From assembly GCF_024169925.1 (NCBI RefSeq), contig NZ_JALJXF010000002.1:1-64000 (forward strand): a stretch of 64,000 nucleotides of DNA. The letters are read 5' to 3'. Both the position numbers and the translations under genes were made by a program. Below the pieces are notes generated by a model. That model did no database searches. It saw only the letters and a list, made by a program, of their open reading frames with translations, and was not told the DNA's origin. The DNA comes from Methylorubrum extorquens (lineage in GTDB: Bacteria; Pseudomonadota; Alphaproteobacteria; Rhizobiales; Beijerinckiaceae). This document shows, one piece after another, positions 1 to 64,000 of this stretch; positions within the stretch are counted from its first letter, which is position 1; each line of letters begins with the position of its first letter.

Positions 1-1
1 C

Positions 2-3000
2 GCCTATGCCAAGCACGGCACCACCGTCGACGTGCGCCTGTCCGTGTTCGACCGCCTGCCAACGGGCGAGGCCGGCCCGTGCGTGGCGCCCCTCGGCGTG
101 TCCGAGGATCCGGCCGCCCTGCTGGAGGCCGTGCTGGCGAACGTGCCGCCCCGGCTCGCCCCGCCGCCTTCCCCTGATACCTCCCAGGCCGCCGCGCCGG
201 TCCTGCGCAGCGCGATCCCCGGCCTGTCACGCAGGCCGGCCGCCGTTCGACCGTCCGCTCCGCGTCCGGCGCCCACCGCGACCGCGGTGGCGACCGAGAC
301 CGCCGACCCGATCGCCTACACGGTGATCGAGGAGCTGCCGGCGACGCTGGTGACCGACGCCGCCCTGTACGAGGCCTACGCGCTGGAGACCCTGCGGATC
401 GAGGGAGCCCAGCCCCATCCGACTCCGCTCGTCCAATCCACCGCCATGGCCTCGGTGCGGCTGCCCCGGCCGAGCCACGCCCCGCGCCTGCCGGCCCCGG
501 TCGTGAGCCAGGGCCTGCTCTCCGAGTGCCAGCTCGAGACCGTGATCTACGCCGGCGCCGCCCATGATCGCCACCTGCCGGGCCACTGGACCGTCGACGA
601 GACCGGCACGATCCTGTCGGCCGCCGCAGCAGGCACCGAGAGCGCTGTGCGCTTCCGCCAGGGCTTCTTCCTCGGCGACGGCACCGGCGCGGGCAAGGGC
701 CGCCAGGTCGCCGGGATCATCCTCGACAACTGGATGCAGGGCCGCCGCCGGGCGCTCTGGATCTCGAAGTCCGACACGCTCCTGGAGGACGCCCGGCGCG
801 ACTGGCGCCATCTCGGCCAGGAGCCGCTCCAGATCGTCCCACTCTCCCGCTTCACGCCCGGCAAGCCGGTCGCGCTCACCGAGGGCATCCTGTTCACGAC
901 CTTCGCCACCCTGCGCGGGGCCGGTCGCAACGGGTCCGGCTCGCGCCTCGATCAGATCCTCGCCTGGCTCGGACCGGATTTCGACGGCGTGATCGCGCTC
1001 GATGAGGCGCATCAGCTCGCCAACGCCGCCGCCGGCTCCGGCGACCGCGGCGTGGTCGAGGCCTCGCAGCAGGGAAGAGCCGGGCTCGCCCTGCAGTACC
1101 GTATTCCGGATGCCCGCGTGGTCTACGTCAGCGCCACCGGTGCCGTCACGGTCGAGAAGCTGGCCTACGCCCACCGGCTTGGGCTCTGGGGTGGCGGCTC
1201 CTTCCCGTTCCCGACCCGTTCCGACTTCGTCTCGGCCATGCAGCAGGGTGGCCTGGCGGCCATGGAGGTGCTGGCCCGCGATCTGAAGGCCCTCGGGATC
1301 TACACCGCCCGCTCGCTGTCCTACGCCGGCATCGAAGTCGAGTTCCTCGAGCACGAGCTCACGCCCGAGCAGACGGCGATCTACGACGCCTATGCCGACG
1401 CCTTCCAGGTCATCCACACCAACCTCGACGCGGCGCTCAAGGCGTCGGGCGTCACCGGCGCCTCCGGCACCCTGAACCAGGCGGCCAAGTCCGCGGCGCG
1501 CTCGGCCTTCGAGTCGAGCAAGCAGCGCTTCTTCAACCACCTGCTCACGGCGATGAAGTGCCCGAGCCTGATCGCCGATATCGAGGGAATGATCGTCGAG
1601 GGCCACGCCGCCGTCGTGCAGATCGTCTCGACCGGCGAGGCGCTGATGGAGCGGCGGTTGGCCGAGATCCCCTCATCCGAATGGGGCGACCTGCAGGTCG
1701 ACGTCACGCCGCGCGAGTACGTGATCGACTACCTCGCCAGCGCCTTCCCGACCCGGCTCTACGAACCCTACACCGACGACGGTGGCATCGTCCTATCCCG
1801 GCCCGTGACCGACGAGGAGGGCCGGCCCGTCCAGTGCCGCGAGGCGGTGGAGCGCCGCGACGCCCTGATCGAACACCTGTGCGCCCTCGCCCCGGTGCAG
1901 TCGGCACTCGACCAGATCCTGCACCACTTCGGCACGCAGAGCGTCGCCGAGGTGACCGGCCGCTCGCGCCGGATCGTGCGCCAGACCGGGCGTGACGGCG
2001 TCGATCGCCTCGTGCTCCAAAACCGGCCCGGGGCCGTCAACCTCTCGGAGACGCAAGCCTTCCAGGACGACGAGAAGCGGGTTCTCGTGTTCTCGGACGC
2101 AGGCGGCACCGGGCGTAGCTACCACGCCGACCGGGGCGCGAAGAACCAGCGCCTGCGCGTGCACTACCTGCTCGAGGCCGGCTGGAAGGCCGATGCGGCG
2201 GTGCAGGGCTTGGGTCGCACCAACCGCACCAATCAGGCGCAGCCGCCACTGTTCCGGCCGGTCACCACCAACGTGAAGGGCGAGAAGCGCTTTCTCTCCA
2301 CGATCGCCCGGCGCCTCGACACCCTTGGTGCGATCACGCGCGGCCAGCGCCAGACCGGCGGCCAGGGGCTGTTCCGGCCCGAGGACAATCTGGAGGGGCC
2401 CTACGCCGCCACGGCGCTGCGCCAACTCTACTGGGCGCTCGTGCGGGGCGAGATCGAGGGCTGCCCGCTCAAGCAGTTCGAGGCGATGACGGGCCTCGCC
2501 CTGACCAACGAGACCGGGGGCCTGCTCGACGAGTTGCCGCCGATCGGCCGCTTCCTCAACCGCGTGCTGGCACTCCGCATCAGCGTCCAGAACCTCCTGT
2601 TCGAGGCTTTCGAGGAGCGCCTGTCCCTGGTGATCGAGGGTGCGATCTCGGCCGGGGTGTACGACGTCGGGGTCGAGGTGCTGACGGCGGAATCCTTCAC
2701 CGTCACGGACCGCGAGGTGGCCTACACCCATCCCCAGAGCGGCGCGCGCACCCATCTGTTGACCATTGCCGAGCGGCGCCGGCTCCGGCCGCTCGACCTC
2801 GACGCCGCACTCGACCTGATCGCCGACGGCTACACGCCGGTCGTCAACGCGAAGTCCGGCCGTCCGGCGCTGATGGGGAAGGCGGCCAGCGAAACCCGCG
2901 AGGACGGCTCGGTGGTGGCCCGGGTGCGCCTCGTGCGCCCGCTCCAGCGCCAGATCCTCGACCGCGAAGCCTATGCCCACTCGCGGTTCGAGGAGGTGAC

Positions 3001-3529
3001 GGAGGAGGCGTTCCGGGCCGCGTGGAAGGCCGAGCTTGCGGCCCTGCCCGAGTTCGAGGAGCGGACCCTCTACGTGGTCACAGGCCTGCTACTGCCGATC
3101 TGGGACCGGTTGCCGGGCATCGACATGCGGGTGTTCCGCCTCGTGACGGATGCGGGCGAGCGCATCGTCGGCCGCGTGGTGGAGCCGCAAGACCTGCACG
3201 TCACCCGCGAGCGGCTCAACCTCGGCGCCGGCAGCACCTTGGCCCCGGCCGAGGCCTTCGCCGCCGTGCTCGGCGGACGGGCCAGCCTGCAACTCGCCGG
3301 TGGCCTCCAGGTCAGAAGAGCCCGAGTGATGAGCGAGAACCGGGTGGAGGTGATCGGGGCGAGCGAGGGTGCGCGGGCCGGGCTCAAGGCCATCGGGCTG
3401 TTTGCCGAGGTGATCGCCTGGCGAACCCGCCTGTTCATCCCGAGCGGCGAGCGTGGAGCGCAGATCCTGGCGGCGGTGTTCGAGCGCCATGCGCTCCTAC
3501 GTTGCGTCGCCGCCGCCACTCACGCTTAA
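2..3529 (+). CDS. Strawberry-notch family helicase fused to a methylase (3' part)
   Basis: The reading frame is open from the first bases, so the 5' end lies outside the window. The visible start (AYAKHGTTVDVRLSVFDR) resembles the tail of the class I methyltransferase domain that precedes the helicase in bifunctional methylase/DEAD-box proteins of alphaproteobacterial plasmids. A strawberry-notch NTPase region follows: Walker A-like GDGTGAGKGRQ near residue 225, a DEAH-like box (ALDEAH) near 325, and a C-terminal helicase half containing GLGRTNRTNQAQ. This family is usually annotated as a DNA helicase/methylase of mobile elements; its substrate is not established. The next gene starts 24 bases downstream, so the two are probably cotranscribed. 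A decayed relative of its 5' region lies at the far end of the window (63385-63800). Confidence 0.85.
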   Translation, partial: AYAKHGTTVDVRLSVFDRLPTGEAGPCVAPLGVSEDPAALLEAVLANVPPRLAPPPSPDTSQAAAPVLRSAIPGLSRRPAAVRPSAPRPAPTATAVATETADPIAYTVIEELPATLVTDAALYEAYALETLRIEGAQPHPTPLVQSTAMASVRLPRPSHAPRLPAPVVSQGLLSECQLETVIYAGAAHDRHLPGHWTVDETGTILSAAAAGTESAVRFRQGFFLGDGTGAGKGRQVAGIILDNWMQGRRRALWISKSDTLLEDARRDWRHLGQEPLQIVPLSRFTPGKPVALTEGILFTTFATLRGAGRNGSGSRLDQILAWLGPDFDGVIALDEAHQLANAAAGSGDRGVVEASQQGRAGLALQYRIPDARVVYVSATGAVTVEKLAYAHRLGLWGGGSFPFPTRSDFVSAMQQGGLAAMEVLARDLKALGIYTARSLSYAGIEVEFLEHELTPEQTAIYDAYADAFQVIHTNLDAALKASGVTGASGTLNQAAKSAARSAFESSKQRFFNHLLTAMKCPSLIADIEGMIVEGHAAVVQIVSTGEALMERRLAEIPSSEWGDLQVDVTPREYVIDYLASAFPTRLYEPYTDDGGIVLSRPVTDEEGRPVQCREAVERRDALIEHLCALAPVQSALDQILHHFGTQSVAEVTGRSRRIVRQTGRDGVDRLVLQNRPGAVNLSETQAFQDDEKRVLVFSDAGGTGRSYHADRGAKNQRLRVHYLLEAGWKADAAVQGLGRTNRTNQAQPPLFRPVTTNVKGEKRFLSTIARRLDTLGAITRGQRQTGGQGLFRPEDNLEGPYAATALRQLYWALVRGEIEGCPLKQFEAMTGLALTNETGGLLDELPPIGRFLNRVLALRISVQNLLFEAFEERLSLVIEGAISAGVYDVGVEVLTAESFTVTDREVAYTHPQSGARTHLLTIAERRRLRPLDLDAALDLIADGYTPVVNAKSGRPALMGKAASETREDGSVVARVRLVRPLQRQILDREAYAHSRFEEVTEEAFRAAWKAELAALPEFEERTLYVVTGLLLPIWDRLPGIDMRVFRLVTDAGERIVGRVVEPQDLHVTRERLNLGAGSTLAPAEAFAAVLGGRASLQLAGGLQVRRARVMSENRVEVIGASEGARAGLKAIGLFAEVIAWRTRLFIPSGERGAQILAAVFERHALLRCVAAATHA

Positions 3530-3552
3530 TGCGCAGACCGGAGGAGGCCGAC

Positions 3553-4623
3553 ATGCCGACCCATCCCACCGCCGCTGATCTCTCCCGCCAGCTCGCCGAC
3601 AACGTCGAGGCGTTCTGCCGGCGCTACCTCTCGAACGGCCACCGGAACGGCCGGTGGTGGTGTGTCGGCGACGTCCACAACACGCAAGGCGAGTCGCTCT
3701 ACGTGCGGCTCACCGGCCCGAGCAGCGGCAAGGGCGCCCGCGGCAAGTGGACGGACGCGGCGACCGGCGAGCACGGCGACCTGCTCGACGTGCTCCGGAT
3801 CCAGCACAGCGAGAGTTGGCGCGATGCCCTGGAGGAGGCGCGGGGGTTCCTGAGCCTGCCCCAGCCGCCGGTGTCGGAGCGGGCCCGCCCGCTCCCGGAG
3901 GCGCGCGACACCACCGATTCGGCCCGGCGGATGCTGCGCTACGGCCGCCCGATCGCCGGCACCGTGGCGGAGGCCTACCTGCGCTCGCGCGGGCTCGAGC
4001 ACGCCGTCTCCCAGCCCGCGTTACGCTTCCACCCGCGCTGCCTGTACCGGCTCTCCCGCAAGGACCCGGCCGGCCCGGACACCTATCATCCGGCCCTGCT
4101 TGCCACGGTCACCGATCTCTCGGGCGCCGTCATGGCCGTCAGCCGGACGTGGCTCGCTGCGGACGGGCGTGACAAGGCCGCCTTGCGCAACCCGCGACGG
4201 GCCCTCGGCAACCAGCTCGGCCATGGCGTGCGCTTTCCCGGCACGGTGTCCGATCTGATGGTGGCCGGCGAAGGGGTCGAGACCGTGCAGTCGGTCCAGC
4301 GCGTCCTGCCGGGCGTTCCGCACGTCGCCGCCCTGTCGGGGGCGCACCTCGCCGCCCTGATCCTTCCTCCCGGCCTGCGCCACCTCTACATCGCCCGCGA
4401 CGCCGATCCAGCCGGCGAGCGGGGAGCGGCGATCCTGCGCCGGCGCGCCGAGGCCGAGGGCATCCTGGTGAGCGACCTGGATCCTCGGGAGGACGACTTC
4501 AACACTGACCTGCGCCACCTCGGCCCGCAGGATCTCGCCCTGCATCTGGCGCCCCAGCTCGACCCGAACGACGCGGTGGCGCACCTCCGGTTCGAGGAGG
4601 CAGCGGAGTCGATCGCAGCCTGA
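3553..4623 (+). CDS. Toprim domain protein, plasmid primase-like
   Basis: 356 residues. The ATG at 3553 is preceded by a strong GGAGGAGG ribosome site; the frame is open further upstream but that part overlaps the helicase gene. The N-terminus (residues 1-95; NGRWWCVGDVHN, GKWTDAATGEHGDLLDVL) matches the zinc-binding-like/DUF7146 region that precedes Toprim in plasmid-borne primase-like proteins. The C-terminal half carries Toprim features: acidic GEGVETVQS near residue 240 and YIARDADPAGERGA near 280, which supply the conserved Glu and DxD metal ligands. Such proteins are found beside the methylase/helicase in alphaproteobacterial plasmids. A role in priming or plasmid DNA metabolism is inferred from the family; activity cannot be judged from sequence alone. 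Confidence 0.8.
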   Translation: MPTHPTAADLSRQLADNVEAFCRRYLSNGHRNGRWWCVGDVHNTQGESLYVRLTGPSSGKGARGKWTDAATGEHGDLLDVLRIQHSESWRDALEEARGFLSLPQPPVSERARPLPEARDTTDSARRMLRYGRPIAGTVAEAYLRSRGLEHAVSQPALRFHPRCLYRLSRKDPAGPDTYHPALLATVTDLSGAVMAVSRTWLAADGRDKAALRNPRRALGNQLGHGVRFPGTVSDLMVAGEGVETVQSVQRVLPGVPHVAALSGAHLAALILPPGLRHLYIARDADPAGERGAAILRRRAEAEGILVSDLDPREDDFNTDLRHLGPQDLALHLAPQLDPNDAVAHLRFEEAAESIAA

Positions 4624-4962
4624 CCGGGGCCTTCGGGGAGGGTCGATCCGCAGGCTGTCCGGGCCCGTGAGAGGGCCTTTGCGTCCACGGCCTTCTTGAG
4701 AGGGCGACGGGTGCCGGGTCGGGGGCCTTAGGCGCAACGGCCCTGTCCGACGATTTTCCGCCGCCGCCTGACGGCGGCTTTGCATCGCGAGGCAAAATCG
4801 ACGGCCAGGGCCGTCCTTCGCTTCGCTTTGGCCCGCGCGGCCGCATCGCCTGACGGTGCGATGCGGACCCTCGCGCGGGTGCGCCAGGCCCCCCGGCCCG
4901 GCCTTTGGTCGCCACGAAGGCCACGATGGACGCTGGCCTGCCGGACCCGAAGGACCACCGCG
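4624..4962. other. Intergenic region with a palindromic repeat
   Basis: No convincing gene. The stretch holds CGATTTT (4751-4757) and AAAATCG (4794-4800) as arms of an inverted repeat around a GC-rich loop that itself contains GCCGCC/GGCGGC, followed by CGGCCAGGGCCGTCC-type sequence. The same arrangement occurs at 7094-7149. The reading frame running through 4780-4962 into the next gene is Arg/Pro-rich and looks non-coding. Confidence 0.4.
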
Positions 4963-5889
4963 ATGCTCGACCACCCGAGCCACGACCTCGACGAGGACCT
5001 GCCCGCCGATCCCACCCTGCTCGAGGAGCTGGCGCTGACCGGCTACCGCCCGTTCGAGGAGCACGACGACCCCCGGCCGCTACCGGCCAAGCGCGCGATG
5101 GATGGGGCCCTGAACGTGGCGATCACCGCCCTCGAGGGAGCCTTCGCCGGCACCCGCCTGGAGGACGACCTCGAGGACGTGCTGTGGGGGTTCGTGAACG
5201 TCTTCCACCGCCGGGTCGAGCAGATCGATCGCAAGCTCGACGAGAACGAGCAGGCGCAGCGCATGAGCCAGCGCGATCAGGACGGCAGCGAGGTGCTCTC
5301 GGTCGAGTTGGAGCGGCTCACCGCCCTCGGGCTCACCCTGTCGGAGCGCCGCAACAGCTTCGAGTACGCCCGCGACGCCGCCGCCCACCTCTTCACCCGA
5401 ACCACCCGGTCGCTGTGGCGCCCGCGCTCCGGCTCGCAGGTCAACCGGGCCACGATGACCGCGGCGATGATCGACAGCCGCGACTTCGTCAACGCGCGGC
5501 GCCGGGCGGAGACCGAGATCCACCTGCCGCAGGGCACCCGGATCGCCTTCACGGGCGGCAAGGAATACCAGAACGTCACGGTGATCTGGGACACCCTGGA
5601 CCGGGTGCGGGCCAAGCACGCCGACATGGTGCTGATGCACGGTGGCGGGGAAGGCGCCGAGTTGATCGCCGCGAAGTGGGCCGAGAACCGCCGAGTCCAG
5701 CAGGTGGTGTTCAAGCCCGACTGGAAGCGCCACAAGCGGGCCGCGCCCTTCCGGCGCAACGACCTTCTCCTCGAGCAGGATCCGATCGGGATCGTGCACT
5801 TCCCCGGCGGCGGGATCTCCGACAACCTCGCCGACAAGGCAATGGCGAAGGGCATCCCCGTCCGGCGGGGCGTGAAGGCCGGCGCATGA
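4963..5889 (+). CDS. DUF2493 protein (YpsA-like SLOG fold)
   Basis: 308 residues starting at the ATG at 4963 (MLDHPSHDLDEDLPADP). A longer frame upstream encodes low-complexity Arg/Pro-rich sequence, so I reject it. The first 190 residues are acidic and helical with a likely coiled-coil stretch (RRVEQIDRKLDENEQ). The C-terminal ~125 residues are a DUF2493 domain of the cpYpsA/SLOG group: GTRIAFTGGKEYQN, then MVLMHGGGEGAELIAAKWA with the glycine-rich nucleotide-binding loop, and a final GGGISDNLADKA. SLOG domains bind nucleotide-type ligands. The protein is common on alphaproteobacterial plasmids beside the helicase/Toprim genes, but its job is unknown. Confidence 0.8.
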   Translation: MLDHPSHDLDEDLPADPTLLEELALTGYRPFEEHDDPRPLPAKRAMDGALNVAITALEGAFAGTRLEDDLEDVLWGFVNVFHRRVEQIDRKLDENEQAQRMSQRDQDGSEVLSVELERLTALGLTLSERRNSFEYARDAAAHLFTRTTRSLWRPRSGSQVNRATMTAAMIDSRDFVNARRRAETEIHLPQGTRIAFTGGKEYQNVTVIWDTLDRVRAKHADMVLMHGGGEGAELIAAKWAENRRVQQVVFKPDWKRHKRAAPFRRNDLLLEQDPIGIVHFPGGGISDNLADKAMAKGIPVRRGVKAGA

Positions 5890-5959
5890 GCGCCGGCCCC
5901 TTGCGATTTCAGCTAAAGCAGCTAATTCAGCCATTGCATGGATATCGAGGAATGTACCG

Positions 5960-6211
5960 ATGGCAAGCTTCACCCTGACGGACCTCGGCAACAAGTCGGG
6001 CGAGGTGGTCGAGGCAGCCTTCCGTGGCCCCGTGGACATCACCAAGCGCGGAAAGCGCAAGTTCGTTCTGATGACCGCCGAGCAGTTCGATCGTTTGACC
6101 GGCACAGGCTCGCAGCGCGCGTACCGTGCCGAAGACCTGACGGCTCCGGAGCGCGACGAAATCCTGGCCGGGCTCGATGCCGTCGCGCAGGACGAGGGAC
6201 GCGATGACTGA
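5960..6211 (+). CDS. Phd/YefM-family antitoxin
   Basis: 83 residues. MASFTLTDLGNKSGEVVEAA followed by GPVDITKRGKRKFVLMTAEQFDRL is the classic Phd/YefM fold: an N-terminal DNA-binding part that would repress its own operon, then an acidic, likely unstructured toxin-binding tail (ERDEILAGLDAVAQDEGRDD). Its last 8 bases overlap the next gene, which is typical of translational coupling in toxin-antitoxin operons. The partner is PemK/MazF-like rather than Doc or YoeB, so this is a mixed pairing. Confidence 0.85.
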   Translation: MASFTLTDLGNKSGEVVEAAFRGPVDITKRGKRKFVLMTAEQFDRLTGTGSQRAYRAEDLTAPERDEILAGLDAVAQDEGRDD

Positions 6212-6611
6212 GCCCCAGCACGGCGAGATCATCCTCTACTCCTACCTCTGGGCACGGGAACACGATCGCGGCGAAGAGACCGGCCGGAAGGCACGCCCGA
6301 CCTGCGTCATGCTCATCGTCGTCGGCAAGGACGGTCGTTCCAAACCCCTGCTGTTCCCGATCACCAGCCAGCCGCCAGGGCCGTCCAATCACTTCGTAGA
6401 GGTTCCCGAGACCGAGGCACGCCGTGCGAAGCTCTACACGCCAGCCTGGGTCATCGTGGACGAGTTCAACACCGACGATCCCGCTACGTCGTGGGCGCTC
6501 GAGGACGCCAAGCCGCTCGGCCGGTTCTCGAAGAAATTCATGTCACGGATCGCCGCCGCAGCCGCCGGTGCCATCAGAGCCGGCAAGGCACGGAGCGTCC
6601 CGAGACGATAG
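6204..6611 (+). CDS. PemK/MazF-like toxin candidate
   Basis: 135 residues, ATG at 6204 overlapping the end of the antitoxin gene. An upstream in-frame ATG would force a longer overlap and adds only MPSRRTRDA. The sequence GEIILYSYLW, RPTCVMLIVVGK, LFPITSQPP and KLYTPAWVIVDEFN resembles the SH3-like barrel of PemK/MazF growth inhibitors, ribonucleases that cut mRNA in cells losing the antitoxin. The N-terminal GxxxxxY segment and the RPxxVxxV strand fit; the usual short GDI start is altered. The toxin assignment is mainly from fold-like pattern and operon context. The pair would serve plasmid stabilisation. Confidence 0.65.
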   Translation: MTEPQHGEIILYSYLWAREHDRGEETGRKARPTCVMLIVVGKDGRSKPLLFPITSQPPGPSNHFVEVPETEARRAKLYTPAWVIVDEFNTDDPATSWALEDAKPLGRFSKKFMSRIAAAAAGAIRAGKARSVPRR

Positions 6612-7262
6612 CGGGCAGTGGGGTGGGAGCAGGCTTCGATAAGGTGCCTGCGAATGAACTGCTCCCAACTCGACGCGACCCGAGTGCCGGGCGGCCCGAT
6701 CTCTTTGATAGGTCGCCGGAAGGGATCCACGGACGCCGGGGAGGATGTCCGAGAAGCCGGGTTTGCAAGGTAGCGGAGCCGACCGGAGGCAAGCTGGAGG
6801 GGGCACTCCTCAGTGAGAGGTGCCCTGCCGGTCAGCGTCGAGGCTGGAGGCGTCCGGAGCGGGCGCCATACCGGGACGCGGCGGTGCGTTGGGGGCGCCC
6901 TCCCGAGCCAATCCGGGGCAGCGGCGAGGGTGGGAGACGGCCACCTCGCCACATCCGGCAAGCCCGGAGTCCGGTCGATCCGCCCAAGCGGAAACGTCGG
7001 TGAAACGCGGCGCCGACGTTCGCCACAGCGACGGACCGTCCCAACACGATGGCGACAAGGGAACAGACGCCGTCACCGCCCGCAACCGTCCGGCCAGACG
7101 ATTTTCCCCTGGCGCTGCGCGCCATTCCTCGCGGGACAAAATCGTCTGGCCTCCCGGTCCTCCGCTGCGCTCCGGCCCCTGCGGGGTGCGGGCGGCGCCG
7201 TCGCCTGTTTGAGGGGTCGCATCGCGCAGGGACGGTCCCGAGCGCCTCAGGAAACCCAGCCG
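6612..7262. other. Long intergenic region without a supported gene
   Basis: About 650 bases. All open frames are Arg/Gly/Pro-rich with no recognisable motif and overlap one another on both strands. The only clear structure is the palindromic repeat at 7094-7149. Confidence 0.4.
7094..7149. repeat. Perfect 12-bp inverted repeat, second copy of a paired element
   Basis: CCAGACGATTTT (7094-7105) is exactly complementary in reverse to AAAATCGTCTGG (7138-7149), with a 32-base GC-rich loop. It is followed by a CTCCCGGTCCTCCGCTGCGC stretch that resembles the sequence after the 4751-4800 copy. It could be a protein-binding site, a transcript hairpin or a miniature mobile repeat; I cannot choose. Confidence 0.55.
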
Positions 7263-7436
7263 ATGCCGCGCCCCACCTCGAGCCTCCCCGCCCACGCCCG
7301 CTACGCCCTCGTGACCCACGTCGCCGAACTCCAGGCCGAGCTGGCCTCCATCTCCTGCCCGCGCGAGCGGCGCACCATCACGGCCGAGCTGAAGGCCGCC
7401 CAGGCGCGGGTCGCCCAGCTCTCCACGGAGGGCTGA
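7263..7436 (+). CDS. Small hypothetical protein
   Basis: 57 residues from ATG at 7263 (MPRPTSSLPAHARYALVTHV). It is predicted to be mostly helical with alternating Ala/Leu/Glu (VAELQAELASISCPRERRTI, AELKAAQARVAQL). A frame runs upstream but its translation is Arg/Pro-rich, so I use the internal ATG. It looks like a genuine small coding region because third positions are GC-biased and the helix pattern is regular. I do not recognise the family. Confidence 0.5.
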   Translation: MPRPTSSLPAHARYALVTHVAELQAELASISCPRERRTITAELKAAQARVAQLSTEG

Positions 7437-7560
7437 ACCCCCTCCTCCAGGGCCGCCCCACGGCGGCCTTCAATCCTTCGAACGGGGCGAGGCAGCACCC
7501 TGGTTCGTGCCGCGGGTTGCGACCGAGAATATCGGGTTTTCAGGGGGATCGATAAGCCAT

Positions 7561-7586
7561 CGGCGGCCCCCGCAGGGAGGCCGCCG
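7561..7586. terminator. GC-rich hairpin downstream of traG
   Basis: CGGCGGCC and GGCCGCCG form an 8-bp perfect stem around a 10-base loop, lying just past the traG stop codon on the minus strand. There is no U tract, so a terminator role is only inferred from position between convergent genes. Confidence 0.35.
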
Positions 7587-7639
7587 AACCGTCCCTTCGG
7601 ACGGGTTTCGCCGCCGCTGACGCCGCGCCAAGCGGCCCG

Positions 7640-9640
7640 TCAGGCCGCCTCCCTGGCATCCTCCATTTCATCGCTTTCGGCATCAATCGCCTCCTGCGCT
7701 TCGCGGGTGTGGAAGCGGTTGGCGCCGACCAGCTTCTTCATGTCGGCACGGCGGAAGTAGATCGCCCGTCCGCACCGGATCGGCTCGACGCCGCCGACGA
7801 GCAGGATCTGCTCGTCGCGCCGCATGGTGATGATCTCGTCGGGCATGATGAGGGCGCGCTTCTGTAGGCTGGTCGAGGCCGACAGGCTGACCCCGCCCGA
7901 GCCCTTGCCGCCGGACCGGGCCTGCTGGCTGTAGGAGATGATCTCCTGCGTGTAGTACCCGCAGCGCTCCGACAGCCATTTGGCGGTATCGATGTCGGTG
8001 ATCGCGGAGAAGCTCTGCCAGGCCGTCGACTCGAACCAGGCCGACACGGCATCCTTGTCGCCCCCCCATTGCTGTCGCAATTGACCGAGCGATTGGTACA
8101 CCATCACGAGCGTGATGCCGTACTTCCGGCCGGCGTCGCGTGCGACCTCGATCAGGCTCATGTTGCCGAGCCGCGCCGCCTCGTCGAGGAGGAAGGCGAC
8201 CCGGTCCTTGATCTCGCCGTTGGCGTGATAGAGCGCGTTCATCAGCCCACCGATGATGACCCGTGCCAAGCCCGCAAAATTCTGCAACGTCTGGAGATCG
8301 ATGGCGATGAAGACATCGATATCGTCGTCGATCAGGTCGAGGCTGGAGAACTCTCCATCCGACACGATCGCGGCGTATTCCTTGAACGACAGCCAGTTGG
8401 TCAGGTCGGCCGCCGTGGCGTAGACGCCCGAGAACGTCTGTGGCGTCATGCTCTTGAACGGCCCCAGCGCCAGCTTGGCGAACGAGCCGTTATCCTCCGC
8501 CCGAAGGATCTTGCTGAGCCGCTCGAGGAAGTCCGGTTCCGGCTCGGAGATCACCTCGCGCAGGGTGCGCAGGGTGCGCGGCTTTTCGTTGAACGAGCGG
8601 TTGAGGCAGATGTAGGCGAGGACCCCGCGCAGGAGCTGCAAGGCCGAGTTGCGGAAGAAGTCCTTCGGATCGTCGCGCTTGACCGGCCCCGTGGCGATCC
8701 AGCCGACCACGGCCGAGATATCGTTCTCTGCGGAGTTCTCACCCCGACCGATCCAGTCGAGCACGTTGAACCCGCTCATAGGGTTCTTCGGCGTGATGCA
8801 ATGAACGCGTCGAGAGGCCCCCTTGCCGCGGAGGTTGCGGCGATAGTCGCATAGCATCGGATGCAACTCGGTCGATGGATCGAGCACGACCGCGTTTCCG
8901 GGCCACGACAGAAGCATCGGGATCACTGTGCCGGTGGTCTTGAAGCCGCCCGATCCGGAGAACACGAGACCGTGAGTCGAGCCGATATCGCAGTTGAAGC
9001 CCATCATCGGCATCCTGCCCCCCGAGCCCCACGTCTTGGGATCGTTCGGCTTGAACACGCGTGACGTGCTCTTCGAGTCGAGATCGGGACGATACCGCTC
9101 GCCGAGAACCAGGTCGCCGTCCTCGGGAAATAGCTCGCCCGCGAGCTTCATCGTTGCCCATTCGGCGTCACCGTAAGCGGCGGATTTCGAGCGGATCGGC
9201 TTGTTGTATCCGCGCGTCGTCTTCTTCACACGCACGAGAGATACGAGCGGTGTGATGAAGGCGACGAAGCCCGCGAACATCACGGCGCAGAACAGCGGAA
9301 TGTCGGCCCGACGCATCAGGGCGCGGGCATCGGCACCGGGGTTCTGAGCGGTCAGCCGGGCGATCTCCTCGCGCACCGTCCAGGCGCAAAGGCCGATCAG
9401 GAACAGGGACGCGCACGCGGCGACGACGCGCCCACTATCCCCCGGCCGCGTGAGGCCGGCGGCGGCGAAGAGGACGAGTGCGGGCAACGCCACCGCGGCC
9501 ACGCGCATGGCCTGGAGCATCATCGAATGCCCGGGCTCAACGACGTAGGCCGCACCGACGAGCGGCGTGAGAAACAGGCTGATGCCGAGATACAGCGCGA
9601 GCCCGATCGCGACGGTGATGCCGGCGTAGACCCACTTCAT
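7640..9640 (-). CDS. traG: Ti-type conjugal coupling protein TraG (VirD4 family)
   Basis: 666 residues. VirD4/TraG ATPases sit in the inner membrane and hand the relaxase-DNA complex to the secretion channel. The N-terminus has hydrophobic segments (GITVAIGLALYLGISLFL, the stretch around residues 45-90, and IPLFCAVMFAGFVAFITPLV). Walker A GSGGFKTTG lies near residue 228, and Walker B AFLLDEAARLG near 483, followed by the family hallmark ITLVMVYQSLGQLRQQWG. The gene overlaps traD by 4 bases in the order traC-traD-traG seen in Ti and rhizobial plasmids. It is the only T4CP here with intact nucleotide-binding motifs and presumably serves the Dot/Icm-like channel encoded downstream of traA. Confidence 0.95.
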   Translation of the reverse strand: MKWVYAGITVAIGLALYLGISLFLTPLVGAAYVVEPGHSMMLQAMRVAAVALPALVLFAAAGLTRPGDSGRVVAACASLFLIGLCAWTVREEIARLTAQNPGADARALMRRADIPLFCAVMFAGFVAFITPLVSLVRVKKTTRGYNKPIRSKSAAYGDAEWATMKLAGELFPEDGDLVLGERYRPDLDSKSTSRVFKPNDPKTWGSGGRMPMMGFNCDIGSTHGLVFSGSGGFKTTGTVIPMLLSWPGNAVVLDPSTELHPMLCDYRRNLRGKGASRRVHCITPKNPMSGFNVLDWIGRGENSAENDISAVVGWIATGPVKRDDPKDFFRNSALQLLRGVLAYICLNRSFNEKPRTLRTLREVISEPEPDFLERLSKILRAEDNGSFAKLALGPFKSMTPQTFSGVYATAADLTNWLSFKEYAAIVSDGEFSSLDLIDDDIDVFIAIDLQTLQNFAGLARVIIGGLMNALYHANGEIKDRVAFLLDEAARLGNMSLIEVARDAGRKYGITLVMVYQSLGQLRQQWGGDKDAVSAWFESTAWQSFSAITDIDTAKWLSERCGYYTQEIISYSQQARSGGKGSGGVSLSASTSLQKRALIMPDEIITMRRDEQILLVGGVEPIRCGRAIYFRRADMKKLVGANRFHTREAQEAIDAESDEMEDAREAA

Positions 9641-9834
9641 TTCTTGAACTCCTTGTCCCCTCGCTGAGCGAATTGCTCGACGACGTCAGGGTCGCGCGTG
9701 CGCTCACGACCCTCGATCAGGAGGCCGAGCAGGACGTTGCTCGGCAGGTCGGCAAGGCCGGCTTTGATGACGAGACCCCCGAGTTGGATCTTGCGATAGG
9801 CGTCGGCCTTCCGCTCGTCATGCCGCTTGGTCAT
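9637..9834 (-). CDS. traD: Conjugal transfer protein TraD (Ti type)
   Basis: 65 residues from the ATG at 9834 (MTKRHDERKADAYRKIQLGG). A longer upstream frame is Arg-rich and runs inside traC, so I use the internal Met. KIQLGGLVIKAGLADLPSNV, then a GLLIEGRE-type helix, matches the short TraD accessory proteins encoded between traC and traG in Ti-like plasmids. It overlaps both neighbours (traC by 17 bases, traG by 4), so the three are one transcript. Its mechanistic role is not well defined; it accompanies the relaxosome genes. Confidence 0.8.
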   Translation of the reverse strand: MTKRHDERKADAYRKIQLGGLVIKAGLADLPSNVLLGLLIEGRERTRDPDVVEQFAQRGDKEFKK

Positions 9835-10096
9835 CAGCTCCCGCTTCAGCTTGTCCCGCGCCTCGACGTCCCTTTGCCTTGGGCTCCGCCACCTCCGGGT
9901 TTGCCTCACGAAATCGGGCGACGATGGCTTGGAGTTCGCGCGTCAGCTCCTCATCCGAGATGCTGATCGATCCGATGCCGGCCTTGATCGCCAGTTGGCC
10001 GATCCGCTCGCGTTCGGCCTTGTCGTGGGCCGCGATCTTCGCTTCGACGACCTTGAGTTCCTTGACCAGCGCCTCGCGCGACTTGTTTCGAGCCAT
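9818..10096 (-). CDS. traC: Conjugal transfer protein TraC (Ti-type relaxosome accessory)
   Basis: 92 residues. I chose the ATG at 10096 (MARNKSREALVKELKVVEAK); upstream frame sequence is not protein-like. The pattern of a basic start, a coiled helix, RIGQLAIKAGIGSISISDEE and ELQAIVARFRE matches Ti-plasmid TraC, which helps TraA act at oriT. The C-terminal tail is Ala/Gly/Lys rich. It is the first gene of the minus-strand traC-traD-traG operon, diverging from traA across the oriT region, which is the canonical arrangement. Confidence 0.85.
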   Translation of the reverse strand: MARNKSREALVKELKVVEAKIAAHDKAERERIGQLAIKAGIGSISISDEELTRELQAIVARFREANPEVAEPKAKGRRGAGQAEAGADDQAA

Positions 10097-10602
10097 GGAT
10101 GCAGTCTTCCCTCTCCGTTGGAGAGGCGATGGGTAGCATCGGCACGCAGGGCGGGAAACGCTGCGTGTAGTCCAGTCGGTATCAACCGAGGATTGAGCGT
10201 CACCCGTGATCCTGGCGTCACACTGCTGGGCACGCTTTTTCGAGGCCAAGGGGGGATACCAGGCGAGCCGAACGCCTGCTCTCGCCGTCCGCCCAACTCG
10301 CCCTTCCCGGCGCCAGCTCGACGCGAGTCACCGCTCCCCCGAAGCCGGTCGAGGCCATGGGGTGGGATCGCTCTCATGCTCTTCAGCCATGGATTTCTCT
10401 GACCCGGTATAGGGCGCGAAAACCCGGCGCGCTGACCGGCCTGCGCCGGACGGATTGACCGGCCCCGAAGGGGCCTCTTCGATGCGGAGTTACGGCGCGC
10501 AGCGCCTCCGCAAAGTCCCCTGAGTTCTACGAAGGGGCGCACTTATGGGGAAATTGCTATTTCCCGTTGTCTCGTGCTAATGGCCAAGCTCGGAACCCTC
10601 GC
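10097..10602. promoter_or_regulatory. traC/traA divergent intergenic region
   Basis: 506 bases without a supported gene. It contains the oriT core at 10534-10565 and the inverted repeats noted there, and must hold the divergent promoters of traC-traD-traG and traA. I see no clear -35/-10 pair or tra-box palindrome that I would assign with confidence. Confidence 0.4.
10534..10565 (-). other. oriT: Origin of transfer (oriT) core, IncQ/Ti family
   Basis: On the minus strand a perfect 7-bp inverted repeat GGGAAAT-AGCA-ATTTCCC (10565-10548) is followed by CATAAGTGCGCCCC (10547-10534). An inverted repeat followed directly by TAAGTGCGCCCT is the known nick-region layout of RSF1010/R1162 and of Ti-type oriTs. 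Its position between traC and traA, 38 bases upstream of the traA start, is where Ti-like plasmids keep oriT. The last base differs (C for T). Further GC-rich inverted repeats (GGCCCC-GAA-GGGGCC near 10460; TGCGGAG/CTCCGCA near 10480-10510) lie on the far side. Confidence 0.8.
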
Positions 10603-13600
10603 ATGGCCATCTATCACCTCTCGGCTCAGGTCATCAGCAGCGGCGCCGGCAAGAGCGCCGTCGCCTCCGCCGCCTATCGGCGCGCAGCGACCATGACCCG
10701 TGAAAGCGATGGCAAGGTCATCTCTTACGAAGGCAAGCAGAACGTCGCTCACACCGAAATGAGCCTTCCGGCCGAGGTCCCGGCCTGGTTTCGCACCGCC
10801 ATCGACGGGCGCAGCGAGAACGGCGCCTCGGCCTACCTCTGGAACGCCGTCGAGCGGAAGGAGGGCTTGAAAGGCACCGGCTTCGCGATGGAGATGAACA
10901 TCGCACTGCCGATCGAACTGACGCTCGAGCAGAACGTCGCGCTCGCCCGCGACTGGGTCGAGTCGGAGGTCACGGCCCAGGGCCTCGTCGCCGATTGGGC
11001 CCTGCATGATGTGCCGGGCAACCCGCACATCCACGTCATGGTGCCGCTGAGAAAGCTGACCGAGGACGGGTTCTCGGCCAAGTTCGAATTCGCCCGAGAC
11101 CGTGACGGAAACGTCCTCTACCGCGACGACGGCAAGCCCCGCTACGAGCGCTTGGCCGGGCCGATGAAGCACCTCGTCGAATGGCGCCGCTCGTGGGCCG
11201 AGACGACGAACCTCCACCTTGCGGCCGCAGGCCTCGACCGGCGCATCGATCACCGTTCGCACATCGAGGCGGGCATCCGCATCGAGCCCACCGAGCACAT
11301 CGGCGTCCACGCCGTGAACATGGCTGCGCTCGGCAAGGTCTCCGACCGGGTCGAGGCGGAGAAGCAGAAGCGCGTCCGCAACGCTCAGGCGATCATCGAC
11401 GATTCCGAGACCCTGCTGCCGATCCTGATGCGCGAGAAGACCGTGTTCGATGAGCGCGACATCGCTAAGGCGGTGTTCCGCTACATCGACGATCCGGCTG
11501 CGTTCGATGCGGTCCGTCTCAGGCTCGGCCAATCCCCCGAACTCGTCGCGGTCGCCGAAGAGGTGTTCGATCCCGAGAGCGGGCGAGTGGTGTCGCCGGC
11601 CCGCTGGACCACGCGGGCGCTCCTCGGTGCCGAGGTGGCGATGCAAGCCGCGACCGGCCGGCTGTACGCCGATCGGAGCCATGGCGTGCCCGAGCGAGCG
11701 TTGGATCGGGCTTTCGCCGCCCGGCCGGAACTGTCGGAGGAGCAGCGCGAGGCGGTTCGTCACGTCACGACACCGGACCGGATTGCGGCCGTGGTCGGCT
11801 TTGCCGGCGCCGGCAAATCGACCATGCTCGGCGTCGCTCGCGGCGCGTGGGTCGGCGCCGGGCATCGCGTCGTCGGTGGGGCTCTTGCCGGCAAGGCGGC
11901 CGAGGGCTTGGAGCGCAGCGCAGGGATCGCCGGCCGCACGCTGGCCTCGTGGGAGCTGGCCTGGAAGAACGACCGCGACCTGTTGAACAGGGGCGACGTC
12001 TTCGTGCTCGACGAGGCTGGGATGGTCGCCTCCGAGCAGCTCTCCCGGATCGTCCAGGAGGTGGAGCGTCGTGGCGCCAAGCTGGTGCTGGTCGGCGACG
12101 CCATGCAGCTCCAGCCGATCGAGGCCGGCGCCGGCTTTCGCGCGATCACGGAGACGATCGGCTACGCCGAGTTGTCCGAGATCTGGCGTCAGGCCGAACC
12201 CTGGATGCGGCAGGCGAGCGTGGCCTTTGCCCGCGGCGAGGCGGGGGTTGCCCTCAAGGCCTATCGCGAGGCCGGCATGGTCCGGTTCTCGCCCGATCGG
12301 GAGAGTGCGCGCGAGGCCCTGATCGCGGCCTGGAAGCCGGACTACCTCGGCCGCAAGCCCGACGGCCGGGTGATCGAAACGCTGATCCTGGCTCAGACCA
12401 ACGTCGACGTACTCGCCCTCAACGCCATGGCCCGTTCGGCCCTCAAGTCCGACGGGTTGCTGGCGGACGAAGCCCGGTTCATGACGGCGCGCGGCGAGCG
12501 GATGTTCGCCCCCGGCGACCGGGTTCTGTTCCTTGAGAACGACCGGTCGCTCGGCGTGAAGAACGGTATGCTGGCCACCGTCGAGACGGCATCGAGCGGT
12601 CGGCTCGTGGTCAAGCTCGATCGGGACGGAGCCGGCGACGGCGAGCGGATCGAGGTGCGGGCCGAGGTCTACCGTAACCTCGACCACGGCTACGCTGCGA
12701 CCGTCCATAAGAGCCAGGGCGCCACCCTCGATCGGGTGCATGTTCTGGCAACGCCCGGCATGGATCGACACCTCAGCTACGTCGCGATGACCCGCCATCG
12801 GCACGCGGTGGCGCTGCACGGCGCGCACGCCGACTTCGTGCCCGAATGGCGCCGGGCCAAGCTCGGCCCTGCGCCGTCGACGGATGTGCTCGACGCCGCC
12901 GCTCTCGACGGATTGGCGCGGCGGCTTTCGCGCGACGGCTCGAAGGCCTCGACCCTCGACTTCGCCGACGAGGCCGCGTTCCGTGAGGCGGCGGTGTCGC
13001 TCACCCAGCCGCCGGAGTCGATGGACGGCGAGGCCGTGCTGGATCGCGCGAGCGATCGTCCGCTGCTCGATGCCGGCCGGATGGCGGCCGGGTTCACGGC
13101 GCTGGCGAACCGGCTCGAAGCCGAGGCGCCGCCCAGTGTGACAGCGGGTTCCGCGGCCGAGCTTGATGCCGGGGCTGATACGCCCGCCATCGGCGCCTCC
13201 GTGTCGCCGGCCCTGGCCGCGATCGAGGCCGCCCTGACCCTGCTCGAACGCGCTGAAACCGAGATCGCCGACCGGGTGCGCCCGCAGGATCTGCGGGCGC
13301 TGGCCAGCGCGTTCGCCGAACGCCGCAGCCTCAACGGGCATGCCGTTCTCGCCCCTGCCCTGGTGCGGCGTGCGCGCTCCATGATCGCCAAGGTCGAGGG
13401 GCGCTGGCGCAGTCTGCACGGGCTCGTGGCCCGCCTCACCGTGGCCTGGAATGCTCTGGCTACCGCGCGTCCTGCCGTCGCCGTCAAGGCCGCGCCGGAG
13501 GCCGCCGTGACGCCGGGTCCGTCGGCACCGCTCACTCCGTTCCTCGCCGCAGTCCCTCTCGACGAGAAGAGCATCAAGCAAGCCCTCTACGACCGCGTCG

Positions 13601-14346
13601 ATCCGAAGACGCATCTGAAGCTGATGCTCGATGCGCTGCGCTCCGATTTGCGCGTGGCGGTCAAGAGCCCCGGCCCTCTCTACAAGGCGATCTTCGCCGA
13701 GCTGCGCCAGCCATTGGAGGTCTATTCCGAACGGGTCGGGGCGCTGCTGTCCGACCCCGATCAGCATGGGGGGCTGCGGGGGCGCAAGGGCTGGTTCGTC
13801 CCCAAGGCCGAGAAGGAAGAACGGGTGAATGCTGAGGCTGCGTATGAGCGAGTCTCGAACGTGGCCAGCGGGCTCAAGGCGCAGTTCGAGGCTTCGGCCG
13901 AGAAGGGCCGCGCGGCGGAGATGCTGTACCGCAAGCGCCTGCTGATCGCGGTGCCGGGCGTGTCCCCGATCGCGGCGGCCGCGCTCGCCAAGGTCGGGCG
14001 CATGCCGGCTACGAAGGCCCTCGACGACGCGGTCGTGGAAGCTGTCTCGACGCCCGAATTGCGGGCCGAGGTGCTCGCCTTCGCCGAGGCCGTCGGGCGG
14101 CGTTTCGGCGCGAATGGCGCAATCGGGCATTCGCCGTCCGAGGGCCTCGGCCCGGATCAGTGGCTCACGTCCGAGGAGCGCCAGATCCTCAGCGGCGGCG
14201 GCTACGTCGCCTCCTACGTCGAGGACGGCACCCTGGACGAGGTCGTCCTTCGCGCGCAGCTCCAGCAGCAGACCCAGGACCTGCAGCGGACAGAGGACCT
14301 GCGCCGGGATCTCGACAGGGGACAGGATCTCGGCCCGTCGCTGTAA
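10603..14346 (+). CDS. traA: Ti-type conjugative relaxase/helicase TraA
   Basis: 1247 residues from ATG at 10603 (MAIYHLSAQVISSGAGKSAV), the usual TraA start; the frame continues upstream only to a TTG. Domains: MobA/MobL relaxase at residues 1-220 with the metal-binding GNPHIHVMVPL near 140; a TraI-like helicase with Walker A GFAGAGKSTM near 400, Walker B VFVLDEAGM near 467 and a UvrD-type end HKSQGATLDRV...SYVAMTRHRHA near 705-730; then a long helical C-terminus. The last ~250 residues (LLIAVPGVSPIAAAALAKVG) look like a BID-type secretion-signal domain, as in rhizobial TraA relaxases. It nicks oriT, stays bound to the 5' end and unwinds the strand for transfer. Confidence 0.95.
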   Translation: MAIYHLSAQVISSGAGKSAVASAAYRRAATMTRESDGKVISYEGKQNVAHTEMSLPAEVPAWFRTAIDGRSENGASAYLWNAVERKEGLKGTGFAMEMNIALPIELTLEQNVALARDWVESEVTAQGLVADWALHDVPGNPHIHVMVPLRKLTEDGFSAKFEFARDRDGNVLYRDDGKPRYERLAGPMKHLVEWRRSWAETTNLHLAAAGLDRRIDHRSHIEAGIRIEPTEHIGVHAVNMAALGKVSDRVEAEKQKRVRNAQAIIDDSETLLPILMREKTVFDERDIAKAVFRYIDDPAAFDAVRLRLGQSPELVAVAEEVFDPESGRVVSPARWTTRALLGAEVAMQAATGRLYADRSHGVPERALDRAFAARPELSEEQREAVRHVTTPDRIAAVVGFAGAGKSTMLGVARGAWVGAGHRVVGGALAGKAAEGLERSAGIAGRTLASWELAWKNDRDLLNRGDVFVLDEAGMVASEQLSRIVQEVERRGAKLVLVGDAMQLQPIEAGAGFRAITETIGYAELSEIWRQAEPWMRQASVAFARGEAGVALKAYREAGMVRFSPDRESAREALIAAWKPDYLGRKPDGRVIETLILAQTNVDVLALNAMARSALKSDGLLADEARFMTARGERMFAPGDRVLFLENDRSLGVKNGMLATVETASSGRLVVKLDRDGAGDGERIEVRAEVYRNLDHGYAATVHKSQGATLDRVHVLATPGMDRHLSYVAMTRHRHAVALHGAHADFVPEWRRAKLGPAPSTDVLDAAALDGLARRLSRDGSKASTLDFADEAAFREAAVSLTQPPESMDGEAVLDRASDRPLLDAGRMAAGFTALANRLEAEAPPSVTAGSAAELDAGADTPAIGASVSPALAAIEAALTLLERAETEIADRVRPQDLRALASAFAERRSLNGHAVLAPALVRRARSMIAKVEGRWRSLHGLVARLTVAWNALATARPAVAVKAAPEAAVTPGPSAPLTPFLAAVPLDEKSIKQALYDRVDPKTHLKLMLDALRSDLRVAVKSPGPLYKAIFAELRQPLEVYSERVGALLSDPDQHGGLRGRKGWFVPKAEKEERVNAEAAYERVSNVASGLKAQFEASAEKGRAAEMLYRKRLLIAVPGVSPIAAAALAKVGRMPATKALDDAVVEAVSTPELRAEVLAFAEAVGRRFGANGAIGHSPSEGLGPDQWLTSEERQILSGGGYVASYVEDGTLDEVVLRAQLQQQTQDLQRTEDLRRDLDRGQDLGPSL

Positions 14347-14495
14347 TGCGGACGCCACGGTGATTGTATTGGCGCCGGCGCGACGATGGGTAAGGGTAGG
14401 GGAGAGAGTACATCCGAGAGTTGGGCCGTCTCAGGACGGATCGAGAGGCCTTGCCCGAAGCCGGTTGCGGCCGGGCGGTTCAGAGGAACGACATC

Positions 14496-14783
14496 ATGCG
14501 CTTAGCCGACCTGCCGGCGCTCGTGACCCAGCGTGAGGAGGCAGTGACCCTGCTTCAAGCCATCGCCGAGGGCGTCGACGAGCGTGAGCTGGCCCCCTTC
14601 GTGTCCGCTCTGACCACCGCCGAGGACGAGCAGGCGGTCGCGATCATGCGCGGGTCGGGCAACGAGGTCAGCCTGCGGGTGCATCTCGGTGCCATGCTGA
14701 CCGATGCCGGCCTCGTCACCCAGGACGAGGTGTTCGCGGCGCTCGACGCCCGCCGGGCCCTCGGCCGGGGAGAGACGGCATGA
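14496..14783 (+). CDS. Putative antitoxin of the downstream Fic protein (VbhA-like)
   Basis: 95 residues from ATG at 14496 (MRLADLPALVTQREEAVTLL), with a 4-base overlap to the Fic gene, so the two are translationally coupled. Class I Fic toxins are held inactive by a small partner carrying [S/T]xxxE[G/N]. The sequence LLQAIAEGVDERE is a near match, QAIAEG, in which Gln replaces the Ser/Thr. The rest is helical (FVSALTTAEDEQAVAIMRGS; VHLGAMLTDAGLVTQDEVFA). The identification rests on gene position, size and this degenerate motif; a relaxosome accessory role is the main alternative. Confidence 0.5.
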   Translation: MRLADLPALVTQREEAVTLLQAIAEGVDERELAPFVSALTTAEDEQAVAIMRGSGNEVSLRVHLGAMLTDAGLVTQDEVFAALDARRALGRGETA

Positions 14784-16084
14784 GTGCCGATCCCTATGTC
14801 TACGACGGCACCGACGTCCTGCGGAACACCGCCGACATCCGCGACCCGCAGGCCCTGGCCGAGCGCGAGATGTTCGTCTCACTCCGCGTCTTGAAGCAGT
14901 TGCAGAAGGAGCCGGTGCTCGGGACCATCGACCTGGCGCACTACGCCGCGATCCATAAGCGGCTGTTCGGCGAGATCTACCCGTGGGCGGGCGAGACCCG
15001 CACGATCGAGATGTGGAAGCCGGAGATCGTCCTCAACGGCCGCAGCGTCGCCTACAGCCCGCCCGGCTCGATCGAGCAGCATATGAGGACCGCCCTCGGC
15101 AGCCTCCAGCGGCAGGAGCCGGGGAACCTCAAGGAGAGCCGGCCAGCGATCCGCTTCGCGCAGACCATGGCGGCGCTCTGGCAGGCTCACCCTTACCGGG
15201 AGGGCAACACCCGCACCCTGCTGGCGTTCATGGAGCAGTACGCCCGGCACCACAATCAGCCCCTCGACCAGGCCCTCATCAACCGCGTGCCGAGTGAGAC
15301 CCGCGACGCGCTGGTGCTCGCCACCCGCGGCCAGATCCGGCCGTTCTCCGAGATGGTCCGCAATGCGCGGTATTCAGAGGAGCAGCGCGCCCACCCGCTG
15401 CTCGGGCGCCTGTCGGCCGAGGCGTTCGAGGCGACGCGCCTGATGGGCGCTCCGCGCATCGTCCTGCCCGAGCCCGGGACCCAGGTCCGGGGGCAGGTGG
15501 TCGCGACGAGCTACCACCACGCCCTCGTGCGCGAGTCACGCCAGATCTCGGCCGTGCCGCTGCACTCCTTCCACGCCATGCCGGAGAACAACCAGCGCGT
15601 CGACGTGCGCGTTCTGGCCGAGGGCGAGCGCCTGGATCGCACGGCGCCGCGCGAGGAAGCGGTTCGCACCCAGGTCACCGGGCGCGTCCTGATCCCGGCG
15701 ACCTACCTGCTGCTCGCCGGTCAGGGACCGGAGGATGCCGTGCGCAACCGGATCGAGATCCCCGGCCCGAGCGAGGCCCTGGCCGAGGCCTTGCAGACCC
15801 GTGCGCCGAGGGAGATCGCCGCCGAGCCGGGGCTGGTCGCCGAGGTACGCCGGATCGACCAGAGCCTGATCGAGCGGTTCGGCCACCAGGGCTCCGCCCT
15901 GCTGGTCGAGGGCAGTGCCGGGGAAGCCAGGAACCTGCTGCCCCCCAACCAGGACCTGGAGGAGATCCGCGCCGTGCTCAAGCCGTTGTTCAAGGCCGTG
16001 GTCGCGGACGACCGGTTGCAGACGGCACTCGCCCAGCAGCATACGCTCGGCCGGGACGAGCCTCAGCTCGGACGCTCGGTATGA
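14780..16084 (+). CDS. Fic-domain protein, VbhT/Bep-like (FIC-OB architecture)
   Basis: 434 residues. Residues 1-215 form a Fic domain: DLAHYAAIHKRLFGEIYPWA, then IRFAQTMAALWQAHPYREGN with the catalytic loop HPYREGNTRT near 137. Compared with the canonical HPFxxGNGRxxR the second Gly is Thr and the final Arg is Leu, so AMP-transfer may be altered. Residues ~235-300 (VRGQVVATSYHHALVRES) look like the OB fold that follows Fic in Bartonella effector proteins and plasmid VbhT. The last ~100 residues are helical and could be a diverged BID signal. Genes of this type sit beside TraA relaxases and their products are delivered by the conjugation channel. The position between traA and the secretion genes fits that. 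Confidence 0.75.
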   Translation: MSADPYVYDGTDVLRNTADIRDPQALAEREMFVSLRVLKQLQKEPVLGTIDLAHYAAIHKRLFGEIYPWAGETRTIEMWKPEIVLNGRSVAYSPPGSIEQHMRTALGSLQRQEPGNLKESRPAIRFAQTMAALWQAHPYREGNTRTLLAFMEQYARHHNQPLDQALINRVPSETRDALVLATRGQIRPFSEMVRNARYSEEQRAHPLLGRLSAEAFEATRLMGAPRIVLPEPGTQVRGQVVATSYHHALVRESRQISAVPLHSFHAMPENNQRVDVRVLAEGERLDRTAPREEAVRTQVTGRVLIPATYLLLAGQGPEDAVRNRIEIPGPSEALAEALQTRAPREIAAEPGLVAEVRRIDQSLIERFGHQGSALLVEGSAGEARNLLPPNQDLEEIRAVLKPLFKAVVADDRLQTALAQQHTLGRDEPQLGRSV

Positions 16085-16998
16085 CCGCGCTGCATCGCAA
16101 TCAGGCGGCGACCGGGAGTGCCGGTAAGATCGTCGGCGTCGGCGTGCTCGCCATGGCCACGCTGGCCATGCTCGGCCTCGTCTGGTGGAGCCTTTCGCCG
16201 ATCCTCGGGCAGATCTATGCCGGCATCCGGTTGGCCGAGACCCTCACCCTGTGGCGGTTCACGGGGTGGGGCCGCTACTTCACCACCATGCCGGCGGGGC
16301 AGCCGTTCGCGTTCGTGTCGATCTACAAGTCGTCGGTGGGCTTCGGACTCGTCGCGTCCCTGCTCATCGCACTCCTCGGCTACCTCGCTTGGCGCAAGCG
16401 CAGCCGGGAGCACATCGAGGTCATCATCAAGGCACCCCGCGATGGCTTCGGACACGAGGCGATCGGCAAGCAGTTCGTCCCGGCCGACCGCCTGGTGAAG
16501 CCCCCCGTCGCGGAACACGAACCAGTCAACCCGGCCCTCGCGCCGGTGGCGAATCCTTTCGCGGCCTTGCGCGACCTGCGCGACGCTCGGGCGGTCGAGA
16601 CGGTCGTCGATGACATCCCCTGGCATCTGGTGGCCGCGCTGTTCCTGACGGTCGATGCAGTAGCGCCGCTCAGGGACCGCAAGGCCCGTGACGCCGTCCT
16701 CAAGGCTGCCAGGACGGCCGCCGATCGCCACGCCGAAGGTCCGGAGGCCGAGATCCCGGCCAGCCTCGTGTCGGTGCTGCTCGGCCACCTGTTGGCCGCA
16801 CTGACCGACCAGGCCGGACGGGATATGCAGGCGCTCGATCACGTTCACGGCGTGCTCGGCAGCACCGAGGACCTGGCCGACGCCATCGCGGCACTCGGCG
16901 CCATGGCGCTCGCGGCGAACCGTCTGTTCTTCCCGGACTATGCTTGGCTTCGCCACGTCGATCCCAGCTTGCAGTCACGGATTGCAAGCTATGGCTGA
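16081..16998 (+). CDS. Membrane protein, DotM/IcmP (TrbA)-like candidate
   Basis: 305 residues, overlapping the Fic gene by 4 bases. Two hydrophobic helices (VGVGVLAMATLAMLGLVWWS near 20-40 and SSVGFGLVASLLIALLGYLA near 82-103) are followed by a cytoplasmic domain of about 200 residues. Its end (ALAANRLFFPDYAWLRHVDP then SLQSRIASYG) parallels the DotM ending in which a helix is followed by FLWLKPVDRRLWY. The middle IPWHLVAALFLTVDA also fits the DotM helical core. DotM/TrbA partners the DotL/TrbC coupling protein in Dot/Icm and IncI systems. The match is from memory of the family and is weak at sequence level, so treat it as a candidate. Confidence 0.45.
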   Translation: MTALHRNQAATGSAGKIVGVGVLAMATLAMLGLVWWSLSPILGQIYAGIRLAETLTLWRFTGWGRYFTTMPAGQPFAFVSIYKSSVGFGLVASLLIALLGYLAWRKRSREHIEVIIKAPRDGFGHEAIGKQFVPADRLVKPPVAEHEPVNPALAPVANPFAALRDLRDARAVETVVDDIPWHLVAALFLTVDAVAPLRDRKARDAVLKAARTAADRHAEGPEAEIPASLVSVLLGHLLAALTDQAGRDMQALDHVHGVLGSTEDLADAIAALGAMALAANRLFFPDYAWLRHVDPSLQSRIASYG

Positions 16999-17102
16999 AA
17001 CTAAATCACCGCACCTCTGGCTCGCGGCGCGTTCAATTTGGGTCCTAAAGTCACGAGCGGCGTCTTCGCCATGAAGCCGCCGCTCGGCGCCGGGTGTTCG
17101 GG

Positions 17103-17495
17103 TCAGGCATTACCGGTCATGTACGTGGTCACGACCCCGATGATGACGCCCAGGATAGTGATGGCCGAGCCGACGACGAGCCCGACCAGCGACCGGCCGG
17201 CATCCTCGCGAGCGTTGTCATCCTGCGACGACTTGTAGAGCTTCACGCCCGAGATCCCGGCGAGCGCGATGCCGACCACCGCGAACAGGATCGTGAACAC
17301 GATGCCGGCGTTGTTGCCGCCCTGCGCGATGCTCGTCGCGTTGAGTTGCGAGCTCTGCGCCTTCTGCCGCGCCGTCTTCAGGATATCCAGCGGCGCCGAA
17401 GGATCGCCGGTGGACTGACCCAGAGCCGACATCGCGCTCATGGTCAGGATGGTGGCGCTCGCAAGCACCCGGTACTGGATATCCTTGTAGTTCAT
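17103..17495 (-). CDS. Small secreted/membrane protein of the IcmC/IcmD (DotE/DotP) type
   Basis: 130 residues from ATG at 17495, which has GGAGGC eight bases upstream; the ATG at 17507 lacks a good site. A signal peptide (YRVLASATILTMSAMSALGQ) is followed by a polar stretch and two membrane helices (NAGIVFTILFAVVGIALAGI and GLVVGSAITILGVIIGVVTT). Signal plus paired hydrophobic helices is the layout of IcmD/DotP and TraR of IncI plasmids. It begins 14 bases after the stop of the DotO gene on the same strand and is the last gene of that block. The exact Dot counterpart is uncertain. Confidence 0.55.
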   Translation of the reverse strand: MNYKDIQYRVLASATILTMSAMSALGQSTGDPSAPLDILKTARQKAQSSQLNATSIAQGGNNAGIVFTILFAVVGIALAGISGVKLYKSSQDDNAREDAGRSLVGLVVGSAITILGVIIGVVTTYMTGNA

Positions 17496-17509
17496 GAAAG
17501 CCTCCATCT

Positions 17510-20497
17510 TTAAGCAGCGGTTCTGGATCGCCCGATCGGGGGCTGAGCTTCGCTCATGAGTTCCCCCAGGACTTGATCGACGATCGTCTTGGCGATCCGG
17601 TCCTCACCGAACCGCGCCAACGCGGCCACCCGGCCCCACGTCTCGATGGCGGTGCCATCGGGAAAGCGGGCCGCCAGGATGCGCAGCGCCTCGTTGACCG
17701 CCATGCGGCGGTACAGCTCGTCTCGCACCAGGCGGTCCTCCGTCTTGGTGGTCAGGGCCCACAGCATCCGTGGCCCGAGCGAATTGTTGAGCACGATCCA
17801 GCGCTCCTCCTCGCGGAGCTTGAACCGCGCGAGCAGGTTAGCGCCCCGCCGGCCCTGTGGCCCGTGCACCTGGCGCTCGAGCGCGGCCTTCACCGCGTTG
17901 TCGAAGCCGAAGGTCTTGCGCGCCTGTTCGCGGATCTCGTTCGAGTCCGCGTTGAGCACGAGCACCGTCGAGGCCATGTCGGCGAGCGTGTCGAAGTCGG
18001 CGAGCAACTGGCTGACCAGGATCAGCTCCAGGCCCCACTTGCGGCCCTCGCGGGCATCGGACTTGACCTGCTTGGCGATCGTCTCGACGCCGCCGGTCAG
18101 GTGGTACTCGTCCATGCACAGGCGCTTGGGCGTCTCGGCCACCTGATGGTAGCGCGCCTCCCAGTACCGGACGTATTCCGCGCGGATCGCTTCGTCCGTC
18201 GGGAAATCCATCTTCGGGATTTCCTCGGCAAAGCCGGAGATCTTCGACAGGTAGACGTGCCGCGCGATCATGAACATCAGCGCGTTGTTGCGTTCGGCCT
18301 CCGGCGACTTGTGGCGCAGGGCCACGTCCTGAAGGTCGATCGACACCACCCGCGCCTCGCCGAGGTCGAGCCGGGTCGGGCGGGCGAAGATCGGGAACTT
18401 CTCGATCGCGCTCTCCAGCGCGCGCTGGACCTGGCGCACCAGCTCGGGCGTGAAGTCCTGCGCCATGATCGGCTCGCCCAGCACCCGGGCGAGATCCTCC
18501 AGCACCGGCATCGCGTGGCGCTGCGCGCGCTGCGCGTGGGTGTAGAGGCGCTTCTCCATCAGCGCGTCGACGAGGCGCCACCAGCGCGTCCGACCGCTCA
18601 CCTCGATCCCGTAGTGCGCGATGATGCGGTCGAGCTCGGGATCGACGTTGGGCTGGTAGACCGACGGCGAGGATGAGAACTCGAGATCGCTCTTGAGCTG
18701 GTAGACCCGCGAGATCAAACGCGGGATCAGCAGCGCCACCTCGGAAGACGCCACGTTGAGGAGCGTCGTCAGGAAGTTCTCGATGAAGGTGCGCTCGCGC
18801 TCCAGCGGCATGCGCCGGCCGAGGCCGAGATCGAACGGGTTGACCGCGTATTCGGCGGTGTTGAGCAGGCGCACGTAATACGCCTCGTGCCGCCGCTCGG
18901 GCGGCAGGGCGTTGCGCACCAGCTCGATGAAGCCGCTGGAGCTGACGCCGACGTCGATCACGGCGAGGTAAGGCAGCGCGGCACCGGCGCTGAAGGCCGT
19001 GAACTCGACGTTGAGCCGGTTCATCAGCACGCTCTTGCCCGAGCCGGGCGTCGCGTAAATCAGGGTCAGCCAGAACAACTGCTCGGCCGACAGCGCCTCG
19101 TAGGGCACCGGCTTGCCGTCCGGCGTCAGCAGCATGCTCTGACCCTGCTTGAACACCCCCGCGGTGCGGTGGAACGGCAGCATCGCGGCGAGATCACCCA
19201 GCGGCGCGATCGAGCCCGGCGGCACCTCCGCCTGGACCGTCATGCCCGGAACGGTCTCGCAGAGCGCGCGCAGCGGGTTGTGGGGCGCGTCGGACATCAC
19301 CGCCTCGCCCCAGGTCATCATCCCGCTCATCAGGTAGGAACGGCGCCGCTCCAGCAGCCCCGGATCCTCGCCCGGCTCGGTCCAGGTCGTGGCGATGACC
19401 CGGCCCTTGACGATGGCCTCGCCGTCCTTGTCGACGACGTCCTCCAACTCGCGCAGGGCCCGGAACAGGTTCTTGTTGGTCGGGCTCGCGAAGGCGAGAA
19501 GGCCCGCCATCACCTTCTTGAGCCGGAAGCCGATATCGGCGTCCCGGAGCCCCTCGATGTGGAAGCAGACCCGGAACGGCATGTCGGCCGTCTTCGACGC
19601 GCTCTCCAGCAGGGTCTCGAGCAGCCGGTTGAACGGCAGGATGCTCGCGGGGAACATCCGCATCACGGCGAGCGCGTAGCGGCGCCCGCCCATGTCGAGG
19701 GCGCGCATGTTGTTGGCGGCCTCGGCGTTCGACGTCATGATCTGCCGGGCGACCGTCGGCGTGAAGAACTCCGAGACGTCGTCGTCGTGCCGCTCCTTGG
19801 CGCCCGGATAGCGCCGGGTGCCCGGCCCGTAGGGCGTCCAGCCGTCCGGGGTCTCGTGGTAGAGCACCGCCGCCCGGATCTGCTCCAGGTCGCGCCGCCG
19901 CCCCTGGTCGTCGGGGGAAAGAACCCGGCCTTGCAGGCGAGCCTCGCTCAGGGCCTCCATGATCCGGCGCACGAAGGCGCCGTGCGGACCTGCGATCGAG
20001 CCGAGATGCAGGTACGGGTTCTGGGCGTCCCGTGCCGGGGGCAGCGCCTGCCAGGCCCGGCGGTTCTCCTTCTGCTCGCGGCGAACGTCGTCGGGCGTCC
20101 CGGCCGTCGGCCGGGTCCAGGCGGCGAGCAGGATCGTCTCGGCCCGGGCCCGGCCCTCGAGTACGGTGCGGCCTTCCTCGATCAGCGCCTCGACCGAGAG
20201 GCCCTTCTGACGGGAGCGCCGGCCCTGCTGCGCGACGAAGGGGTCGAGGATCCGCGCGGTGTTGAGCGAGGACTCGTAGGAGATCGTGATCTGATGGCCG
20301 GGCCGCTTCAGGATCTGCGCGATCCCGCCGGCGAAGCGCTCGACCACGTTGATGAGGTAGTCCTCGCCCGAGATGATCGAGCGCGTGCCGTCGATCTCGA
20401 TCAGCGTGAGCTGCGAGCCGTCATGGGCGTAGACGACCGCCTCCTCGCGCTCCGGATCGAAGCCCGCGAGATCGCAGAACTTGTCGGCCGTCCTCAT
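17510..20497 (-). CDS. dotO: IcmB/DotO (TraU) type IVB secretion ATPase
   Basis: 995 residues from ATG at 20497, overlapping the preceding stop as ATGA; a longer frame upstream runs through the preceding membrane-protein gene and is not used. Features: GVFKQGQSMLLTPDGKPVPY, then LIYATPGSGKSVLMNRLNVE with Walker A at about residue 485; LPYLAVIDVGVSSSGFIELV; and LCMDEYHLTGGVETIAKQVK with the Walker B/DE box near 795. This is the VirB4-class motor of I-type systems (IcmB/DotO, TraU of R64). It would energise substrate transfer or channel assembly at the inner membrane. It sits in the minus-strand block downstream of dotG and two small membrane-protein genes. Confidence 0.92.
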   Translation of the reverse strand: MRTADKFCDLAGFDPEREEAVVYAHDGSQLTLIEIDGTRSIISGEDYLINVVERFAGGIAQILKRPGHQITISYESSLNTARILDPFVAQQGRRSRQKGLSVEALIEEGRTVLEGRARAETILLAAWTRPTAGTPDDVRREQKENRRAWQALPPARDAQNPYLHLGSIAGPHGAFVRRIMEALSEARLQGRVLSPDDQGRRRDLEQIRAAVLYHETPDGWTPYGPGTRRYPGAKERHDDDVSEFFTPTVARQIMTSNAEAANNMRALDMGGRRYALAVMRMFPASILPFNRLLETLLESASKTADMPFRVCFHIEGLRDADIGFRLKKVMAGLLAFASPTNKNLFRALRELEDVVDKDGEAIVKGRVIATTWTEPGEDPGLLERRRSYLMSGMMTWGEAVMSDAPHNPLRALCETVPGMTVQAEVPPGSIAPLGDLAAMLPFHRTAGVFKQGQSMLLTPDGKPVPYEALSAEQLFWLTLIYATPGSGKSVLMNRLNVEFTAFSAGAALPYLAVIDVGVSSSGFIELVRNALPPERRHEAYYVRLLNTAEYAVNPFDLGLGRRMPLERERTFIENFLTTLLNVASSEVALLIPRLISRVYQLKSDLEFSSSPSVYQPNVDPELDRIIAHYGIEVSGRTRWWRLVDALMEKRLYTHAQRAQRHAMPVLEDLARVLGEPIMAQDFTPELVRQVQRALESAIEKFPIFARPTRLDLGEARVVSIDLQDVALRHKSPEAERNNALMFMIARHVYLSKISGFAEEIPKMDFPTDEAIRAEYVRYWEARYHQVAETPKRLCMDEYHLTGGVETIAKQVKSDAREGRKWGLELILVSQLLADFDTLADMASTVLVLNADSNEIREQARKTFGFDNAVKAALERQVHGPQGRRGANLLARFKLREEERWIVLNNSLGPRMLWALTTKTEDRLVRDELYRRMAVNEALRILAARFPDGTAIETWGRVAALARFGEDRIAKTIVDQVLGELMSEAQPPIGRSRTAA

Positions 20498-20979
20498 TGA
20501 TGGAGCCCCAGGATCACGGCGAACTGGTAGACCGGCACCGAGAGGGCAAAGAGCCAGGCGCCGAGAAGACCGGGAATGACCGCCCGCATCAGCGGGGCCT
20601 GCCGGACGTGGAGCGCGCAGTAGAGCTGGAACCCGGCAAAGACGATCGCCGCGCACGACAGCATGATGCTGGCCGGATAGTAGACGTATATCAGCGGCTG
20701 CGACGTGATCGCCCCGTCGAGCCCCCTGAGCAGGCTGTCGTAGAACAGGCCGGTCAGGATGAGGCACCCGCCCGCACCCAACCCGCCGACATGCAGCACC
20801 CGGCGCAAGGAGGGATCGGAGCAGACGACCCGCGACCAGGCCGGCGCCACGAGGCAGACGTAGCAACCGGTCGCAAGGATGACGGCGACGGCGCACCGGC
20901 TCATCGACGGATGATCGTCGAGGAGCATCGCCGCGTTAATGGTCAGGTTGTCGAGGATGGGCCAGCTTCCGTCGTTCAT
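20494..20979 (-). CDS. Polytopic membrane protein of the T4SS block
   Basis: 161 residues from ATG at 20979 (MNDGSWPILDNLTINAAMLL); a TTG ten codons earlier is the alternative. Four hydrophobic segments are visible: AVAVILATGCYVCLVAPAWS, VGGLGAGGCLILTGLFYDSL, YYPASIMLSCAAIVFAGFQL and RAVIPGLLGAWLFALSVPVY. It overlaps dotO by 4 bases and follows a small membrane-protein gene. Position between DotG and DotO corresponds to IcmG/C/D/J in Legionella and TraP-TraT in IncI plasmids, but I cannot assign it to one of these. A channel component is inferred from the operon. Confidence 0.6.
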   Translation of the reverse strand: MNDGSWPILDNLTINAAMLLDDHPSMSRCAVAVILATGCYVCLVAPAWSRVVCSDPSLRRVLHVGGLGAGGCLILTGLFYDSLLRGLDGAITSQPLIYVYYPASIMLSCAAIVFAGFQLYCALHVRQAPLMRAVIPGLLGAWLFALSVPVYQFAVILGLHQ

Positions 20980-21009
20980 CGCGCGATTTCCGAACTCGAG
21001 GCTGCGCAA

Positions 21010-21264
21010 TCAGGCGGCGAAGTAGAGGGAGAACTGCGCGATCAGGAGCGTCACGCAGGTCATCGCGCTGCCGAGGATGGCGGCGATCAGCCAATTCCCC
21101 GCCGTGCCGTCGCCGGAGGCGTTGGCCTGGTAGACCCGCACCAGGGCGTAGCCGGCCAGGAAGATGCCGGCGACGGCGGCGAGCACGACCACGAGCCAGG
21201 CCAGGACCGGCATGAGCGCGATCAGGCCGCGCAGGACGTCGGCGATCCCCCTCGATCCGTTCAT
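21010..21264 (-). CDS. Small IcmD/DotP-like membrane protein
   Basis: 84 residues, starting with an ATGA overlap with the dotG stop. Hydrophobic helices: PVLAWLVVVLAAVAGIFLAG and LIAAILGSAMTCVTLLIAQF, separated by a short polar loop (QANASGDGTAGNW). Size and two-helix layout resemble the mature part of IcmD/DotP and the gene at 17103-17495, suggesting the two are distant paralogues. No signal peptide is obvious. Its tight coupling between dotG and dotO supports a role in the secretion channel. Confidence 0.55.
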   Translation of the reverse strand: MNGSRGIADVLRGLIALMPVLAWLVVVLAAVAGIFLAGYALVRVYQANASGDGTAGNWLIAAILGSAMTCVTLLIAQFSLYFAA

Positions 21265-22577
21265 GGCCGCCTCGCGTAGGAGGCCGGCAGGGTCTCGGGC
21301 CGGTATCCGGCGCCGTAGGCCGGATCGGACCCGTAGCCGGTGCCGTAGGCCGGATCGGACCCGTAGCCGGTGCCGGCGCCGACCGTGACGCGGGCGGCGT
21401 CGAGCGGCACCACGACCGGCTGCAGGAAGACGATGCCGATCGGGAAATTGATCGGCGAGGACATCGTCGGCGGGCGGCTGAAGGAGCGCGATGCGGCCGA
21501 GGTCATCGCCTGTCCCACCGGCAGGGTTGCGCCCATGCCGGCGGTCAGCCAGTCGATGTTGCGGCCCGATTGCACGGCAAAGCCATTGCCGACCACCGTC
21601 TGGGTGTTGAGCTGCGTGAGCTGCTGGCCGATCTGGCCGACGCCCTGGAGCAGGCCGGCGACGACGAGGCCGCCGTAGCGCTCGAGCACGTGGTTGTCGA
21701 CGTCCTCCGCCACCCCGGAGCGGGCCTGATCGACGGTGATCGCCAGCGCCTGCATCGGCCCCTGGCGGCCGTCCTGCAGGATCATGGTGGTGAATCGGAT
21801 CGAGGCTTGCGTCTGCGAGTAGACGATCTGCCCCATCAGCCGGATGCCGTTGAGCGGACCGGGCTGCTGGCGTTCGTCGAGGTCGACGATGGTGGCAAAG
21901 ACCGGCGCGCCCGGATCGTCCGAGTTGAAGCCGCGGTCGAGCACCGCGTAGGCGACGTCGCCGGCGCGCGCCACGGTCGCGTGCCGGATGCCCGGCCCGA
22001 ACGGCCCGGTCACCACCGGTGCAGCAGCGGCCCGCGGCTCGGGGGGCTTGGGTCGCTCGCCCTTGGCGAACGAGCGCACCAGGAACCCGCCGGGGGTCGG
22101 CTTCAGCAGCGCCTGGAGCTGATCGTTGATCGCCGCGACCTGCGCCGGATCGGCCGTCGGCTGGACCGGCGCATCCTTGTAGACGGTGTGGAACACGTCG
22201 CGGTCGACGTAGACGATCTGAGGCGGTGGCGCGGCCGGGGGTGGCTCGGCCGGCTTCGGCTCCGAGTTCGCGTCGGGCATCTCGCCGAGCTGCGCGCCGC
22301 GGCTCTCGGCGATCACCGTCGGGGCGACGTAGGGCTTGCCGCCGCCGGCCTTCTCGTCGGCCGCCTGCCGGTTCACGCCGGCACGGCGGTCGGCCTCGGC
22401 CTTGCCCACCGGCTTCATCATGTCGTTCCCCGGGTTCGGGGTCTGGCCCCGGATCTCGGAGGTGCCGCCGGCCCCCCGGTCGATCCCCGGCGCGTCGGAG
22501 AGGATGAAGGCGGCCGAGCCGAGCGCCACCACCAGGACGACGCCACCGAGCGCGGCCGACGTTTTCATGTCGAGCAT
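21261..22577 (-). CDS. dotG: DotG/IcmE (TraO) core-complex protein
   Basis: 438 residues. I chose ATG at 22577 because AGGAGG lies just upstream; GTG at 22583 overlaps that site. An N-terminal membrane helix (TSAALGGVVLVVALGSAAFI) is followed by a Pro/Ala-rich periplasmic linker, then a VirB10-like C-terminal domain: RAGDVAYAVLDRGFNSDDPG, FATIVDLDERQQPGPLNGIR, LMGQIVYSQTQASIRFTTMI and PTMSSPINFPIGIVFLQPVV. DotG spans from inner to outer membrane in the type IVB core. It lacks the long pentapeptide-like repeat region of Legionella DotG and so is short, as in IncI TraO. Its extreme C-terminus carries a tandem 10-residue duplication (GTGYGSDPAY). Confidence 0.92.
   Translation of the reverse strand: MLDMKTSAALGGVVLVVALGSAAFILSDAPGIDRGAGGTSEIRGQTPNPGNDMMKPVGKAEADRRAGVNRQAADEKAGGGKPYVAPTVIAESRGAQLGEMPDANSEPKPAEPPPAAPPPQIVYVDRDVFHTVYKDAPVQPTADPAQVAAINDQLQALLKPTPGGFLVRSFAKGERPKPPEPRAAAAPVVTGPFGPGIRHATVARAGDVAYAVLDRGFNSDDPGAPVFATIVDLDERQQPGPLNGIRLMGQIVYSQTQASIRFTTMILQDGRQGPMQALAITVDQARSGVAEDVDNHVLERYGGLVVAGLLQGVGQIGQQLTQLNTQTVVGNGFAVQSGRNIDWLTAGMGATLPVGQAMTSAASRSFSRPPTMSSPINFPIGIVFLQPVVVPLDAARVTVGAGTGYGSDPAYGTGYGSDPAYGAGYRPETLPASYARRP
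21312..21371. repeat. Two tandem 30-bp repeats at the 3' end of dotG
   Basis: The unit GCCGTAGGCCGGATCGGACC + CGTAGCCGGT appears twice in direct succession and encodes two copies of a Gly/Tyr-rich decapeptide at the DotG C-terminus. A third, partial copy (GCCGTAGGCC) is the start of a further unit. The length is a multiple of three, so copy-number change would keep the frame. Confidence 0.8.
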
Positions 22578-22586
22578 GGCCACCTC

Positions 22587-23675
22587 CTAGAAATCGACGC
22601 TGATGGCGGTCTCGGCACCGTCGCCGCGCTCGGCGACGAGGCGCGAGGCCGGGCGCAGGAACTCGTAGACGCGGAACCCCGCCGCGGCGTCGGCCGCTGC
22701 GACCGGCTGCGGGCTCACGAGCGTCCCCTGAACGCGCACGTACATCCGATCACGGTAGAGCCAGGCCTGCGCCCCGTTCGCGACGAGCGCTTGCGCCCCG
22801 GCCGGGGGCGTGCCGGCGCCGAACAGGTGCAGCAGCGCCGTCGTGCCGGGCGGGCCGGCGGCCGGACCCGCAGGCCGTCCCCCGCCCTTGCGGACCGGCC
22901 CCGAGGGGGCGGACGCCACCTTGACCGGCACGAGCGGCGAGGTGCCGGAAACCCGCACGGTGACCGGGATGTCCACCGTTTCGCTCGACCCGGAGAGGAT
23001 CATCAGCGGGATCGGGTAGGAGACGTTCTCCAGCCGGATCAGGATGTTGCCCCAGGTGTCGAACCGGCAGGGCATGAGATTGATCGAGGTCGGCCGGTCG
23101 GCGCCCGCCGCGGCCGCGACCTGCGTCGCACCCATCGCCGTATCCTGACCGCAGCCGGTCCCGTCCTGCGCGAACAGGCGCGGATCGTAGGCGACCGAGG
23201 CGATCGGCCAGGGATTCCCCTTGGCGTCGACGAAGGTGATCGGGCTCACCACACCGTAGGCGAGGTGCAGCGTCTCCGGGGCGGCCCGGCTGATCTCCTG
23301 CGTTACCGTGAGAAGCCGGGGCTCGGGCCGCGGCATGCGCCCGTCGCGCCCCGGGAAGGTCCCAGCGCCTTGCGCCTCCTGCACCGTGCGGCGGATGTCC
23401 TGGATCTCGCCGGGCTTGAGGATCATGCCCTGCGTGGTTCCAAGCATGCGCTTGCGCAGCTCTTCGAGCTCGACCGCCGTCAGCGGACGAGGCGCGGGCG
23501 GGGGCGCCTGCGTGGCCACCGCTCCCGAGGGCGGCACGCCGGCCGGGCGCCGCACAGCGGCCCCTGCGGCCGGCTCGGCCGACTGACCCGCTCCCTGCGC
23601 GTGCGCGGCCGGGATCGCCCAGAATGCAGCCGCGACCAGGCAGCCCGAGGCCCACACGCGCTTCACGGGCTTCAT
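22587..23675 (-). CDS. dotH: DotH/IcmK (TraN) outer-membrane core protein
   Basis: 362 residues from ATG at 23675 (MKPVKRVWASGCLVAAAFWA) with a signal peptide ending near AHAQ. A Pro/Ala-rich linker is followed by LTAVELEELRKRMLGTTQGM and ILKPGEIQDIRRTVQEAQGA, a signature of the DotH family, and then a beta-rich C-terminal domain (ETLHLAYGVVSPITFVDAKG, NPWPIASVAYDP, SINLMPCRFDTWGNILIRLE). DotH forms the outer-membrane ring with DotC and DotD in type IVB systems. It overlaps dotI by 4 bases and ends 9 bases before dotG, in the same order (dotI-dotH-dotG) as Legionella and IncI plasmids. Confidence 0.92.
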   Translation of the reverse strand: MKPVKRVWASGCLVAAAFWAIPAAHAQGAGQSAEPAAGAAVRRPAGVPPSGAVATQAPPPAPRPLTAVELEELRKRMLGTTQGMILKPGEIQDIRRTVQEAQGAGTFPGRDGRMPRPEPRLLTVTQEISRAAPETLHLAYGVVSPITFVDAKGNPWPIASVAYDPRLFAQDGTGCGQDTAMGATQVAAAAGADRPTSINLMPCRFDTWGNILIRLENVSYPIPLMILSGSSETVDIPVTVRVSGTSPLVPVKVASAPSGPVRKGGGRPAGPAAGPPGTTALLHLFGAGTPPAGAQALVANGAQAWLYRDRMYVRVQGTLVSPQPVAAADAAAGFRVYEFLRPASRLVAERGDGAETAISVDF

Positions 23676-24328
23676 GGCGCCACCTGGTTGGTCAACTGCT
23701 GCGTCGAGATTACCGAGTCGATCGCGATGCCGTTGGGGTTGATCGGCGAGGGATCGATCCGCACGATCGTCATTTCCAGTACGCGCCGCTCGACCTTGGT
23801 CTCGACGTTGGTGCGGTAGAAGATCTGCAAGGGCACTTCGACCCGCCAGTAGTACCGCCCGCCCGCCTTGCCTTCCTCGGCAATGTTGGCCGGATCCGTG
23901 GTCACGGCCGAGACGGTCTGGTAGCCGAGAACGACCTTCTGGATGATGCCGCTCTCTTGCAGCGCCGCCCGGTAACGATCGCGGCCCTGAGGTGTGAACG
24001 CTTGCGACAGGGCGTTGTTGATGAGCGCGCGCCAGTTGGCATAGTCGTAGGAGTTCAGCTCGACCGCCGCGGAGACCGCGAACTCCTTCAGCCGTGCCTG
24101 ACTGATGTTGGGCTCGGTAAGCGGGATCGCCTCGCAGACGGCCTGCGCGTCCGACGTCCAGATGAACTGCTTGATTGGGTAGCGGTAGAACGCGTTGTAG
24201 AACAGCAGCAGATTGACGACGAGCGACAGGCACAGGAACATTGCCAGCAGCAGGATCCAGTACCACTGGTTCCGCAGCATCATCTGGCCAGCATCGACCT
24301 CGCGGGAAATACGCTCGGCCGACTTCAT
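23672..24328 (-). CDS. dotI: DotI/IcmL (TraM) inner-membrane protein
   Basis: 218 residues from ATG at 24328. Short cytoplasmic start, one membrane helix (QWYWILLLAMFLCLSLVVNL), then a periplasmic domain: YRYPIKQFIWTSDAQAVCEA, IPLTEPNISQARLKEFAVSA and a C-terminal VERRVLEMTIVRIDPSPINP. This is the VirB8-like DotI/IcmL family, which forms an inner-membrane complex with DotJ. It overlaps both dotH and the preceding small gene by 4 bases, so it is tightly coupled. Confidence 0.92.
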   Translation of the reverse strand: MKSAERISREVDAGQMMLRNQWYWILLLAMFLCLSLVVNLLLFYNAFYRYPIKQFIWTSDAQAVCEAIPLTEPNISQARLKEFAVSAAVELNSYDYANWRALINNALSQAFTPQGRDRYRAALQESGIIQKVVLGYQTVSAVTTDPANIAEEGKAGGRYYWRVEVPLQIFYRTNVETKVERRVLEMTIVRIDPSPINPNGIAIDSVISTQQLTNQVAP

Positions 24329-24612
24329 GGCTCTGGCTTTCCGGGTTGCTCCAGAGGGGCGGGACTCGGAGCGGCCACGGTCCTGACCTGGCAGCCGAAT
24401 ACCCCACCGTCGGCAACGTAGGGGATCACGTCGGCCCGCCAGACGCAGAGGTAGGCGAGCCACATCATGGCCATGAGCGACGTGAACACGGCGCCCGCGA
24501 GGAACGCCGAGGCGCGCGCGTAGCCGGAGAGCCGGTCGCTCAGCGCCGAGGGCGACAGGCATCCTTGTGCCGAGGGCAGGCTGAACGCCCCGATCGATGC
24601 GCGGCGGGCCAT
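24325..24612 (-). CDS. DotJ/IcmM-like small membrane protein
   Basis: 95 residues with one strong membrane helix (ASAFLAGAVFTSLMAMMWLA) and a short Pro-rich tail. DotJ of Legionella is about this size, resembles the N-terminal membrane part of DotI without its periplasmic domain, and is encoded just upstream of dotI, exactly as here. Sequence conservation is too low to prove orthology; size, topology and position carry the call. Confidence 0.55.
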   Translation of the reverse strand: MARRASIGAFSLPSAQGCLSPSALSDRLSGYARASAFLAGAVFTSLMAMMWLAYLCVWRADVIPYVADGGVFGCQVRTVAAPSPAPLEQPGKPEP

Positions 24613-24614
24613 CG

Positions 24615-25394
24615 TCAGCTTCCGGTCAGGACGGCGAGCAGCTTGGCGTCGTCGCCTGCCTCGTACCCCACCATGATCGCGAGCCGACCGTCAGGACGCG
24701 GCACGAACATGGTCGGAACCCCGGGCCGCAGATGCGGGGCCGCGGCAAAGATGGCCGCGAAGGCCTCCTTGTTCTCGGCGAGCTTCGCGGTGTGCTCGGG
24801 GCTGGCCGCCGCGGCCGGTGTGGTCTTGGCGTCGAAGGCGCCCTTGAGCGCCGCGAGGCGATCCGGGCTGGAGAGGATCGCAGCCGCCATACGATTGCCG
24901 GCCTCGGGCTCGCCCAGCACGACGATCGGCACCCAGCGCGCCGCCACGCGACCGTGCAGGGCGGTGAAAGCGGCGTGGCAGTACGGGCAGCGTGGATCGA
25001 AGAAGATCGTCGCCACCTGGCCCACCGGCGTTCCGTCCGGGATGTCCGCGACGGCGTCGAGCTTGCCCAGCAACTCCATCACCTGTCGGGCGACCTTTGC
25101 GTCCTCGATCGTGGCGTAGGCCACGTTCGCGGCAGGCGGCATGGCAGGCTGCACAACCTGCGGAGAGGCGAGAGTCTGGCTGGGAGCCGCGCCTTGAGCC
25201 GCAGGCGCTGACACACCATTCGTCAAGTTTGCCGGCGCTGCCGCAGGGATAGTCGATGCAAGCCCTGCGGCAGGCTGATTAGGTGCATTCGCAACGATCT
25301 GTAGCTGGACCGGAATCCAGTTATGACTTGTGGCAAGATAGACACAGGCAACCAGTGATCCGGCCCAAGCCAAGTGTTTGGCGGCGGTCTCCAT
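24615..25394 (-). CDS. Periplasmic thioredoxin-like CxxC protein (DsbC/DsbG-like)
   Basis: 259 residues. An N-terminal signal or membrane anchor (KHLAWAGSLVACVYLATSHN) is followed by a ~70-residue Ala/Pro-rich linker and a thioredoxin fold with TIFFDPRCPYCHAAF (CPYC near residue 135), an alpha-helical insert and the cis-Pro loop GVPTMFVPRPDG. Disulfide oxidoreductases of this sort accompany IncI and other conjugation systems, where they help fold cysteine-containing secreted components such as DotH or the three paralogues at 32.5-35.3 kb. It is the first gene of the minus-strand block and starts 3 bases before the next gene. Confidence 0.8.
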   Translation of the reverse strand: METAAKHLAWAGSLVACVYLATSHNWIPVQLQIVANAPNQPAAGLASTIPAAAPANLTNGVSAPAAQGAAPSQTLASPQVVQPAMPPAANVAYATIEDAKVARQVMELLGKLDAVADIPDGTPVGQVATIFFDPRCPYCHAAFTALHGRVAARWVPIVVLGEPEAGNRMAAAILSSPDRLAALKGAFDAKTTPAAAASPEHTAKLAENKEAFAAIFAAAPHLRPGVPTMFVPRPDGRLAIMVGYEAGDDAKLLAVLTGS

Positions 25395-25627
25395 GCTGTA
25401 TACGCCTCGCGAAAGTCGCTAAAATCCTCATTGCGGCTCTTATTGCGAACGCACGCTCGCTATGTCAATGAAGACCGAGCCTAGTGCATCTAGTGTCCTA
25501 AAAAGTGGAGTCATCATGGTCTATAAGCCACACAAAATAATGTGGTAATTCTATGAATGGTTTTTTATTGTCGCGTTTGTGCTTCATGTAGCCGACGCTA
25601 TTCACCAAATAGGTCAGAGTAAGCGCC
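25395..25627. promoter_or_regulatory. Divergent promoter region between the two T4SS blocks
   Basis: 233 bases between the minus-strand and plus-strand secretion operons, noticeably more AT-rich than its surroundings (for example 25540-25570). It contains a small hairpin, CCACA...TGTGG, at about 25530-25545. It should hold promoters for both operons, but I cannot fix -35/-10 elements. An 80-codon minus-strand frame crossing it shows no coding character. Confidence 0.35.
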
Positions 25628-25978
25628 ATGAAATGCGGTCCGCGCGGCCAATACGGGAGCATAGAAACCGGCCCGGACGGACGGGTTAATATCGGCTTAA
25701 AAAATGCAACCTGGGCGTTGTTACTTACAGTTGCATCCATTCTCGCAGTGCAACAAGCTGCGGCTGACCCAGGGGTCTCGGAGCAACAGAAGAAGAGTAG
25801 GTCTAATTTCGAGTACCACGATGGCAGAGCTGAGGAGCGACGGCTTTATCGGCGCCCGGATCTCGACGTCGATCCAACAAATCTGAAGCTCGAGGAGTTG
25901 AGGGAGCGCATCAACGCTCTGGAAGAAAGGCTGGAGCGGCTTGAATACCAGCAGAACGGTTTCAAACGGGGGCGGTGA
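25628..25978 (+). CDS. Secreted coiled-coil hypothetical protein
   Basis: 116 residues. A hydrophobic stretch at 25-45 (NATWALLLTVASILAVQQAA then ADPG) looks like a signal peptide placed unusually far in, so the true start may be later, or the first 20 residues are cytosolic. The C-terminus (LKLEELRERINALEERLERL) is a clear coiled coil of four to five heptads. It ends on the start of the next gene, the first recognisable secretion gene of the plus-strand block. The family is not recognised; composition is more AT-rich than the downstream genes. Confidence 0.55.
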   Translation: MKCGPRGQYGSIETGPDGRVNIGLKNATWALLLTVASILAVQQAAADPGVSEQQKKSRSNFEYHDGRAEERRLYRRPDLDVDPTNLKLEELRERINALEERLERLEYQQNGFKRGR

Positions 25979-26544
25979 TGGCTATTCCAGATCTCGGCAG
26001 TCTGCTGGTCTCGTTGAGCGAGGTGTTCCCCCTCGTCGTCAACCTGATCTTCTTGTGCATTGCCGTTCTTGGTATCTGGTATGGCACGACCGGGCTCTAC
26101 GCACTCTACAACGTCGCGGCCGGTGAATATAAATTCTCCAACCGGCCGGTGACGGTGGACGCGGCCGTTGGCAAGCTTGCCCTGGCAAGCGCGATGATCG
26201 TCGCCCCGGTCCTGCTGTGGAGGTTCGCCAACAACTTCGTTCTGGGCGGCGACGTCACCTTCAGCATGTTCAATTACGGCGCCTCGCCGCGCGGTTCGAA
26301 CTGCGAGCAGATCAAGCTCGCCATCACCTACTTCTTCATGGCGCTCGGCGCACTGGCCTGGCTCGTCGCCGGCCTGAAGCTCTACGGCGCCACGAACGGC
26401 CAGCAGGCCGGCTCGGGCTCGGCGTTCCTGTATCTCGTCGGCGGCACGCTGGCGTTCTTCGTCAACGACGTGGCGCAGCTCGTGAGCAACACGATCAAGA
26501 TGGACGTGTCGTTCTCGAACGTCTGCACGATGATCGGGGGCTGA
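25978..26544 (+). CDS. IcmC/DotE-like four-helix membrane protein
   Basis: 188 residues from ATG at 25978, sharing one base with the previous stop; a GTG lies one codon earlier. Four membrane segments are visible: VVNLIFLCIAVLGIWYGTTG, LALASAMIVAPVLLWRFANN, LAITYFFMALGALAWLVAGL and SGSAFLYLVGGTLAFFVNDV. Length and topology match IcmC/DotE and IncI TraQ, inner-membrane proteins of type IVB systems, and it leads the plus-strand Dot/Icm block. The assignment is by size, topology and context. Confidence 0.55.
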   Translation: MAIPDLGSLLVSLSEVFPLVVNLIFLCIAVLGIWYGTTGLYALYNVAAGEYKFSNRPVTVDAAVGKLALASAMIVAPVLLWRFANNFVLGGDVTFSMFNYGASPRGSNCEQIKLAITYFFMALGALAWLVAGLKLYGATNGQQAGSGSAFLYLVGGTLAFFVNDVAQLVSNTIKMDVSFSNVCTMIGG

Positions 26545-26564
26545 GGATGCGCCGGACCCCTCCC

Positions 26565-27086
26565 CTACTGACGCTCGCGCCGGACCAGTCCGCGGAGTTC
26601 TTCGGACAGGAAGGCGCCGAGCGGCGCCCGCGCCTCGAACATCCGGCCCTGCTCGAGCTGCCAGGCCCGGTAGCGCGACACCATCGCGGTGGCGCAGACC
26701 ACGATGCACAGGAGCAGCGCCCCCCACAGCGTGAACCAGGACCGGGTGTAGACCGCCCAGGCGGCGGCCAGCACGCCGATGACCTCGGCCGCCACGAACA
26801 GCGTGAAGGCCTGCCGACGCTCGTAGGCTGCCAGCTCGCGCACGTCGGCGCCCTCCAGGGCGAAGGTGCGGCCGAGCTCGGCCAGGGAGTATTCCGAGCC
26901 GCACTTCCCGTTGTCGCACTTGCGCAGGTCGAGGGCGTCGGGAACCGCGACGAGCTGGCCGCGCCGGCAGGCCGGGCAGGTGGCGTGGGTGCCGCCGAGC
27001 ACCGTGCCGGTCATGCTGACGAAGCTTCGGTGCTCCGGCCCGACCCGGCGTGCGAGTCGGTCTTTCAAAAACGACCTGATCCCCAT
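26565..27086 (-). CDS. Zinc-ribbon membrane protein, opposite to the operon
   Basis: 173 residues from ATG at 27086 (MGIRSFLKDRLARRVGPEHR); a much longer upstream frame is not protein-like. An N-terminal basic helix is followed by a C4 cluster (CPACRRG ... CDNGKCG, residues ~42-70) that should bind zinc. Then there are two membrane helices (QAFTLFVAAEVIGVLAAAWA and FTLWGALLLCIVVCATAMVS). It is encoded against the direction of the surrounding secretion genes. I do not recognise the family. The zinc ribbon plus two helices could suit a membrane-anchored regulator or an exclusion-type protein, but nothing shows this directly. Confidence 0.6.
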   Translation of the reverse strand: MGIRSFLKDRLARRVGPEHRSFVSMTGTVLGGTHATCPACRRGQLVAVPDALDLRKCDNGKCGSEYSLAELGRTFALEGADVRELAAYERRQAFTLFVAAEVIGVLAAAWAVYTRSWFTLWGALLLCIVVCATAMVSRYRAWQLEQGRMFEARAPLGAFLSEELRGLVRRERQ

Positions 27087-27185
27087 GACCCCCACTCGTC
27101 GAGGATGTTTCGGTATCCCGTCTTGTGGAACAGCATGGGTAGAAACGGCAAGTCCAATATAAATAAAATATTCTGGGGTATCAGC

Positions 27186-27326
27186 ATGAACCGCAGCCGC
27201 CTCATATCCGTCATTAGACTTGGATTCGTGCTGATCGGCATGTCCGTTCTTCTTTCGGCCTGCGTAAGCACCGGCAGCAGCACTTCGGGCCACGTCGATG
27301 CCAAGCTGCGCGAGCACGGGGTCTGA
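27186..27326 (+). CDS. Small lipoprotein
   Basis: 46 residues. A lipoprotein signal peptide with lipobox LLSAC (GFVLIGMSVLLSAC) leaves a mature tail of about 20 residues (VSTGSSTSGHVDAKLREHGV). The next gene, dotC, begins four bases later. Type IVB cores include the lipoprotein DotD, normally about 160 residues and encoded next to dotC; this product keeps only the anchor and a tail. It might be a minimal lipoprotein that fills that slot, or a truncated DotD. The longer frame running in from upstream is a shadow. Confidence 0.55.
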   Translation: MNRSRLISVIRLGFVLIGMSVLLSACVSTGSSTSGHVDAKLREHGV

Positions 27327-27330
27327 TGCC

Positions 27331-28479
27331 ATGCGCCTGAAGGGATGGCTCCTCTCCACCGTCCTGTGCCTCGCCGGCCTTCCGGCCGCGGCCCAGGTCG
27401 CCAACACCTACTGCGCCCAGAACCCGGCCGCCTGCGCTCCGGTCGCGCCCGGCTACGGCGCGGGCTACGGCGGGGCCTATGGCGGTTACGCCGCGCCGGG
27501 CTACGGTGGCGGTTACGCGGCCGGCTACGGCGCTCCCGGCTATGGCGGGTACGGCGGCTATGGGGCGCCCGGCTACGGAGCACCCGGCTATGGCGGCTTC
27601 GCCGGGCCCGGCGGGTATCCGCCGCCGGGCTATTACGGCCCCGGCGGCCTCGCCCAGGCCAACGCCCTCAATCAGATCGCCAGGGGCCAGCGGCTTCCGG
27701 GCCAGGACGGCCCAGAGCCGTTCGCGACCAACGTCGGCGATAACCAGCCGCCGCCCGCGCCGCCGCACCCGGCGAATTCCGACTTCAGCCGCTACGCGGC
27801 CGGGGTCTTCGGCGACGCCAACCGCCCGACCAAGGTGGTCCAGCGCACCGCCCGGAGCGCCGGGATCCAGGACGGCTACCGCGACGAGTCGAGTCGCATT
27901 GCCGCCTACCTCGACACCCCCGAGATCGCCGCCCGCCTCGACGCCCGCTACCCGTTCCCGGCGGTGATGGTCGGACCCGACATCGTCGCTCCGGTGGTGT
28001 CGGAGCTGCGCGACGTGCGCCAGACTCCGACCCGCACCCTGCTGGTCACCACGCTCGGAAGTTTCGAGATCCTGCGCGACGCGCGGGTCGCGGTGCAGCC
28101 GCCGAACTGGCGCGACTACCTCACCGTCACACCCGCCCCGGAAACGAAGGCCACCTGGACCCCGCCCAAGGGCGATGTGGAACAGGCCAATTGGGACGTC
28201 GGCTACAAGGGCGGCCTGGAAGTCGGGGTGGCGCAGGCCCGCGCGGCCTTCGACGACGGCCTGGCGCGCCTCGACCGGGATTTCTCCGGCATGCGCCGCT
28301 ACCAGGACCTCGCCGCCCAGGGCGCGGTCAGCCTGCCGATCGTCAAGACCCGCGCCACCGCCCTCAAGGTCGGCAAGGACGGCCGCTCGGCCGCGGTCGA
28401 TCAGCGCCTCCTCAAGATCGTCGTCGCCCCGAAATTCCAGCGCATCGCGACCGCAGCGGCGGCCCTGGCGGCGGAGTGA
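27331..28479 (+). CDS. dotC: DotC (TraI) family core protein
   Basis: 382 residues from ATG at 27331. A signal peptide (LLSTVLCLAGLPAAAQ) has no orthodox lipobox, unlike Legionella DotC. Residues 35-115 are a Gly/Tyr-rich repeat (YGAGYGGAYGGYAAPGYGGG) unusual for the family. The DotC domain follows: RTARSAGIQDGYRDESSRIA, PFPAVMVGPDIVAPVVSELR, PPNWRDYLTV, then WDVGYKGGLEVGVAQARAAF and MRRYQDLAAQGAVSLPIVKT. DotC joins DotH and DotD at the outer membrane. dotB follows after three bases, as in IncI traI-traJ and Legionella dotC-dotB. Confidence 0.9.
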   Translation: MRLKGWLLSTVLCLAGLPAAAQVANTYCAQNPAACAPVAPGYGAGYGGAYGGYAAPGYGGGYAAGYGAPGYGGYGGYGAPGYGAPGYGGFAGPGGYPPPGYYGPGGLAQANALNQIARGQRLPGQDGPEPFATNVGDNQPPPAPPHPANSDFSRYAAGVFGDANRPTKVVQRTARSAGIQDGYRDESSRIAAYLDTPEIAARLDARYPFPAVMVGPDIVAPVVSELRDVRQTPTRTLLVTTLGSFEILRDARVAVQPPNWRDYLTVTPAPETKATWTPPKGDVEQANWDVGYKGGLEVGVAQARAAFDDGLARLDRDFSGMRRYQDLAAQGAVSLPIVKTRATALKVGKDGRSAAVDQRLLKIVVAPKFQRIATAAAALAAE

Positions 28480-28482
28480 GCC

Positions 28483-29664
28483 ATGCTCTGGACCGGCGCC
28501 ACCCGCTACCCCGAGGAAGACATCATCGTGCACGGTCGCGATGATGTGTCCCGCCTCCTCGTCCATGCCGTCGCGATCGACGCCTCGGACGTGATCTTCC
28601 AGTCCGGCCGGCCGGTGCTGGCCTCGGTCCACGGCCACCTCTGCGCCCTGACCCGGGTCTGGCTCCAGCCGAGCACGCTGGCGCGGATCGCCACCGAGCT
28701 CACCGCGACCGACTCGATCATGTCGAAGCTCTACTCGGGCCAGGATTTCGACCGCGCCATCACCATCGAGGACCGGGCCGGGGCCGCCCGCGACGCCGAG
28801 CCGGTCCGGCACCGGTTCCGCATCAACGTGACGGCGGGCTACTACGAGGGCGACGTCGGCGTGCAGATCGTCTGCCGCCACATCCCGGCCGATCCGCCGA
28901 CCGTGGTCGGGCTCGGGGTCGACGGCGACGTCGTCGCCGAGTCGACGCCCGCGCAGGGCGCCGTCATCGTCGCGGGCGAGACCGGCTCGGGCAAGACCAC
29001 GACGCTGGCTGCCCTGATGCGCCGCGTCCTCGAGGAAGAGACGCCGATCCACGGCAACATCCTCACCTACGAGGCGCCGATCGAGTTCGTGTTCGAGGGG
29101 GTGCCTTCGGCGAGCTCCACCATCATGCAGCACGAGATCGGCCTGCATCTGCCGAGCTTTGCGGCCGGGGTGCGCAATAGCCTCCGGCGCAAGCCCTCCC
29201 TCATCATGGTGGGCGAGCTGCGCGACATGGACACGATCCTGGCGACCGTCGAAGCGGCCCAGACCGGCCACCCGATCTACACCACCACCCACGCCAACGA
29301 CGTCGCCCACATCCTGCGCCGGTTGACCCTGAAGTTCCCGGCCGACCTGCAGGTCCAGGCCTTCCACGACGTACTGGCCAGCACCCACCTCCTCGTCTCG
29401 CAGCTCCTCGTGCCGCGGGTCGGCGGCGGCCGGGTCTGCCTGCGCGAATGCCAGGTCCTCACCGACCGGGTCCGCCGCGAGGTGGCGCGCGCCGGCATGG
29501 CCGACGCCGTTGACACCCTGCGCACCATCATCGGGCGCGGCGAGGATGGCCGCTCGATGCGGGTCACCGTCACGGCTGCCCTGGAGCAGGGCGCGATCGA
29601 CGTGAAGACCGCCCGCCGTGTCCTCGATCGCTACGGATATCGTGATGCCCGTCTCGCGGCGTAG
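28483..29664 (+). CDS. dotB: DotB (TraJ) secretion ATPase
   Basis: 393 residues of the PilT/VirB11-type DotB family. An N-terminal domain (VHAVAIDASDVIFQSGRPVL) is followed by Walker A AGETGSGKTTTLAAL near residue 166, an Asp-box-like LTYEAPIEFVFE, Walker B-type LIMVGELRDMDTILATVEAA and a His box TGHPIYTTTHAND. DotB hexamers are recruited to the cytoplasmic face of the type IVB channel. All catalytic motifs appear intact. The next gene starts inside its 3' end. Confidence 0.93.
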   Translation: MLWTGATRYPEEDIIVHGRDDVSRLLVHAVAIDASDVIFQSGRPVLASVHGHLCALTRVWLQPSTLARIATELTATDSIMSKLYSGQDFDRAITIEDRAGAARDAEPVRHRFRINVTAGYYEGDVGVQIVCRHIPADPPTVVGLGVDGDVVAESTPAQGAVIVAGETGSGKTTTLAALMRRVLEEETPIHGNILTYEAPIEFVFEGVPSASSTIMQHEIGLHLPSFAAGVRNSLRRKPSLIMVGELRDMDTILATVEAAQTGHPIYTTTHANDVAHILRRLTLKFPADLQVQAFHDVLASTHLLVSQLLVPRVGGGRVCLRECQVLTDRVRREVARAGMADAVDTLRTIIGRGEDGRSMRVTVTAALEQGAIDVKTARRVLDRYGYRDARLAA

Positions 29665-30274
29665 CCTCCTCACCGGCCTCGCGGCCACCGCCGCCCTGCC
29701 CGCCTGCGGGATCGACCGGACCTACGCCGGAGCGCTCGCGGGCGCCGTCGCGCTCCCGCCGCCCGTGCGGCTGTGGCTGCGGCGCGAGGGCACCGGCGAG
29801 GAAGTGAGCGCGATCGTCCGGGCCCCGGATGGCTACAATGCGCGCGACCTCCTGCTGCTCTCCTGGCTCCTGCGCGACGTCGGGGACGCTAGCTCGGCCG
29901 TATGGATCGATCCGCGCCTGTTCGACCTGCTTGCCGCCGTCCAGGACGCAATGAGCGCGGTCCACGGCGCTGCCGTGCCGCTGATCGTGACCTCGGGCTA
30001 CCGGACGCCCCAGCACAATGCCGGCCTCGAGGGCGCGGCCAGAAGTTCGCTGCACCTCGCCGGTCGCGCCGTCGACCTGAAGGCGGCCGGCTACGCCCCG
30101 GACGCGGTCGCGGTGGCCGGTGCGCTCTGCGGCCGCGGCGGCGTCGGGATCTACCCATCGTTCTGCCACCTCGACATCGGCCACGCGCGGACTTGGGCCA
30201 GCGGCCGCAGGGCGCCACCCGCCGGGCAGCCGATGCCCGGCACGCCGATCACGAAGCCCGGGGAGCCCGCATGA
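29645..30274 (+). CDS. M15-type peptidoglycan peptidase (YcbK-like), exported
   Basis: 209 residues from ATG at 29645, overlapping the last 20 bases of dotB; an ATG at 29618 is possible but less likely. The N-terminus SRRSLLTGLAATAALPAC has a twin-arginine-like motif followed by a lipobox-like PAC, so export by Tat or as a lipoprotein is plausible. The M15A_3 metal-site pattern is present: VTSGYRTPQHNAGLEGAA, SSLHLAGRAVDLKA (His and Asp ligands) and FCHLDIGHART (third His). Such enzymes locally open the cell wall during assembly of the secretion channel. It lies between dotB and icmT. Confidence 0.8.
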   Translation: MPVSRRSLLTGLAATAALPACGIDRTYAGALAGAVALPPPVRLWLRREGTGEEVSAIVRAPDGYNARDLLLLSWLLRDVGDASSAVWIDPRLFDLLAAVQDAMSAVHGAAVPLIVTSGYRTPQHNAGLEGAARSSLHLAGRAVDLKAAGYAPDAVAVAGALCGRGGVGIYPSFCHLDIGHARTWASGRRAPPAGQPMPGTPITKPGEPA

Positions 30275-30516
30275 GCGATCGTCATCTCCCCTGGCGCTGG
30301 TCCGCCGTACCGCTGCGATTCTTCGGCATCCACGGAAGCATCGCGGCGTTCTTCCCACTGCTGATCGTAACAGGTCTCAGTCGCTACACATTCATCGCCA
30401 TGGCGCTGTACGCAGCGTTCCTGGCCTACTGCAATCATCGCAAGATGGGGCCGATGCGGTTCCTGAAATACGTCTGGGCGAAGTTCATCGAGGGTGGCAA
30501 ATGGCCCGCGTTCTAG
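30271..30516 (+). CDS. icmT: IcmT/TraK family protein
   Basis: 81 residues from ATG at 30271 in an ATGA overlap. WRWSAVPLRFFGIHGSIAAF, a membrane helix (FPLLIVTGLSRYTFIAMALY), then GPMRFLKYVWAKFIEG matches the IcmT family: a conserved W..S..P+FF.ID start, one or two helices and a short FLR.LR-like tail. IcmT/TraK is a small inner-membrane component found in essentially all type IVB systems. In IncI plasmids it follows the DotB-type ATPase gene, as here with the peptidase gene inserted. Confidence 0.85.
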   Translation: MSDRHLPWRWSAVPLRFFGIHGSIAAFFPLLIVTGLSRYTFIAMALYAAFLAYCNHRKMGPMRFLKYVWAKFIEGGKWPAF

Positions 30517-31175
30517 ACCCGACCCCGCCCCGGATCCGGATGCGGACCTCGCTGCGCCTCGCCGTCGTTGTCGGCGGGCTCGCGCTCGCCGGCGCAGCTC
30601 CGGCCCAGGCTCAATCGACCGGAAACAACTGCCTGGTGCGCCAAGCGGCCGACGCCGCCGTGCAGCGCCAGATCGCCCTGATCGACGCCGCCAAGGTCAA
30701 TCCGTCGAGCTTCTTCAACGGCCCGAATAGCTGCATCGCCGGCGACCTCCTCAGGCGGTTCGACCTCTCGAACCTGATCCCGGACCTGTCCGGGTTCCTC
30801 ACCTCCGGGGCGACGAGCTTGATCTCGTCGGTGATCGACGCTGCCAAGCGACAGGTCTGCCAGATCCTCGACGACCAGCTCAGGGACACCATCCGCAGCA
30901 TCAACCGGCAGATGGGCGGCTATCAGAACTCGCTCTCCGGCGACCTGTTCCGGCAGCTCAACGGCTCGATCTCGCCGATCGCCATCCCGAACATCAACGG
31001 GATCGGCTCGTACAACCACATCCAGAACTCGGCATTCGGCTCTGCGCTCAACCTGAGTCAGCCCACGCAGAGCGCATCCCCCGTCGTCATTCAGCCGGAG
31101 GCAGCCCCAGCCGCAGCCCCGCCGATCTCAGCTCCTGCTCCCTCGGGCAGCAACTTCGGAGGCATGTTCCAATGA
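30501..31175 (+). CDS. Secreted T4SS-associated hypothetical protein
   Basis: 224 residues from ATG at 30501, which overlaps the icmT end by 16 bases; the ATG at 30540 (MRTSLRLAVVVGGLALAGAA) gives a cleaner signal peptide and may be the real start. Cleavage is expected near APAQAQ. Two cysteines (NNCLVRQ, NSCIAGD) and a third (RQVCQIL) lie in a helical region; the C-terminus is Pro/Ala/Ser-rich. It resembles the secreted proteins often found near the TraW/TraX-type genes of I-type operons, but I cannot name it. Confidence 0.6.
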   Translation: MARVLDPTPPRIRMRTSLRLAVVVGGLALAGAAPAQAQSTGNNCLVRQAADAAVQRQIALIDAAKVNPSSFFNGPNSCIAGDLLRRFDLSNLIPDLSGFLTSGATSLISSVIDAAKRQVCQILDDQLRDTIRSINRQMGGYQNSLSGDLFRQLNGSISPIAIPNINGIGSYNHIQNSAFGSALNLSQPTQSASPVVIQPEAAPAAAPPISAPAPSGSNFGGMFQ

Positions 31176-31570
31176 TCCGTGCGGCTCTCCTTTCAGCGAC
31201 GCTGTTCCTGGCTGCGATCGGCTCTGTGCAGGCCCAGAAGCTCACCCTGCCGGTTGGTGTGTGGGGACATGACGGTCCGAAAGGACCCGACTGCAAGAAG
31301 CCGTTCCTCAAAATTGAGGAGAAACGAATTCTCCACCGTTTCGATGAAGGCGAGGGTCGTTGCACGATCAAGACGGCTCGAAAAAAATCCAATATAATTT
31401 CTTTAAAAACGAAATGTGATTGGGACGCCAGTGTTCCGCCAGAGTTGCAGGAAGGCCCTGACGAAGCAGATGGTGACTCATTCTCCCTTAAAATTGTAAG
31501 TAATACAAAGATACTATTCAATAACACCGAATTTGGTTTCTGCTCGGCCGCCGAGGGGAGCGCTCAATGA
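31172..31570 (+). CDS. Secreted hypothetical protein, AT-richer insertion
   Basis: 132 residues with a signal peptide (MIRAALLSATLFLAAIGSVQ then AQ). The mature part (VGVWGHDGPKGPDCKKPFLK, ... CTIKTARKKSNIISLKTKCD, GFCSAAEGSAQ) has four Cys and a beta-rich pattern. It overlaps both neighbours by 4 bases, yet bases 31380-31540 are much more AT-rich than the rest of the operon, which suggests recent acquisition or different constraint. I do not recognise a family; a periplasmic or surface role is inferred from the signal peptide. Confidence 0.6.
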   Translation: MIRAALLSATLFLAAIGSVQAQKLTLPVGVWGHDGPKGPDCKKPFLKIEEKRILHRFDEGEGRCTIKTARKKSNIISLKTKCDWDASVPPELQEGPDEADGDSFSLKIVSNTKILFNNTEFGFCSAAEGSAQ

Positions 31571-32514
31571 GCCGCATCCGCTCGAACGGTCTGGCGTTCA
31601 TAGCCTTGGTCCTCTTCTGTGAACCGACGAAAGCCGGAACCTGCCTTTCCGTCGACATCATGAGCCCCGGTGGGCAGCGGGTCTCATCCCCCTATGGCGT
31701 GGATAGATCTGGCCGGCCGGGCGCCTCGGCCGGATACCACCAGGGCATGGATATCGTGAACAGCCAGGGAGCCGGGACGCCGATCTATTCGGGCTCGTCT
31801 GGATCAATCACATACAGAAACTTCGGCAAGGGCGGGGTTATCGCAGACGTAACGTCCGTTGATACGCGGTTTTTCTACCTCCATATGAACGTCGCGACTT
31901 TCCAAAACAGGGAGAGTTCGACGATCTCGGCGGGTGAACAGGTCGGGACAATGGGGTGCAAAGGCATGGATCGCTGTGCCCCCCATCTCCACCTCGGCAC
32001 CCTCCTCAAAGGCAGCTCACTTTCGACGACGGGCACGAACGGCCGCGTCTGGCGCGAGGGAACGAGGAAGAGTGTCAGTCCCCTGACCGCCGACGCGATC
32101 AAGGAGGCCGTCCCTTCAGCTTGGTACTACGTCAATCCCGAGCCGTTCCTGCCGCGCCAGATCCCGATCTCGAACAAGTACCCGGATATGGCGGGCGGGC
32201 CACGCGATACCACCCTGCCGAAGACCTGCTCGCCTGGGGCCAACGAGGGCGCGGCCAGCGAGACCGTGTCGCGCTCCGACAGCCAATCCCAGCAGGCTGC
32301 GATCGCCAGCGCTGCCGAGAAGGCCACCGGCTCCGAGGACCATGCGATCAAGGTGGCCAACCAGCCCACACGCAGCCTCTACATCGAGCTCGCCCGCATC
32401 AACGCGACCGAGCTGACCGCCAACACCTTCGACTACGACGCGCAGATGGATGCCGCGCTCGCCCAACTCGTCGCCTTCTACGCCCTGGATGCCCAGCCGG
32501 AGGCCAGGCCGTGA
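31567..32514 (+). CDS. M23-family (LytM-like) peptidase, secreted
   Basis: 315 residues with a signal peptide (NGLAFIALVLFCEPTKA). M23 metal-binding elements are present: YHQGMDIVNSQGAGTPIYSG (first His and Asp), FFYLHMN, and CAPHLHLGTLL (HxH motif). The first ligand context is G-x-H-Q-G-M-D-I, close to the family HxGxD. C-terminal to the domain is a ~110-residue extension (ASETVSRSDSQSQQAAIASA ...) not typical of stand-alone enzymes. It is the second cell-wall enzyme in this operon after the M15 protein; such enzymes open peptidoglycan for channel or pilus assembly. Confidence 0.85.
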   Translation: MSRIRSNGLAFIALVLFCEPTKAGTCLSVDIMSPGGQRVSSPYGVDRSGRPGASAGYHQGMDIVNSQGAGTPIYSGSSGSITYRNFGKGGVIADVTSVDTRFFYLHMNVATFQNRESSTISAGEQVGTMGCKGMDRCAPHLHLGTLLKGSSLSTTGTNGRVWREGTRKSVSPLTADAIKEAVPSAWYYVNPEPFLPRQIPISNKYPDMAGGPRDTTLPKTCSPGANEGAASETVSRSDSQSQQAAIASAAEKATGSEDHAIKVANQPTRSLYIELARINATELTANTFDYDAQMDAALAQLVAFYALDAQPEARP

Positions 32515-33275
32515 CGCGGCTGCGCCTCCTCCTTCCAGCGAGCACCATCCTTGCGACCGCCCTGGCCCTCCCGGTCGAGGCTCAGGGGTTCTTCCCGCAA
32601 TGGGAGATCTCCCTGCAACGGCTTATGTCCGGCATGAAGGTGTCCGGGGCGCAGTCGAGCACCACCGCGCTTCAGACCACCAACGGCCATAAGGCCGCCG
32701 CGGAGGCCGTCGCCTCGACCCTGGTGAGCCAGGACAACGCCCTGCGCCTCGCTCAGGCCCAACACCAGTACGGCTACGATACCGGCACGGGCTATGCCGC
32801 CTGCAACATCGCGCTCGGGATCTCGCAGGAGCGTGACAGCTACGCCTCCGCGACGAAGGTCCGCCAGGCCTTCCGCCAGGCCGACCAGCGCTGGTTGACG
32901 GGCGGGGGCAACGCCGCCGAGCGAATGGGCGCCACCCTCGACCAGCGCCGCACCTTCTACTGCTCGCCCTCCGAGCAGGACACGGGCTGGTGCACGGGCG
33001 CCAAGCCCGGCGGCTACGGCGCGGGCGACTCCGACGCAGCGCCATGGCTGTTCAACCGGGACTACGGCGCCGAGGAGGTGATGACCGCCGCCGACTATCT
33101 CGACGTCGTCGCCCCCCTGCCCACGGTGAAGCCCAACCCCGCCACCGCGGAGGAGGATGCCGCCCTCGTTCAGGCCCGCCGCCAGGGGGCGATCCTGAGC
33201 GGTGCCCGCGCCAGCCTCGTCGGCGTCCTCGTCGGCGGCATGGGCGGCGACAGCCGCCAGGGAGGCACGCCGTGA
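32511..33275 (+). CDS. Secreted T4SS-associated protein, paralogue 1 of 3
   Basis: 254 residues from a GTG at 32511 overlapping the previous stop (GTGA). Signal peptide: LLLPASTILATALALPVEAQ. The mature part starts with GFFPQWEISLQRLMSGMKVS followed by AQSSTTALQTT, an Ala-rich helix, a Q...YG.D.G motif and C at NIALGISQ. The pattern K-V-x-x-A-Q-x-S, A-V-x-S-T-L, Q/Y and a later Cys recurs in the next two genes. Such secreted helical proteins upstream of DotA/TraY suggest pilus-tip or adhesin-like components analogous to VirB5/TraW; that role is inference. Confidence 0.65.
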   Translation: MTRLRLLLPASTILATALALPVEAQGFFPQWEISLQRLMSGMKVSGAQSSTTALQTTNGHKAAAEAVASTLVSQDNALRLAQAQHQYGYDTGTGYAACNIALGISQERDSYASATKVRQAFRQADQRWLTGGGNAAERMGATLDQRRTFYCSPSEQDTGWCTGAKPGGYGAGDSDAAPWLFNRDYGAEEVMTAADYLDVVAPLPTVKPNPATAEEDAALVQARRQGAILSGARASLVGVLVGGMGGDSRQGGTP

Positions 33276-34294
33276 GCCGGGTTCGCCTGCCCGCAATCGG
33301 GGGCTTGAGCGCCGTTGTCGTGGCGATCGGCGTCGTCGCTCCGGCTCAGGCCCAGACCTGCTTCGGGGTCGAGCACCGTGTGAACCTGCAGACCTCCGCT
33401 CTGACCACGGCGATCACCGGCGCGATCACCACCACCGAGGCCGCCCTGGTCGCCCAGGAGATCGCCGAGCGGGCGCGGCTCCTGTCCGCCATCAAGGTCT
33501 TGACCGCGCAGTCCGCGGCCGGTTCGGACCAGGTCTCGAACGGCTTTCGCGCGTCCAGCGAGGCGCTGGTCACCACCGTCGTCACCCAGGAGCAGCGCCA
33601 GGCCGTGGCGCTCGCTGCCCACCGCTACGGCTCGGTCGGCTACGATCCGTGCGGCTCGAACACCAAGGCGCAAGGCCTCTACACGGCGATGACGGGCTCC
33701 GCCGCCGTCCGCCGGCAGATCGTCACGCCCGTTCGCGCTCAGCCCGGCCGCTACGCCGACCCGAAGGACTGGGTCGCCGACGTGAAGACCGGTGACGCTC
33801 CCGACGGGGCCGCGCTCTACAGCGGCGACACCGCGGCCGCCTCGAAGTTCATCAACACCGTCGTCGGTCCGCCCGATCCCCAGCCGCGCAACACGGCCGG
33901 CACCGCCACCAACGACCTCGACCGGCTCCAGAAGACCGGCCGCGACACTTACCGCTCGATGACGGCCAGCGTGCTCGCCGACATCGCCGCCGACTACCGG
34001 GCCGACGGCCCGATCGCGCAGGCGCGGGCCCTTTCGAGCCACTGGCAGGGCAACGACGGCGGCGCAGCGTGGGCGGCCGGGGTCGCGGGCCAGCACGACC
34101 GCGGCATCATCCAGGACGCCGTGCGGATGGAGGCGGCCAACCTCGCCCTCCTCGCCCACCAGATCAAGCGGGGCATGCGCACCGAGGCCACCGCCGCGGC
34201 GCTGCTCCTCGCCATGGTCAACGCCCGCATCTCCAACAGCGTGCCCAGGCCCGGTCGCGGGCTCTCCACTCCAGCGAGCTTCCGGACGCCATGA
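33272..34294 (+). CDS. Secreted T4SS-associated protein, paralogue 2 of 3
   Basis: 340 residues, GTG start at 33272 in a GTGA overlap. Signal peptide: GLSAVVVAIGVVAPAQAQ. Mature start TCFGVEHRVNLQTSALTTAI; the shared core is LLSAIKVLTAQSAAGSDQVS with SEALVTTVVTQEQRQAVALA, YGSVGYDPCG. The C-terminal half (RDTYRSMTASVLADIAADYR; QHDRGIIQDAVRMEAANLAL; LAHQIKRGMRTEATAAALLL) is closely similar in pattern to the C-terminus of paralogue 3 (GLLIELTRMRSMSLALRQQL). Tandem duplication followed by divergence is the simplest explanation. Confidence 0.65.
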   Translation: MSRVRLPAIGGLSAVVVAIGVVAPAQAQTCFGVEHRVNLQTSALTTAITGAITTTEAALVAQEIAERARLLSAIKVLTAQSAAGSDQVSNGFRASSEALVTTVVTQEQRQAVALAAHRYGSVGYDPCGSNTKAQGLYTAMTGSAAVRRQIVTPVRAQPGRYADPKDWVADVKTGDAPDGAALYSGDTAAASKFINTVVGPPDPQPRNTAGTATNDLDRLQKTGRDTYRSMTASVLADIAADYRADGPIAQARALSSHWQGNDGGAAWAAGVAGQHDRGIIQDAVRMEAANLALLAHQIKRGMRTEATAAALLLAMVNARISNSVPRPGRGLSTPASFRTP

Positions 34295-35286
34295 AGCAGC
34301 TTCTCCTCGCCGCGTCCGTCGCGGCCTACGTCTGCGCCCTCGCATCCCCCGCGGCGGCTCAGGTCTGCGGCGTCTTCGATCCGCTCTGGATCGCCGGCCA
34401 CAACACCGCCAACGCCACCCTGACCGCCCGGGTGACCACCATGGGCACCAACATCGCCACGCAGCGCAGCTTGACGCTGGAGATGCTGCTCTCGGCGATG
34501 AAGGTCCAGACGGCGCAGACCTCGACCAACGGCGAGCGCGAGGTGAACCTCGTCAGCAATACCCAGCAGGCCGTCGCATCGACCCTGTCCCAGGTCGCCC
34601 AGCGCCGCGCCCTCGTCGACGCTCGCGAGCAATACGCGATCGACACCGGACAGGGCGTGAACGCCTGCGGCGCGATCGACCTGATGAACGCGACCAACCG
34701 CGCCATGGGCAACGTCACCATGAGCGGCCGGGAGACCTATCGCGGCCTCGACGTGGCGCCGGGCAAGAACGTTCCGCTCCAGCAGGCGACCCGCGACCGA
34801 CTCCAGGATCCGACCAAGACGGATGCCGGAGTGCTCTTCGATCCCTCCGCCAGCGACGACGACCGCAAGGTAGTGATCCAGGCGATGGCCGGCCTGCCGA
34901 TGCCCAAGCCCACGGCCGCGATGCCGGGCTCGGAAGCCGACTTGATGATGCTGCGTGCCCGCCGGGTCGAGGCCCTACGCTCCCCCGCTCTCGTCTCGCT
35001 CAGCGCCGTGCGGGCGATGTCGATCGCCGAGGGCCACGAGGTCGGCAGCGCCGCCCCGTCCCCGCTCGCGCAGCTCGAAGCACTCATCGGCCAGTACGGC
35101 GGCGGGTCCCAGTACGAGGCGTGGTCGGCCGGGCTCGCGGGCCAGTCCGAGCATGGCTTGCTCATCGAGCTCACCCGCATGCGCTCGATGTCGCTGGCCC
35201 TGCGCCAGCAGCTCATCGAGCAGCAGGCGCGCACCTCGGCCGTGTTCGGCACCATCCTGGCCACTCAGGCCGGCGGCAACCTCTAG
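34291..35286 (+). CDS. Secreted T4SS-associated protein, paralogue 3 of 3
   Basis: 331 residues from ATG at 34291 in an ATGA overlap. Signal peptide: LLLAASVAAYVCALASPAAA. Mature start QVCGVFDPLWIAGHNTANAT; shared core LEMLLSAMKVQTAQTSTNGE, TQQAVASTLSQVAQRRALVD, YAIDTGQGVNACG. The C-terminus has EHGLLIELTRMRSMSLALRQ and a final ATQAGGNL. It stops immediately before the dotA start. Its Cys pair (VCG ... NACG) would suit the DsbC-like protein encoded in the other block. Confidence 0.65.
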   Translation: MKQLLLAASVAAYVCALASPAAAQVCGVFDPLWIAGHNTANATLTARVTTMGTNIATQRSLTLEMLLSAMKVQTAQTSTNGEREVNLVSNTQQAVASTLSQVAQRRALVDAREQYAIDTGQGVNACGAIDLMNATNRAMGNVTMSGRETYRGLDVAPGKNVPLQQATRDRLQDPTKTDAGVLFDPSASDDDRKVVIQAMAGLPMPKPTAAMPGSEADLMMLRARRVEALRSPALVSLSAVRAMSIAEGHEVGSAAPSPLAQLEALIGQYGGGSQYEAWSAGLAGQSEHGLLIELTRMRSMSLALRQQLIEQQARTSAVFGTILATQAGGNL

Positions 35287-37539
35287 GTGCTTCCCATGCT
35301 TCGCAGAATCGCCGCCGGTGCCGGCAGCCTTGGCCTCGTCGCCGCTGCGACCGCCGCCCAGGCCCAGACCACGGGGCGGGAGATCTTCACGCCGGTCCAG
35401 AACGACCTCGCGCTGGTCAACCTGCGCAAGCTCCTCGGCTGCGTCGTCGACGGCGTGTGGACCGCCGCCACATGCACCGACGACCGGCCGCTCACGGTCG
35501 CGCTCGGCTACTTCAACGGCGCCTGCCTGATCATCGCCACGATCCTCGCCTGCTATCTGCTCTACTCGATGGTCGCCGATACGGCGAACGACGGCCAGGC
35601 GTTCGGGCGCGGATCGAGCGCCAAGTACACCCTCCTGCGGGTCATCACCGGCGCGATCCTCAGCCTGCCGATCAAGTCCGGTCTGTCGCTGGTGCAGATC
35701 CTGGTGGTGCAACTCGCCGTCTGGGGATCCGGGTTCGGCGACACCCTCTGGACCCGCGTCGCCGGTACCCAGCTCAACGGCATGTACGGAACGCTTACCC
35801 AACCGACCCAGGCGCTCGGCGACTTCGCCTTGCGGGGTAAGCTCGCCAAGGTGCTGGAAGGGCGCCTCTACGGCCACGTCTGCGCTCAGTCGTTGCAGCA
35901 ATACGCCAACAACGTCTCAGGACGCGATAATGCTGCTTCGATCGTCTCACGAACCGTTGTCGATAGGGGCAGCTTCGGATCATGGAGCCCGAAAACGACA
36001 ACATATTACTTTGCCGACAGTAATGGGTATTTTCGCAGATCAAATAATCTCTGCGGTTCGGTGGTCTACGAGCATCAGAAAATCAACGCAAACATTGCCG
36101 ACACGAAGGACGCCACTACGACATCGATCCTCATTGCCCTGGCCGAGCAGCAGAGCCAGCGCGCGTTTCAGGCGGCGATCAACAGCCTCGACGGAGCAGC
36201 CAGCGGGATTGCCACGACCATCATGTCCGGCAGCCGCGACGACGAGGACATCCAGACCCGCATCAAGGCAGCGGTCGACGCAGCCTATGACAGCGTCAGC
36301 CAGAGTCTGACCCAGAGCAACAACGCCCAGCTCGACAGGGCGCTTCGCGACTACCTCACGAACGCCACCGACAACGGCTGGCTCTCGGCCGCCATGTGGC
36401 AGCGCTCGATGAGCCTCGTCCAAGCCAAGCTCCTAGCCGCTTCGGCTGGGCCGAGCGCTTCGATCACGGCCGTTCCCCCGGCCGCAATCCACACTTACAT
36501 GCCCTCTCTCGGCCACAGCGCCTTCTGGCCCCTTGCCCAGGAGGCGCAGCGCAACGTGACTTACGTGGGGACGTTCAGCGGCTTCGTTGCCGCCCAGGGC
36601 ACGGGCAGCGTCGCGCGCATCGCCAGCGACGACCCGGCCGCGCAGGCAGACGCGCCCAGCCAATTCGCCAGGGCGCTCTCAGCCATCTACTCGGGCGTGC
36701 TCAACGTCATCAGTCGTCCGGAAACAGGGACGTGGAAGGACCCAATCCTCGAAGTGCAGGAGATCGGACAAAGTATTGCGAACTGGGGTATTGTGGCGAC
36801 GGGGGCCGGTGTCAGCTCGGATTTCGTTGGCTGGGGATTGGGTTTTATTAAGCATCCGGCCGTGCAGCTCGGGCAACAACTCGCCGAAACGGCTTCCGGT
36901 TTCTTTTACTTCCTCGGCACCATTCTGTTTGCGGCTGCTTTCATGCTGGTTGGCCTCGTGCCGTTCGTGGTCATCGTCCACTTCCTGATGGGCACTTTCA
37001 ATTGGTTCCTCGTCGTCGCCGAGGCGATGATAGCGGTGCCGATCTGGCTTCTCACCAAGTTCATGCCCGCCCGCTCCGATAGCTTCGTCGGCAACAGCGG
37101 TCAGGGCTATATGTTCTTCCTCGGCATCCTGCTCCGGCCGCCCCTGATCGTGATCGGCCTGCTCGTCTCTCTGCTGCTGATGCGGTTGGGCCTCGACATC
37201 ACCCACATCTTCTTCCGCGGAGCCCTCGCGATGCTGTCGCCCGACGGCACCATCGCCTACGCGATGGTCGGGACCGCTGGGCTGTTCGTGTACGCGGTCA
37301 TCCTGTTCTCGATCGTGATGATGTCCGCCGGGCAGATCAGCGCCCTGCCCGAAACCGTGCTCTCGTGGATCGGGGGGCAGATCGAGCGCCGCACCGGCAA
37401 CACTGCAGCGGTCGGAGCAGCCGCGATCGTCATGCCGCGCTCGCCCACCCAGGTCCCGACCCAGTCGAGCGGCCGGATGGTCAAGGATGGCCGGAGCAAC
37501 GCCCAGACCATGCTCTCGAAGATGCGCGGATGGGAGTAG
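35287..37539 (+). CDS. dotA: DotA/TraY polytopic membrane protein
   Basis: 750 residues; GTG at 35287 or ATG at 35296. A signal-like N-terminus (GSLGLVAAATAAQAQ) precedes ALGYFNGACLIIATILACYL, RVITGAILSLPIKSGLSLVQ and DTLW, a hallmark start of DotA/TraY proteins. A long periplasmic region (~residues 150-500) is followed by C-terminal membrane helices (FLGTILFAAAFMLVGLVPFV, MGTFNWFLVVAEAMIAVPIW, LGILLRPPLIVIGLLVSLLL, GTAGLFVYAVILFSIVMMSA). DotA/TraY is required for transfer in I-type systems. Bases 35930-36070 are locally AT-rich. The next gene begins three bases downstream. Confidence 0.92.
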   Translation: MLPMLRRIAAGAGSLGLVAAATAAQAQTTGREIFTPVQNDLALVNLRKLLGCVVDGVWTAATCTDDRPLTVALGYFNGACLIIATILACYLLYSMVADTANDGQAFGRGSSAKYTLLRVITGAILSLPIKSGLSLVQILVVQLAVWGSGFGDTLWTRVAGTQLNGMYGTLTQPTQALGDFALRGKLAKVLEGRLYGHVCAQSLQQYANNVSGRDNAASIVSRTVVDRGSFGSWSPKTTTYYFADSNGYFRRSNNLCGSVVYEHQKINANIADTKDATTTSILIALAEQQSQRAFQAAINSLDGAASGIATTIMSGSRDDEDIQTRIKAAVDAAYDSVSQSLTQSNNAQLDRALRDYLTNATDNGWLSAAMWQRSMSLVQAKLLAASAGPSASITAVPPAAIHTYMPSLGHSAFWPLAQEAQRNVTYVGTFSGFVAAQGTGSVARIASDDPAAQADAPSQFARALSAIYSGVLNVISRPETGTWKDPILEVQEIGQSIANWGIVATGAGVSSDFVGWGLGFIKHPAVQLGQQLAETASGFFYFLGTILFAAAFMLVGLVPFVVIVHFLMGTFNWFLVVAEAMIAVPIWLLTKFMPARSDSFVGNSGQGYMFFLGILLRPPLIVIGLLVSLLLMRLGLDITHIFFRGALAMLSPDGTIAYAMVGTAGLFVYAVILFSIVMMSAGQISALPETVLSWIGGQIERRTGNTAAVGAAAIVMPRSPTQVPTQSSGRMVKDGRSNAQTMLSKMRGWE

Positions 37540-37542
37540 GCG

Positions 37543-38871
37543 ATGAACGACGCCACTCCCAAGGAAGTCGCGACGCATTTCGGGATCGCGGTCGCCTTCG
37601 CCTTCTCGGCGATCGCCGCACCGTTCGTCCCCGAAGCCATCCTGGCTTACGCGTGCTACCGCTACCTGCGCCACTTCACCTACGGCTGGCGCACTTGGCG
37701 GGCGCCGGCGCGTGTCCCGCTCCACCTCGGCCGGCGCGGCTACCGCGACGAGACCACCCGCCGGCGCGGCGACGCCACCTGGCCGGTCGGCCTTGCAGCA
37801 ACCGGCCAGGTCTGGCTTCGCCGCGAGGATCTCGTGCAAGGCCTGTCTTTCAACGGCAATGATCCGCTTTGGCAGGAGCAGGCGATTTGCAGCCTCGTCC
37901 TCGGTTCCTGTATCAACCGTATGGGTGCCATCGTCGTACAGAGCGCCAAGCAGCCGATGCTGTCCGAGCGATTCGCTGAGGTGGCGAAGTCATACGGCCG
38001 GGACAACGAGATCTATTCCATCGATCTCGCGGCCGCGCCGCGGTCGCCGCTGCGGATCAGGTCTTCGACCCTGTCCGCCGCCATCGCAGATCTGGGGCTC
38101 GGGCCCGACGCTGGCGCCGTGAATCGGAAATTGATGCCGGTCATCGAGATGCTCGGCGCCCGCCACGGGAAGAACCCGCTGTCGCTCTACGAGGCGTTCA
38201 CCGACGAAGCCGCGCTCGGCCGTTTGGTCAACGGGGAGTACGAGATCGACCGCGAGGAGGTCAGCGCTGCACGCCTCTCCTCCTCGGATGGCGCCGCCCT
38301 CAGGGCAGCGATCAAACCGCTCAGGGAACTTAAGGAAGAGACGCGGGAGAACGGGCGAAAGGCGCTCGCTGTTCATGCTCGGGAGATCGCCAGCCTGACT
38401 ACCGTCTCACTTTCCGAGGGCTTCGATCTGCGCTCCGCCCTGTCCACGGCCGGACTGGTCTGCATCCGCCCGTCATCGGCACTCACCACCGCGCTCGTGA
38501 TCGCGCGGTGCGTCGAGGTTCTCGCGGAGGGTGATGCCGGGCACGCTGCGAACGCCCTCGTCCACGTCGTCTACCCAGAGGAGCTGTCGGGAGGCTCAGC
38601 ACGGCGCCTGCGCGCCGCTGCCATCGCGGGAGGAGCGGTCAGCAGCCTCTCCCTACCCGCAAGATCCGCGAATCACGTCTACAAGGCCACCCGGAACATC
38701 GGCGCCATCAGCATCCAGGAAAAGCCGATTGCCGCCCCTCTCGACGGCACACCTCTCGGCTGCAAGATCACGTCCGCGATCAAGGAGTGCCTATTCACGC
38801 TGGATATCCAGCTACCTAAAGCACCCAAGCTACAATCCGCGAATGTTCCAACAAATACAGATCAGCGTTAG
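37543..38871 (+). CDS. DotL/TrbC-like protein without Walker motifs (pseudo-coupling protein)
   Basis: 442 residues. N-terminal membrane helices (FGIAVAFAFSAIAAPFVPEA, ILAYACYRYLRHFTYGW) precede a soluble part whose layout follows a VirD4-class ATPase: LVQGLSFNGNDPLWQEQAIC sits where GTTGAGKT-type Walker A is expected, then INRMGAIVVQSAKQPMLSER, and FAEVAKSYGRDNEIYSIDL corresponds to the conserved strand after Walker A in T4CPs. Neither a P-loop nor a Walker B box is present. It follows dotA, as TrbC follows in IncI-related operons. I infer a degenerate DotL/TrbC homologue that may scaffold the channel while TraG does the ATP-dependent work. Other explanations are open. Confidence 0.5.
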   Translation: MNDATPKEVATHFGIAVAFAFSAIAAPFVPEAILAYACYRYLRHFTYGWRTWRAPARVPLHLGRRGYRDETTRRRGDATWPVGLAATGQVWLRREDLVQGLSFNGNDPLWQEQAICSLVLGSCINRMGAIVVQSAKQPMLSERFAEVAKSYGRDNEIYSIDLAAAPRSPLRIRSSTLSAAIADLGLGPDAGAVNRKLMPVIEMLGARHGKNPLSLYEAFTDEAALGRLVNGEYEIDREEVSAARLSSSDGAALRAAIKPLRELKEETRENGRKALAVHAREIASLTTVSLSEGFDLRSALSTAGLVCIRPSSALTTALVIARCVEVLAEGDAGHAANALVHVVYPEELSGGSARRLRAAAIAGGAVSSLSLPARSANHVYKATRNIGAISIQEKPIAAPLDGTPLGCKITSAIKECLFTLDIQLPKAPKLQSANVPTNTDQR

Positions 38872-39369
38872 AATACGATCGAATTACACCTGATAGGCGT
38901 TTCAGGTTGACAGCTTCCAGCTTGGTCACCGATGTGGCCTGTCACGACTCCCTTACGGAAGCCATCGCAATCCCTAGAGAAACCGCCGCCGCAGTCAGAC
39001 CCTGAAAAGCCATCGGCCCCCACCTCCCGGCAAGGAGATGAGGGCCGACTGACCGTCATAGGATTCGCGAGGGCTAAAAGCGCTCCTCACAAGCCAAAGA
39101 ATATCCCCGGGCCTCAAGCGAGAAGGCACACTTCTTGTGACCATTGAGGCCGTTCAGCATCCGGTAGCCTCCGTTATACGTGCGGTGATCGACGAAATCG
39201 CATGACCTGATCTGACCAAGTCGCTCCGGCCGCATGCGGAGACAGAAGCCATACGGCTCACCGTCTCAACAACTTCAGGGTTGACGCAATCAGCGCTCAT
39301 CCTTCAGCACTCCTGTTTCGTCTCTGATCCGATCGTCAGCTTTTGCCATAGAAGCGGTGCCGGTCATCG
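38872..39369. other. Intergenic region after the T4SS block
   Basis: About 500 bases. It contains the hairpin at 39013-39048. On the minus strand a frame ending at 39074 reads EPYGFCLRMRPERL, then CDFVDHRTYNGGYRMLNGLN and CAFSLEARGYSLACEERF. This is Cys/Tyr-rich and protein-like but lacks a proper start, with a stop just upstream. It may be the remnant of a small secreted-protein gene. Confidence 0.3.
39013..39048. terminator. Hairpin downstream of the plus-strand T4SS operon
   Basis: TCGGCCC (39013-39019) pairs with GGGCCGA (39042-39048), with an inner CACCTCC/GGAGATG near-match extending the stem. There is no T tract after it, so a terminator function is a positional inference. Confidence 0.35.
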
Positions 39370-39762
39370 TCAGCGCACGAGTTCAACCTTGACGCCGACT
39401 GCATCGTCAAGATCAGCCCAGGCTTGGTCAGCCGTGAGAGCGGTGAGGCGCTTCGACTTCGCCAGCGCCAAGCAGGCGCGGTCCCCGAATGAGAGACCGG
39501 CCTGCCGCGTGGCCTGACGAAGCGCACCGCCTTCGACGGCCTGCACGCGATCGAACTCGACCACCGTCAGGTGCAGGTGCTCGAGCGCGCGACCCACCGT
39601 CGCGACGGCCCCCCCACGCTCCACGAGCTTGGCCACGACCTCCGAGTAGTTGACCGCGGAGATGACCGATTCGGAGAGGGCTGCACGCACGCGGTCCTGT
39701 CCATCCTCCTGATTAAGCAGGCAGAGCAGGGCGGATGCGTCCAGAGCGTAATTGGCGGCCAC
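39370..39762 (-). CDS. vapC: VapC-family PIN-domain toxin
   Basis: 130 residues from a GTG at 39762, four bases after the antitoxin stop; the ORF can be extended into the antitoxin gene but MRKRPRSDF is not typical. PIN features: YALDASALLCLLNQEDG (first Asp), ISAVNYSEVVAKLVERGG (Glu), LSFGDRACLALAKSKRLTAL (Asp pair) and LTADQAWADLD. VapC toxins are metal-dependent ribonucleases, often cutting initiator or other tRNAs. All acidic residues expected for catalysis are present. Confidence 0.9.
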   Translation of the reverse strand: MAANYALDASALLCLLNQEDGQDRVRAALSESVISAVNYSEVVAKLVERGGAVATVGRALEHLHLTVVEFDRVQAVEGGALRQATRQAGLSFGDRACLALAKSKRLTALTADQAWADLDDAVGVKVELVR

Positions 39763-39766
39763 GAAG

Positions 39767-40015
39767 TCACTCCTTGGCCGCTTCCGCACGCCGGTCAGAG
39801 ATCAGCTCATCGACTATGCTGACCCCGTCGGTGACCAGACCGCGAACGAGCTTCTGGATCTCGGCAATGGCTGCATCGCGCGATCGGACCCGAAGCTCCC
39901 CATCGACCATCTCCATCACGACGGTATCACCGACCTGAAGCCCCATCTCGCGACGGAAGCTGGCAGGGATGACGAGTTTCCCTCCATCCACGATTTTGGT
40001 TGAGCGCGAATCCAT
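39767..40015 (-). CDS. vapB: AbrB/MazE-type antitoxin (VapB)
   Basis: 82 residues. STKIVDGGKLVIPASFRREM and GLQVGDTVVMEMVDGELRVR is the swapped-hairpin AbrB/SpoVT DNA-binding domain; the C-terminal helix (IQKLVRGLVTDGVSIVDELI) should occupy the VapC active site. The pair would be autoregulated by VapBC binding to the region upstream of 40015, where TGGTAT/ATACCA sequence (40015-40060) forms an inverted-repeat-like operator candidate. Confidence 0.88.
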   Translation of the reverse strand: MDSRSTKIVDGGKLVIPASFRREMGLQVGDTVVMEMVDGELRVRSRDAAIAEIQKLVRGLVTDGVSIVDELISDRRAEAAKE

Positions 40016-40192
40016 GGTATTCCTGCCGCTTGGGTAGCACAGTGGTATCTATACCAAAAAAGCTGGGGTGGCCAGAAATGCCGGTTATCACATGAAGTGA
40101 CGTTCATCCCCGAGTGTGATATTGCATCCGATAATAGGAGCTATCGCAGAAAATTTGTGGATCGTTAGGATTTGAACGGCTAAGCTCCCGCC

Positions 40193-41254
40193 ATGGAGCT
40201 TGACGCTGCCGAATCCGACTCCGGGCCGACGCCCCGCGCGTTTGCTGCACCGGTCCCGTTCGCCGACGCGCTGCCGCCCGGCCTCGACCTGCTGATCGAG
40301 CGGCTCGAGGAACACGCCCGCGCCGCACGCGGGGCTTTCGCCGACAACACGATGCGCGCCTTCGCCGCCGACAGCCGGATTTTTTCGGCATGGTGTGGGC
40401 AAGCGGGGAGGGCGATGCTGCCGGCCACCCCTGAAACCGTCGCCGCCTTCATCGACGCCCAGGCCGAGATCAAGGCGCGCGCCACCGTCGAGCGCTACCG
40501 CTCCTCGATCGCCGCCCTGCATCGTGCGGCCGGACTTTCGAACCCCTGTGCCGACGAGATCGTCCGGCTCGCGGTGAAGCGAATGAATCGGGCCAAGGGC
40601 CGACGCCAGGAACAGGCCGAGCCGCTCAACCGGGGAAGCATTGAGCGCATGCTTGATGTGAAGACGCCCGAGCGACGGCATCGGCGCGTGACCGAGGCGA
40701 AACGCGACGTGCCGCTGATCGCGCTGCGCAACGCTGCGCTGGTTGCCGTCGCCTACGACACCCTGCTGCGCCGCTCCGAACTCGTCTCATTATATATAGG
40801 GGATCTGCACAGGGGCGCCGATGGCTCCGGCACCGTACTGGTGCGGCGCTCGAAGGCCGACCAGGAAGGGGAGGGGGCTATCAAGTACCTCGCCCCCGAC
40901 ACCATGGCGCATGTAGACGCTTGGCTTGCGGCTGCTCAGCTGGTGAGCGGGCCGCTGTTCCGGCCGCTGAGCAAGGGTGGGCAGGTCGGCGCGGCCGCCC
41001 TTGGGGGAGGGGAGGTCGCGCGGGTGTTTCGCGATCTTGCCACAGCGGCCGGGCTGAAGCTTGCGCGACTCCCCTCCGGACACTCGACCCGGGTTGGGGC
41101 GACGCAGGACATGTTTGCGGCGGGATTCGAGCTGCTTGAGGTAATGCAGGCCGGCTCGTGGAAGACCCCGGCGATGCCGGCGCGCTATGGTGAGCGCCTG
41201 CGAGCCCATCGGGGAGCCGCGAGAAAGTTGGCGACTCTGCAGAACAGAGCATGA
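40193..41254 (+). CDS. Tyrosine recombinase/integrase
   Basis: 353 residues. N-terminal SAM-like core-binding domain (residues 30-140; ADNTMRAFAADSRIFSAWC, VAAFIDAQAEIKARATVERY) and a catalytic domain with YDTLLRRSELVSLYIGDL (first Arg), LVRRSKADQEGEG (Lys), GHSTRVGATQDM (His297-x-x-Arg300), GSWKT (Trp in place of the second His) and PARYGER (nucleophile Tyr near 335). It appears intact and is the type seen beside plasmid and genomic islands. It stands at the border between the transfer region and the TIR island, so it may have brought in the island or may resolve plasmid multimers; no att repeats could be matched by eye. Confidence 0.88.
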   Translation: MELDAAESDSGPTPRAFAAPVPFADALPPGLDLLIERLEEHARAARGAFADNTMRAFAADSRIFSAWCGQAGRAMLPATPETVAAFIDAQAEIKARATVERYRSSIAALHRAAGLSNPCADEIVRLAVKRMNRAKGRRQEQAEPLNRGSIERMLDVKTPERRHRRVTEAKRDVPLIALRNAALVAVAYDTLLRRSELVSLYIGDLHRGADGSGTVLVRRSKADQEGEGAIKYLAPDTMAHVDAWLAAAQLVSGPLFRPLSKGGQVGAAALGGGEVARVFRDLATAAGLKLARLPSGHSTRVGATQDMFAAGFELLEVMQAGSWKTPAMPARYGERLRAHRGAARKLATLQNRA

Positions 41255-41627
41255 CTCTCAGCGGCTGCCGTCGGCTGGCTGAATATGACCCAGAGCGGCC
41301 TCTAGAAACGTCTGCTTGTCGACGTGCTGGACCCTATGAGCCAGCGGCCGATCATAACTGGCGGCGAGCAATGTGCATCAAGGCGTTGGAGTAAAACCGC
41401 GTCAACCTGAATGCGATCAGCGAGTGCGTTGAGGCGAACGTGGCCATGCAACCCGATCTACCGGATCCTCGGGCGACCTTCCGCTTCAGGAGCGATCTCC
41501 CGCTAACTGGAGCGGAACCTCCGTTCTCCCGGGCACCCACCCAACAATGGATTGCTATCCAGCACGATTATGTTCTATATGTTCACGATATGTGCTGCGC
41601 CTACAGGCCGAGAATGGAGCGAGTTTG
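41255..41627. other. Intergenic region upstream of the TIR island
   Basis: 373 bases with no supported gene. Short frames on both strands lack motifs. It could contain promoter sequence for the ThsB-like gene and possible recombination remnants, but none is identifiable. Confidence 0.3.
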
Positions 41628-42107
41628 GTGGCGAAGAAATGCTTCCTTAGCTTTCACTATAAGCCCGACAACTGGCGGGTGCAGCAAGTCCGCAACATCG
41701 GCTCAATTGAGGAACAGCCGCTGCTCGACGCCAACAAGTGGGAGGAGATCAAGAAGAAGGGTGATCAAGCCATAAAGGATTGGATCGAATCCAACCTAAA
41801 GGGTAAAGAATGCCTTGTGGTTTTGGTTGGCGAAAAGACTGCAGATAGGCCCTGGGTCAAGTATGAAATCAAGGAAGCCTGGAAGAAAGGCCTCGGCGTT
41901 ACAGCCGTGTATATCCACGGCCTCAAAAACTCCGATGGTGTGCAGGGCACGAAGGGGAGAGATCCCTTTGTAGGACTTAGCGTGAGCGGCGAAACGATTG
42001 TCGGCACTACACACGATACGCCTTACTCCTCCAGCACGTACGTTTATGACCACATTAAGGAAAATATAGAGACTTGGGTCTCGGATGCAATTAAGGCGCG
42101 CAAGTAA
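41628..42107 (+). CDS. ThsB-like TIR-domain protein (DUF1863), solitary
   Basis: 159 residues from GTG at 41628, which has GGAG upstream; a longer frame from 41547 adds Cys-rich sequence that does not fit the family. KKCFLSFHYKPDNWRVQQVR is the DUF1863/ThsB start, followed by KWEEIKKKGDQAIKDWIESN, then ECLVVLVGEKTADRPWVKYE (candidate catalytic Glu near residue 80) and GLGVTAVYIHGLKNSDG. ThsB TIR enzymes of Thoeris turn NAD+ into a signal nucleotide after phage infection. No ThsA partner is adjacent; nearest neighbours are another ThsB-like gene (convergent) and the integrase. It is more AT-rich than the backbone. Confidence 0.82.
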   Translation: MAKKCFLSFHYKPDNWRVQQVRNIGSIEEQPLLDANKWEEIKKKGDQAIKDWIESNLKGKECLVVLVGEKTADRPWVKYEIKEAWKKGLGVTAVYIHGLKNSDGVQGTKGRDPFVGLSVSGETIVGTTHDTPYSSSTYVYDHIKENIETWVSDAIKARK

Positions 42108-42208
42108 AAAGTTTGTGCACTAACTAGCATTGGGCCTGATGCGCGGACTGATGCCAGAACAACGGTATCCGCGTGGGTGTTACTAGGTCAGCGCAGCACA
42201 GGCGTCAT

Positions 42209-42880
42209 CTAGCGGCCCGCCTCACGCGCGGCGCGGTCAATCCAGCTACCGATGCTGTTGTAACCGCCCTGCTTCCAGTCGTACTCGCTCGTCCAGGCGG
42301 ACAGCGGAATGACGCCCTTTCGAACTGAGGCGCCGATGTACATCGGTATCGGTACACCGCTCACGTAATCGGAGTACCACACCCACTTCCACGCGCCGTC
42401 AACGTAGTTCCGCTCGCAGAGGCGGTAAGTGCCGTCGTCACGCTGAGCGACACCCATGAACGCTGTGGGATTTGGACCCAAGGGATGTGGTTGGCGCGGA
42501 GGCTGATGATTCGGAATGGAGTTGATGTGAACGGTCAGAAGGCCTTTACTATCGATCACGCTCCGCGCGATCTCATAGCGAACCCACCGCCTCGCGTAGG
42601 TCTCCGCTCCGGCCAGCACGCAAACCACAGACGTGTTGTGCACACCATCCCGGATCAGCTGCTTCAGAGCGTCCGGTCCGCTCAACCTTTTGCTTTCCCA
42701 AAGGCTATTGTCGTAAAATCCTTCGATCGATCGACCTCCACTTGAGCTTTCGGAACTTTTAAACTCCTGCGAGAGCCTAACATTGTTCACGCGCATGATG
42801 TCGTTGTAGTGGAAGGAAAAGAAAACCTTTCGCTTGGTTGAGACTGCGCGGGCACCACTAAGATCAAATAATCCGGCCAT
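42209..42880 (-). CDS. ThsB-family TIR protein (DUF1863)
   Basis: 223 residues. It follows the ThsB pattern closely: KRKVFFSFHYNDIMRVNNVR, SLWESKRLSGPDALKQLIRD, HNTSVVCVLAGAETYARRWV with RYEI (candidate catalytic Glu103), then LLTVHINSIPNHQPPRQPHP, GPNPTAFMGVAQRDDG and a C-terminal YDWKQGGYNSIGSWIDRAA corresponding to the YDW..DGYN ending of ThsB. In Thoeris, ThsB makes a cyclic ADP-ribose-type signal. Here the coupled upstream gene encodes a small membrane protein instead of ThsA, overlapping it by 17 bases. Confidence 0.88.
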   Translation of the reverse strand: MAGLFDLSGARAVSTKRKVFFSFHYNDIMRVNNVRLSQEFKSSESSSGGRSIEGFYDNSLWESKRLSGPDALKQLIRDGVHNTSVVCVLAGAETYARRWVRYEIARSVIDSKGLLTVHINSIPNHQPPRQPHPLGPNPTAFMGVAQRDDGTYRLCERNYVDGAWKWVWYSDYVSGVPIPMYIGASVRKGVIPLSAWTSEYDWKQGGYNSIGSWIDRAAREAGR

Positions 42881-43304
42881 AGCTCCACCACGTTATTGCA
42901 AGCGTTGCGATAATGCAGATTATTAAAGGTACGTAGAAGAATCCAATATGCCAGCTTAGAAGGACATTACGGAATTTGATAATTGGCGCAGAACTAAGCT
43001 TAATTTCAAATGTTGGCAGTACATCGAAGCCTTCTTCCCTGCTTTTATCATATAGACATCTGAACCGCCTTTCCAATCTGAGATATTGCGCATCGAGGAG
43101 AGCGCAGAAAGCGGCTATAATCAAAGCGAGCAAGGCTCCAACTGGCCGCTGCACGGTCAACGACACGCCGACAACAGCCGAGGTCAGCGTTATGCAATAG
43201 TTTCGGACTGTCGCGCTATTCGATGACATCCGCAGGACAACGGCTTGCAGCATTTCAAGATGTTTTAGGCGGAGGTCGGCGACCTTCTCCGACGTAAGCG
43301 TCAT
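42864..43304 (-). CDS. Small membrane protein coupled to the ThsB-like gene (SLATT-like candidate effector)
   Basis: 146 residues. N-terminal amphipathic helix (KVADLRLKHLEMLQAVVLRM), a hydrophobic pair (NYCITLTSAVVGVSLTVQRP, VGALLALIIAAFCALLDAQY), a charged cytosolic helix (LRLERRFRCLYDKSREEGFD) and a C-terminal membrane helix (FYVPLIICIIATLAITWWSY). The two-helix-then-cytosolic-helix layout recalls SLATT-type effectors in nucleotide-signal immune systems, which disrupt the membrane. The reading frame runs directly into the ThsB-like gene, so the two are one unit. The family assignment is by topology only. Confidence 0.55.
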   Translation of the reverse strand: MTLTSEKVADLRLKHLEMLQAVVLRMSSNSATVRNYCITLTSAVVGVSLTVQRPVGALLALIIAAFCALLDAQYLRLERRFRCLYDKSREEGFDVLPTFEIKLSSAPIIKFRNVLLSWHIGFFYVPLIICIIATLAITWWSYGRII

Positions 43305-43496
43305 TTTGCGTGGCCTCAGCTCAATGAGAAGCAGGTAGCATCAGCAGTAGCGCGCCCGTCCCCTCAATAGCTTGTTCACCGCTCTCGCAACAGGCTGTGA
43401 TAGGCGTTCGGTCGCGTCGCGATGCGGCCCGGCGGGTCACTTGGATCGGCAAGGCCCGCCGAGATCCGCCCGCGAAGAGCAGATCACCGCGCTGAC

Positions 43497-44117
43497 CTAC
43501 CGTCCTGCCCCGCCAACTACGCGCGGCCGCATGAAGTCGCGCGGGTCGTTCCGCCAGGATTCGAACGTCCGTGAGTTCGGCGCTTCGAACAGCGTGATGC
43601 CGCTCGGGCTCGTGACGACGGGCCTGACGACCTCAAGTTGCCCCTCCTCATCCAGCTCGACGTACGGGTAAAGGCCGAGGAACTCGCGGCTGCGGTAGTA
43701 TCGCTCGCCTTCAGGCAAGACCGGGAGGACGGCAACGAGACCTTTCCGCCCATCGAACCAACCCAGTTCCCAACACATCCACAGCGACTGGGCCGCGTTC
43801 ACGGTGTCGAGGAATAGCAGGGTGTCGCTTACACCCATAGTCGTACGGACAAATTCGGCGTTGGCGGGCGTGACTTGGCTGCGATCGGTCTCGGGCGCTT
43901 CGATCCAATCGCAGAAAACATCATACCCGGCGTTGGTGAGCATGTCGTAGACTCCGAGAACGATCTCGGCGTCGCGGATCGTCTGGGAGAGGAAGATGTC
44001 ATATCGCGGGCGTCGATTCCGAGCGATCCGGCCCAGCGCCTCCGGGACGCTGATCCCAGCCGCCCCGGCCCTGCGTCGCGCCCGCGCGCGGATGTCGGCC
44101 TCCTGTAGGAACGCCAT
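43497..44117 (-). CDS. TIR-domain protein (third gene of TIR-SLOG-TIR operon)
   Basis: 206 residues. A ~38-residue helical N-terminus (DIRARARRRAGAAGISVPEA) precedes a TIR domain: RYDIFLSQTIRDAEIVLGVY, YDVFCDWIEAPETDRSQVTP, SDTLLFLDTVNAAQSLWMCW with candidate catalytic Glu117 in CWELGWFDG, and KGLVAVLPVLP. The tail (YPYVELDEEGQLEVVRPVVT ...) is beta-rich and absent from ThsB-type proteins, so this is a different TIR class. It starts 6 bases after the SLOG gene stop on the same strand and is therefore part of the same transcript. Confidence 0.8.
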   Translation of the reverse strand: MAFLQEADIRARARRRAGAAGISVPEALGRIARNRRPRYDIFLSQTIRDAEIVLGVYDMLTNAGYDVFCDWIEAPETDRSQVTPANAEFVRTTMGVSDTLLFLDTVNAAQSLWMCWELGWFDGRKGLVAVLPVLPEGERYYRSREFLGLYPYVELDEEGQLEVVRPVVTSPSGITLFEAPNSRTFESWRNDPRDFMRPRVVGGAGR

Positions 44118-44123
44118 GCGCGG

Positions 44124-44780
44124 TCAGGCCTTCTTGCCTGGCCGCCAGAATCGATCCGGGATCGACGCCGGCTGGTCGTCCGGGTCCTTGAACCGCTCCT
44201 CCCGCACGGACACGGCGAGGTGACGGTGCAGGAGCGCTACGTAGTCTAGGTCGTCGGCTAGGTCGGGGTCGAGCAGCCCGGCCCGCGCCGCCACGTCGAG
44301 CGTTGCGCCGCCTGTGGACACGACCGGGACGACCACGGCGTTTGGTTGTAGGCGGCGGAACATCTCGTACTCCTGCGTGATGCCGCCCATCCCGCCGATG
44401 AACACGGCGGCTTGGAAGCCGTGGTCCGAGAACATGCGCTCGCGCATCACTAGGAGGCTTTGCTCGCGGTCGCCGGGGACGTCATCCGTGAAGGTGACGT
44501 TTTGGAACCGCTGGTTGTCCTCAGGGAACTCGTCTGCGAAATGCCGCGATTGGTACAGGCGGACCCAGCGCCCGTAGTCGACGCCGACGTCCTGCGCGAT
44601 CGTCCAGACCATCGGCGTGATCGCCGGGTGACCGCCCCAGACGAGGAGGCGGCGGCCGAGCGTCACGTGGACGAGGGCCGACACGGCCGCGGTGATCGCC
44701 ACCGTGTCGGCGGTCGCCGCGTATTGTGGCCCCCGCCTGGGATCAGGGACGCCCGCGGAGAGGAAGACAGCGTCGACCAT
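44124..44780 (-). CDS. SLOG-domain protein (cluster 3 type)
   Basis: 218 residues from ATG at 44780, spaced 6 bases after a GGGAGGG site; an ATG at 44786 overlaps the previous stop. MVDAVFLSAGVPDPRRGPQY, LGRRLLVWGGHPAITPMVWT, then FIGGMGGITQEYEMFRRLQP (the Gly-rich nucleotide-binding loop and following Glu) define a SLOG fold. The VFLSxxVPDP start is characteristic of a group found beside TIR and other conflict genes. In Thoeris ThsA a SLOG domain senses the TIR-made signal. Here it is a separate protein between two TIR genes, so it may be the sensor or ligand processor of a three-gene system. Confidence 0.78.
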   Translation of the reverse strand: MVDAVFLSAGVPDPRRGPQYAATADTVAITAAVSALVHVTLGRRLLVWGGHPAITPMVWTIAQDVGVDYGRWVRLYQSRHFADEFPEDNQRFQNVTFTDDVPGDREQSLLVMRERMFSDHGFQAAVFIGGMGGITQEYEMFRRLQPNAVVVPVVSTGGATLDVAARAGLLDPDLADDLDYVALLHRHLAVSVREERFKDPDDQPASIPDRFWRPGKKA

Positions 44781-44782
44781 GC

Positions 44783-45943
44783 TCATCCCTCCCATGCGGC
44801 GAGCGCCCAACCGGCCTCCGCGACTTTGATGGAACGCACGGCCCGGATGTGCTCGCCCAACCAGACCAGGTGCGCGTTCCAGGCGTCGCGGATGCCGACG
44901 TGGTCATAGACCAGCACCGGGGTCTCGCCCTGGTCGGCGCGGCGGGCCTTCTCGGCGATGTCGTTGAGGATCTCGGCGTTAGGTACGCCAACGACCGGGT
45001 AGGCCCAGATCTTCCGGTCGTCGAGAAGCCGTATGGCGACGGCACGATGAGCCCCGATGCCCTCCACCGACCCGCCGAACTTTTCTACGTCGGCCCGCAG
45101 CTTGCCGGTGATCGCCATGTACCGGGCCGCGATGGCCCGGCTGCGCAACCGCTCGACGCGGACCACGATGGCGTCTGCGACCGCGCGCGTTACCGGCCCG
45201 TCCGAGCCCTCGAGCTCAGCCGGTTCGAGATAGACGGTCTCGGCCAAGTCGGTGAGCCTGCTGGGGACGTGCTCGGGCCATATGACCCGCAGCACGTGGA
45301 TGTCCTTGGCGCGGGCGCGGCCGATCTCTTGCCGCGTCCAGCGGCTCTCGAAGTAGGTCGGCGTGTCGAGCATCACCATAACGTCGGCGTCGACCAGGCG
45401 CTGCCACAGGACGTCCTGGAACGGGTCCCCGGGGCGAATGTCGTGCGTGTCCAAGAACACATCGAATCCGCGGGCAGTGAGGAGGTCGTGCAGCTGCAGA
45501 GCCGCCGCGCGGGATTCAGTGCGGCGGTAGCTAACGAACACCCGGCGCTGTTTCCGTAGAAGCCCCACGCATTCGAGCAGCGCCGACGCCAGCTCAACGA
45601 GCGCGCCGTCGTCACCACGACGCCGCAACCCGTTCGCGGATTGCAGGAAATCGGGGATATGTCGGGCGAAGTCGCCGGCCGGCCCTACCGTGGGGATTAC
45701 CGGCGCGCTGGACCGAAACAGCGCGCGCGCAGCCTCCACGTCAGCGTGATCGTCGCCAGCGAAGTAGGCCGCGGCGAACGCCGCACGCTTGTCGCGGCCC
45801 GCGACGTTCGAGCTGTCGAGAACGCGCACGTCAGTGCCGACTGCGAGGCCGAAGTCTTCGATCATGCCGCGCAGCGTCGCGGTTAAGGTCGTCCTCTCGT
45901 CTGGCGTCGCACACCCTAGGATCGCAAGCTCGTACAGGCTCAT
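44783..45943 (-). CDS. TIR protein with N- and C-terminal extensions (first gene of TIR-SLOG-TIR operon)
   Basis: 386 residues in three parts. Residues 1-130 (YELAILGCATPDERTTLTAT; VRVLDSSNVAGRDKRAAFAA; HADVEAARALFRSSAPVIPT) form an alpha/beta domain that resembles a diverged TIR or receiver fold. A canonical TIR follows (RRVFVSYRRTESRAAALQLH, GFDVFLDTHDIRPGDPFQDV; catalytic-type Glu near 205 in RWTRQEIGRARAKD). Residues 265-386 form an additional domain with ILNDIAEKARRADQGETPVL and VYDHVGIRDAWNAHLVWLGE that I cannot name. It overlaps the SLOG gene by 3-4 bases. The presence of two TIR proteins and one SLOG protein in one operon is the basis of the proposed new immune module. Confidence 0.8.
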   Translation of the reverse strand: MSLYELAILGCATPDERTTLTATLRGMIEDFGLAVGTDVRVLDSSNVAGRDKRAAFAAAYFAGDDHADVEAARALFRSSAPVIPTVGPAGDFARHIPDFLQSANGLRRRGDDGALVELASALLECVGLLRKQRRVFVSYRRTESRAAALQLHDLLTARGFDVFLDTHDIRPGDPFQDVLWQRLVDADVMVMLDTPTYFESRWTRQEIGRARAKDIHVLRVIWPEHVPSRLTDLAETVYLEPAELEGSDGPVTRAVADAIVVRVERLRSRAIAARYMAITGKLRADVEKFGGSVEGIGAHRAVAIRLLDDRKIWAYPVVGVPNAEILNDIAEKARRADQGETPVLVYDHVGIRDAWNAHLVWLGEHIRAVRSIKVAEAGWALAAWEG

Positions 45944-45952
45944 CTGCTGGCC

Positions 45953-46300
45953 TCAGCGCCCGGCGGCTTTGTCGGCCGCCTCGATCTACGCGGACATATT
46001 ATTGTACCCATCGCTGGCGACCCAATCGTCCGTCCGCCGCGCTTGACCAACCGGTATGACAGCAAATTCCTGCCCTGGACGTCCGCGCCGAGTTGCTGAT
46101 CTTTCACCTTGTGGAAGTCGATGGCAAGCAGGCCCTTCCCAGGCTTGTCGCTGCGCCTGATCTCGTGGCCGACCCATTCGCGTTCGGGGGGTTGCGCGCC
46201 GAACAGGACCACCGTGACGGAGGTGTCCTTCAACTGGTCTCGATCCACTTCTCGATGCCGCCCGCGCGTCGCTTCGCCTCACCGGAGGTATCTCCGGCGG
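45953..46300 (-). pseudogene. Decayed ThsB-like (DUF1863) TIR gene
   Basis: Pieces of one ThsB-like protein lie in successive frames: EAKRRAGGIEKWIE (about 46290-46245), then DRDQLKDTSVTVVLFGAQPP, EREWVGHEIRRSDKPGKGLL and AIDFHKVKDQQLGADVQGRN in the next frame, then TDDWVASDGYNN in a third. The final frame reads NNMSA, a TAG, then IEAADKAAGR and TGA at 45953-45955; the TAG stands where the family has Trp (SxWIxxA). Thus at least two frameshifts and one Trp-to-amber change have inactivated it. It lies just upstream of the TIR-SLOG-TIR operon. Confidence 0.75.
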
Positions 46301-46883
46301 ACCGACCTCATCGTCGAACGTGGCTGGCCGCTGCCCGTGCCAGGCGGCATCGACCCCACGAGTAGCCCCCCTGCAGTGTCAGTGGGAACACATCGGGCTG
46401 CTAAACGTCCGCCACCGGACGGTGAGCTAACTTCTGCTCATGGCGCAAACCAGAATATCAATCTAAGTCGTAGAGACTCCTTCCCGCGCCACTCCAACCA
46501 GCCTGACACCGCCGCTGGACAGGCTCCTTCTCCCTGTGAAGTTCGATGGGCTATGGTGTTGACCCAGGTCCACTGGGATGGTCCATTCCCCGGGTTCGAT
46601 GCCGTTGGAGACGGGTGATTGAGAGGCTAACCCTTTGATGTCGTAAGCAATTGGTTTTGGCTGAGAATCCTGGCGCCCAGCCATTTTCTTTAAGGCAGGC
46701 AACGCCTTAGAAATGCGGACATATCGGCCACACCGGAACAGACCGTGTTTTTCGGACGCACAAGAGTCGGCACAATTTGGCTGGCTGCGATCCGCTAATT
46801 TTCGGCAAATTCAGATCGCGCGTGGCTTCGATCCGACCCCGGCGGCCGCCACAGTCGTCCCCTTGACGCGATAAGCTGCACGG
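46301..46883. other. Intergenic region without a supported gene
   Basis: About 580 bases between the ThsB-like relic and the first 86-residue paralogue gene. Short frames on both strands lack motifs and overlap each other. It may contain more decayed sequence of the pseudogene's 5' end. Confidence 0.3.
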
Positions 46884-47144
46884 ATGCGCCGTTGGCTCCG
46901 CGACCTGTTTCAGCCGAGCCGCTTCCGGCGTGAGGTGGCCGCCAAGGCAACCGACCTCCTGGCCGTTCATGGCGCGTTGGCCTACCGCGTTGCCCGCGAG
47001 CAAGCGCGCATAGAGCGTGCGGCTCACCGCTCGACCGAGAACCACTTTTGGAGCCGCGTCGCGGTTGAAATTGCCCGACGTGAGGGGCGAGCGGATCAGA
47101 TTGGGGTGAAAGGCTCGGATCGGTGGGGCAAATTCGGGGAATGA
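46884..47144 (+). CDS. 86-residue basic protein, copy 1
   Basis: 86 residues (MRRWLRDLFQPSRFRREVAA). Arg-rich helical protein with the block KATDLLAVHGALAYRVAREQ then RIERAAHRS and FWSRVAVEIARREGRADQIG ending in VKGSDRWGKFGE. A second copy of the same length lies at 49626-49886 and differs at a minority of positions, which argues that both are real genes under selection. The family is not known to me beyond being common as small plasmid or genomic proteins in Rhizobiales-type genomes. A nucleic-acid-binding role would suit the charge but is not shown. Confidence 0.65.
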   Translation: MRRWLRDLFQPSRFRREVAAKATDLLAVHGALAYRVAREQARIERAAHRSTENHFWSRVAVEIARREGRADQIGVKGSDRWGKFGE

Positions 47145-47436
47145 CAGGCTAGCCTACGCTGGCGCGATCCCGAATCGAGAGAGGCCCGTTGGTGTCTGTT
47201 GAGCCGCAGCTAACCCGCAGACCGTATCCTACGTTCGAGCCAAGTTGCGTACCGGCTCGAGCGTGAGATGGGCGTCCCACCCCGCCGACCCGTGATCAGA
47301 TCGGGCGGCGGGGTCGTTATCAGCCTCTCACGCGTGCGGCATCGGCCGTTCGGCCAATCGAGAGGCCGAAGGCCGCCACCGCGTCGGTGGATTGAGTCGC
47401 ATCGGCCATACGCCCTGGCGACCCTAGGTCAGGCAC

Positions 47437-48567
47437 ATGGACCGCAGCTTCCCCCTGACCCGCGCCGCCGGCCTCGACAGCCTCTCCGATTTCCTCGCAG
47501 GCGCGGGCGCGGCCTATGCCGCCAACCGCAACACCGACCGGGGGCCGGAAGCCGAGGCGACCACCTCGGGCCTCTCGCCTTATCTCCGCCGGCGCCTGAT
47601 CACGGAGGCCGAGGTGGTCGCCACCGCCGACCGGGCCTTCGGCGATGGCGGGGCGGAGAAGTTCGTCTCGGAGGTGTTCTGGCGAACCTACTTCAAGGGC
47701 CACCTGGAGACCCATCCCGCCGCCTGGGCGGATTATCGCACGCTGGCCGCGGCGGGCCATGACCGCCTCGCCGCCGAACCCGGCCTGAGGCGGACCTATG
47801 CAACGGCGGTCGAAGGACGGACAGGCATCGACGGCTTCGACGACTGGGCTCGCGAACTCGTCGCCACGGGCTGGCTCCACAATCACGCCAGGATGTGGTT
47901 CGCCTCCATCTGGATCTTCACCCTGCGCCTCCCCTGGGCGCTCGGGGCCGACTTCTTCCTGCGTCATCTCCTCGACGGCGACCCAGCGAGCAACACCCTG
48001 TCCTGGCGCTGGGTCGCGGGCCTGCACACGCGCGGCAAGCACTACGTCGCACGCGCCGAGAACATCCGGCGCTATACGGACGGACGCTTCGATCCCGTAG
48101 GGCTCGACGAATATCCGGACGCCCTGGACGAGGCGATGCCGCCGCGCGAGGTGCCGCTGCCACGGGCCGACGCCGCCCCGAGGGGCGAGATCGCGTTGCT
48201 CCTCCACCTCGACGATCTTCACCCGGAAAGTCTGCCGTTGGGGGATGCGAAGGTGGTTCGGCTCGGCGGCCTGATCGCCCATGCGGACGGCGCGTCCGGG
48301 CGCGTCAGGTCGGCGGACATGGCCGCCATGGCTGACGCCCTGGCCCGCGCCGAGGCGCATTTTGAGTGTCCGGCCGGCGATGTTGGAACCGACTGGGGCG
48401 GGGGGCTTCCCGTGGTGACGGCTTGGGCACCCGTCGGGCCATCGGCAGCTGCGCTGCCCCAGGGTTGCCTGCGGGTGCGACGGGCGTGGGACGAGGCCGC
48501 TTGGCCGAGGGCGACACGCGGGTACTCCCGCCTGCGCTCTGTGATCCCGAGCCTGCTCGGAGCCTGA
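47437..48567 (+). CDS. Photolyase-like FAD-binding domain protein
   Basis: 376 residues. It contains the C-terminal helical FAD-binding half of the cryptochrome/photolyase family: GLDSLSDFLAGAGAAYAANR, NTDRGPEAEATTSGLSPYLR, VFWRTYFKGHLETHPAAW, GYRTGxxGxDDWARELV-like region, WLHNHARMWFASIWIFTLRL, and SWRWVAGLHTRGKHYVARAE with the NTLSWRW and ENIRRYT motifs. The alpha/beta antenna domain of true photolyases is missing, and instead a ~150-residue C-terminal part follows. Such stand-alone FAD domains are known in proteobacteria. DNA repair activity cannot be assumed. Start is ATG at 47437. Confidence 0.85.
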   Translation: MDRSFPLTRAAGLDSLSDFLAGAGAAYAANRNTDRGPEAEATTSGLSPYLRRRLITEAEVVATADRAFGDGGAEKFVSEVFWRTYFKGHLETHPAAWADYRTLAAAGHDRLAAEPGLRRTYATAVEGRTGIDGFDDWARELVATGWLHNHARMWFASIWIFTLRLPWALGADFFLRHLLDGDPASNTLSWRWVAGLHTRGKHYVARAENIRRYTDGRFDPVGLDEYPDALDEAMPPREVPLPRADAAPRGEIALLLHLDDLHPESLPLGDAKVVRLGGLIAHADGASGRVRSADMAAMADALARAEAHFECPAGDVGTDWGGGLPVVTAWAPVGPSAAALPQGCLRVRRAWDEAAWPRATRGYSRLRSVIPSLLGA

Positions 48568-48622
48568 TCCCAGTAAAACCAGGGCTGTCACCCGGCGATC
48601 ACATCGCCCTCGGGAGAGGCCT

Positions 48623-49345
48623 TCACCCCCTCGGAGCCCGCCACCCAGCCGCCTTCGCTTCGTCCTCGGAGCAGAACATGCGTTCGCCTGAGCCGACGTC
48701 GATCACGGTCTTGTCGTAGTCTCGAGATCCGGGCACGTGATAGATCTGATCGCCCTTTCGGTTGATGTTGCCCTTGATCTGGCAGCCAGCCGCTGAAGCC
48801 GCAGGGGCCTTCGTCGTTGGAGAGGCAGGCGCCGGCGTGATGGCGGCGGCCCCAGGTGCATCGCCTTCCCGCTTGCCCTTGCGCCAATCCCACGGTGGCG
48901 TGAACGGGCCAGCCCAGATTCCCCGCTTCGCGGCCTTTGCCTCGTCTTCCAGCGAGACGTAGGCCTTGGAGTATTGGCGGTAGGCCATGCCCCAGCCCTG
49001 GGCGACGAGCCAGCCGTTCAGATCCTCGGCGCCGAGACGGCAGATCGCGACCGAGCGGCCATATCGATCCTTGCCCACGACATCGCACGCGACGTTTCCC
49101 GAGCCGATCTTGTCCGAGAGCGCGAAGGCCGCCTTACGCCCACAGGGGTAGTCCCTGCCGGCAGCGTCACCGCACATCTGCGAGCTTTCCGGCGTATCGA
49201 CACCCTGAAGGCGGAATCGCTGCCCGCGAATGTCGAGCGTGTCACCGTCGATGACTGATGCTCGGCCCGTAACCGTTTCCGCCTCCGCCGCCGTGCACAG
49301 CAGCAGAATGGCGACCGCTCCGAATGCGGCCCTCAACGGGAACAC
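48623..49345 (-). CDS. Secreted thermonuclease-family protein with a C-terminal Cys-containing domain
   Basis: 240 residues from a GTG at 49345 (TTG at 49336 is an alternative); the longer upstream frame is inside the next gene. Signal peptide: AFGAVAILLLCTAAEAE. The SNase domain shows VIDGDTLDIRGQRFRLQGVD, TPESSQMCG, KDRYGRSVAICRLGAEDLNG, with Arg/Glu catalytic pattern as in nucleases of this family. A Pro/Ala linker leads to CQIKGNINRKGDQIYHVPGS ... FCSEDEAKAAGWRAPRG, a 'sunset'-type domain common at the C-terminus of secreted nucleases. Exported DNase function is inferred. Its start overlaps the upstream small gene by 13 bases. Confidence 0.85.
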   Translation of the reverse strand: MFPLRAAFGAVAILLLCTAAEAETVTGRASVIDGDTLDIRGQRFRLQGVDTPESSQMCGDAAGRDYPCGRKAAFALSDKIGSGNVACDVVGKDRYGRSVAICRLGAEDLNGWLVAQGWGMAYRQYSKAYVSLEDEAKAAKRGIWAGPFTPPWDWRKGKREGDAPGAAAITPAPASPTTKAPAASAAGCQIKGNINRKGDQIYHVPGSRDYDKTVIDVGSGERMFCSEDEAKAAGWRAPRG

Positions 49346-49515
49346 TTTTTCTTCGAAGCGCTGATGCTGCCATCTTGGCAAAGGAACTTGCCGTTCTGGC
49401 ATGCCTTGATCCCGCCCTTGCCCTGAGAGCACGGCGTGTTGCGAGCCTCTGCAGTGCCGGGGGCAATGAGCAGAGCGCCAATCCCAACCAGAGCCAGCGT
49501 GAGTGCACGAACCAT
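49333..49515 (-). CDS. Small secreted Cys-rich protein
   Basis: 60 residues from ATG at 49515. Signal peptide ALTLALVGIGALLIAPGTAE, then ARNTPCSQGKGGIKACQNGK and FLCQDGSISASKKKCSR: four cysteines in 30 residues. It overlaps the thermonuclease gene by 13 bases, so the two are translationally coupled. The pattern CSQGKGG..C..GKFLCxDG...KKxC is seen in small periplasmic proteins next to nucleases. The function is unknown to me. Confidence 0.7.
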   Translation of the reverse strand: MVRALTLALVGIGALLIAPGTAEARNTPCSQGKGGIKACQNGKFLCQDGSISASKKKCSR

Positions 49516-49625
49516 TGAGCATCCTCCTCTTTTGCGGGGAGGATGGCTTGTTCGTCCTGGAGTTGTCGAGCAGTTTGTTTGCGATCCTGGATGGGGAATG
49601 TGGACGGAGGATCGAGGCTTTGGCG

Positions 49626-49886
49626 ATGGTCCTGCCACGATGGCTTCGTGACCGCCTCATGCCAGCACGGTTCCGCCAGGAGGTCGCGGGCAAGGCCACC
49701 GACCTTCTCTCCGTCCACGGCGGCCTAGCCTACCGCGTCGCCCGCGAGCAGGCCCGAATGGAAAGGGCCGGCGGCCGCTTGACCGAGTGCCGCTTCTGGA
49801 GCCGCGTCGCGGTCGAGATCGCCCGGCGCGAGGGACGGGCCGATCAGATCGGCGTGAAGGGCGGGGATCGGTGGCCAGATCCCTGA
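49626..49886 (+). CDS. 86-residue basic protein, copy 2
   Basis: 86 residues from ATG at 49626 (MVLPRWLRDRLMPARFRQEV). It matches copy 1 (46884-47144) over its whole length: AGKATDLLSVHGGLAYRVAR, EQARMERAGGRLTECRFWSR, VAVEIARREGRADQIGVKGG. Equal length, shared end point and scattered conservative changes indicate an old duplication with both copies maintained. The two copies bracket the photolyase-like and nuclease genes. Confidence 0.65.
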   Translation: MVLPRWLRDRLMPARFRQEVAGKATDLLSVHGGLAYRVAREQARMERAGGRLTECRFWSRVAVEIARREGRADQIGVKGGDRWPDP

Positions 49887-50015
49887 TCTCGGGTCAAAAT
49901 CCAATCTGCTTGACCATGCAGAGAGCCACCAGAAGAGAAGGAATCGTCGGCTCGGATGATGCCATGCCGACGCAATTCTGGAATCAGGCCACTGCGTTCG
50001 TATGCAGCTCGAACC

Positions 50016-50615
50016 TCAATCGGGGATGTCGGTCTGTTTGCCTACGACCACGGCGAAAAGGTCGTTGAGCGCGGCTAGGCTCGCCGCTTGAAGCTGCGCC
50101 GCTGGGACAATCGAACCGTCAAGCGCAGGCAGATCGCGAGTCGCCGTAGAGGAGGCAACTACAGTCGGCCGGAACCCAAGGCTGAAGGCGCCGCGCGCCG
50201 TGGAGTTGATGCACATGTGCGTCATGAAGCCTGCCAGGACGATGTCCTTCACCCCCGTCGCCTCCAACTGCGCCTGGAGGTCGGTTCCGACGAACGCATT
50301 CGGGTAAGCCTTCGTGATCACCGGCTCGCTACCCTGAGGGGCCACCTCGCTGCTGATCTGACCGATCGGTGCCGTAACGTCGTAGGGTGATCCCGGTCCG
50401 GCATCGTGCCGGATGTGGATGATTGGGATGCCCGCATCCCGCGCCCGCACGAGCAGGTCGGCAGCTTCCTGAAGGGCGGGCTCGACACCTTCGAGTCGCA
50501 TCACACCCTGGCGATAGGTCTCCTGCAGGTCGATCATCACGAGGGCCGAGCCCTTGAAGGATGGAGGCTGCGTGTCGAGACCGGACAGGCCGCGCAGGGT
50601 CGAAAGATCTGACAT
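50016..50615 (-). CDS. Isochorismatase-family cysteine hydrolase
   Basis: 199 residues from ATG at 50615 (MSDLSTLRGLSGLDTQPPSF). The catalytic set is visible: Asp in SALVMIDLQETYRQGVM, Lys in PVITKAYPNAF, and Cys in FMTHMCINSTARGA with the preceding cis-peptide region. Family members hydrolyse amides or vinyl ethers (nicotinamidase, N-carbamoylsarcosine amidase, isochorismatase); the substrate here cannot be read from sequence. The gene lies alone at the left edge of the mobile element at 50715. Confidence 0.85.
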   Translation of the reverse strand: MSDLSTLRGLSGLDTQPPSFKGSALVMIDLQETYRQGVMRLEGVEPALQEAADLLVRARDAGIPIIHIRHDAGPGSPYDVTAPIGQISSEVAPQGSEPVITKAYPNAFVGTDLQAQLEATGVKDIVLAGFMTHMCINSTARGAFSLGFRPTVVASSTATRDLPALDGSIVPAAQLQAASLAALNDLFAVVVGKQTDIPD

Positions 50616-50797
50616 CGTGTTTTTCCTCCCGCACCGCTCGAATTTCGCTGTGTCATACGAGCGTGGTGCGGACCCTAGCACTTATAGACCGCAAGACACC
50701 TTGGCGGAAAGTTGGGTAGTGGGTCAGTTTGAATTTTATTGACGGCGGTTAGCGCGCCGCTAGTGTGGGACACCTAAATGGTGGAGGCCTAGTTGAC

Positions 50798-51541
50798 GTG
50801 ACCACCGAATCGGTAAAACCCGCGAAAAAACCAAAAACCATTCAAGCAGATTGTTCGGAATGTCGAGGTATTCGCAACTGTCGAATCAGAGGGCACTTTC
50901 AACGTAGAGATGGCGATGATAATTATAGTTGGCATGTTGATTGGTTCATCCTCCAATGCAGAGGTTGTGATAGCGTTTTTGCCCGTACAATAAGCACGAA
51001 TTCCGAGGACTACGATAATTATTACGAGTATGATGGCAGTACCGGAACAACATATAATGAGACGATAAATTATTGGCCGGCGCTGGCTAAGAGACCATAC
51101 CCTGAATGGATGTCTGATGCTGGCATCGATGCCGCAGAAGTCGGGCGCCTGGATGAGGCACTACTGGAACTATACAAGGCATTAAACAACGACTTGAACA
51201 TATTGGCAGGAATAGCAATCAGGACGTCATTTGATGTTGCGGCCAGTCTATTGAAAATAGACGAAAATCTTCCATTTCAGGCGAAGCTTGATAAGCTGGA
51301 GGAACTGGGAAAAATTGGCCCTCAAGATAAGGGAAGGCTAAAAACCCTAGTGGAGGCGGGTAACGCTTCGGCGCATAGGGGCTGGAAACCCACAGCGGAT
51401 GACTTAAATACAATGATGGATGCTCTAGAATATTTTATCTACGAGACATTCGTTGTGCCAACGCGAAAAGCGCGGACTGACGCGAAGCTCGTCGCAATTG
51501 ATGGGGCCGTCCCACGTCGTCAAAAAAGGAAAGCAGAATAA
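50798..51541 (+). CDS. DUF4145 protein with Cys clusters
   Basis: 247 residues if started at GTG 50798 (VTTESVKPAKKPKTIQADCS); GTG at 50765 is an alternative. Two CxxC-type pairs (CSECRGIRNCR and QCRGCDSVF) form a likely zinc ribbon. The C-terminal helical region (LLELYKALNNDLNILAGIAI, RTSFDVAASLLKIDENLPFQ, LDKLEELGKIGPQDKGRLKT) is DUF4145, a domain often fused to nuclease or restriction-type defence proteins. AT-rich codon use differs strongly from the flanking isochorismatase gene, indicating transfer. Its role is unknown; it may be a passenger with a defence function. Confidence 0.75.
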   Translation: MTTESVKPAKKPKTIQADCSECRGIRNCRIRGHFQRRDGDDNYSWHVDWFILQCRGCDSVFARTISTNSEDYDNYYEYDGSTGTTYNETINYWPALAKRPYPEWMSDAGIDAAEVGRLDEALLELYKALNNDLNILAGIAIRTSFDVAASLLKIDENLPFQAKLDKLEELGKIGPQDKGRLKTLVEAGNASAHRGWKPTADDLNTMMDALEYFIYETFVVPTRKARTDAKLVAIDGAVPRRQKRKAE

Positions 51542-51544
51542 GTT

Positions 51545-52423
51545 TTACTCGGCAGATTTTTTGTAGGGACCCCGCTTCGCCGGCTGCTCTTCCATGCCCT
51601 CTACCAGCGCCACGATATCGCTAATCTCCCAAAGCCGATCCGACACGCCAGCAGCCATAGCTGGGCTCATCCGCAGCTTCGCGTGGAGCCGGACGAAGTT
51701 GTAGTACATGAAGTGCAGCGCCACGGCATAGGCGTGGTTCTCGACCTTCTTTGAGAAGGCATTTGTGAGCCGGGTGAACCGGCGCATGTGCATCCGCATC
51801 GTGAGGTTCTGACGCTCGACGTAGGACGTGGAGACGTGCGCCTCGTCGGGCGAGCCTTCAACGGTGGTCTTCTTGATCCCGGTGCATTCAGCGGGGCTGT
51901 AGCGGCCCGTAGCGCCACCAGGGGCGTTCCCGTAAATCTTCACGAGCTGGGCGTAATCGACATCGGCACCGAAGGCGTCTTCGACGGCCTGCAGGTACGC
52001 CTTATGACCGTCTGAAGTGAGCTGGACACGGTTGGTAAGGCGGGCCTTTAGATCGTCGATGAACCATGCAGCGCACTCACCGTCCCGAGCGCCGATGAAG
52101 TAGGACAGGACGAGCTTGCTGTCGGCATCGATGGCCGTCCACGTCCATGTGTCTCCAGCGCCGTCAGGCGCCGCCACAGCGCCCGCCACGTTCTTCTGCT
52201 TGGCGTAGGTGAAGCTCCAGATCTCATCGACCTGGACGCGCTTCGCGGCGACTTTGCGAACGTGCTCATCGTGGTAGGCAGCGCAAGCCTTTCCAGCATC
52301 CACCAGCAGTTTGGAGACGGTGTTCTTGCTCGCGCCCGTCAGCCGGGTCACGGCGCGGATCGAATTCCCTTCGCAGAGAAGGTGAAGGATGCGCGCGCGA
52401 TCCGAAGCGGAGAGCTTGTTCAT
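51545..52423 (-). CDS. IS1-family-like transposase
   Basis: 292 residues from ATG at 52423 (MNKLSASDRARILHLLCEGN); GTG at 52432 is possible. An N-terminal HTH (IRAVTRLTGASKNTVSKLLV) is followed by a DDE-type core: RVQVDEIWSFTYAKQKN (first Asp/Glu), TWTWTAIDADSKLVLSYFIG, LTSDGHKAYLQAVEDAFG (second Asp), and QNLTMRMHMRRFTRLTNAFS with YVERQ supplying the Glu. The VDEIWSF/YAKQKN pattern is that of IS1-like transposases in Alphaproteobacteria. No IS1-type short TIR pair bounding only this gene was found; it lies inside the larger 50715-55027 element. Confidence 0.85.
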   Translation of the reverse strand: MNKLSASDRARILHLLCEGNSIRAVTRLTGASKNTVSKLLVDAGKACAAYHDEHVRKVAAKRVQVDEIWSFTYAKQKNVAGAVAAPDGAGDTWTWTAIDADSKLVLSYFIGARDGECAAWFIDDLKARLTNRVQLTSDGHKAYLQAVEDAFGADVDYAQLVKIYGNAPGGATGRYSPAECTGIKKTTVEGSPDEAHVSTSYVERQNLTMRMHMRRFTRLTNAFSKKVENHAYAVALHFMYYNFVRLHAKLRMSPAMAAGVSDRLWEISDIVALVEGMEEQPAKRGPYKKSAE

Positions 52424-52531
52424 AACTCCCACATGCGACCATTTTCAGCCTTAAGTCAAGCATATGGGTCAGTTTAAGCCATTGACTTAATCGGCCTTGA
52501 AACCAATATCCCCATCAGGTAATCACGGGGG

Positions 52532-52828
52532 ATGAGGATCGTGTTCGCCGACCCCGCGCTAGCCCTTATTGAGACGCCACGAGCGGGAGAAACCCGCCTG
52601 CCCGTGGCGGTCATTAAGTCTGCGCGCCGAAAACTCACAGTTCTCAGAGCAGCATCCGATGATCGCTCCCTGCGCAATTGGAAGAGTTTGCATTACGAGA
52701 AACTAAAAGGCGACCGCGAAGGCCATCGGTCAATAAGACTCAACGACCAGTACCGGATGGTTTTTACGCTTGATGAAGAGCCTGAGCCCCAAATTATTGA
52801 GGTGCTGACTATCGAGGATTATCACTAA
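52532..52828 (+). CDS. higB: HigB/RelE-type toxin
   Basis: 98 residues. NWKSLHYEKLKGDREGHRSI then RLNDQYRMVFTLDEE, and PQIIEVLTIEDYH, is the RelE/HigB fold: L.G...G..SIR...QYRI.F and a final V..I.DYH. These toxins cleave mRNA at the ribosome. It shares one base with the next gene, an unusually large HigA-like antitoxin. The toxin-first order is typical of HigBA. The short N-terminal stretch MRIVFADPALALIET is family-like. Confidence 0.88.
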   Translation: MRIVFADPALALIETPRAGETRLPVAVIKSARRKLTVLRAASDDRSLRNWKSLHYEKLKGDREGHRSIRLNDQYRMVFTLDEEPEPQIIEVLTIEDYH

Positions 52829-53970
52829 TGTCCGCCGAGTTCATGATCCCTGTAGATCACCCAGGAACGTTCATCGTTGAGGAGCTTGAGGCCCGTGGTT
52901 GGCAGCAGGTTGATCTCTCGTATGTTCTCGGCATGTCTCCACAGCAGTTGAGCCCGCTGTTAACCGGCAAGGCACGCATTACGCCTGAGCTAGCTACGGA
53001 CCTCGGGGCGGCTTTCGATATGCCTGCCGATTTCTTCGCCAATTTGCAGAAGATGTACGATCTCTCCATTGCGAAGCCGGCTGACCCCGGCGTGCGCCTG
53101 CGGTCGAAATGGCTTTCGACTTTTCCTGTCCGAGAGATGATCAAGCGCGGCTGGATCGAGGAGACTGAGCCGAGTCTTCTTGACCTTCAGATGCTGCGGT
53201 TTTTCAATAAACCTACCGTGGACGACATTCCGTTCATTGGAAGCGGATCGGTCATCGCTCACGCAGCCCGAAAGCTGGACTACGATGGAACCACTGCCAT
53301 CCAGTACGCGTGGCTTCATCGGGTCATGAAGATCGCGTCCTTGATGAGTCCGCCGCCCTATTCGGCCAATGCTCTCGCGGCGAACTTGGCGGCGATTAAG
53401 GCTCACATGCTCGATAAGGAGGACTTAGTCAAAATTCCTTCCATACTTTGGGATTGTGGTGTGCGCTTCGTACTTGTCGAAGCATTGCCGAGTTCGAAGA
53501 TTGATGGTGTTTGCGTCTGGCTTGACGGGCAGCCCGTAATTGGGATGACGACACGCCTAGATCGCCTCGATAACTTCTGCTTCGTTCTGCGGCACGAGAT
53601 TGAGCATGTCCTGCAGGGCGACGGACAAGCGGAGACGTTTGCGCCGATAGATGAGTTTGACGGCAATTACGAGAGTAGCAACGATCTACCTGAAGAGGAA
53701 ATCCGTGCAAACACTGCAGCAGGCGAGTTCTGCGTTCCTAGGCAGCAGCTCAATTCTTTTATTGCACGAAAGAGCCCATTTATCTCCGAAAACGACGTAC
53801 TTGTTTTTTCGGCTCGCCTTGAAGTTCATCCGGCAATCGTGATCGGACAGATACAAAACAAGACGAAAAAGTACAACTGGCTCAGAAAGTACCAAAAGGG
53901 TATCCGCCATTATCTCATGGATTGGCAGTTTAAGGACGGCTGGGGATTTTACGCGCCGACCGGTCTTTAG
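52828..53970 (+). CDS. higA: HigA-type HTH protein fused to an ImmA/IrrE metallopeptidase
   Basis: 380 residues. N-terminal HigA motifs (DHPGTFIVEELEARGWQQVD, LSYVLGMSPQQLSPLLTGKA, RITPELATDLGAAFDMPADF) form an XRE-type helix-turn-helix. The rest holds an ImmA/IrrE peptidase with zinc motif NFCFVLRHEIEHVLQGDG (HEIEH, residues ~254-259) and a downstream EEIRANTAAGEFCVP that should give the third ligand. Antitoxins of HigA type carrying an IrrE-like peptidase form a known subclass in which the peptidase may degrade or regulate the partner. A third gene (53979-54476) follows closely. Confidence 0.88.
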   Translation: MSAEFMIPVDHPGTFIVEELEARGWQQVDLSYVLGMSPQQLSPLLTGKARITPELATDLGAAFDMPADFFANLQKMYDLSIAKPADPGVRLRSKWLSTFPVREMIKRGWIEETEPSLLDLQMLRFFNKPTVDDIPFIGSGSVIAHAARKLDYDGTTAIQYAWLHRVMKIASLMSPPPYSANALAANLAAIKAHMLDKEDLVKIPSILWDCGVRFVLVEALPSSKIDGVCVWLDGQPVIGMTTRLDRLDNFCFVLRHEIEHVLQGDGQAETFAPIDEFDGNYESSNDLPEEEIRANTAAGEFCVPRQQLNSFIARKSPFISENDVLVFSARLEVHPAIVIGQIQNKTKKYNWLRKYQKGIRHYLMDWQFKDGWGFYAPTGL

Positions 53971-53978
53971 GAGGGCTT

Positions 53979-54476
53979 ATGCCGAACTTCAATGAACAAG
54001 TGTTGCGCCACTGGGATGATTGGGAGGAGACAACCGGCGATGAGTCCGGCGATCCTGACGCTTTCGTCGCGTGGGCAATGGAAAACAGGCACCTGCTGCC
54101 GCGCCCGCAGGATGTACGAAAACTGTTGCGGCGGCAGGTGACGACGGCCCTGCGGCAGGCATCACGGGTCGATGAGAATGGCGTGACCTATCGCGCTAAG
54201 CAGTGCGTTACGCTGTTTGATGGCGACCTTGCTTTGAAGCGATGGTTTGATACGGACCACGGCGGTACATCAAATCTTAGACAGAAGGCAGTCCGTCAGC
54301 GACGAGACGCTATTGCGAATGATGTCTTCCGCGCCATGTGTGATGTCGAGCACATGAAAACGCAGTTTCCCAAAGACCCGCCGCTGCAGTTCGTCTTAGA
54401 CTTCACGGATGACTACGAGGAAAAGAAAGCGGCAGCCCAGCAATCCCGCGATGCTGACGACGAGGACGTCGCTTAG
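53979..54476 (+). CDS. Hypothetical protein following HigBA
   Basis: 165 residues, starting 8 bases after higA with GGAGGGC as ribosome site. Helical and charged: MPNFNEQVLRHWDDWEETTG, RKLLRRQVTTALRQASRVDE, QKAVRQRRDAIANDVFRAMC, ending in an acidic tail. Its position suggests a third component of the HigB-HigA/IrrE operon. No recognised domain; the pattern does not resemble a nuclease. Confidence 0.65.
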   Translation: MPNFNEQVLRHWDDWEETTGDESGDPDAFVAWAMENRHLLPRPQDVRKLLRRQVTTALRQASRVDENGVTYRAKQCVTLFDGDLALKRWFDTDHGGTSNLRQKAVRQRRDAIANDVFRAMCDVEHMKTQFPKDPPLQFVLDFTDDYEEKKAAAQQSRDADDEDVA

Positions 54477-54691
54477 GATTTCTTCCACCGAGCAGAAGCC
54501 GCTGCACTCGCGATCTCGGAACGCTGTTGCGGGGTTAGAGCGCGAGCGCGCGCCGTGCCACCTTTGAGCCCGGCCTTGCGAGCGCGCTTCTCAAGCGTCG
54601 TCGGCTGTCCAACTTCAGCCTCTCCGGTCACCGCATCTACGATGAATTTGGCGAGCTGGTTGGGATCACGGGGGCGCTTGCGGGGGGTCAT
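54473..54691 (-). CDS. Small basic protein with GGLKGG-type repeat-like motif
   Basis: 72 residues. MTPRKRPRDPNQLAKFIVDA then KRARKAGLKGGTARARALTP, QQRSEIASAAASARW is a motif widely seen in small rhizobial proteins (KGG...A..LTP..R..IA..AA.ARW), related to histone-like or stress-induced basic domains. It overlaps its convergent neighbour's end by 4 bases and its upstream gene's end by 4 bases. A nucleic-acid-binding function is inferred from charge only. Confidence 0.65.
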   Translation of the reverse strand: MTPRKRPRDPNQLAKFIVDAVTGEAEVGQPTTLEKRARKAGLKGGTARARALTPQQRSEIASAAASARWKKS

Positions 54692-54951
54692 AAGCCCTCC
54701 CTCGGATGGTTCTGCTCATCCTCCAGAAACTCATCTACCGTCTGAGGTGTGTCGTGGCTCGTTGATCCGTCCTCGCCCGTGATTGTTACACGGGCGTTTT
54801 GATCGAGCGCAGGCCTGTAAGCACGAACCGCTTCGCCGGCTTTACTAGCGGCGTCCTGCTTCGTGTCAGCCTCCACAGCCGGAAGCGTGATGGGGTAGCC
54901 CTCCAAATCAGGGAGGTGGTAGGGCGCTTGAACATCGATTGACCATTTCAT
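54688..54951 (-). CDS. Small hypothetical protein coupled to the basic protein gene
   Basis: 87 residues (MKWSIDVQAPYHLPDLEGYP). It has beta-strands (ITLPAVEADTKQDAASKAGE, ARVTITGEDGSTSHDTPQT) and an acidic end. The 4-base ATGA overlap with the next gene on the minus strand suggests co-translation. Family unknown. Confidence 0.6.
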   Translation of the reverse strand: MKWSIDVQAPYHLPDLEGYPITLPAVEADTKQDAASKAGEAVRAYRPALDQNARVTITGEDGSTSHDTPQTVDEFLEDEQNHPREGL

Positions 54952-55027
54952 TCTCTCATCATGCCACGGTCGACCAACTGCTCCAAGGCCGGGTCAATCC
55001 CTTCAAATTTCAAACTGACCCACTACC

Positions 55028-55399
55028 GCCAACCAGACCGCCCGGGCGACCGAAGAGATTGCCGGTCAGATCGCGCGCATCCAGGCGTCGACGGACCAGG
55101 CCGTGTCGGCCATCGGCGGGATCACCAACCGTATCCAGCAGATCAGCGGCGTCGCAACTTCGATCGCGGCGGCGGTGGAGGAGCAGGGCGCGGCGACGCA
55201 GGAAATCGTGCGCAACGTCAGCCAAGCCGCCGTAGGGACGACGGAGGTCACCAGCAATATCGCCGGCGTGGCGCAGGCCTCCGAGGAGACAGGGGCTGCC
55301 GCGACCCAGGTCCTTGGCGCTGCCGCCGAGCTGTCGCGCCAATCCGAGCATCTCGGCGCCGAGGTCGCCCGCTTCCTCAGCACTGTGCGGACAGCATAA
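55028..55399 (+). pseudogene. 3' fragment of a methyl-accepting chemotaxis protein
   Basis: Open frame from the element boundary: ANQTARATEEIAGQIARIQA, STDQAVSAIGGITNRIQQIS, IAAAVEEQGAATQEIVRNVS, then VTSNIAGVAQASEETGAAAT and a stop at 55399. This is the C-terminal half of an MCP signalling domain and trailing helix. The receptor's N-terminal sensor, HAMP and the conserved hairpin tip are missing because the sequence is interrupted at 55027 by the mobile-element end, and no 5' half is on the other side of the element. Confidence 0.85.
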
Positions 55400-55613
55400 G
55401 GCTCATCCCGCGCTATCGCCGCATGCGCCGAGTCTGCTTTCGGGCGGCGCTTCCAGCACCTCGTACGACAAGGTCGGGTCGGGTCCTGACGGTCCGCTGT
55501 ACGACCGGGTCGGGTGGAAAGCAATCCGACCGCTTTGAGCACGGAATTCGTCGATAGCTGCCCCTTAATGGTCGGGGTGGATTTTCTGAAAACGATCGTT
55601 GATCGGGAAAGGG

Positions 55614-56213
55614 CTACCCGCTCGCCGTCAGATGCTTGCGCACCTCCTCGGCGACGGCTTTCGGGTGCGTTTGGGCTAGATCGTGGTTGGCCCCCTCGAC
55701 GACACGCAATCGTGCATCCGGAATGAGAGCAGCCAATCGTTCACCCACCGGGACGGGACTGATCGGATCGGCGTCGCCCCACAACAGAAGGGTCGGCGCT
55801 TTGATGCTCCGCATCGATTCCGATAGATCTGGTACGGGGGTAGCGATCCAACCAGCAGCAGTAGGAAAGGCCGCGAAATAGTCGGCACGCCAGTCCGATC
55901 CTCCTAAATCGGTCACAGGTACTCCCCCGGAAGTGACGGCCAACACCAAGCGCCTCACAAGGTCGGGGAATATGAGGGCCAGCCTGATCGCGACGATGCC
56001 GCCCATCGACTGCGCGACGATGTTGACCGGCTCCGTGACGTGGCTTGCCGCTAACACCACCAGATCATCGACGCTGTTCACGCCGGCATCGGCCGGCTCT
56101 GCTCCCAGCCCCGGCCATGCGAGGAACACGCCGTCCAGCCCCGCAGCGTGCGCCACCGGCCGCCAGAAGGTCGCGCTGCCTGACGCGCCGGGAAGGAACA
56201 ATGTCGTGGTCAT
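55614..56213 (-). CDS. Alpha/beta-fold hydrolase
   Basis: 199 residues (MTTTLFLPGASGSATFWRPV). Nucleophile elbow VNIVAQSMGGIVAIR (Ser near 68), LLLWGDADPISPVP (Asp) and VVEGANHDLAQ (His) complete the triad; LPGASG near the start forms the oxyanion region. Small (~200 residues) and without a lid insertion beyond ~residues 110-145. The substrate is unknown. It faces away from the MCP relic and stands alone between mobile sequences. Confidence 0.85.
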   Translation of the reverse strand: MTTTLFLPGASGSATFWRPVAHAAGLDGVFLAWPGLGAEPADAGVNSVDDLVVLAASHVTEPVNIVAQSMGGIVAIRLALIFPDLVRRLVLAVTSGGVPVTDLGGSDWRADYFAAFPTAAGWIATPVPDLSESMRSIKAPTLLLWGDADPISPVPVGERLAALIPDARLRVVEGANHDLAQTHPKAVAEEVRKHLTASG

Positions 56214-56253
56214 GTGCCGTCTTTATCCAGCGCTCTGCTACGTCCGCTTGTAG

Positions 56254-56583
56254 GGGCAGACGCGTCGGTCGTGAACGACCGCGTCGGGTCGCATGCGGAA
56301 CGTCCGCTTCCAAGCAGGTGGCAAACCTCCGCTTATAGCGCGAAGCCGAACAAGGCTGCGGAGAACTCCTGACCCGCTACTGAAGGGGCCGATAGAAGCG
56401 GTCCCCAGGGCCATCGGGGTAGGGGAGGGGGGCACCCTTTCCGTGAACTTCTGAGGGCCCCTGCCCTGCCAGAGCGCGGTTTCGGAGTACAGACGCTTCT
56501 CAAATTGACGTGCGATGCGGATCGGGTCAGAGATCAACTATAAATATCAGGTGCTTCGGTTCCATAACGTATATTATGCGAAT
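56254..56583. other. Intergenic region before the ISNCY-type element
   Basis: About 330 bases with no supported gene; short frames only. The end adjoining 56584 is AT-rich. Confidence 0.3.
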
Positions 56584-58123
56584 ACATGGTGTAGGCGCAA
56601 AATTGAGATGACACCCCCTGGCAAAGTTGAAACGGCACCCCCTCTCCCTCTGATGGATGTGGAGGGTGCGCGCGATGGGGTTGAAGTCCATGAGCGGCAA
56701 GGAATTTTCGCGCCTCGATGTTCTGCTCGACGTCGAGGCTGGGCGCCTTGCTATCGATGATGCCTGCGATCTGATGGGGCTGCGGCGGCGGCAGGTTTTT
56801 CGCCTGCTCGCGGCATTTCGGAAGCAAGGCGCAGCCGGTCTGATCTCGAAGCGGCGCGGTCGGCCGAGCAACAATCGCCTGCCCGATGAAGTGCGTCAGT
56901 TGGCCATGAGCATTGTCCGAGAGCGATATTCGGACTTTGGCCCTACCCTCGCCTGTGAGAAGCTCGCCAACCTACATGATTGTCCAGTCTCTCGTGAAAC
57001 GTTGCGCAAGTGGATGATGGAAGACGGTCTGTGGTTGGATCGTAGGCGCCGCCTCCCTTCCGTACATCAGCCCCGGCTTCGTCGCGACCGTGTTGGCGAA
57101 TTGATTCAGATCGATGGCTCGAAGCATTACTGGTTTGAGAGTCGTGGGCCGGAATGCACGTTGCTTGCGTTCATCGACGACGCAACGAGTCGGATCATGC
57201 ACGCTGCCTTTGTGCATTCGGAGTCTGCATTCGACTATCTCCGAGAAACACGGGCTTACCTGTTGAAGCATGGGCGCCCTACTGCATTCTATTCCGACAA
57301 GCACGCGGTCTTTCGTGTCAGCAAGCGGGATGCCGCTGGCGGGACAGGCATGACCCAATTTGGACGCGCCTTGGACGAACTCAACATCGACATCATGTGC
57401 GCGAACACGCCCTCAGCGAAGGGTCGTATTGAGAGAGCATTCGGCACCTTGCAGGATCGTTTGATCAAGGAGATGCGACTTGCAGAAATTTGTTCGATGG
57501 AAGATGGCAACAAGTTTCTGGTCGGATTTATAGCCGATCACAACGCTCGTTTCGGCAAGCCGCCTTTCGATGAGCGAGACGCCCATCGAGCGCTTCAGGG
57601 CGATATCATTCTGGACGATGTGTTTGCTTGGAAAGAGGAGAGAACAGTCACGAACAGCCTTACGCTCCAGTACGACAAGGTCACATTCATCTTGGAGCCG
57701 ACTGCTGTCACGCGCCCCCTTGCTCGTAAGCGTGTGCAGGTGATCGATTATCCGGACGGACGCTTCGCGATCCGACATCAAGGCTTGGATTTACCGTTTC
57801 GCACCTTCGATCGGATACGCCATGTCGATCAGGCGGCGATCGTGGAGAACAAGCGCCTGGGTGCGGTCCTGGCGTTCATTGCCGAGCGGCAGCAGGAGCG
57901 GGATCAAAACCGTTCACAGAAGGCGCCTCGTCGGCAAGGGCAGGTGGACCGGCACATGTTCAAGAGCGGGTGAGGGCACCCGGCCGTGTCGATCTGGATC
58001 CGGTGACACCGCAGCTTCGCCACCCCGACCCGCTTCGCTGCGGTGTCCCCTCCCCTCTGTGCCTTCTAAGAGGGGTGTCATGTCTACTTTGCGGAAGCGG
58101 TGCCATTTCTGATTAGCGTTGAC
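56584..58123 (+). mobile_element. ISNCY-type insertion sequence
   Basis: Left end ACATGGTGTAGGCGCAAAAT (56584...) followed by ATGACACCCC; the same 39 bases recur at 58124-58162 in direct orientation. The body carries one transposase gene. Near 58075-58110 the opposite strand shows the corresponding GGTGTCAT/GGCACCGCTTC-type sequence as the right inverted end. I infer the element as 56584 to about 58123. Confidence 0.6.
56675..57973 (+). CDS. ISNCY-family transposase
   Basis: 432 residues from ATG at 56675, which has GGAGGG upstream; ATG at 56657 precedes that site. N-terminal HTH (LAIDDACDLMGLRRRQVFRL; GAAGLISKRRGRPSNNRLPD), then an rve integrase core: GELIQIDGSKHYWFESRGPE (first Asp), TLLAFIDDATSRIMHAAFVH, YSDKHAVFRV (second Asp) and GRIERAFGTLQDRLIKEMRL (Glu). 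The DDE triad appears complete and the ORF intact, so the element may be active. Confidence 0.88.
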   Translation: MGLKSMSGKEFSRLDVLLDVEAGRLAIDDACDLMGLRRRQVFRLLAAFRKQGAAGLISKRRGRPSNNRLPDEVRQLAMSIVRERYSDFGPTLACEKLANLHDCPVSRETLRKWMMEDGLWLDRRRRLPSVHQPRLRRDRVGELIQIDGSKHYWFESRGPECTLLAFIDDATSRIMHAAFVHSESAFDYLRETRAYLLKHGRPTAFYSDKHAVFRVSKRDAAGGTGMTQFGRALDELNIDIMCANTPSAKGRIERAFGTLQDRLIKEMRLAEICSMEDGNKFLVGFIADHNARFGKPPFDERDAHRALQGDIILDDVFAWKEERTVTNSLTLQYDKVTFILEPTAVTRPLARKRVQVIDYPDGRFAIRHQGLDLPFRTFDRIRHVDQAAIVENKRLGAVLAFIAERQQERDQNRSQKAPRRQGQVDRHMFKSG

Positions 58124-58200
58124 ACATGGTGTAGGCGCAAAATTGAGATGACACCCCCTGGCCAAACCCAAATGGCACCGCTTCTTTCATCGAGGTGGCG
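58124..58200 (+). repeat. Orphan left end of a second ISNCY-type element
   Basis: The first 39 bases are identical to the left end of the element at 56584, then the sequence diverges (CAAACCCAAATGGCACCGCT ...), resembling the other IS end sequence. No transposase follows; the IS1182-type element begins at 58321. It is the remnant of a related second element abutting the intact one. Confidence 0.6.
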
Positions 58201-58320
58201 GAGGGCGTGCTCAAGTCATGAGGGCAAACTTGTCCCCTCCCCTCTCGCACATCAGACCGCCGCTGCTGATCCCGAGCGGACATTCGAGCTGCGGCGTTGA
58301 AGGTCCGTATTGGGTGGAGA

Positions 58321-59876
58321 CTGTGTGAGAACGCGTTTTGGTCTATCGGTGCGGAGCGGAGATGGTGCGCGAGGTGCGGCGTGCTCTCACGCCCGGAGGG
58401 CGCTGAGGAGCGTTTCAACTCCGAGGATCGCCAGCACCCTCTTCAGATTATAGGCCAGGACTTGTAGGCTCATCTCGGTCGCCACGTTTTTCAACCGTCG
58501 CGTCCGGAAGTGGGTCGCCCCCATCCAGCCCTTGAGCGTCCCGAACACGTGTTCGACCGTTTGCCGCCGCGTGCGCATCGCGTGAGAATCCGCGTCGAGC
58601 CGGCGCTGCACGGCTTCCAATACCGCCTCGTGCTCCCAGCGCGTCACCCGCCGCTCCTTGGCTGGCGTGCAGCGCGCCTTGAGCGCGCAGCCGTGGCAGG
58701 CTGTCGTCCAGTAGCGCCGTAGCGTCAGCCCACCCTCAACATTCGTGTAGCGGTAGGGGAGCTGCTCACCGGCCGGACAGCGGTAGGTATCCGTCTCCGC
58801 CTCGTAGACGAAGTCCTGTTTGCCGAAGCGCCCTTCCGCCTTGGCACCCGAGGTCAGCGGTTTGGGCAGTGTCACCGCGATGCCGGCCTGATCGCAGGCT
58901 AGGATCTCCTCGCCCGAGAAGTAGCCGCGGTCAGCCAGCACGCTGAGCGCTTCATGCCCGGTTGCGACTTGGCCCTGGCGGCTCATGTGCGCCAGTTGGG
59001 TGCGGTCGTGCCCGACGTTAATGACCTCGTGGGCGACGATCAGATGATGCTCGGTGTCGACGACCGCCTGCACGTTGTAGCCGACCATCCCCGTCCCCTT
59101 GCCGCGCGTGGCCATCGCCCGCGCGTCCGGATCGGTCAGCGAGATCTGCCGGTCGGGGGCGGCTTCGACGAGCGTCTCCATCGCCTGCAGTTCGCGCATC
59201 CGCGTCCGCAGGGCGTCCAGACGCTCCGCGATGCGCACCTTGCGCACGTGGGCGACCTCGTCCTCCTGGCGATCGGCGGTGTCGAGGGCGGCGAGATAGC
59301 GCGCGATGCTGGCCTCGATCTGCTCGATGCGGCGCCGGACCGCCGCCGGGGTAAAATTGCGATCACGCGTGTTCACCGCTTTGAAGCGGCTGCCGTCGAG
59401 AGCCACGATACCACCGGCCAGGAGGCCGAGTTGTCGGCACAGCACCACGAACTGGCGGCAGGCGGCCTGGATCGCAGGACCATTATCGCGCCGGAAGTCG
59501 GCGATGGTCTTGAAGTCGGGGGCGAGGCGGCCGGTCAGCCACATCAGCTCGACGTTGCGACCGGCCTCACGCTCCAGACGGCGGCTGGAAGTAACTTGGT
59601 TGACGTAGCCGTAGAGGTAGAGCTTCAGCAGCGTCGCGGGATGGTACCCGGGCCGTCCGGTCGCGGCCGGCATCATGCTCGCAAAGCCCAGGGCCGTGAG
59701 ATCGAGCTCGTCTACGAACAGGTCGACGACGCGCACCGGATTGTCTTCGGACACATAGTCGTCCAACCGGTTCGGCAACAGCGTGACTTGGTGGCGATCC
59801 GCACCACAGATGAACCGCGCCATACACGCCTCCGCTGTCCCACAGAGACTATCAGAACCGCTACGTTTTCACACAG
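58321..59876 (-). mobile_element. IS1182-family insertion sequence
   Basis: Ends CTGTGTGAGAACG (58321-58333) and CGTTTTCACACAG (59864-59876) form a 12-of-13 inverted repeat around one transposase gene. No obvious target duplication was identified by eye. Confidence 0.7.
58387..59823 (-). CDS. IS1182-family transposase
   Basis: 478 residues (MARFICGADRHQVTLLPNRL). Domains: N-terminal DUF772-like (DELDLTALGFASMMPAATGR, GYHPATLLKLYLYGYVNQVT), DDE core with DFKTIADFRRDNGPAIQAAC, GIVALDGSRFKAVNTRDRNF (Asp), then GKGTGMVGYNVQAVVDTEHH (Asp), and C-terminal Cys cluster CHGCALKARCTPAKERRVTR plus TVEHVFGTLKGWMGATHFRT (Glu). The ORF is complete, so the element may be functional. Confidence 0.93.
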   Translation of the reverse strand: MARFICGADRHQVTLLPNRLDDYVSEDNPVRVVDLFVDELDLTALGFASMMPAATGRPGYHPATLLKLYLYGYVNQVTSSRRLEREAGRNVELMWLTGRLAPDFKTIADFRRDNGPAIQAACRQFVVLCRQLGLLAGGIVALDGSRFKAVNTRDRNFTPAAVRRRIEQIEASIARYLAALDTADRQEDEVAHVRKVRIAERLDALRTRMRELQAMETLVEAAPDRQISLTDPDARAMATRGKGTGMVGYNVQAVVDTEHHLIVAHEVINVGHDRTQLAHMSRQGQVATGHEALSVLADRGYFSGEEILACDQAGIAVTLPKPLTSGAKAEGRFGKQDFVYEAETDTYRCPAGEQLPYRYTNVEGGLTLRRYWTTACHGCALKARCTPAKERRVTRWEHEAVLEAVQRRLDADSHAMRTRRQTVEHVFGTLKGWMGATHFRTRRLKNVATEMSLQVLAYNLKRVLAILGVETLLSALRA

Positions 59877-60070
59877 CCTCGGTGGGGAGCAGACCCTGGC
59901 TCTCTGCCAAGAAGCAGACGTCCCATATCTGAAATCGCCGCTTCGCTTGCAACCTTAGCTTGGTACAGCCGAATTCAGCAAAAAAAAGACCATAGCGATC
60001 TCAGAAACACGTCAAAGCAAATTTCGTGATCTGACACAACTTTGCCTCAGCAGCTAAACAAACGCTGACG

Positions 60071-61087
60071 ATGATCAACGTTGCGCGCCCCCTTCCATCA
60101 CAGAGTATCCTTCGCTTGGTCGAAGGCTTCGGGCTAACGGGGACGTGGTCGTGGACATTCGCCGCGAACGAGCATGTCTGGTCGCCGGGCCTGTTCCGGA
60201 TCCTCGGGCTCGAGCCGAATTCGGCCCGACCGGAATACGGCCTTCTCCTCGCCCTCGTTCACCCAGAGGACCGGGACAACGTCACCTCGACGTCGGAATT
60301 GCTCCAAACCGGTCAGATGACGCAGCAATCCTTCCGGATCATCCGTCCGGACGGGACGATGCGCACCGTGATGAGCCGTGGCGAGGTGATTGTGGCGCCT
60401 GACGGGCGTCCGCTGCAGGCCATGGGCGTGCTGATCGATGTGAGCGACCGCGAGATGCTGGCGCGCGCACAGGCGGCGGAACGTCGGCGGAAGAGGACTC
60501 TTTTCGAGCAAACCGGCGCGTTCACCTCCGCAACTCCCGTCTATCCCTACACCGACTTCTCACCAGAATGGCTGGAGCTGGTCGGGCTGCCGCGGAAGGA
60601 ATTGCTCGAGGAGCCGACGCTCCCTGTCTTGAAGGAGGAGCGCGCCCGCTGGCGCGACCATGGTCGCGAACTCTATCTGGCGCGACAGGTCGTCCACACA
60701 CAGCCCCGTCTCATCCTGGCCAGCGGCGAGATCAGACCGTATCGGATGGTGATGGTGCCGATGCGGAACGCTGCCGGCGGCCCAGACGGCTGGGTGAACT
60801 ACATCGCGCCCCTTCAACTCACCGGGATGACGCCCGGCGCGGTGCGGCAGAGCCTGGAACAGCTCGTCCGCGGGTTTCATCTACGCGCGGGTCGCGCCCT
60901 GCTCGGATGGTCGATGCAGCAACTCGCCGAAGCGGCTGGCCTTTCTTTTTCGACCGTTCGCCGGCTCGAAGACGAAGACGTGAGTGCCTCCCGGCGCGCC
61001 TGCCAAGCGACAATCCAGGCGCTCCGAAGCCACGGCATCGTCTTTTCATTCATGGAAGATGGGACTTTGGCGCTCGGCAAGCGGTGA
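60071..61087 (+). CDS. PAS-domain protein with C-terminal XRE-type HTH
   Basis: 338 residues from ATG at 60071. Residues 15-125 are a PAS fold (LTGTWSWTFAANEHVWSPGL, FRILGLEPNSARPEYGLLLA, LVHPEDRDNVT; PDGTMRTVMSRGEVIVAPDG, VLIDVSDREMLARAQAAERR). Residues ~150-265 look like a second sensor region (YPYTDFSPEWLELVGLPRKE, VHTQPRLILASGEIRPYRMV). The C-terminus (GRALLGWSMQQLAEAAGLSF then STVRRLED) is an XRE-like HTH. A one-component transcription regulator is inferred; target genes are unknown and it stands next to mobile sequences. Confidence 0.82.
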   Translation: MINVARPLPSQSILRLVEGFGLTGTWSWTFAANEHVWSPGLFRILGLEPNSARPEYGLLLALVHPEDRDNVTSTSELLQTGQMTQQSFRIIRPDGTMRTVMSRGEVIVAPDGRPLQAMGVLIDVSDREMLARAQAAERRRKRTLFEQTGAFTSATPVYPYTDFSPEWLELVGLPRKELLEEPTLPVLKEERARWRDHGRELYLARQVVHTQPRLILASGEIRPYRMVMVPMRNAAGGPDGWVNYIAPLQLTGMTPGAVRQSLEQLVRGFHLRAGRALLGWSMQQLAEAAGLSFSTVRRLEDEDVSASRRACQATIQALRSHGIVFSFMEDGTLALGKR

Positions 61088-61288
61088 ATGTTCCTCAGCC
61101 ACGGCACACGGGACGCAATGTGGTCGGTGGCGATGACTCAGCGGCTCGAAGCTCGCTTGCTGCAAGCTGGGCGCACCCCGGAAGTGCATCTGTTGGCGGG
61201 CCAGGATCACAGCCCGCATGGCGAGGATGAGAACGAGCACCACCTCAGGCTCATCACATTCCTGCGGCGGACGCTGGAGGCCGCTTAG
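61088..61288 (+). pseudogene. 3' fragment of an alpha/beta hydrolase (prolyl oligopeptidase type)
   Basis: 66 codons directly after the PAS gene stop: SHGTRDAMWSVAMTQRLEAR, LLQAGRTPEVHLLAGQDHSP, ENEHHLRLITFLRRTLEAA. The pattern HGT.D..V....+....L..AG.P.EL..L.G.DHS....EN......FL...L is the end of S9-type hydrolases, with the catalytic His near GQDHS. The N-terminal two thirds, including the nucleophile, are absent, so this is probably a gene relic. Confidence 0.45.
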
Positions 61289-61353
61289 AGCACCATCCGA
61301 GCGTGATGAAACGGCTAGCGAGGTGACGGGTTGGTCGGCGAAGGAGAGCGCCG

Positions 61354-61737
61354 ATGTCCTCAGCCCTGTCCGTCGATCTGCGTCAGCGCGTGGTCGTTGC
61401 CGTCGCGGCCGGCGCCTCCCGGCACAAAGCTGCCGAACGCTTTGGGGTCAGCCTGGCGAGCGCCAGTCGGTGGTGTGATCGCTTCGCCCGTGAGGGCCAC
61501 GTCGCGCCCAAGCCGATGGGCGGTGATCAGCGCTCGCACCAGATCGAGGCGCGGGCCGACCTGATCGTCTCCCTCTACGAGGCGCAGCCCGGCATCTACC
61601 TGCACGAACTCCGTGCGGCTCTCGCCGAGCACGGCATCTGCGTGGCCCAGAGTAGCCTCTCGCGCTTCTTCAAGCGCCACGGCATCTCGCGAAAAAAAGT
61701 ACGGGGCACGCGGCCGAGCAGGACCGGGAGGACGTGA
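61354..61737 (+). CDS. IS630-family transposase, orfA (frameshift product)
   Basis: 127 codons. N-terminal HTH region: LSVDLRQRVVVAVAAGASRH, KAAERFGVSLASASRWCDRF; then DLIVSLYEAQPGIYLHELRA, ALAEHGICVAQSSLSRFFKR, HGISRKKV, as in IS630 orfA. The frame then meets a run of seven A residues (61692-61698). A -1 slip there continues as STGHAAEQDREDVRAAREAW into the next reading frame. This matches the programmed frameshift known for many IS630-family elements. Confidence 0.88.
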   Translation: MSSALSVDLRQRVVVAVAAGASRHKAAERFGVSLASASRWCDRFAREGHVAPKPMGGDQRSHQIEARADLIVSLYEAQPGIYLHELRAALAEHGICVAQSSLSRFFKRHGISRKKVRGTRPSRTGRT

Positions 61738-62280
61738 GAGCTGCGCGCGAGGCGTGGTTCGAGGGCCAACTCGACCTCGACCCAGATCGCCTCGTTTTCA
61801 TCGACGAGACCGCAGCCAACACCGCCATGGCCCGGCGCTACGGGCGCGCTCCACGGGGCGAACGCTGCCGGATGAGCGTGCCACAGGGCCACTGGAAAAC
61901 CACCACCGTCACGGCGGGTCTGCGCACCAGCGGCATCACCGCACCCTGGCTGCTGGACGGTGCCATGAACGGGCATGCCTTCCGCACCTACGTGGCCGAC
62001 GTGCTCGCTCCAACGCTCCAGCCCGGCGACACGGTCGTCATGGACAACCTGCCAGCCCACAAGGTCAGCGGCGTCCGCGAGCAGATCGAGGTGGTGGGAG
62101 CCCGGCTGCTCTACCTCCCAGCCTACTCGCCCGACTTCAACCCGATCGAGATGGCCTTCGCGAAGCTGAAGGCGCTGCTGCGCTGCGCCGCGGCGCGAAC
62201 CATCCCAGATCTCTGGGACGCCATACGGCGCAGCCTAACCCGCTTCGCGCCAGCTGAATGTCGAGCCTACCTCGCCGCTG
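61734..62280 (+). CDS. IS630-family transposase, orfB (catalytic part), 3' end lost
   Basis: Read by -1 frameshift from orfA; the GTG at 61734 is the alternative start. DDE core: LDPDRLVFIDETAANTAMAR (first Asp), PGDTVVMDNLPAHKVSGVRE (second Asp) and LPAYSPDFNPIEMAFAKLKA (Glu). The expected end PAECRAYLAAAG is followed at about 62280 by sequence from a partition-gene relic instead of the usual short tail and stop, so the element's right end has been deleted. No matching right inverted repeat was found. Confidence 0.8.
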
Positions 62281-62283
62281 CAG

Positions 62284-63082
62284 GCCGGGGCCGTGATCTC
62301 CGACCGGCTTCTGACCGATCTGATGAGCGTGCACGCCCTCGGCCTGCGCGACGCGCTCGCCCGCGATCCCGACGCCGCATTGCTCGCTCTGCTGCATGCT
62401 CTTACGCTCCGGACCTTCTAGCGGGGGAGCGGCGCGAGGGAGACATGCCTAGAGATCAAGGCGCGCCACATCGCCCTGGCGAGCGCCGTGCCGGGGCTTG
62501 CCGACAACCCGGCGGCGGCTGCGATCGCCGAGCGGCATGCCAGTTGGTCCCAGCAACTACCATCCCGGCCCCAGGATCTCTGGTCGGCATTGCGCGTCTC
62601 CGATCATGATAGCCGGCATGACCTCCTCGCGCATTGCACGTCACTCAGCCTCAATGCCGTGATCCTGCCGCACGCTCAGCTCGACCGCGCCGTGTCGCCC
62701 GCCGACCGGATCGCCCGGCAAGTCGGCCTCGACATGACCCGCAGCTTCACGCCGAACGTCGCGAATTATTTCGGGCGCACGACGAAGGCCGGCATCCTCG
62801 CCGCGGTGCGAGAGGCGAAGGGCGAGACGGCGGTTCAACTCATCGACCATCTGCGCAAGGCCGACATGGCCGCGGAAGCGGAACGATTCGTGGCCAGCAC
62901 CGGATGGCTGCCGCAGCCGCTGCGCACGCCTGAGGAGGGCGACGAAGCCCCCTCCCCTGCCCCGGAATGGTGTCGACCACGGCGCGGCCGCGGAGACCGG
63001 CACCGTGCTTCCCGCCTTCCTGACCGACCCGGACGCGAGCGCCTTGCCGGAGGCAGAAGCCTGGCCGCAAGCGGCCGAGTAG
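62284..63082 (+). pseudogene. 3' part of a ParB-like partition protein gene
   Basis: Right after the IS630 truncation: VISDRLLTDLMSVHALGLRD, ALARDPDAALLALLHALTLR, then TF and a TAG (62419-62421), and in the same frame GSGARETCLEIKARHIALAS, AVPGLADNPAAAAIAERHAS, VSPADRIARQVGLDMTRSFT. The amber replaces the Tyr expected in LTLRTFY. A frameshift near 62960 moves the end (NGVDHGAAAETG, VLPAFLTDPDASALPEAEAW) to another frame ending at 63082. This resembles the C-terminal region of ParB/RepB-like partition proteins of alphaproteobacterial replicons; it is inactive. Confidence 0.7.
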
Positions 63083-63384
63083 CGCCAGGGCCTTCCTCCG
63101 CCTCGACCGACGCCGGCCCGCTGCGCAGCGGGCCGTGCGCTGGTCCGGTGGGAGCCGCCCGTTGCCCGTCCCGAGATGGGCTGCGCGTCGCTCTGCATGC
63201 CCGGGCTGCCGCGGCGATGCGGCGTTACCCACGGCGCAGGAGAGGCCGGGCACAGTCGGGAAGTTCGCGAAAGTCGCAGGCGCGCGCAAGAGCAGGCCCG
63301 CGACGCGGCCGTCATCTCAACGGAGCCTTCCATGATCTCGTCTGCTGCCATCCTGCCGTCCCGCGTCCCCTCCCCTCGCGTCGC
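63083..63384. other. Intergenic stretch between two relics
   Basis: About 300 bases of GC-rich sequence with no recognisable gene in any frame. Confidence 0.35.
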
Positions 63385-63923
63385 GGCACCCCACGGCCGA
63401 TGCGCTGATCGCCGCCGCCCATGGGGTGCCGCGGCGCGTCACCGATGCTGCGCGACGCCACTTCGACGCCGCCCTGGCCCGCCTCGCACCGGGCAGACGT
63501 CTGGTCGCGATCACCGGGCAAGCGCTCGCGCCAGATCGCCCGACCGGCGCCGAAGCCTTAGCTCGCTTGCGGCGCGATCGGACCGCGCACATCGTCTTCA
63601 GCGCCGCCCTCGACGTGCGCCTGTTCGCCCCGCACGGCACCCGGGTCGCCACACGGCTCACCGTGATCGACCGCGTGCCCGCTCCCGATCCCGACGCGGT
63701 GAAGGCCTGCAGCGGGCGGGCCGAGACTGCCGCAGCCCTGCTCGCCCTCGTCCGCCGTCACGTGCCGCCCCGTTGGGGACGCTCGCGTCTTGAGCCGATG
63801 CCAACCGGCGCGCTGGCAGGACTTGCGGCACCGATGGGGCCGGAGCGCTGCCCGCACGCTCCCTTGTTGCGGTCGCCGTTGGGCGCCCCGTCGAGAGGGA
63901 GAGGTCAAGTGCGCGGCGCGTGA
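63385..63923 (+). pseudogene. Relic of a methylase/strawberry-notch helicase gene (5' methylase part)
   Basis: The frame reads ADALIAAAHGVPRRVTDAAR, RHFDAALARLAPGRRLVAIT, HIVFSAALDVRLFAPHGTRV, ATRLTVIDRVPAPDPDAVKA, LLALVRRHVPPR. It matches the tail of the methyltransferase domain of methylase/helicase fusions; the same features stand at the left edge of the window (YAKHGTTVDVRLSVFDRLP ... LANVPPR). After about 63790 the similarity fades and no helicase follows; the frame closes at 63923. No proper start codon or upstream domain is visible, so it is a truncated second copy. Confidence 0.55.
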
Positions 63924-64000
63924 CGGGTTTAGAGGTCGGGAGAGAGGCTCCGCGGCCGCTCGTCGCGAAGGTCTGTCCGATGGCGCACTCCCCTCCCCGG

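Follow-up and report, generated by a model that had tools for sequence, protein, structure and literature searches.

A type III Thoeris locus in Methylorubrum extorquens and a proposed split-ThsA reading of its ThcB4-ThcA pair

Three adjoining minus-strand genes in a 64,000-nucleotide stretch of Methylorubrum extorquens DNA (the window) are identified by their protein families as the central part of an anti-phage locus of the type III Thoeris kind, a system that is already named. Two of them encode the proteins ThcB4 and ThcA, and on balance it is probable that this pair is a split ThsA, two proteins doing together what the single SIR2-SLOG chain ThsA does in type I Thoeris, and that the small TIR proteins around it are exchangeable sensors.

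Identification of the locus

The order of the three genes is ThcB4, ThcA and then an accessory TIR gene (Table 1). Their coordinates, as given by the first-pass annotation, were confirmed, as was its description of them as overlapping or abutting; the ATG start of ThcA overlaps the ThcB4 stop by 4 bp and the accessory TIR gene starts 6 bp past the ThcA stop (ORF starts were called mechanically). That annotation had put the trio forward as a candidate undescribed immune module, an idea that falls because the large TIR protein and the SLOG protein match, above cut-off and over the whole model (positions 1–375 of 375 and 1–184 of 184, respectively), the NCBIfam families Thoeris_type3_ThcB4 and Thoeris_type3_ThcA; a match to a named system was one of the outcomes that it had itself set down as refuting the idea. 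The N- and C-terminal parts of the large TIR protein, which had looked novel, both lie inside the ThcB4 model. Judged by what its relatives have in common rather than by a published definition, the locus has the expected form: ThcA is immediately preceded by ThcB4 in the same orientation, and the two are accompanied by additional TIR genes (43497–44117 and two intact T0-family genes; T0 and T2 are our own labels for TIR clusters 0 and 2, not published names).

Table 1. Features of the type III Thoeris locus and its surroundings in the window
Feature	Position	Strand	Description
ThcB4	44783..45943	-	386 aa; NCBIfam NF058526, 474.7 bits (cut-off 220), residues 4-379
ThcB4 parts			N-terminal domain; central TIR domain (about residues 131-272, Glu206); C-terminal domain
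ThcA, stand-alone SLOG	44124..44786	-	220 aa; NCBIfam NF058525, 261.8 bits (cut-off 110)
Accessory TIR, T2 family	43497..44117	-	206 aa; PADLOC ThsB PDLC00422, 3.3e-45
T0-family TIR gene remnant (ThsB-type)	45956..46280	-	tblastn with five intact relatives
Two-transmembrane protein, PADLOC candidate family PDC-M50A	42864..43304	-	PADLOC 3.6e-23
ThsB-type TIR, T0 family	42209..42880	-	PF08937 1.4e-18; PDLC00431 2e-40; PDC-M50B 6.7e-40
ThsB-type TIR, T0 family	41547..42107	+	PF08937 4.2e-29; PDLC00433 8.9e-64
Tyrosine recombinase, mobility context, outside the mechanism	40193..41254	+	PF00589 1.3e-8

The proposed operon edges hold for the three genes but do not enclose a complete operon, since a T0 TIR remnant precedes ThcB4. 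Tblastn with the five intact relatives aligns three pieces of it, at 46280–46239, 46239–46024 and 46057–45956, and the C-terminal half of PF08937 is found in 45940–46248. Because the pieces sit in different frames and the first 43 residues have no match to any of the five relatives, this T0 TIR gene, which occupies the usual first position of the operon, is judged to be broken in the window. The immune locus in the window is genuine and carries an existing name, and one of its accessory genes is broken; the claim of discovery falls with the naming.

The genome from which the window comes has a single copy of ThcA. Homologues at E ≤ 0.001, far above chance for all three proteins, numbered 1,700 for the SLOG protein, 1,597 for the large TIR protein (only 7,999 candidates were scored, and TIR-only matches may be included) and 208 for the third protein, and no ThcA match was present among 50,697 phage records. 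Among the papers covered by a literature search, neither a published description of the type III Thoeris mechanism nor the origin of the Thc names was found; a phage gene acting against "Thoeris type III" is mentioned in one of them (PMC12390725).

The ThcB4-ThcA pair is the constant unit

We compared 83 loci (the best 80 of 91 confirmed from genome contigs, two plasmid loci and the window), which fall into 60 groups at 90% ThcA identity. ThcB4 (≥100 bits) is present in 80 of these and is full length (≥350 aa) in 74, the six shorter copies being split, cut down or at a contig end. It scores as directly upstream of ThcA on the same strand in 79 of the 80, and the remaining locus (L027) fails only through a mechanically called start that overlaps too far. 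The other three loci have a ThcB4 remnant before ThcA, cut by the contig edge in L061 and a partial copy in L065 and L068, and ThcB4 or a remnant of it stands directly upstream of ThcA in 83 of 83. Among plasmids ThcA is found in 29 records, all of which also have ThcB4, while the single further ThcB4 record (30 in total) is a partial TIR match, and among 385 sampled genomes of the window's class the two proteins exceed their cut-offs in the same two. The pair also diverges together: with one locus per 90%-ThcA group and full-length ThcB4 only, the distances of ThcA and ThcB4 correlate with r = 0.94 (54 representatives). For the 32 representatives that have an upstream T0 gene the ThcA-ThcB4 value is 0.93 versus 0.39 for ThcA-T0, and for the 13 with a downstream T2 gene it is 0.92 versus 0.72 for ThcA-T2; the last value is fairly high and counts against the split-ThsA reading. 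By these comparisons ThcB4-ThcA is the constant unit.

Where 5 kb of sequence is available to either side (61 loci), between one and five accessory TIR genes are present in 60, and the sole exception (L075) has a cut-down ThcA and a cut-down ThcB4. The conserved unit is therefore ThcB4-ThcA plus at least one variable TIR, and not the three-gene set whose co-occurrence had been expected. T0-family TIRs are found in 71 of the 83 loci, with an open T0-family gene in the upstream slot in 46. These TIR counts are minima, because the iterated phmmer searches by which the genes were gathered missed some divergent TIRs (for example L022:5492–6304). The T0 TIR appears to be freely interchangeable; for the T2 TIR this is less clear.

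Small TIR families shared with type I Thoeris

In type I Thoeris, according to PMC11204291, ThsB TIR proteins sense phage and make a cyclic ADP-ribose that is read by the SLOG domain of ThsA, and PMC12578639 describes a staphylococcal system in which two ThsB proteins and a capsid protein make up the sensing complex. For comparison we assembled 14 ThsA loci: all four with a match among 398 sampled genomes, and ten from plasmids, picked for variety from 16 rows with at least 80% cover among the 40 matches listed (82 such records exist). A T0 TIR (≥150 bits) lies beside ThsA in 8 of the 14 and a T2 TIR (≥150 bits) in 4, and three have the layout T0-ThsA-T2, the same as T0-ThcB4-ThcA-T2.

The T0 tree was built from 67 proteins, reduced from 100 by dereplication, of which 10 lie beside ThsA and the others anywhere in the flanks of ThcA. 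It has 8 partner changes, at least 7 of which are forced by supported branches, and no bootstrap tree has a single origin. The shuffled mean is 9.5 changes, and 38–40 of 500 shuffles are as low as 8. In the T2 tree (35 proteins, 5 beside ThsA) there are 4 changes, at least 3 of them forced, with a shuffled mean of 4.8. Two points here weigh against the split-ThsA reading. Both counts are slightly below the shuffled means, so partner type is weakly clustered, and the ThcA-side label in these trees covers any T0 or T2 protein encoded up to 8 kb from ThcA, so that some of the labelled proteins may work with different effectors. By the T0 tree, one family of small TIRs has switched from one locus type (ThcA or ThsA) to the other at least seven times.

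Only two of the 83 loci have ThsA itself in the sequence of up to 8 kb that flanks ThcA, L027 (ThsA at 10000–11445, minus strand) and L043 (9570–11180, plus strand), where a type I ThsA, the type III pair and T0-family TIRs stand together. Three loci encode a SLOG-patatin protein, in which a SLOG domain is joined to a patatin phospholipase, near their TIR genes (L082:4288–5904, L030:11877–13562 and L033:11946–13562); the L082 protein was assigned by Pfam LD_cluster2 and Patatin matches, and the other two by homology of more than 840 bits. It adjoins a T0-family TIR in L030 and L033, a shorter relative directly follows ThcA in L071 (8632–9591), and the protein has the look of a further effector that would respond to a TIR signal of this kind.

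A proposed split ThsA

Because ThcB4-ThcA stands in ThsA's place, the same TIR families surround both, and ThcA has a ThsA-like receptor fold, a split ThsA is the simplest reading. In the window's host, small ThsB-type TIRs (43497–44117 and the nearby T0-family TIRs) would recognise phage and convert NAD to an ADP-ribose-type signal, the free SLOG protein ThcA would bind that signal through a pocket homologous with the one in ThsA, loaded ThcA would switch on its constant partner ThcB4, and the SARM1-like TIR domain of ThcB4 would cleave NAD, halting the infected cell.

ThcA belongs to the SLOG family (Pfam LD_cluster3, 1e-80). Its profile matches the ThsA SLOG and its predicted structure is best matched by ThsA SLOG domains, although a Foldseek search alone gave no match at E ≤ 0.001 and no solved structure was credibly matched by sequence. 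The pocket residues of ThsA for 3'cADPR are Ser288, Phe357, Arg371, Lys388 and Glu403 (PMC7272460, PMC10022894). The equivalents of Ser288, Arg371 and Glu403 in ThcA are Ser10, Arg115 and Glu139, kept in 82, 81 and 81 of the 83 loci, and the place of Phe357 is Phe in 60 and Tyr in 18. The place of BcThsA Lys388, which contacts 3'cADPR, is Gly in 38 of 83 and Lys in only 5, and ThcA lacks the hairpin that carries this residue in BcThsA, so the ligand may differ from 3'cADPR. We propose that ThcA is the receptor of an ADP-ribose-type signal.

In ThcB4 the TIR domain (Pfam TIR_2, 6.5e-18, residues 135–223) lies in the middle of the protein, with long flanks on either side. Structure searches with its AlphaFold model (pLDDT 80.4) match the TIR part to plant and SARM1 TIRs, and the domain resembles effector TIRs (SAVED-TIR, SARM1); the hits obtained with the whole model were to the TIR domain or were loose similarities of Rossmann type. 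Profile searches of the N- and C-terminal domains for an extra TIR or SLOG domain gave no credible match (best 0.0052, N-terminal part against ThcA). By single sequence the best solved match of ThcB4 is the TIR-SAVED structure 7qqk (E 2.2e-4). ThcB4 is proposed to be the NADase effector. Two results count against a split ThsA here, namely that the TIR-SAVED match is lost when ThcB4 is searched as a profile (the best solved match is then BtTir, 7uxr) and that PADLOC assigns ThcB4 to ThsB (PDLC00434), that is, to the signal makers; a third is the broken state of the window's canonical upstream T0 TIR. Both TIRs of the trio do keep the catalytic-type Glu, as had been noticed from the window alone: Glu206 of ThcB4 (in TRQEIG) is present in 74 of 74 full-length copies and Glu117 of the T2 family (in CWELG) in 43 of 43 T2-family proteins of the compared loci. 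It is likewise kept in 92 of 92 T0 proteins, and conservation of this residue therefore cannot separate sensor from effector.

The reverse direction, in which ThcB4, alone or with the small TIRs, makes the signal and execution falls to ThcA, as a LOG-like nucleotide hydrolase that the signal switches on, is unlikely. The Arg and Glu of ThcA are presumably shared, at the same places, by LOG-type SLOG enzymes, so ThcA could be an enzyme; its closest structural matches, however, are to the receptor domains of ThsA, the TIR domain of ThcB4 is like those of effectors, and the near-constant presence of small TIRs in well-flanked loci would be hard to explain if ThcB4 made the signal.

Genes around the trio

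The first-pass annotation found no membrane effector, which is correct for the trio itself but not for its surroundings: a two-transmembrane gene and two further ThsB-type TIR genes all lie downstream of it within 2 kb. The former overlaps the TIR gene at 42209–42880, and the pair has the adjacent PDC-M50A and PDC-M50B matches by which PADLOC defines its candidate system PDC-M50. The two-transmembrane assignment comes from reading the sequence, not from a prediction tool, and the protein matches nothing in Pfam and nothing above cut-off in NCBIfam. It may be an additional membrane effector, and with its TIR partner it is possibly a separate TIR-plus-membrane-effector system. The plus-strand TIR has solved relatives 8wcf_A (1.1e-39) and 6lhy_A (4.3e-16).

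Recurring clusters of ORFs of at least 90 aa within 6.5 kb of ThcA in the 83 loci were TIRs, ORFs opposite core or TIR genes, and the PDC-M50A family; nothing universal that could be a hidden recurrent non-TIR effector emerged. It is quite improbable that the TIR signal acts mainly on another effector of the neighbourhood (PDC-M50A here, SLOG-patatin elsewhere) with ThcA-ThcB4 as a regulator. The PDC-M50A family does occur in 11 of the 83 ThcA loci and 9 of the 60 groups, with a T0-family TIR in 9 of those 11 loci, and there are the few SLOG-patatin loci described above; most loci, however, have neither, and apart from ORFs opposite core or TIR genes no non-TIR family exceeds 9 of 60 groups.

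The tyrosine recombinase and transposase-like genes (51545–52432 and 58387–59823) nearby suggest a mobile setting. No clear direct repeats marking island edges were found. Two 242-nt direct copies, 74% identical, lie at 46885–47126 and 49633–49874, with a photolyase-like gene (47437–48567) and a nuclease-like (SNase) gene between them.

The T2 TIR

The third protein is a divergent TIR, with only a sub-cut-off Pfam TIR_2 match (0.0045) and a solved relative, 8btn_B (7.9e-28), and we propose that it is a phage sensor or signal-making enzyme. The first-pass annotation was borne out in treating the module as kin to Thoeris, with a separate SLOG and a TIR that could plausibly deplete NAD via that SLOG, but its choice of the second TIR as that effector and the large TIR as sensor is very improbable, for although this TIR keeps its catalytic-type Glu and is co-oriented with and 6 bp from ThcA, its family is found in only 37 of the 83 loci, often elsewhere or on the opposite strand, is ThsB-like and also stands beside ThsA, itself an effector, and the constant, co-diverging partner of the SLOG is ThcB4. 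The roles given to the two TIRs are probably to be reversed.

Relation to known systems

The window's locus resembles other type III Thoeris loci in its two full-length core proteins, their usual order and the ThsB-type TIRs around them, and differs in its broken upstream T0 TIR, its added PDC-M50A/TIR pair and its plus-strand TIR. With type I Thoeris it has in common the small-TIR families in the same flanking slots (the third TIR and two T0-family TIRs match PADLOC ThsB models), the SLOG fold and the Ser/Arg/Glu pocket residues. Unlike type I, in which ThsA is SIR2 fused to SLOG (STALD), the trio has no SIR2, the window's genome has no match to PF18185 (ThsA-type SLOG), the SLOG is separate and the Lys388 hairpin is absent; the ThcB4 TIR would take the role of the SIR2 NADase. 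Type II Thoeris (TM-macro ThsA) similarly has ThsB-type TIRs beside an effector, but in place of a macro domain, of which there is none among ten proteins scanned in and around the trio, the window has the SLOG protein ThcA. Like the TIR-SAVED effector of CBASS, the pair would be a TIR NADase governed by a nucleotide sensor (compare the single-sequence match to 7qqk); here, however, the sensor would be a SLOG protein distinct from the TIR chain, a CD-NTase was not seen in the trio, and the signal presumably comes from TIRs.

There remains a testable account of how type III Thoeris could work, in which the ThcB4-ThcA pair takes the place of ThsA and the small TIRs are of families that serve type I. 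In a broader form, to which we give about an even chance, type III Thoeris would be a split ThsA with a TIR-to-TIR relay, the pool of sensor TIRs would be common to several SLOG receptors (SIR2-SLOG ThsA, SLOG-patatin, and ThcA with ThcB4), and the loci would be mix-and-match circuits with a shared messenger. If this is true, several executioners answer to one family of nucleotide signals, and recombination can exchange sensor and effector.
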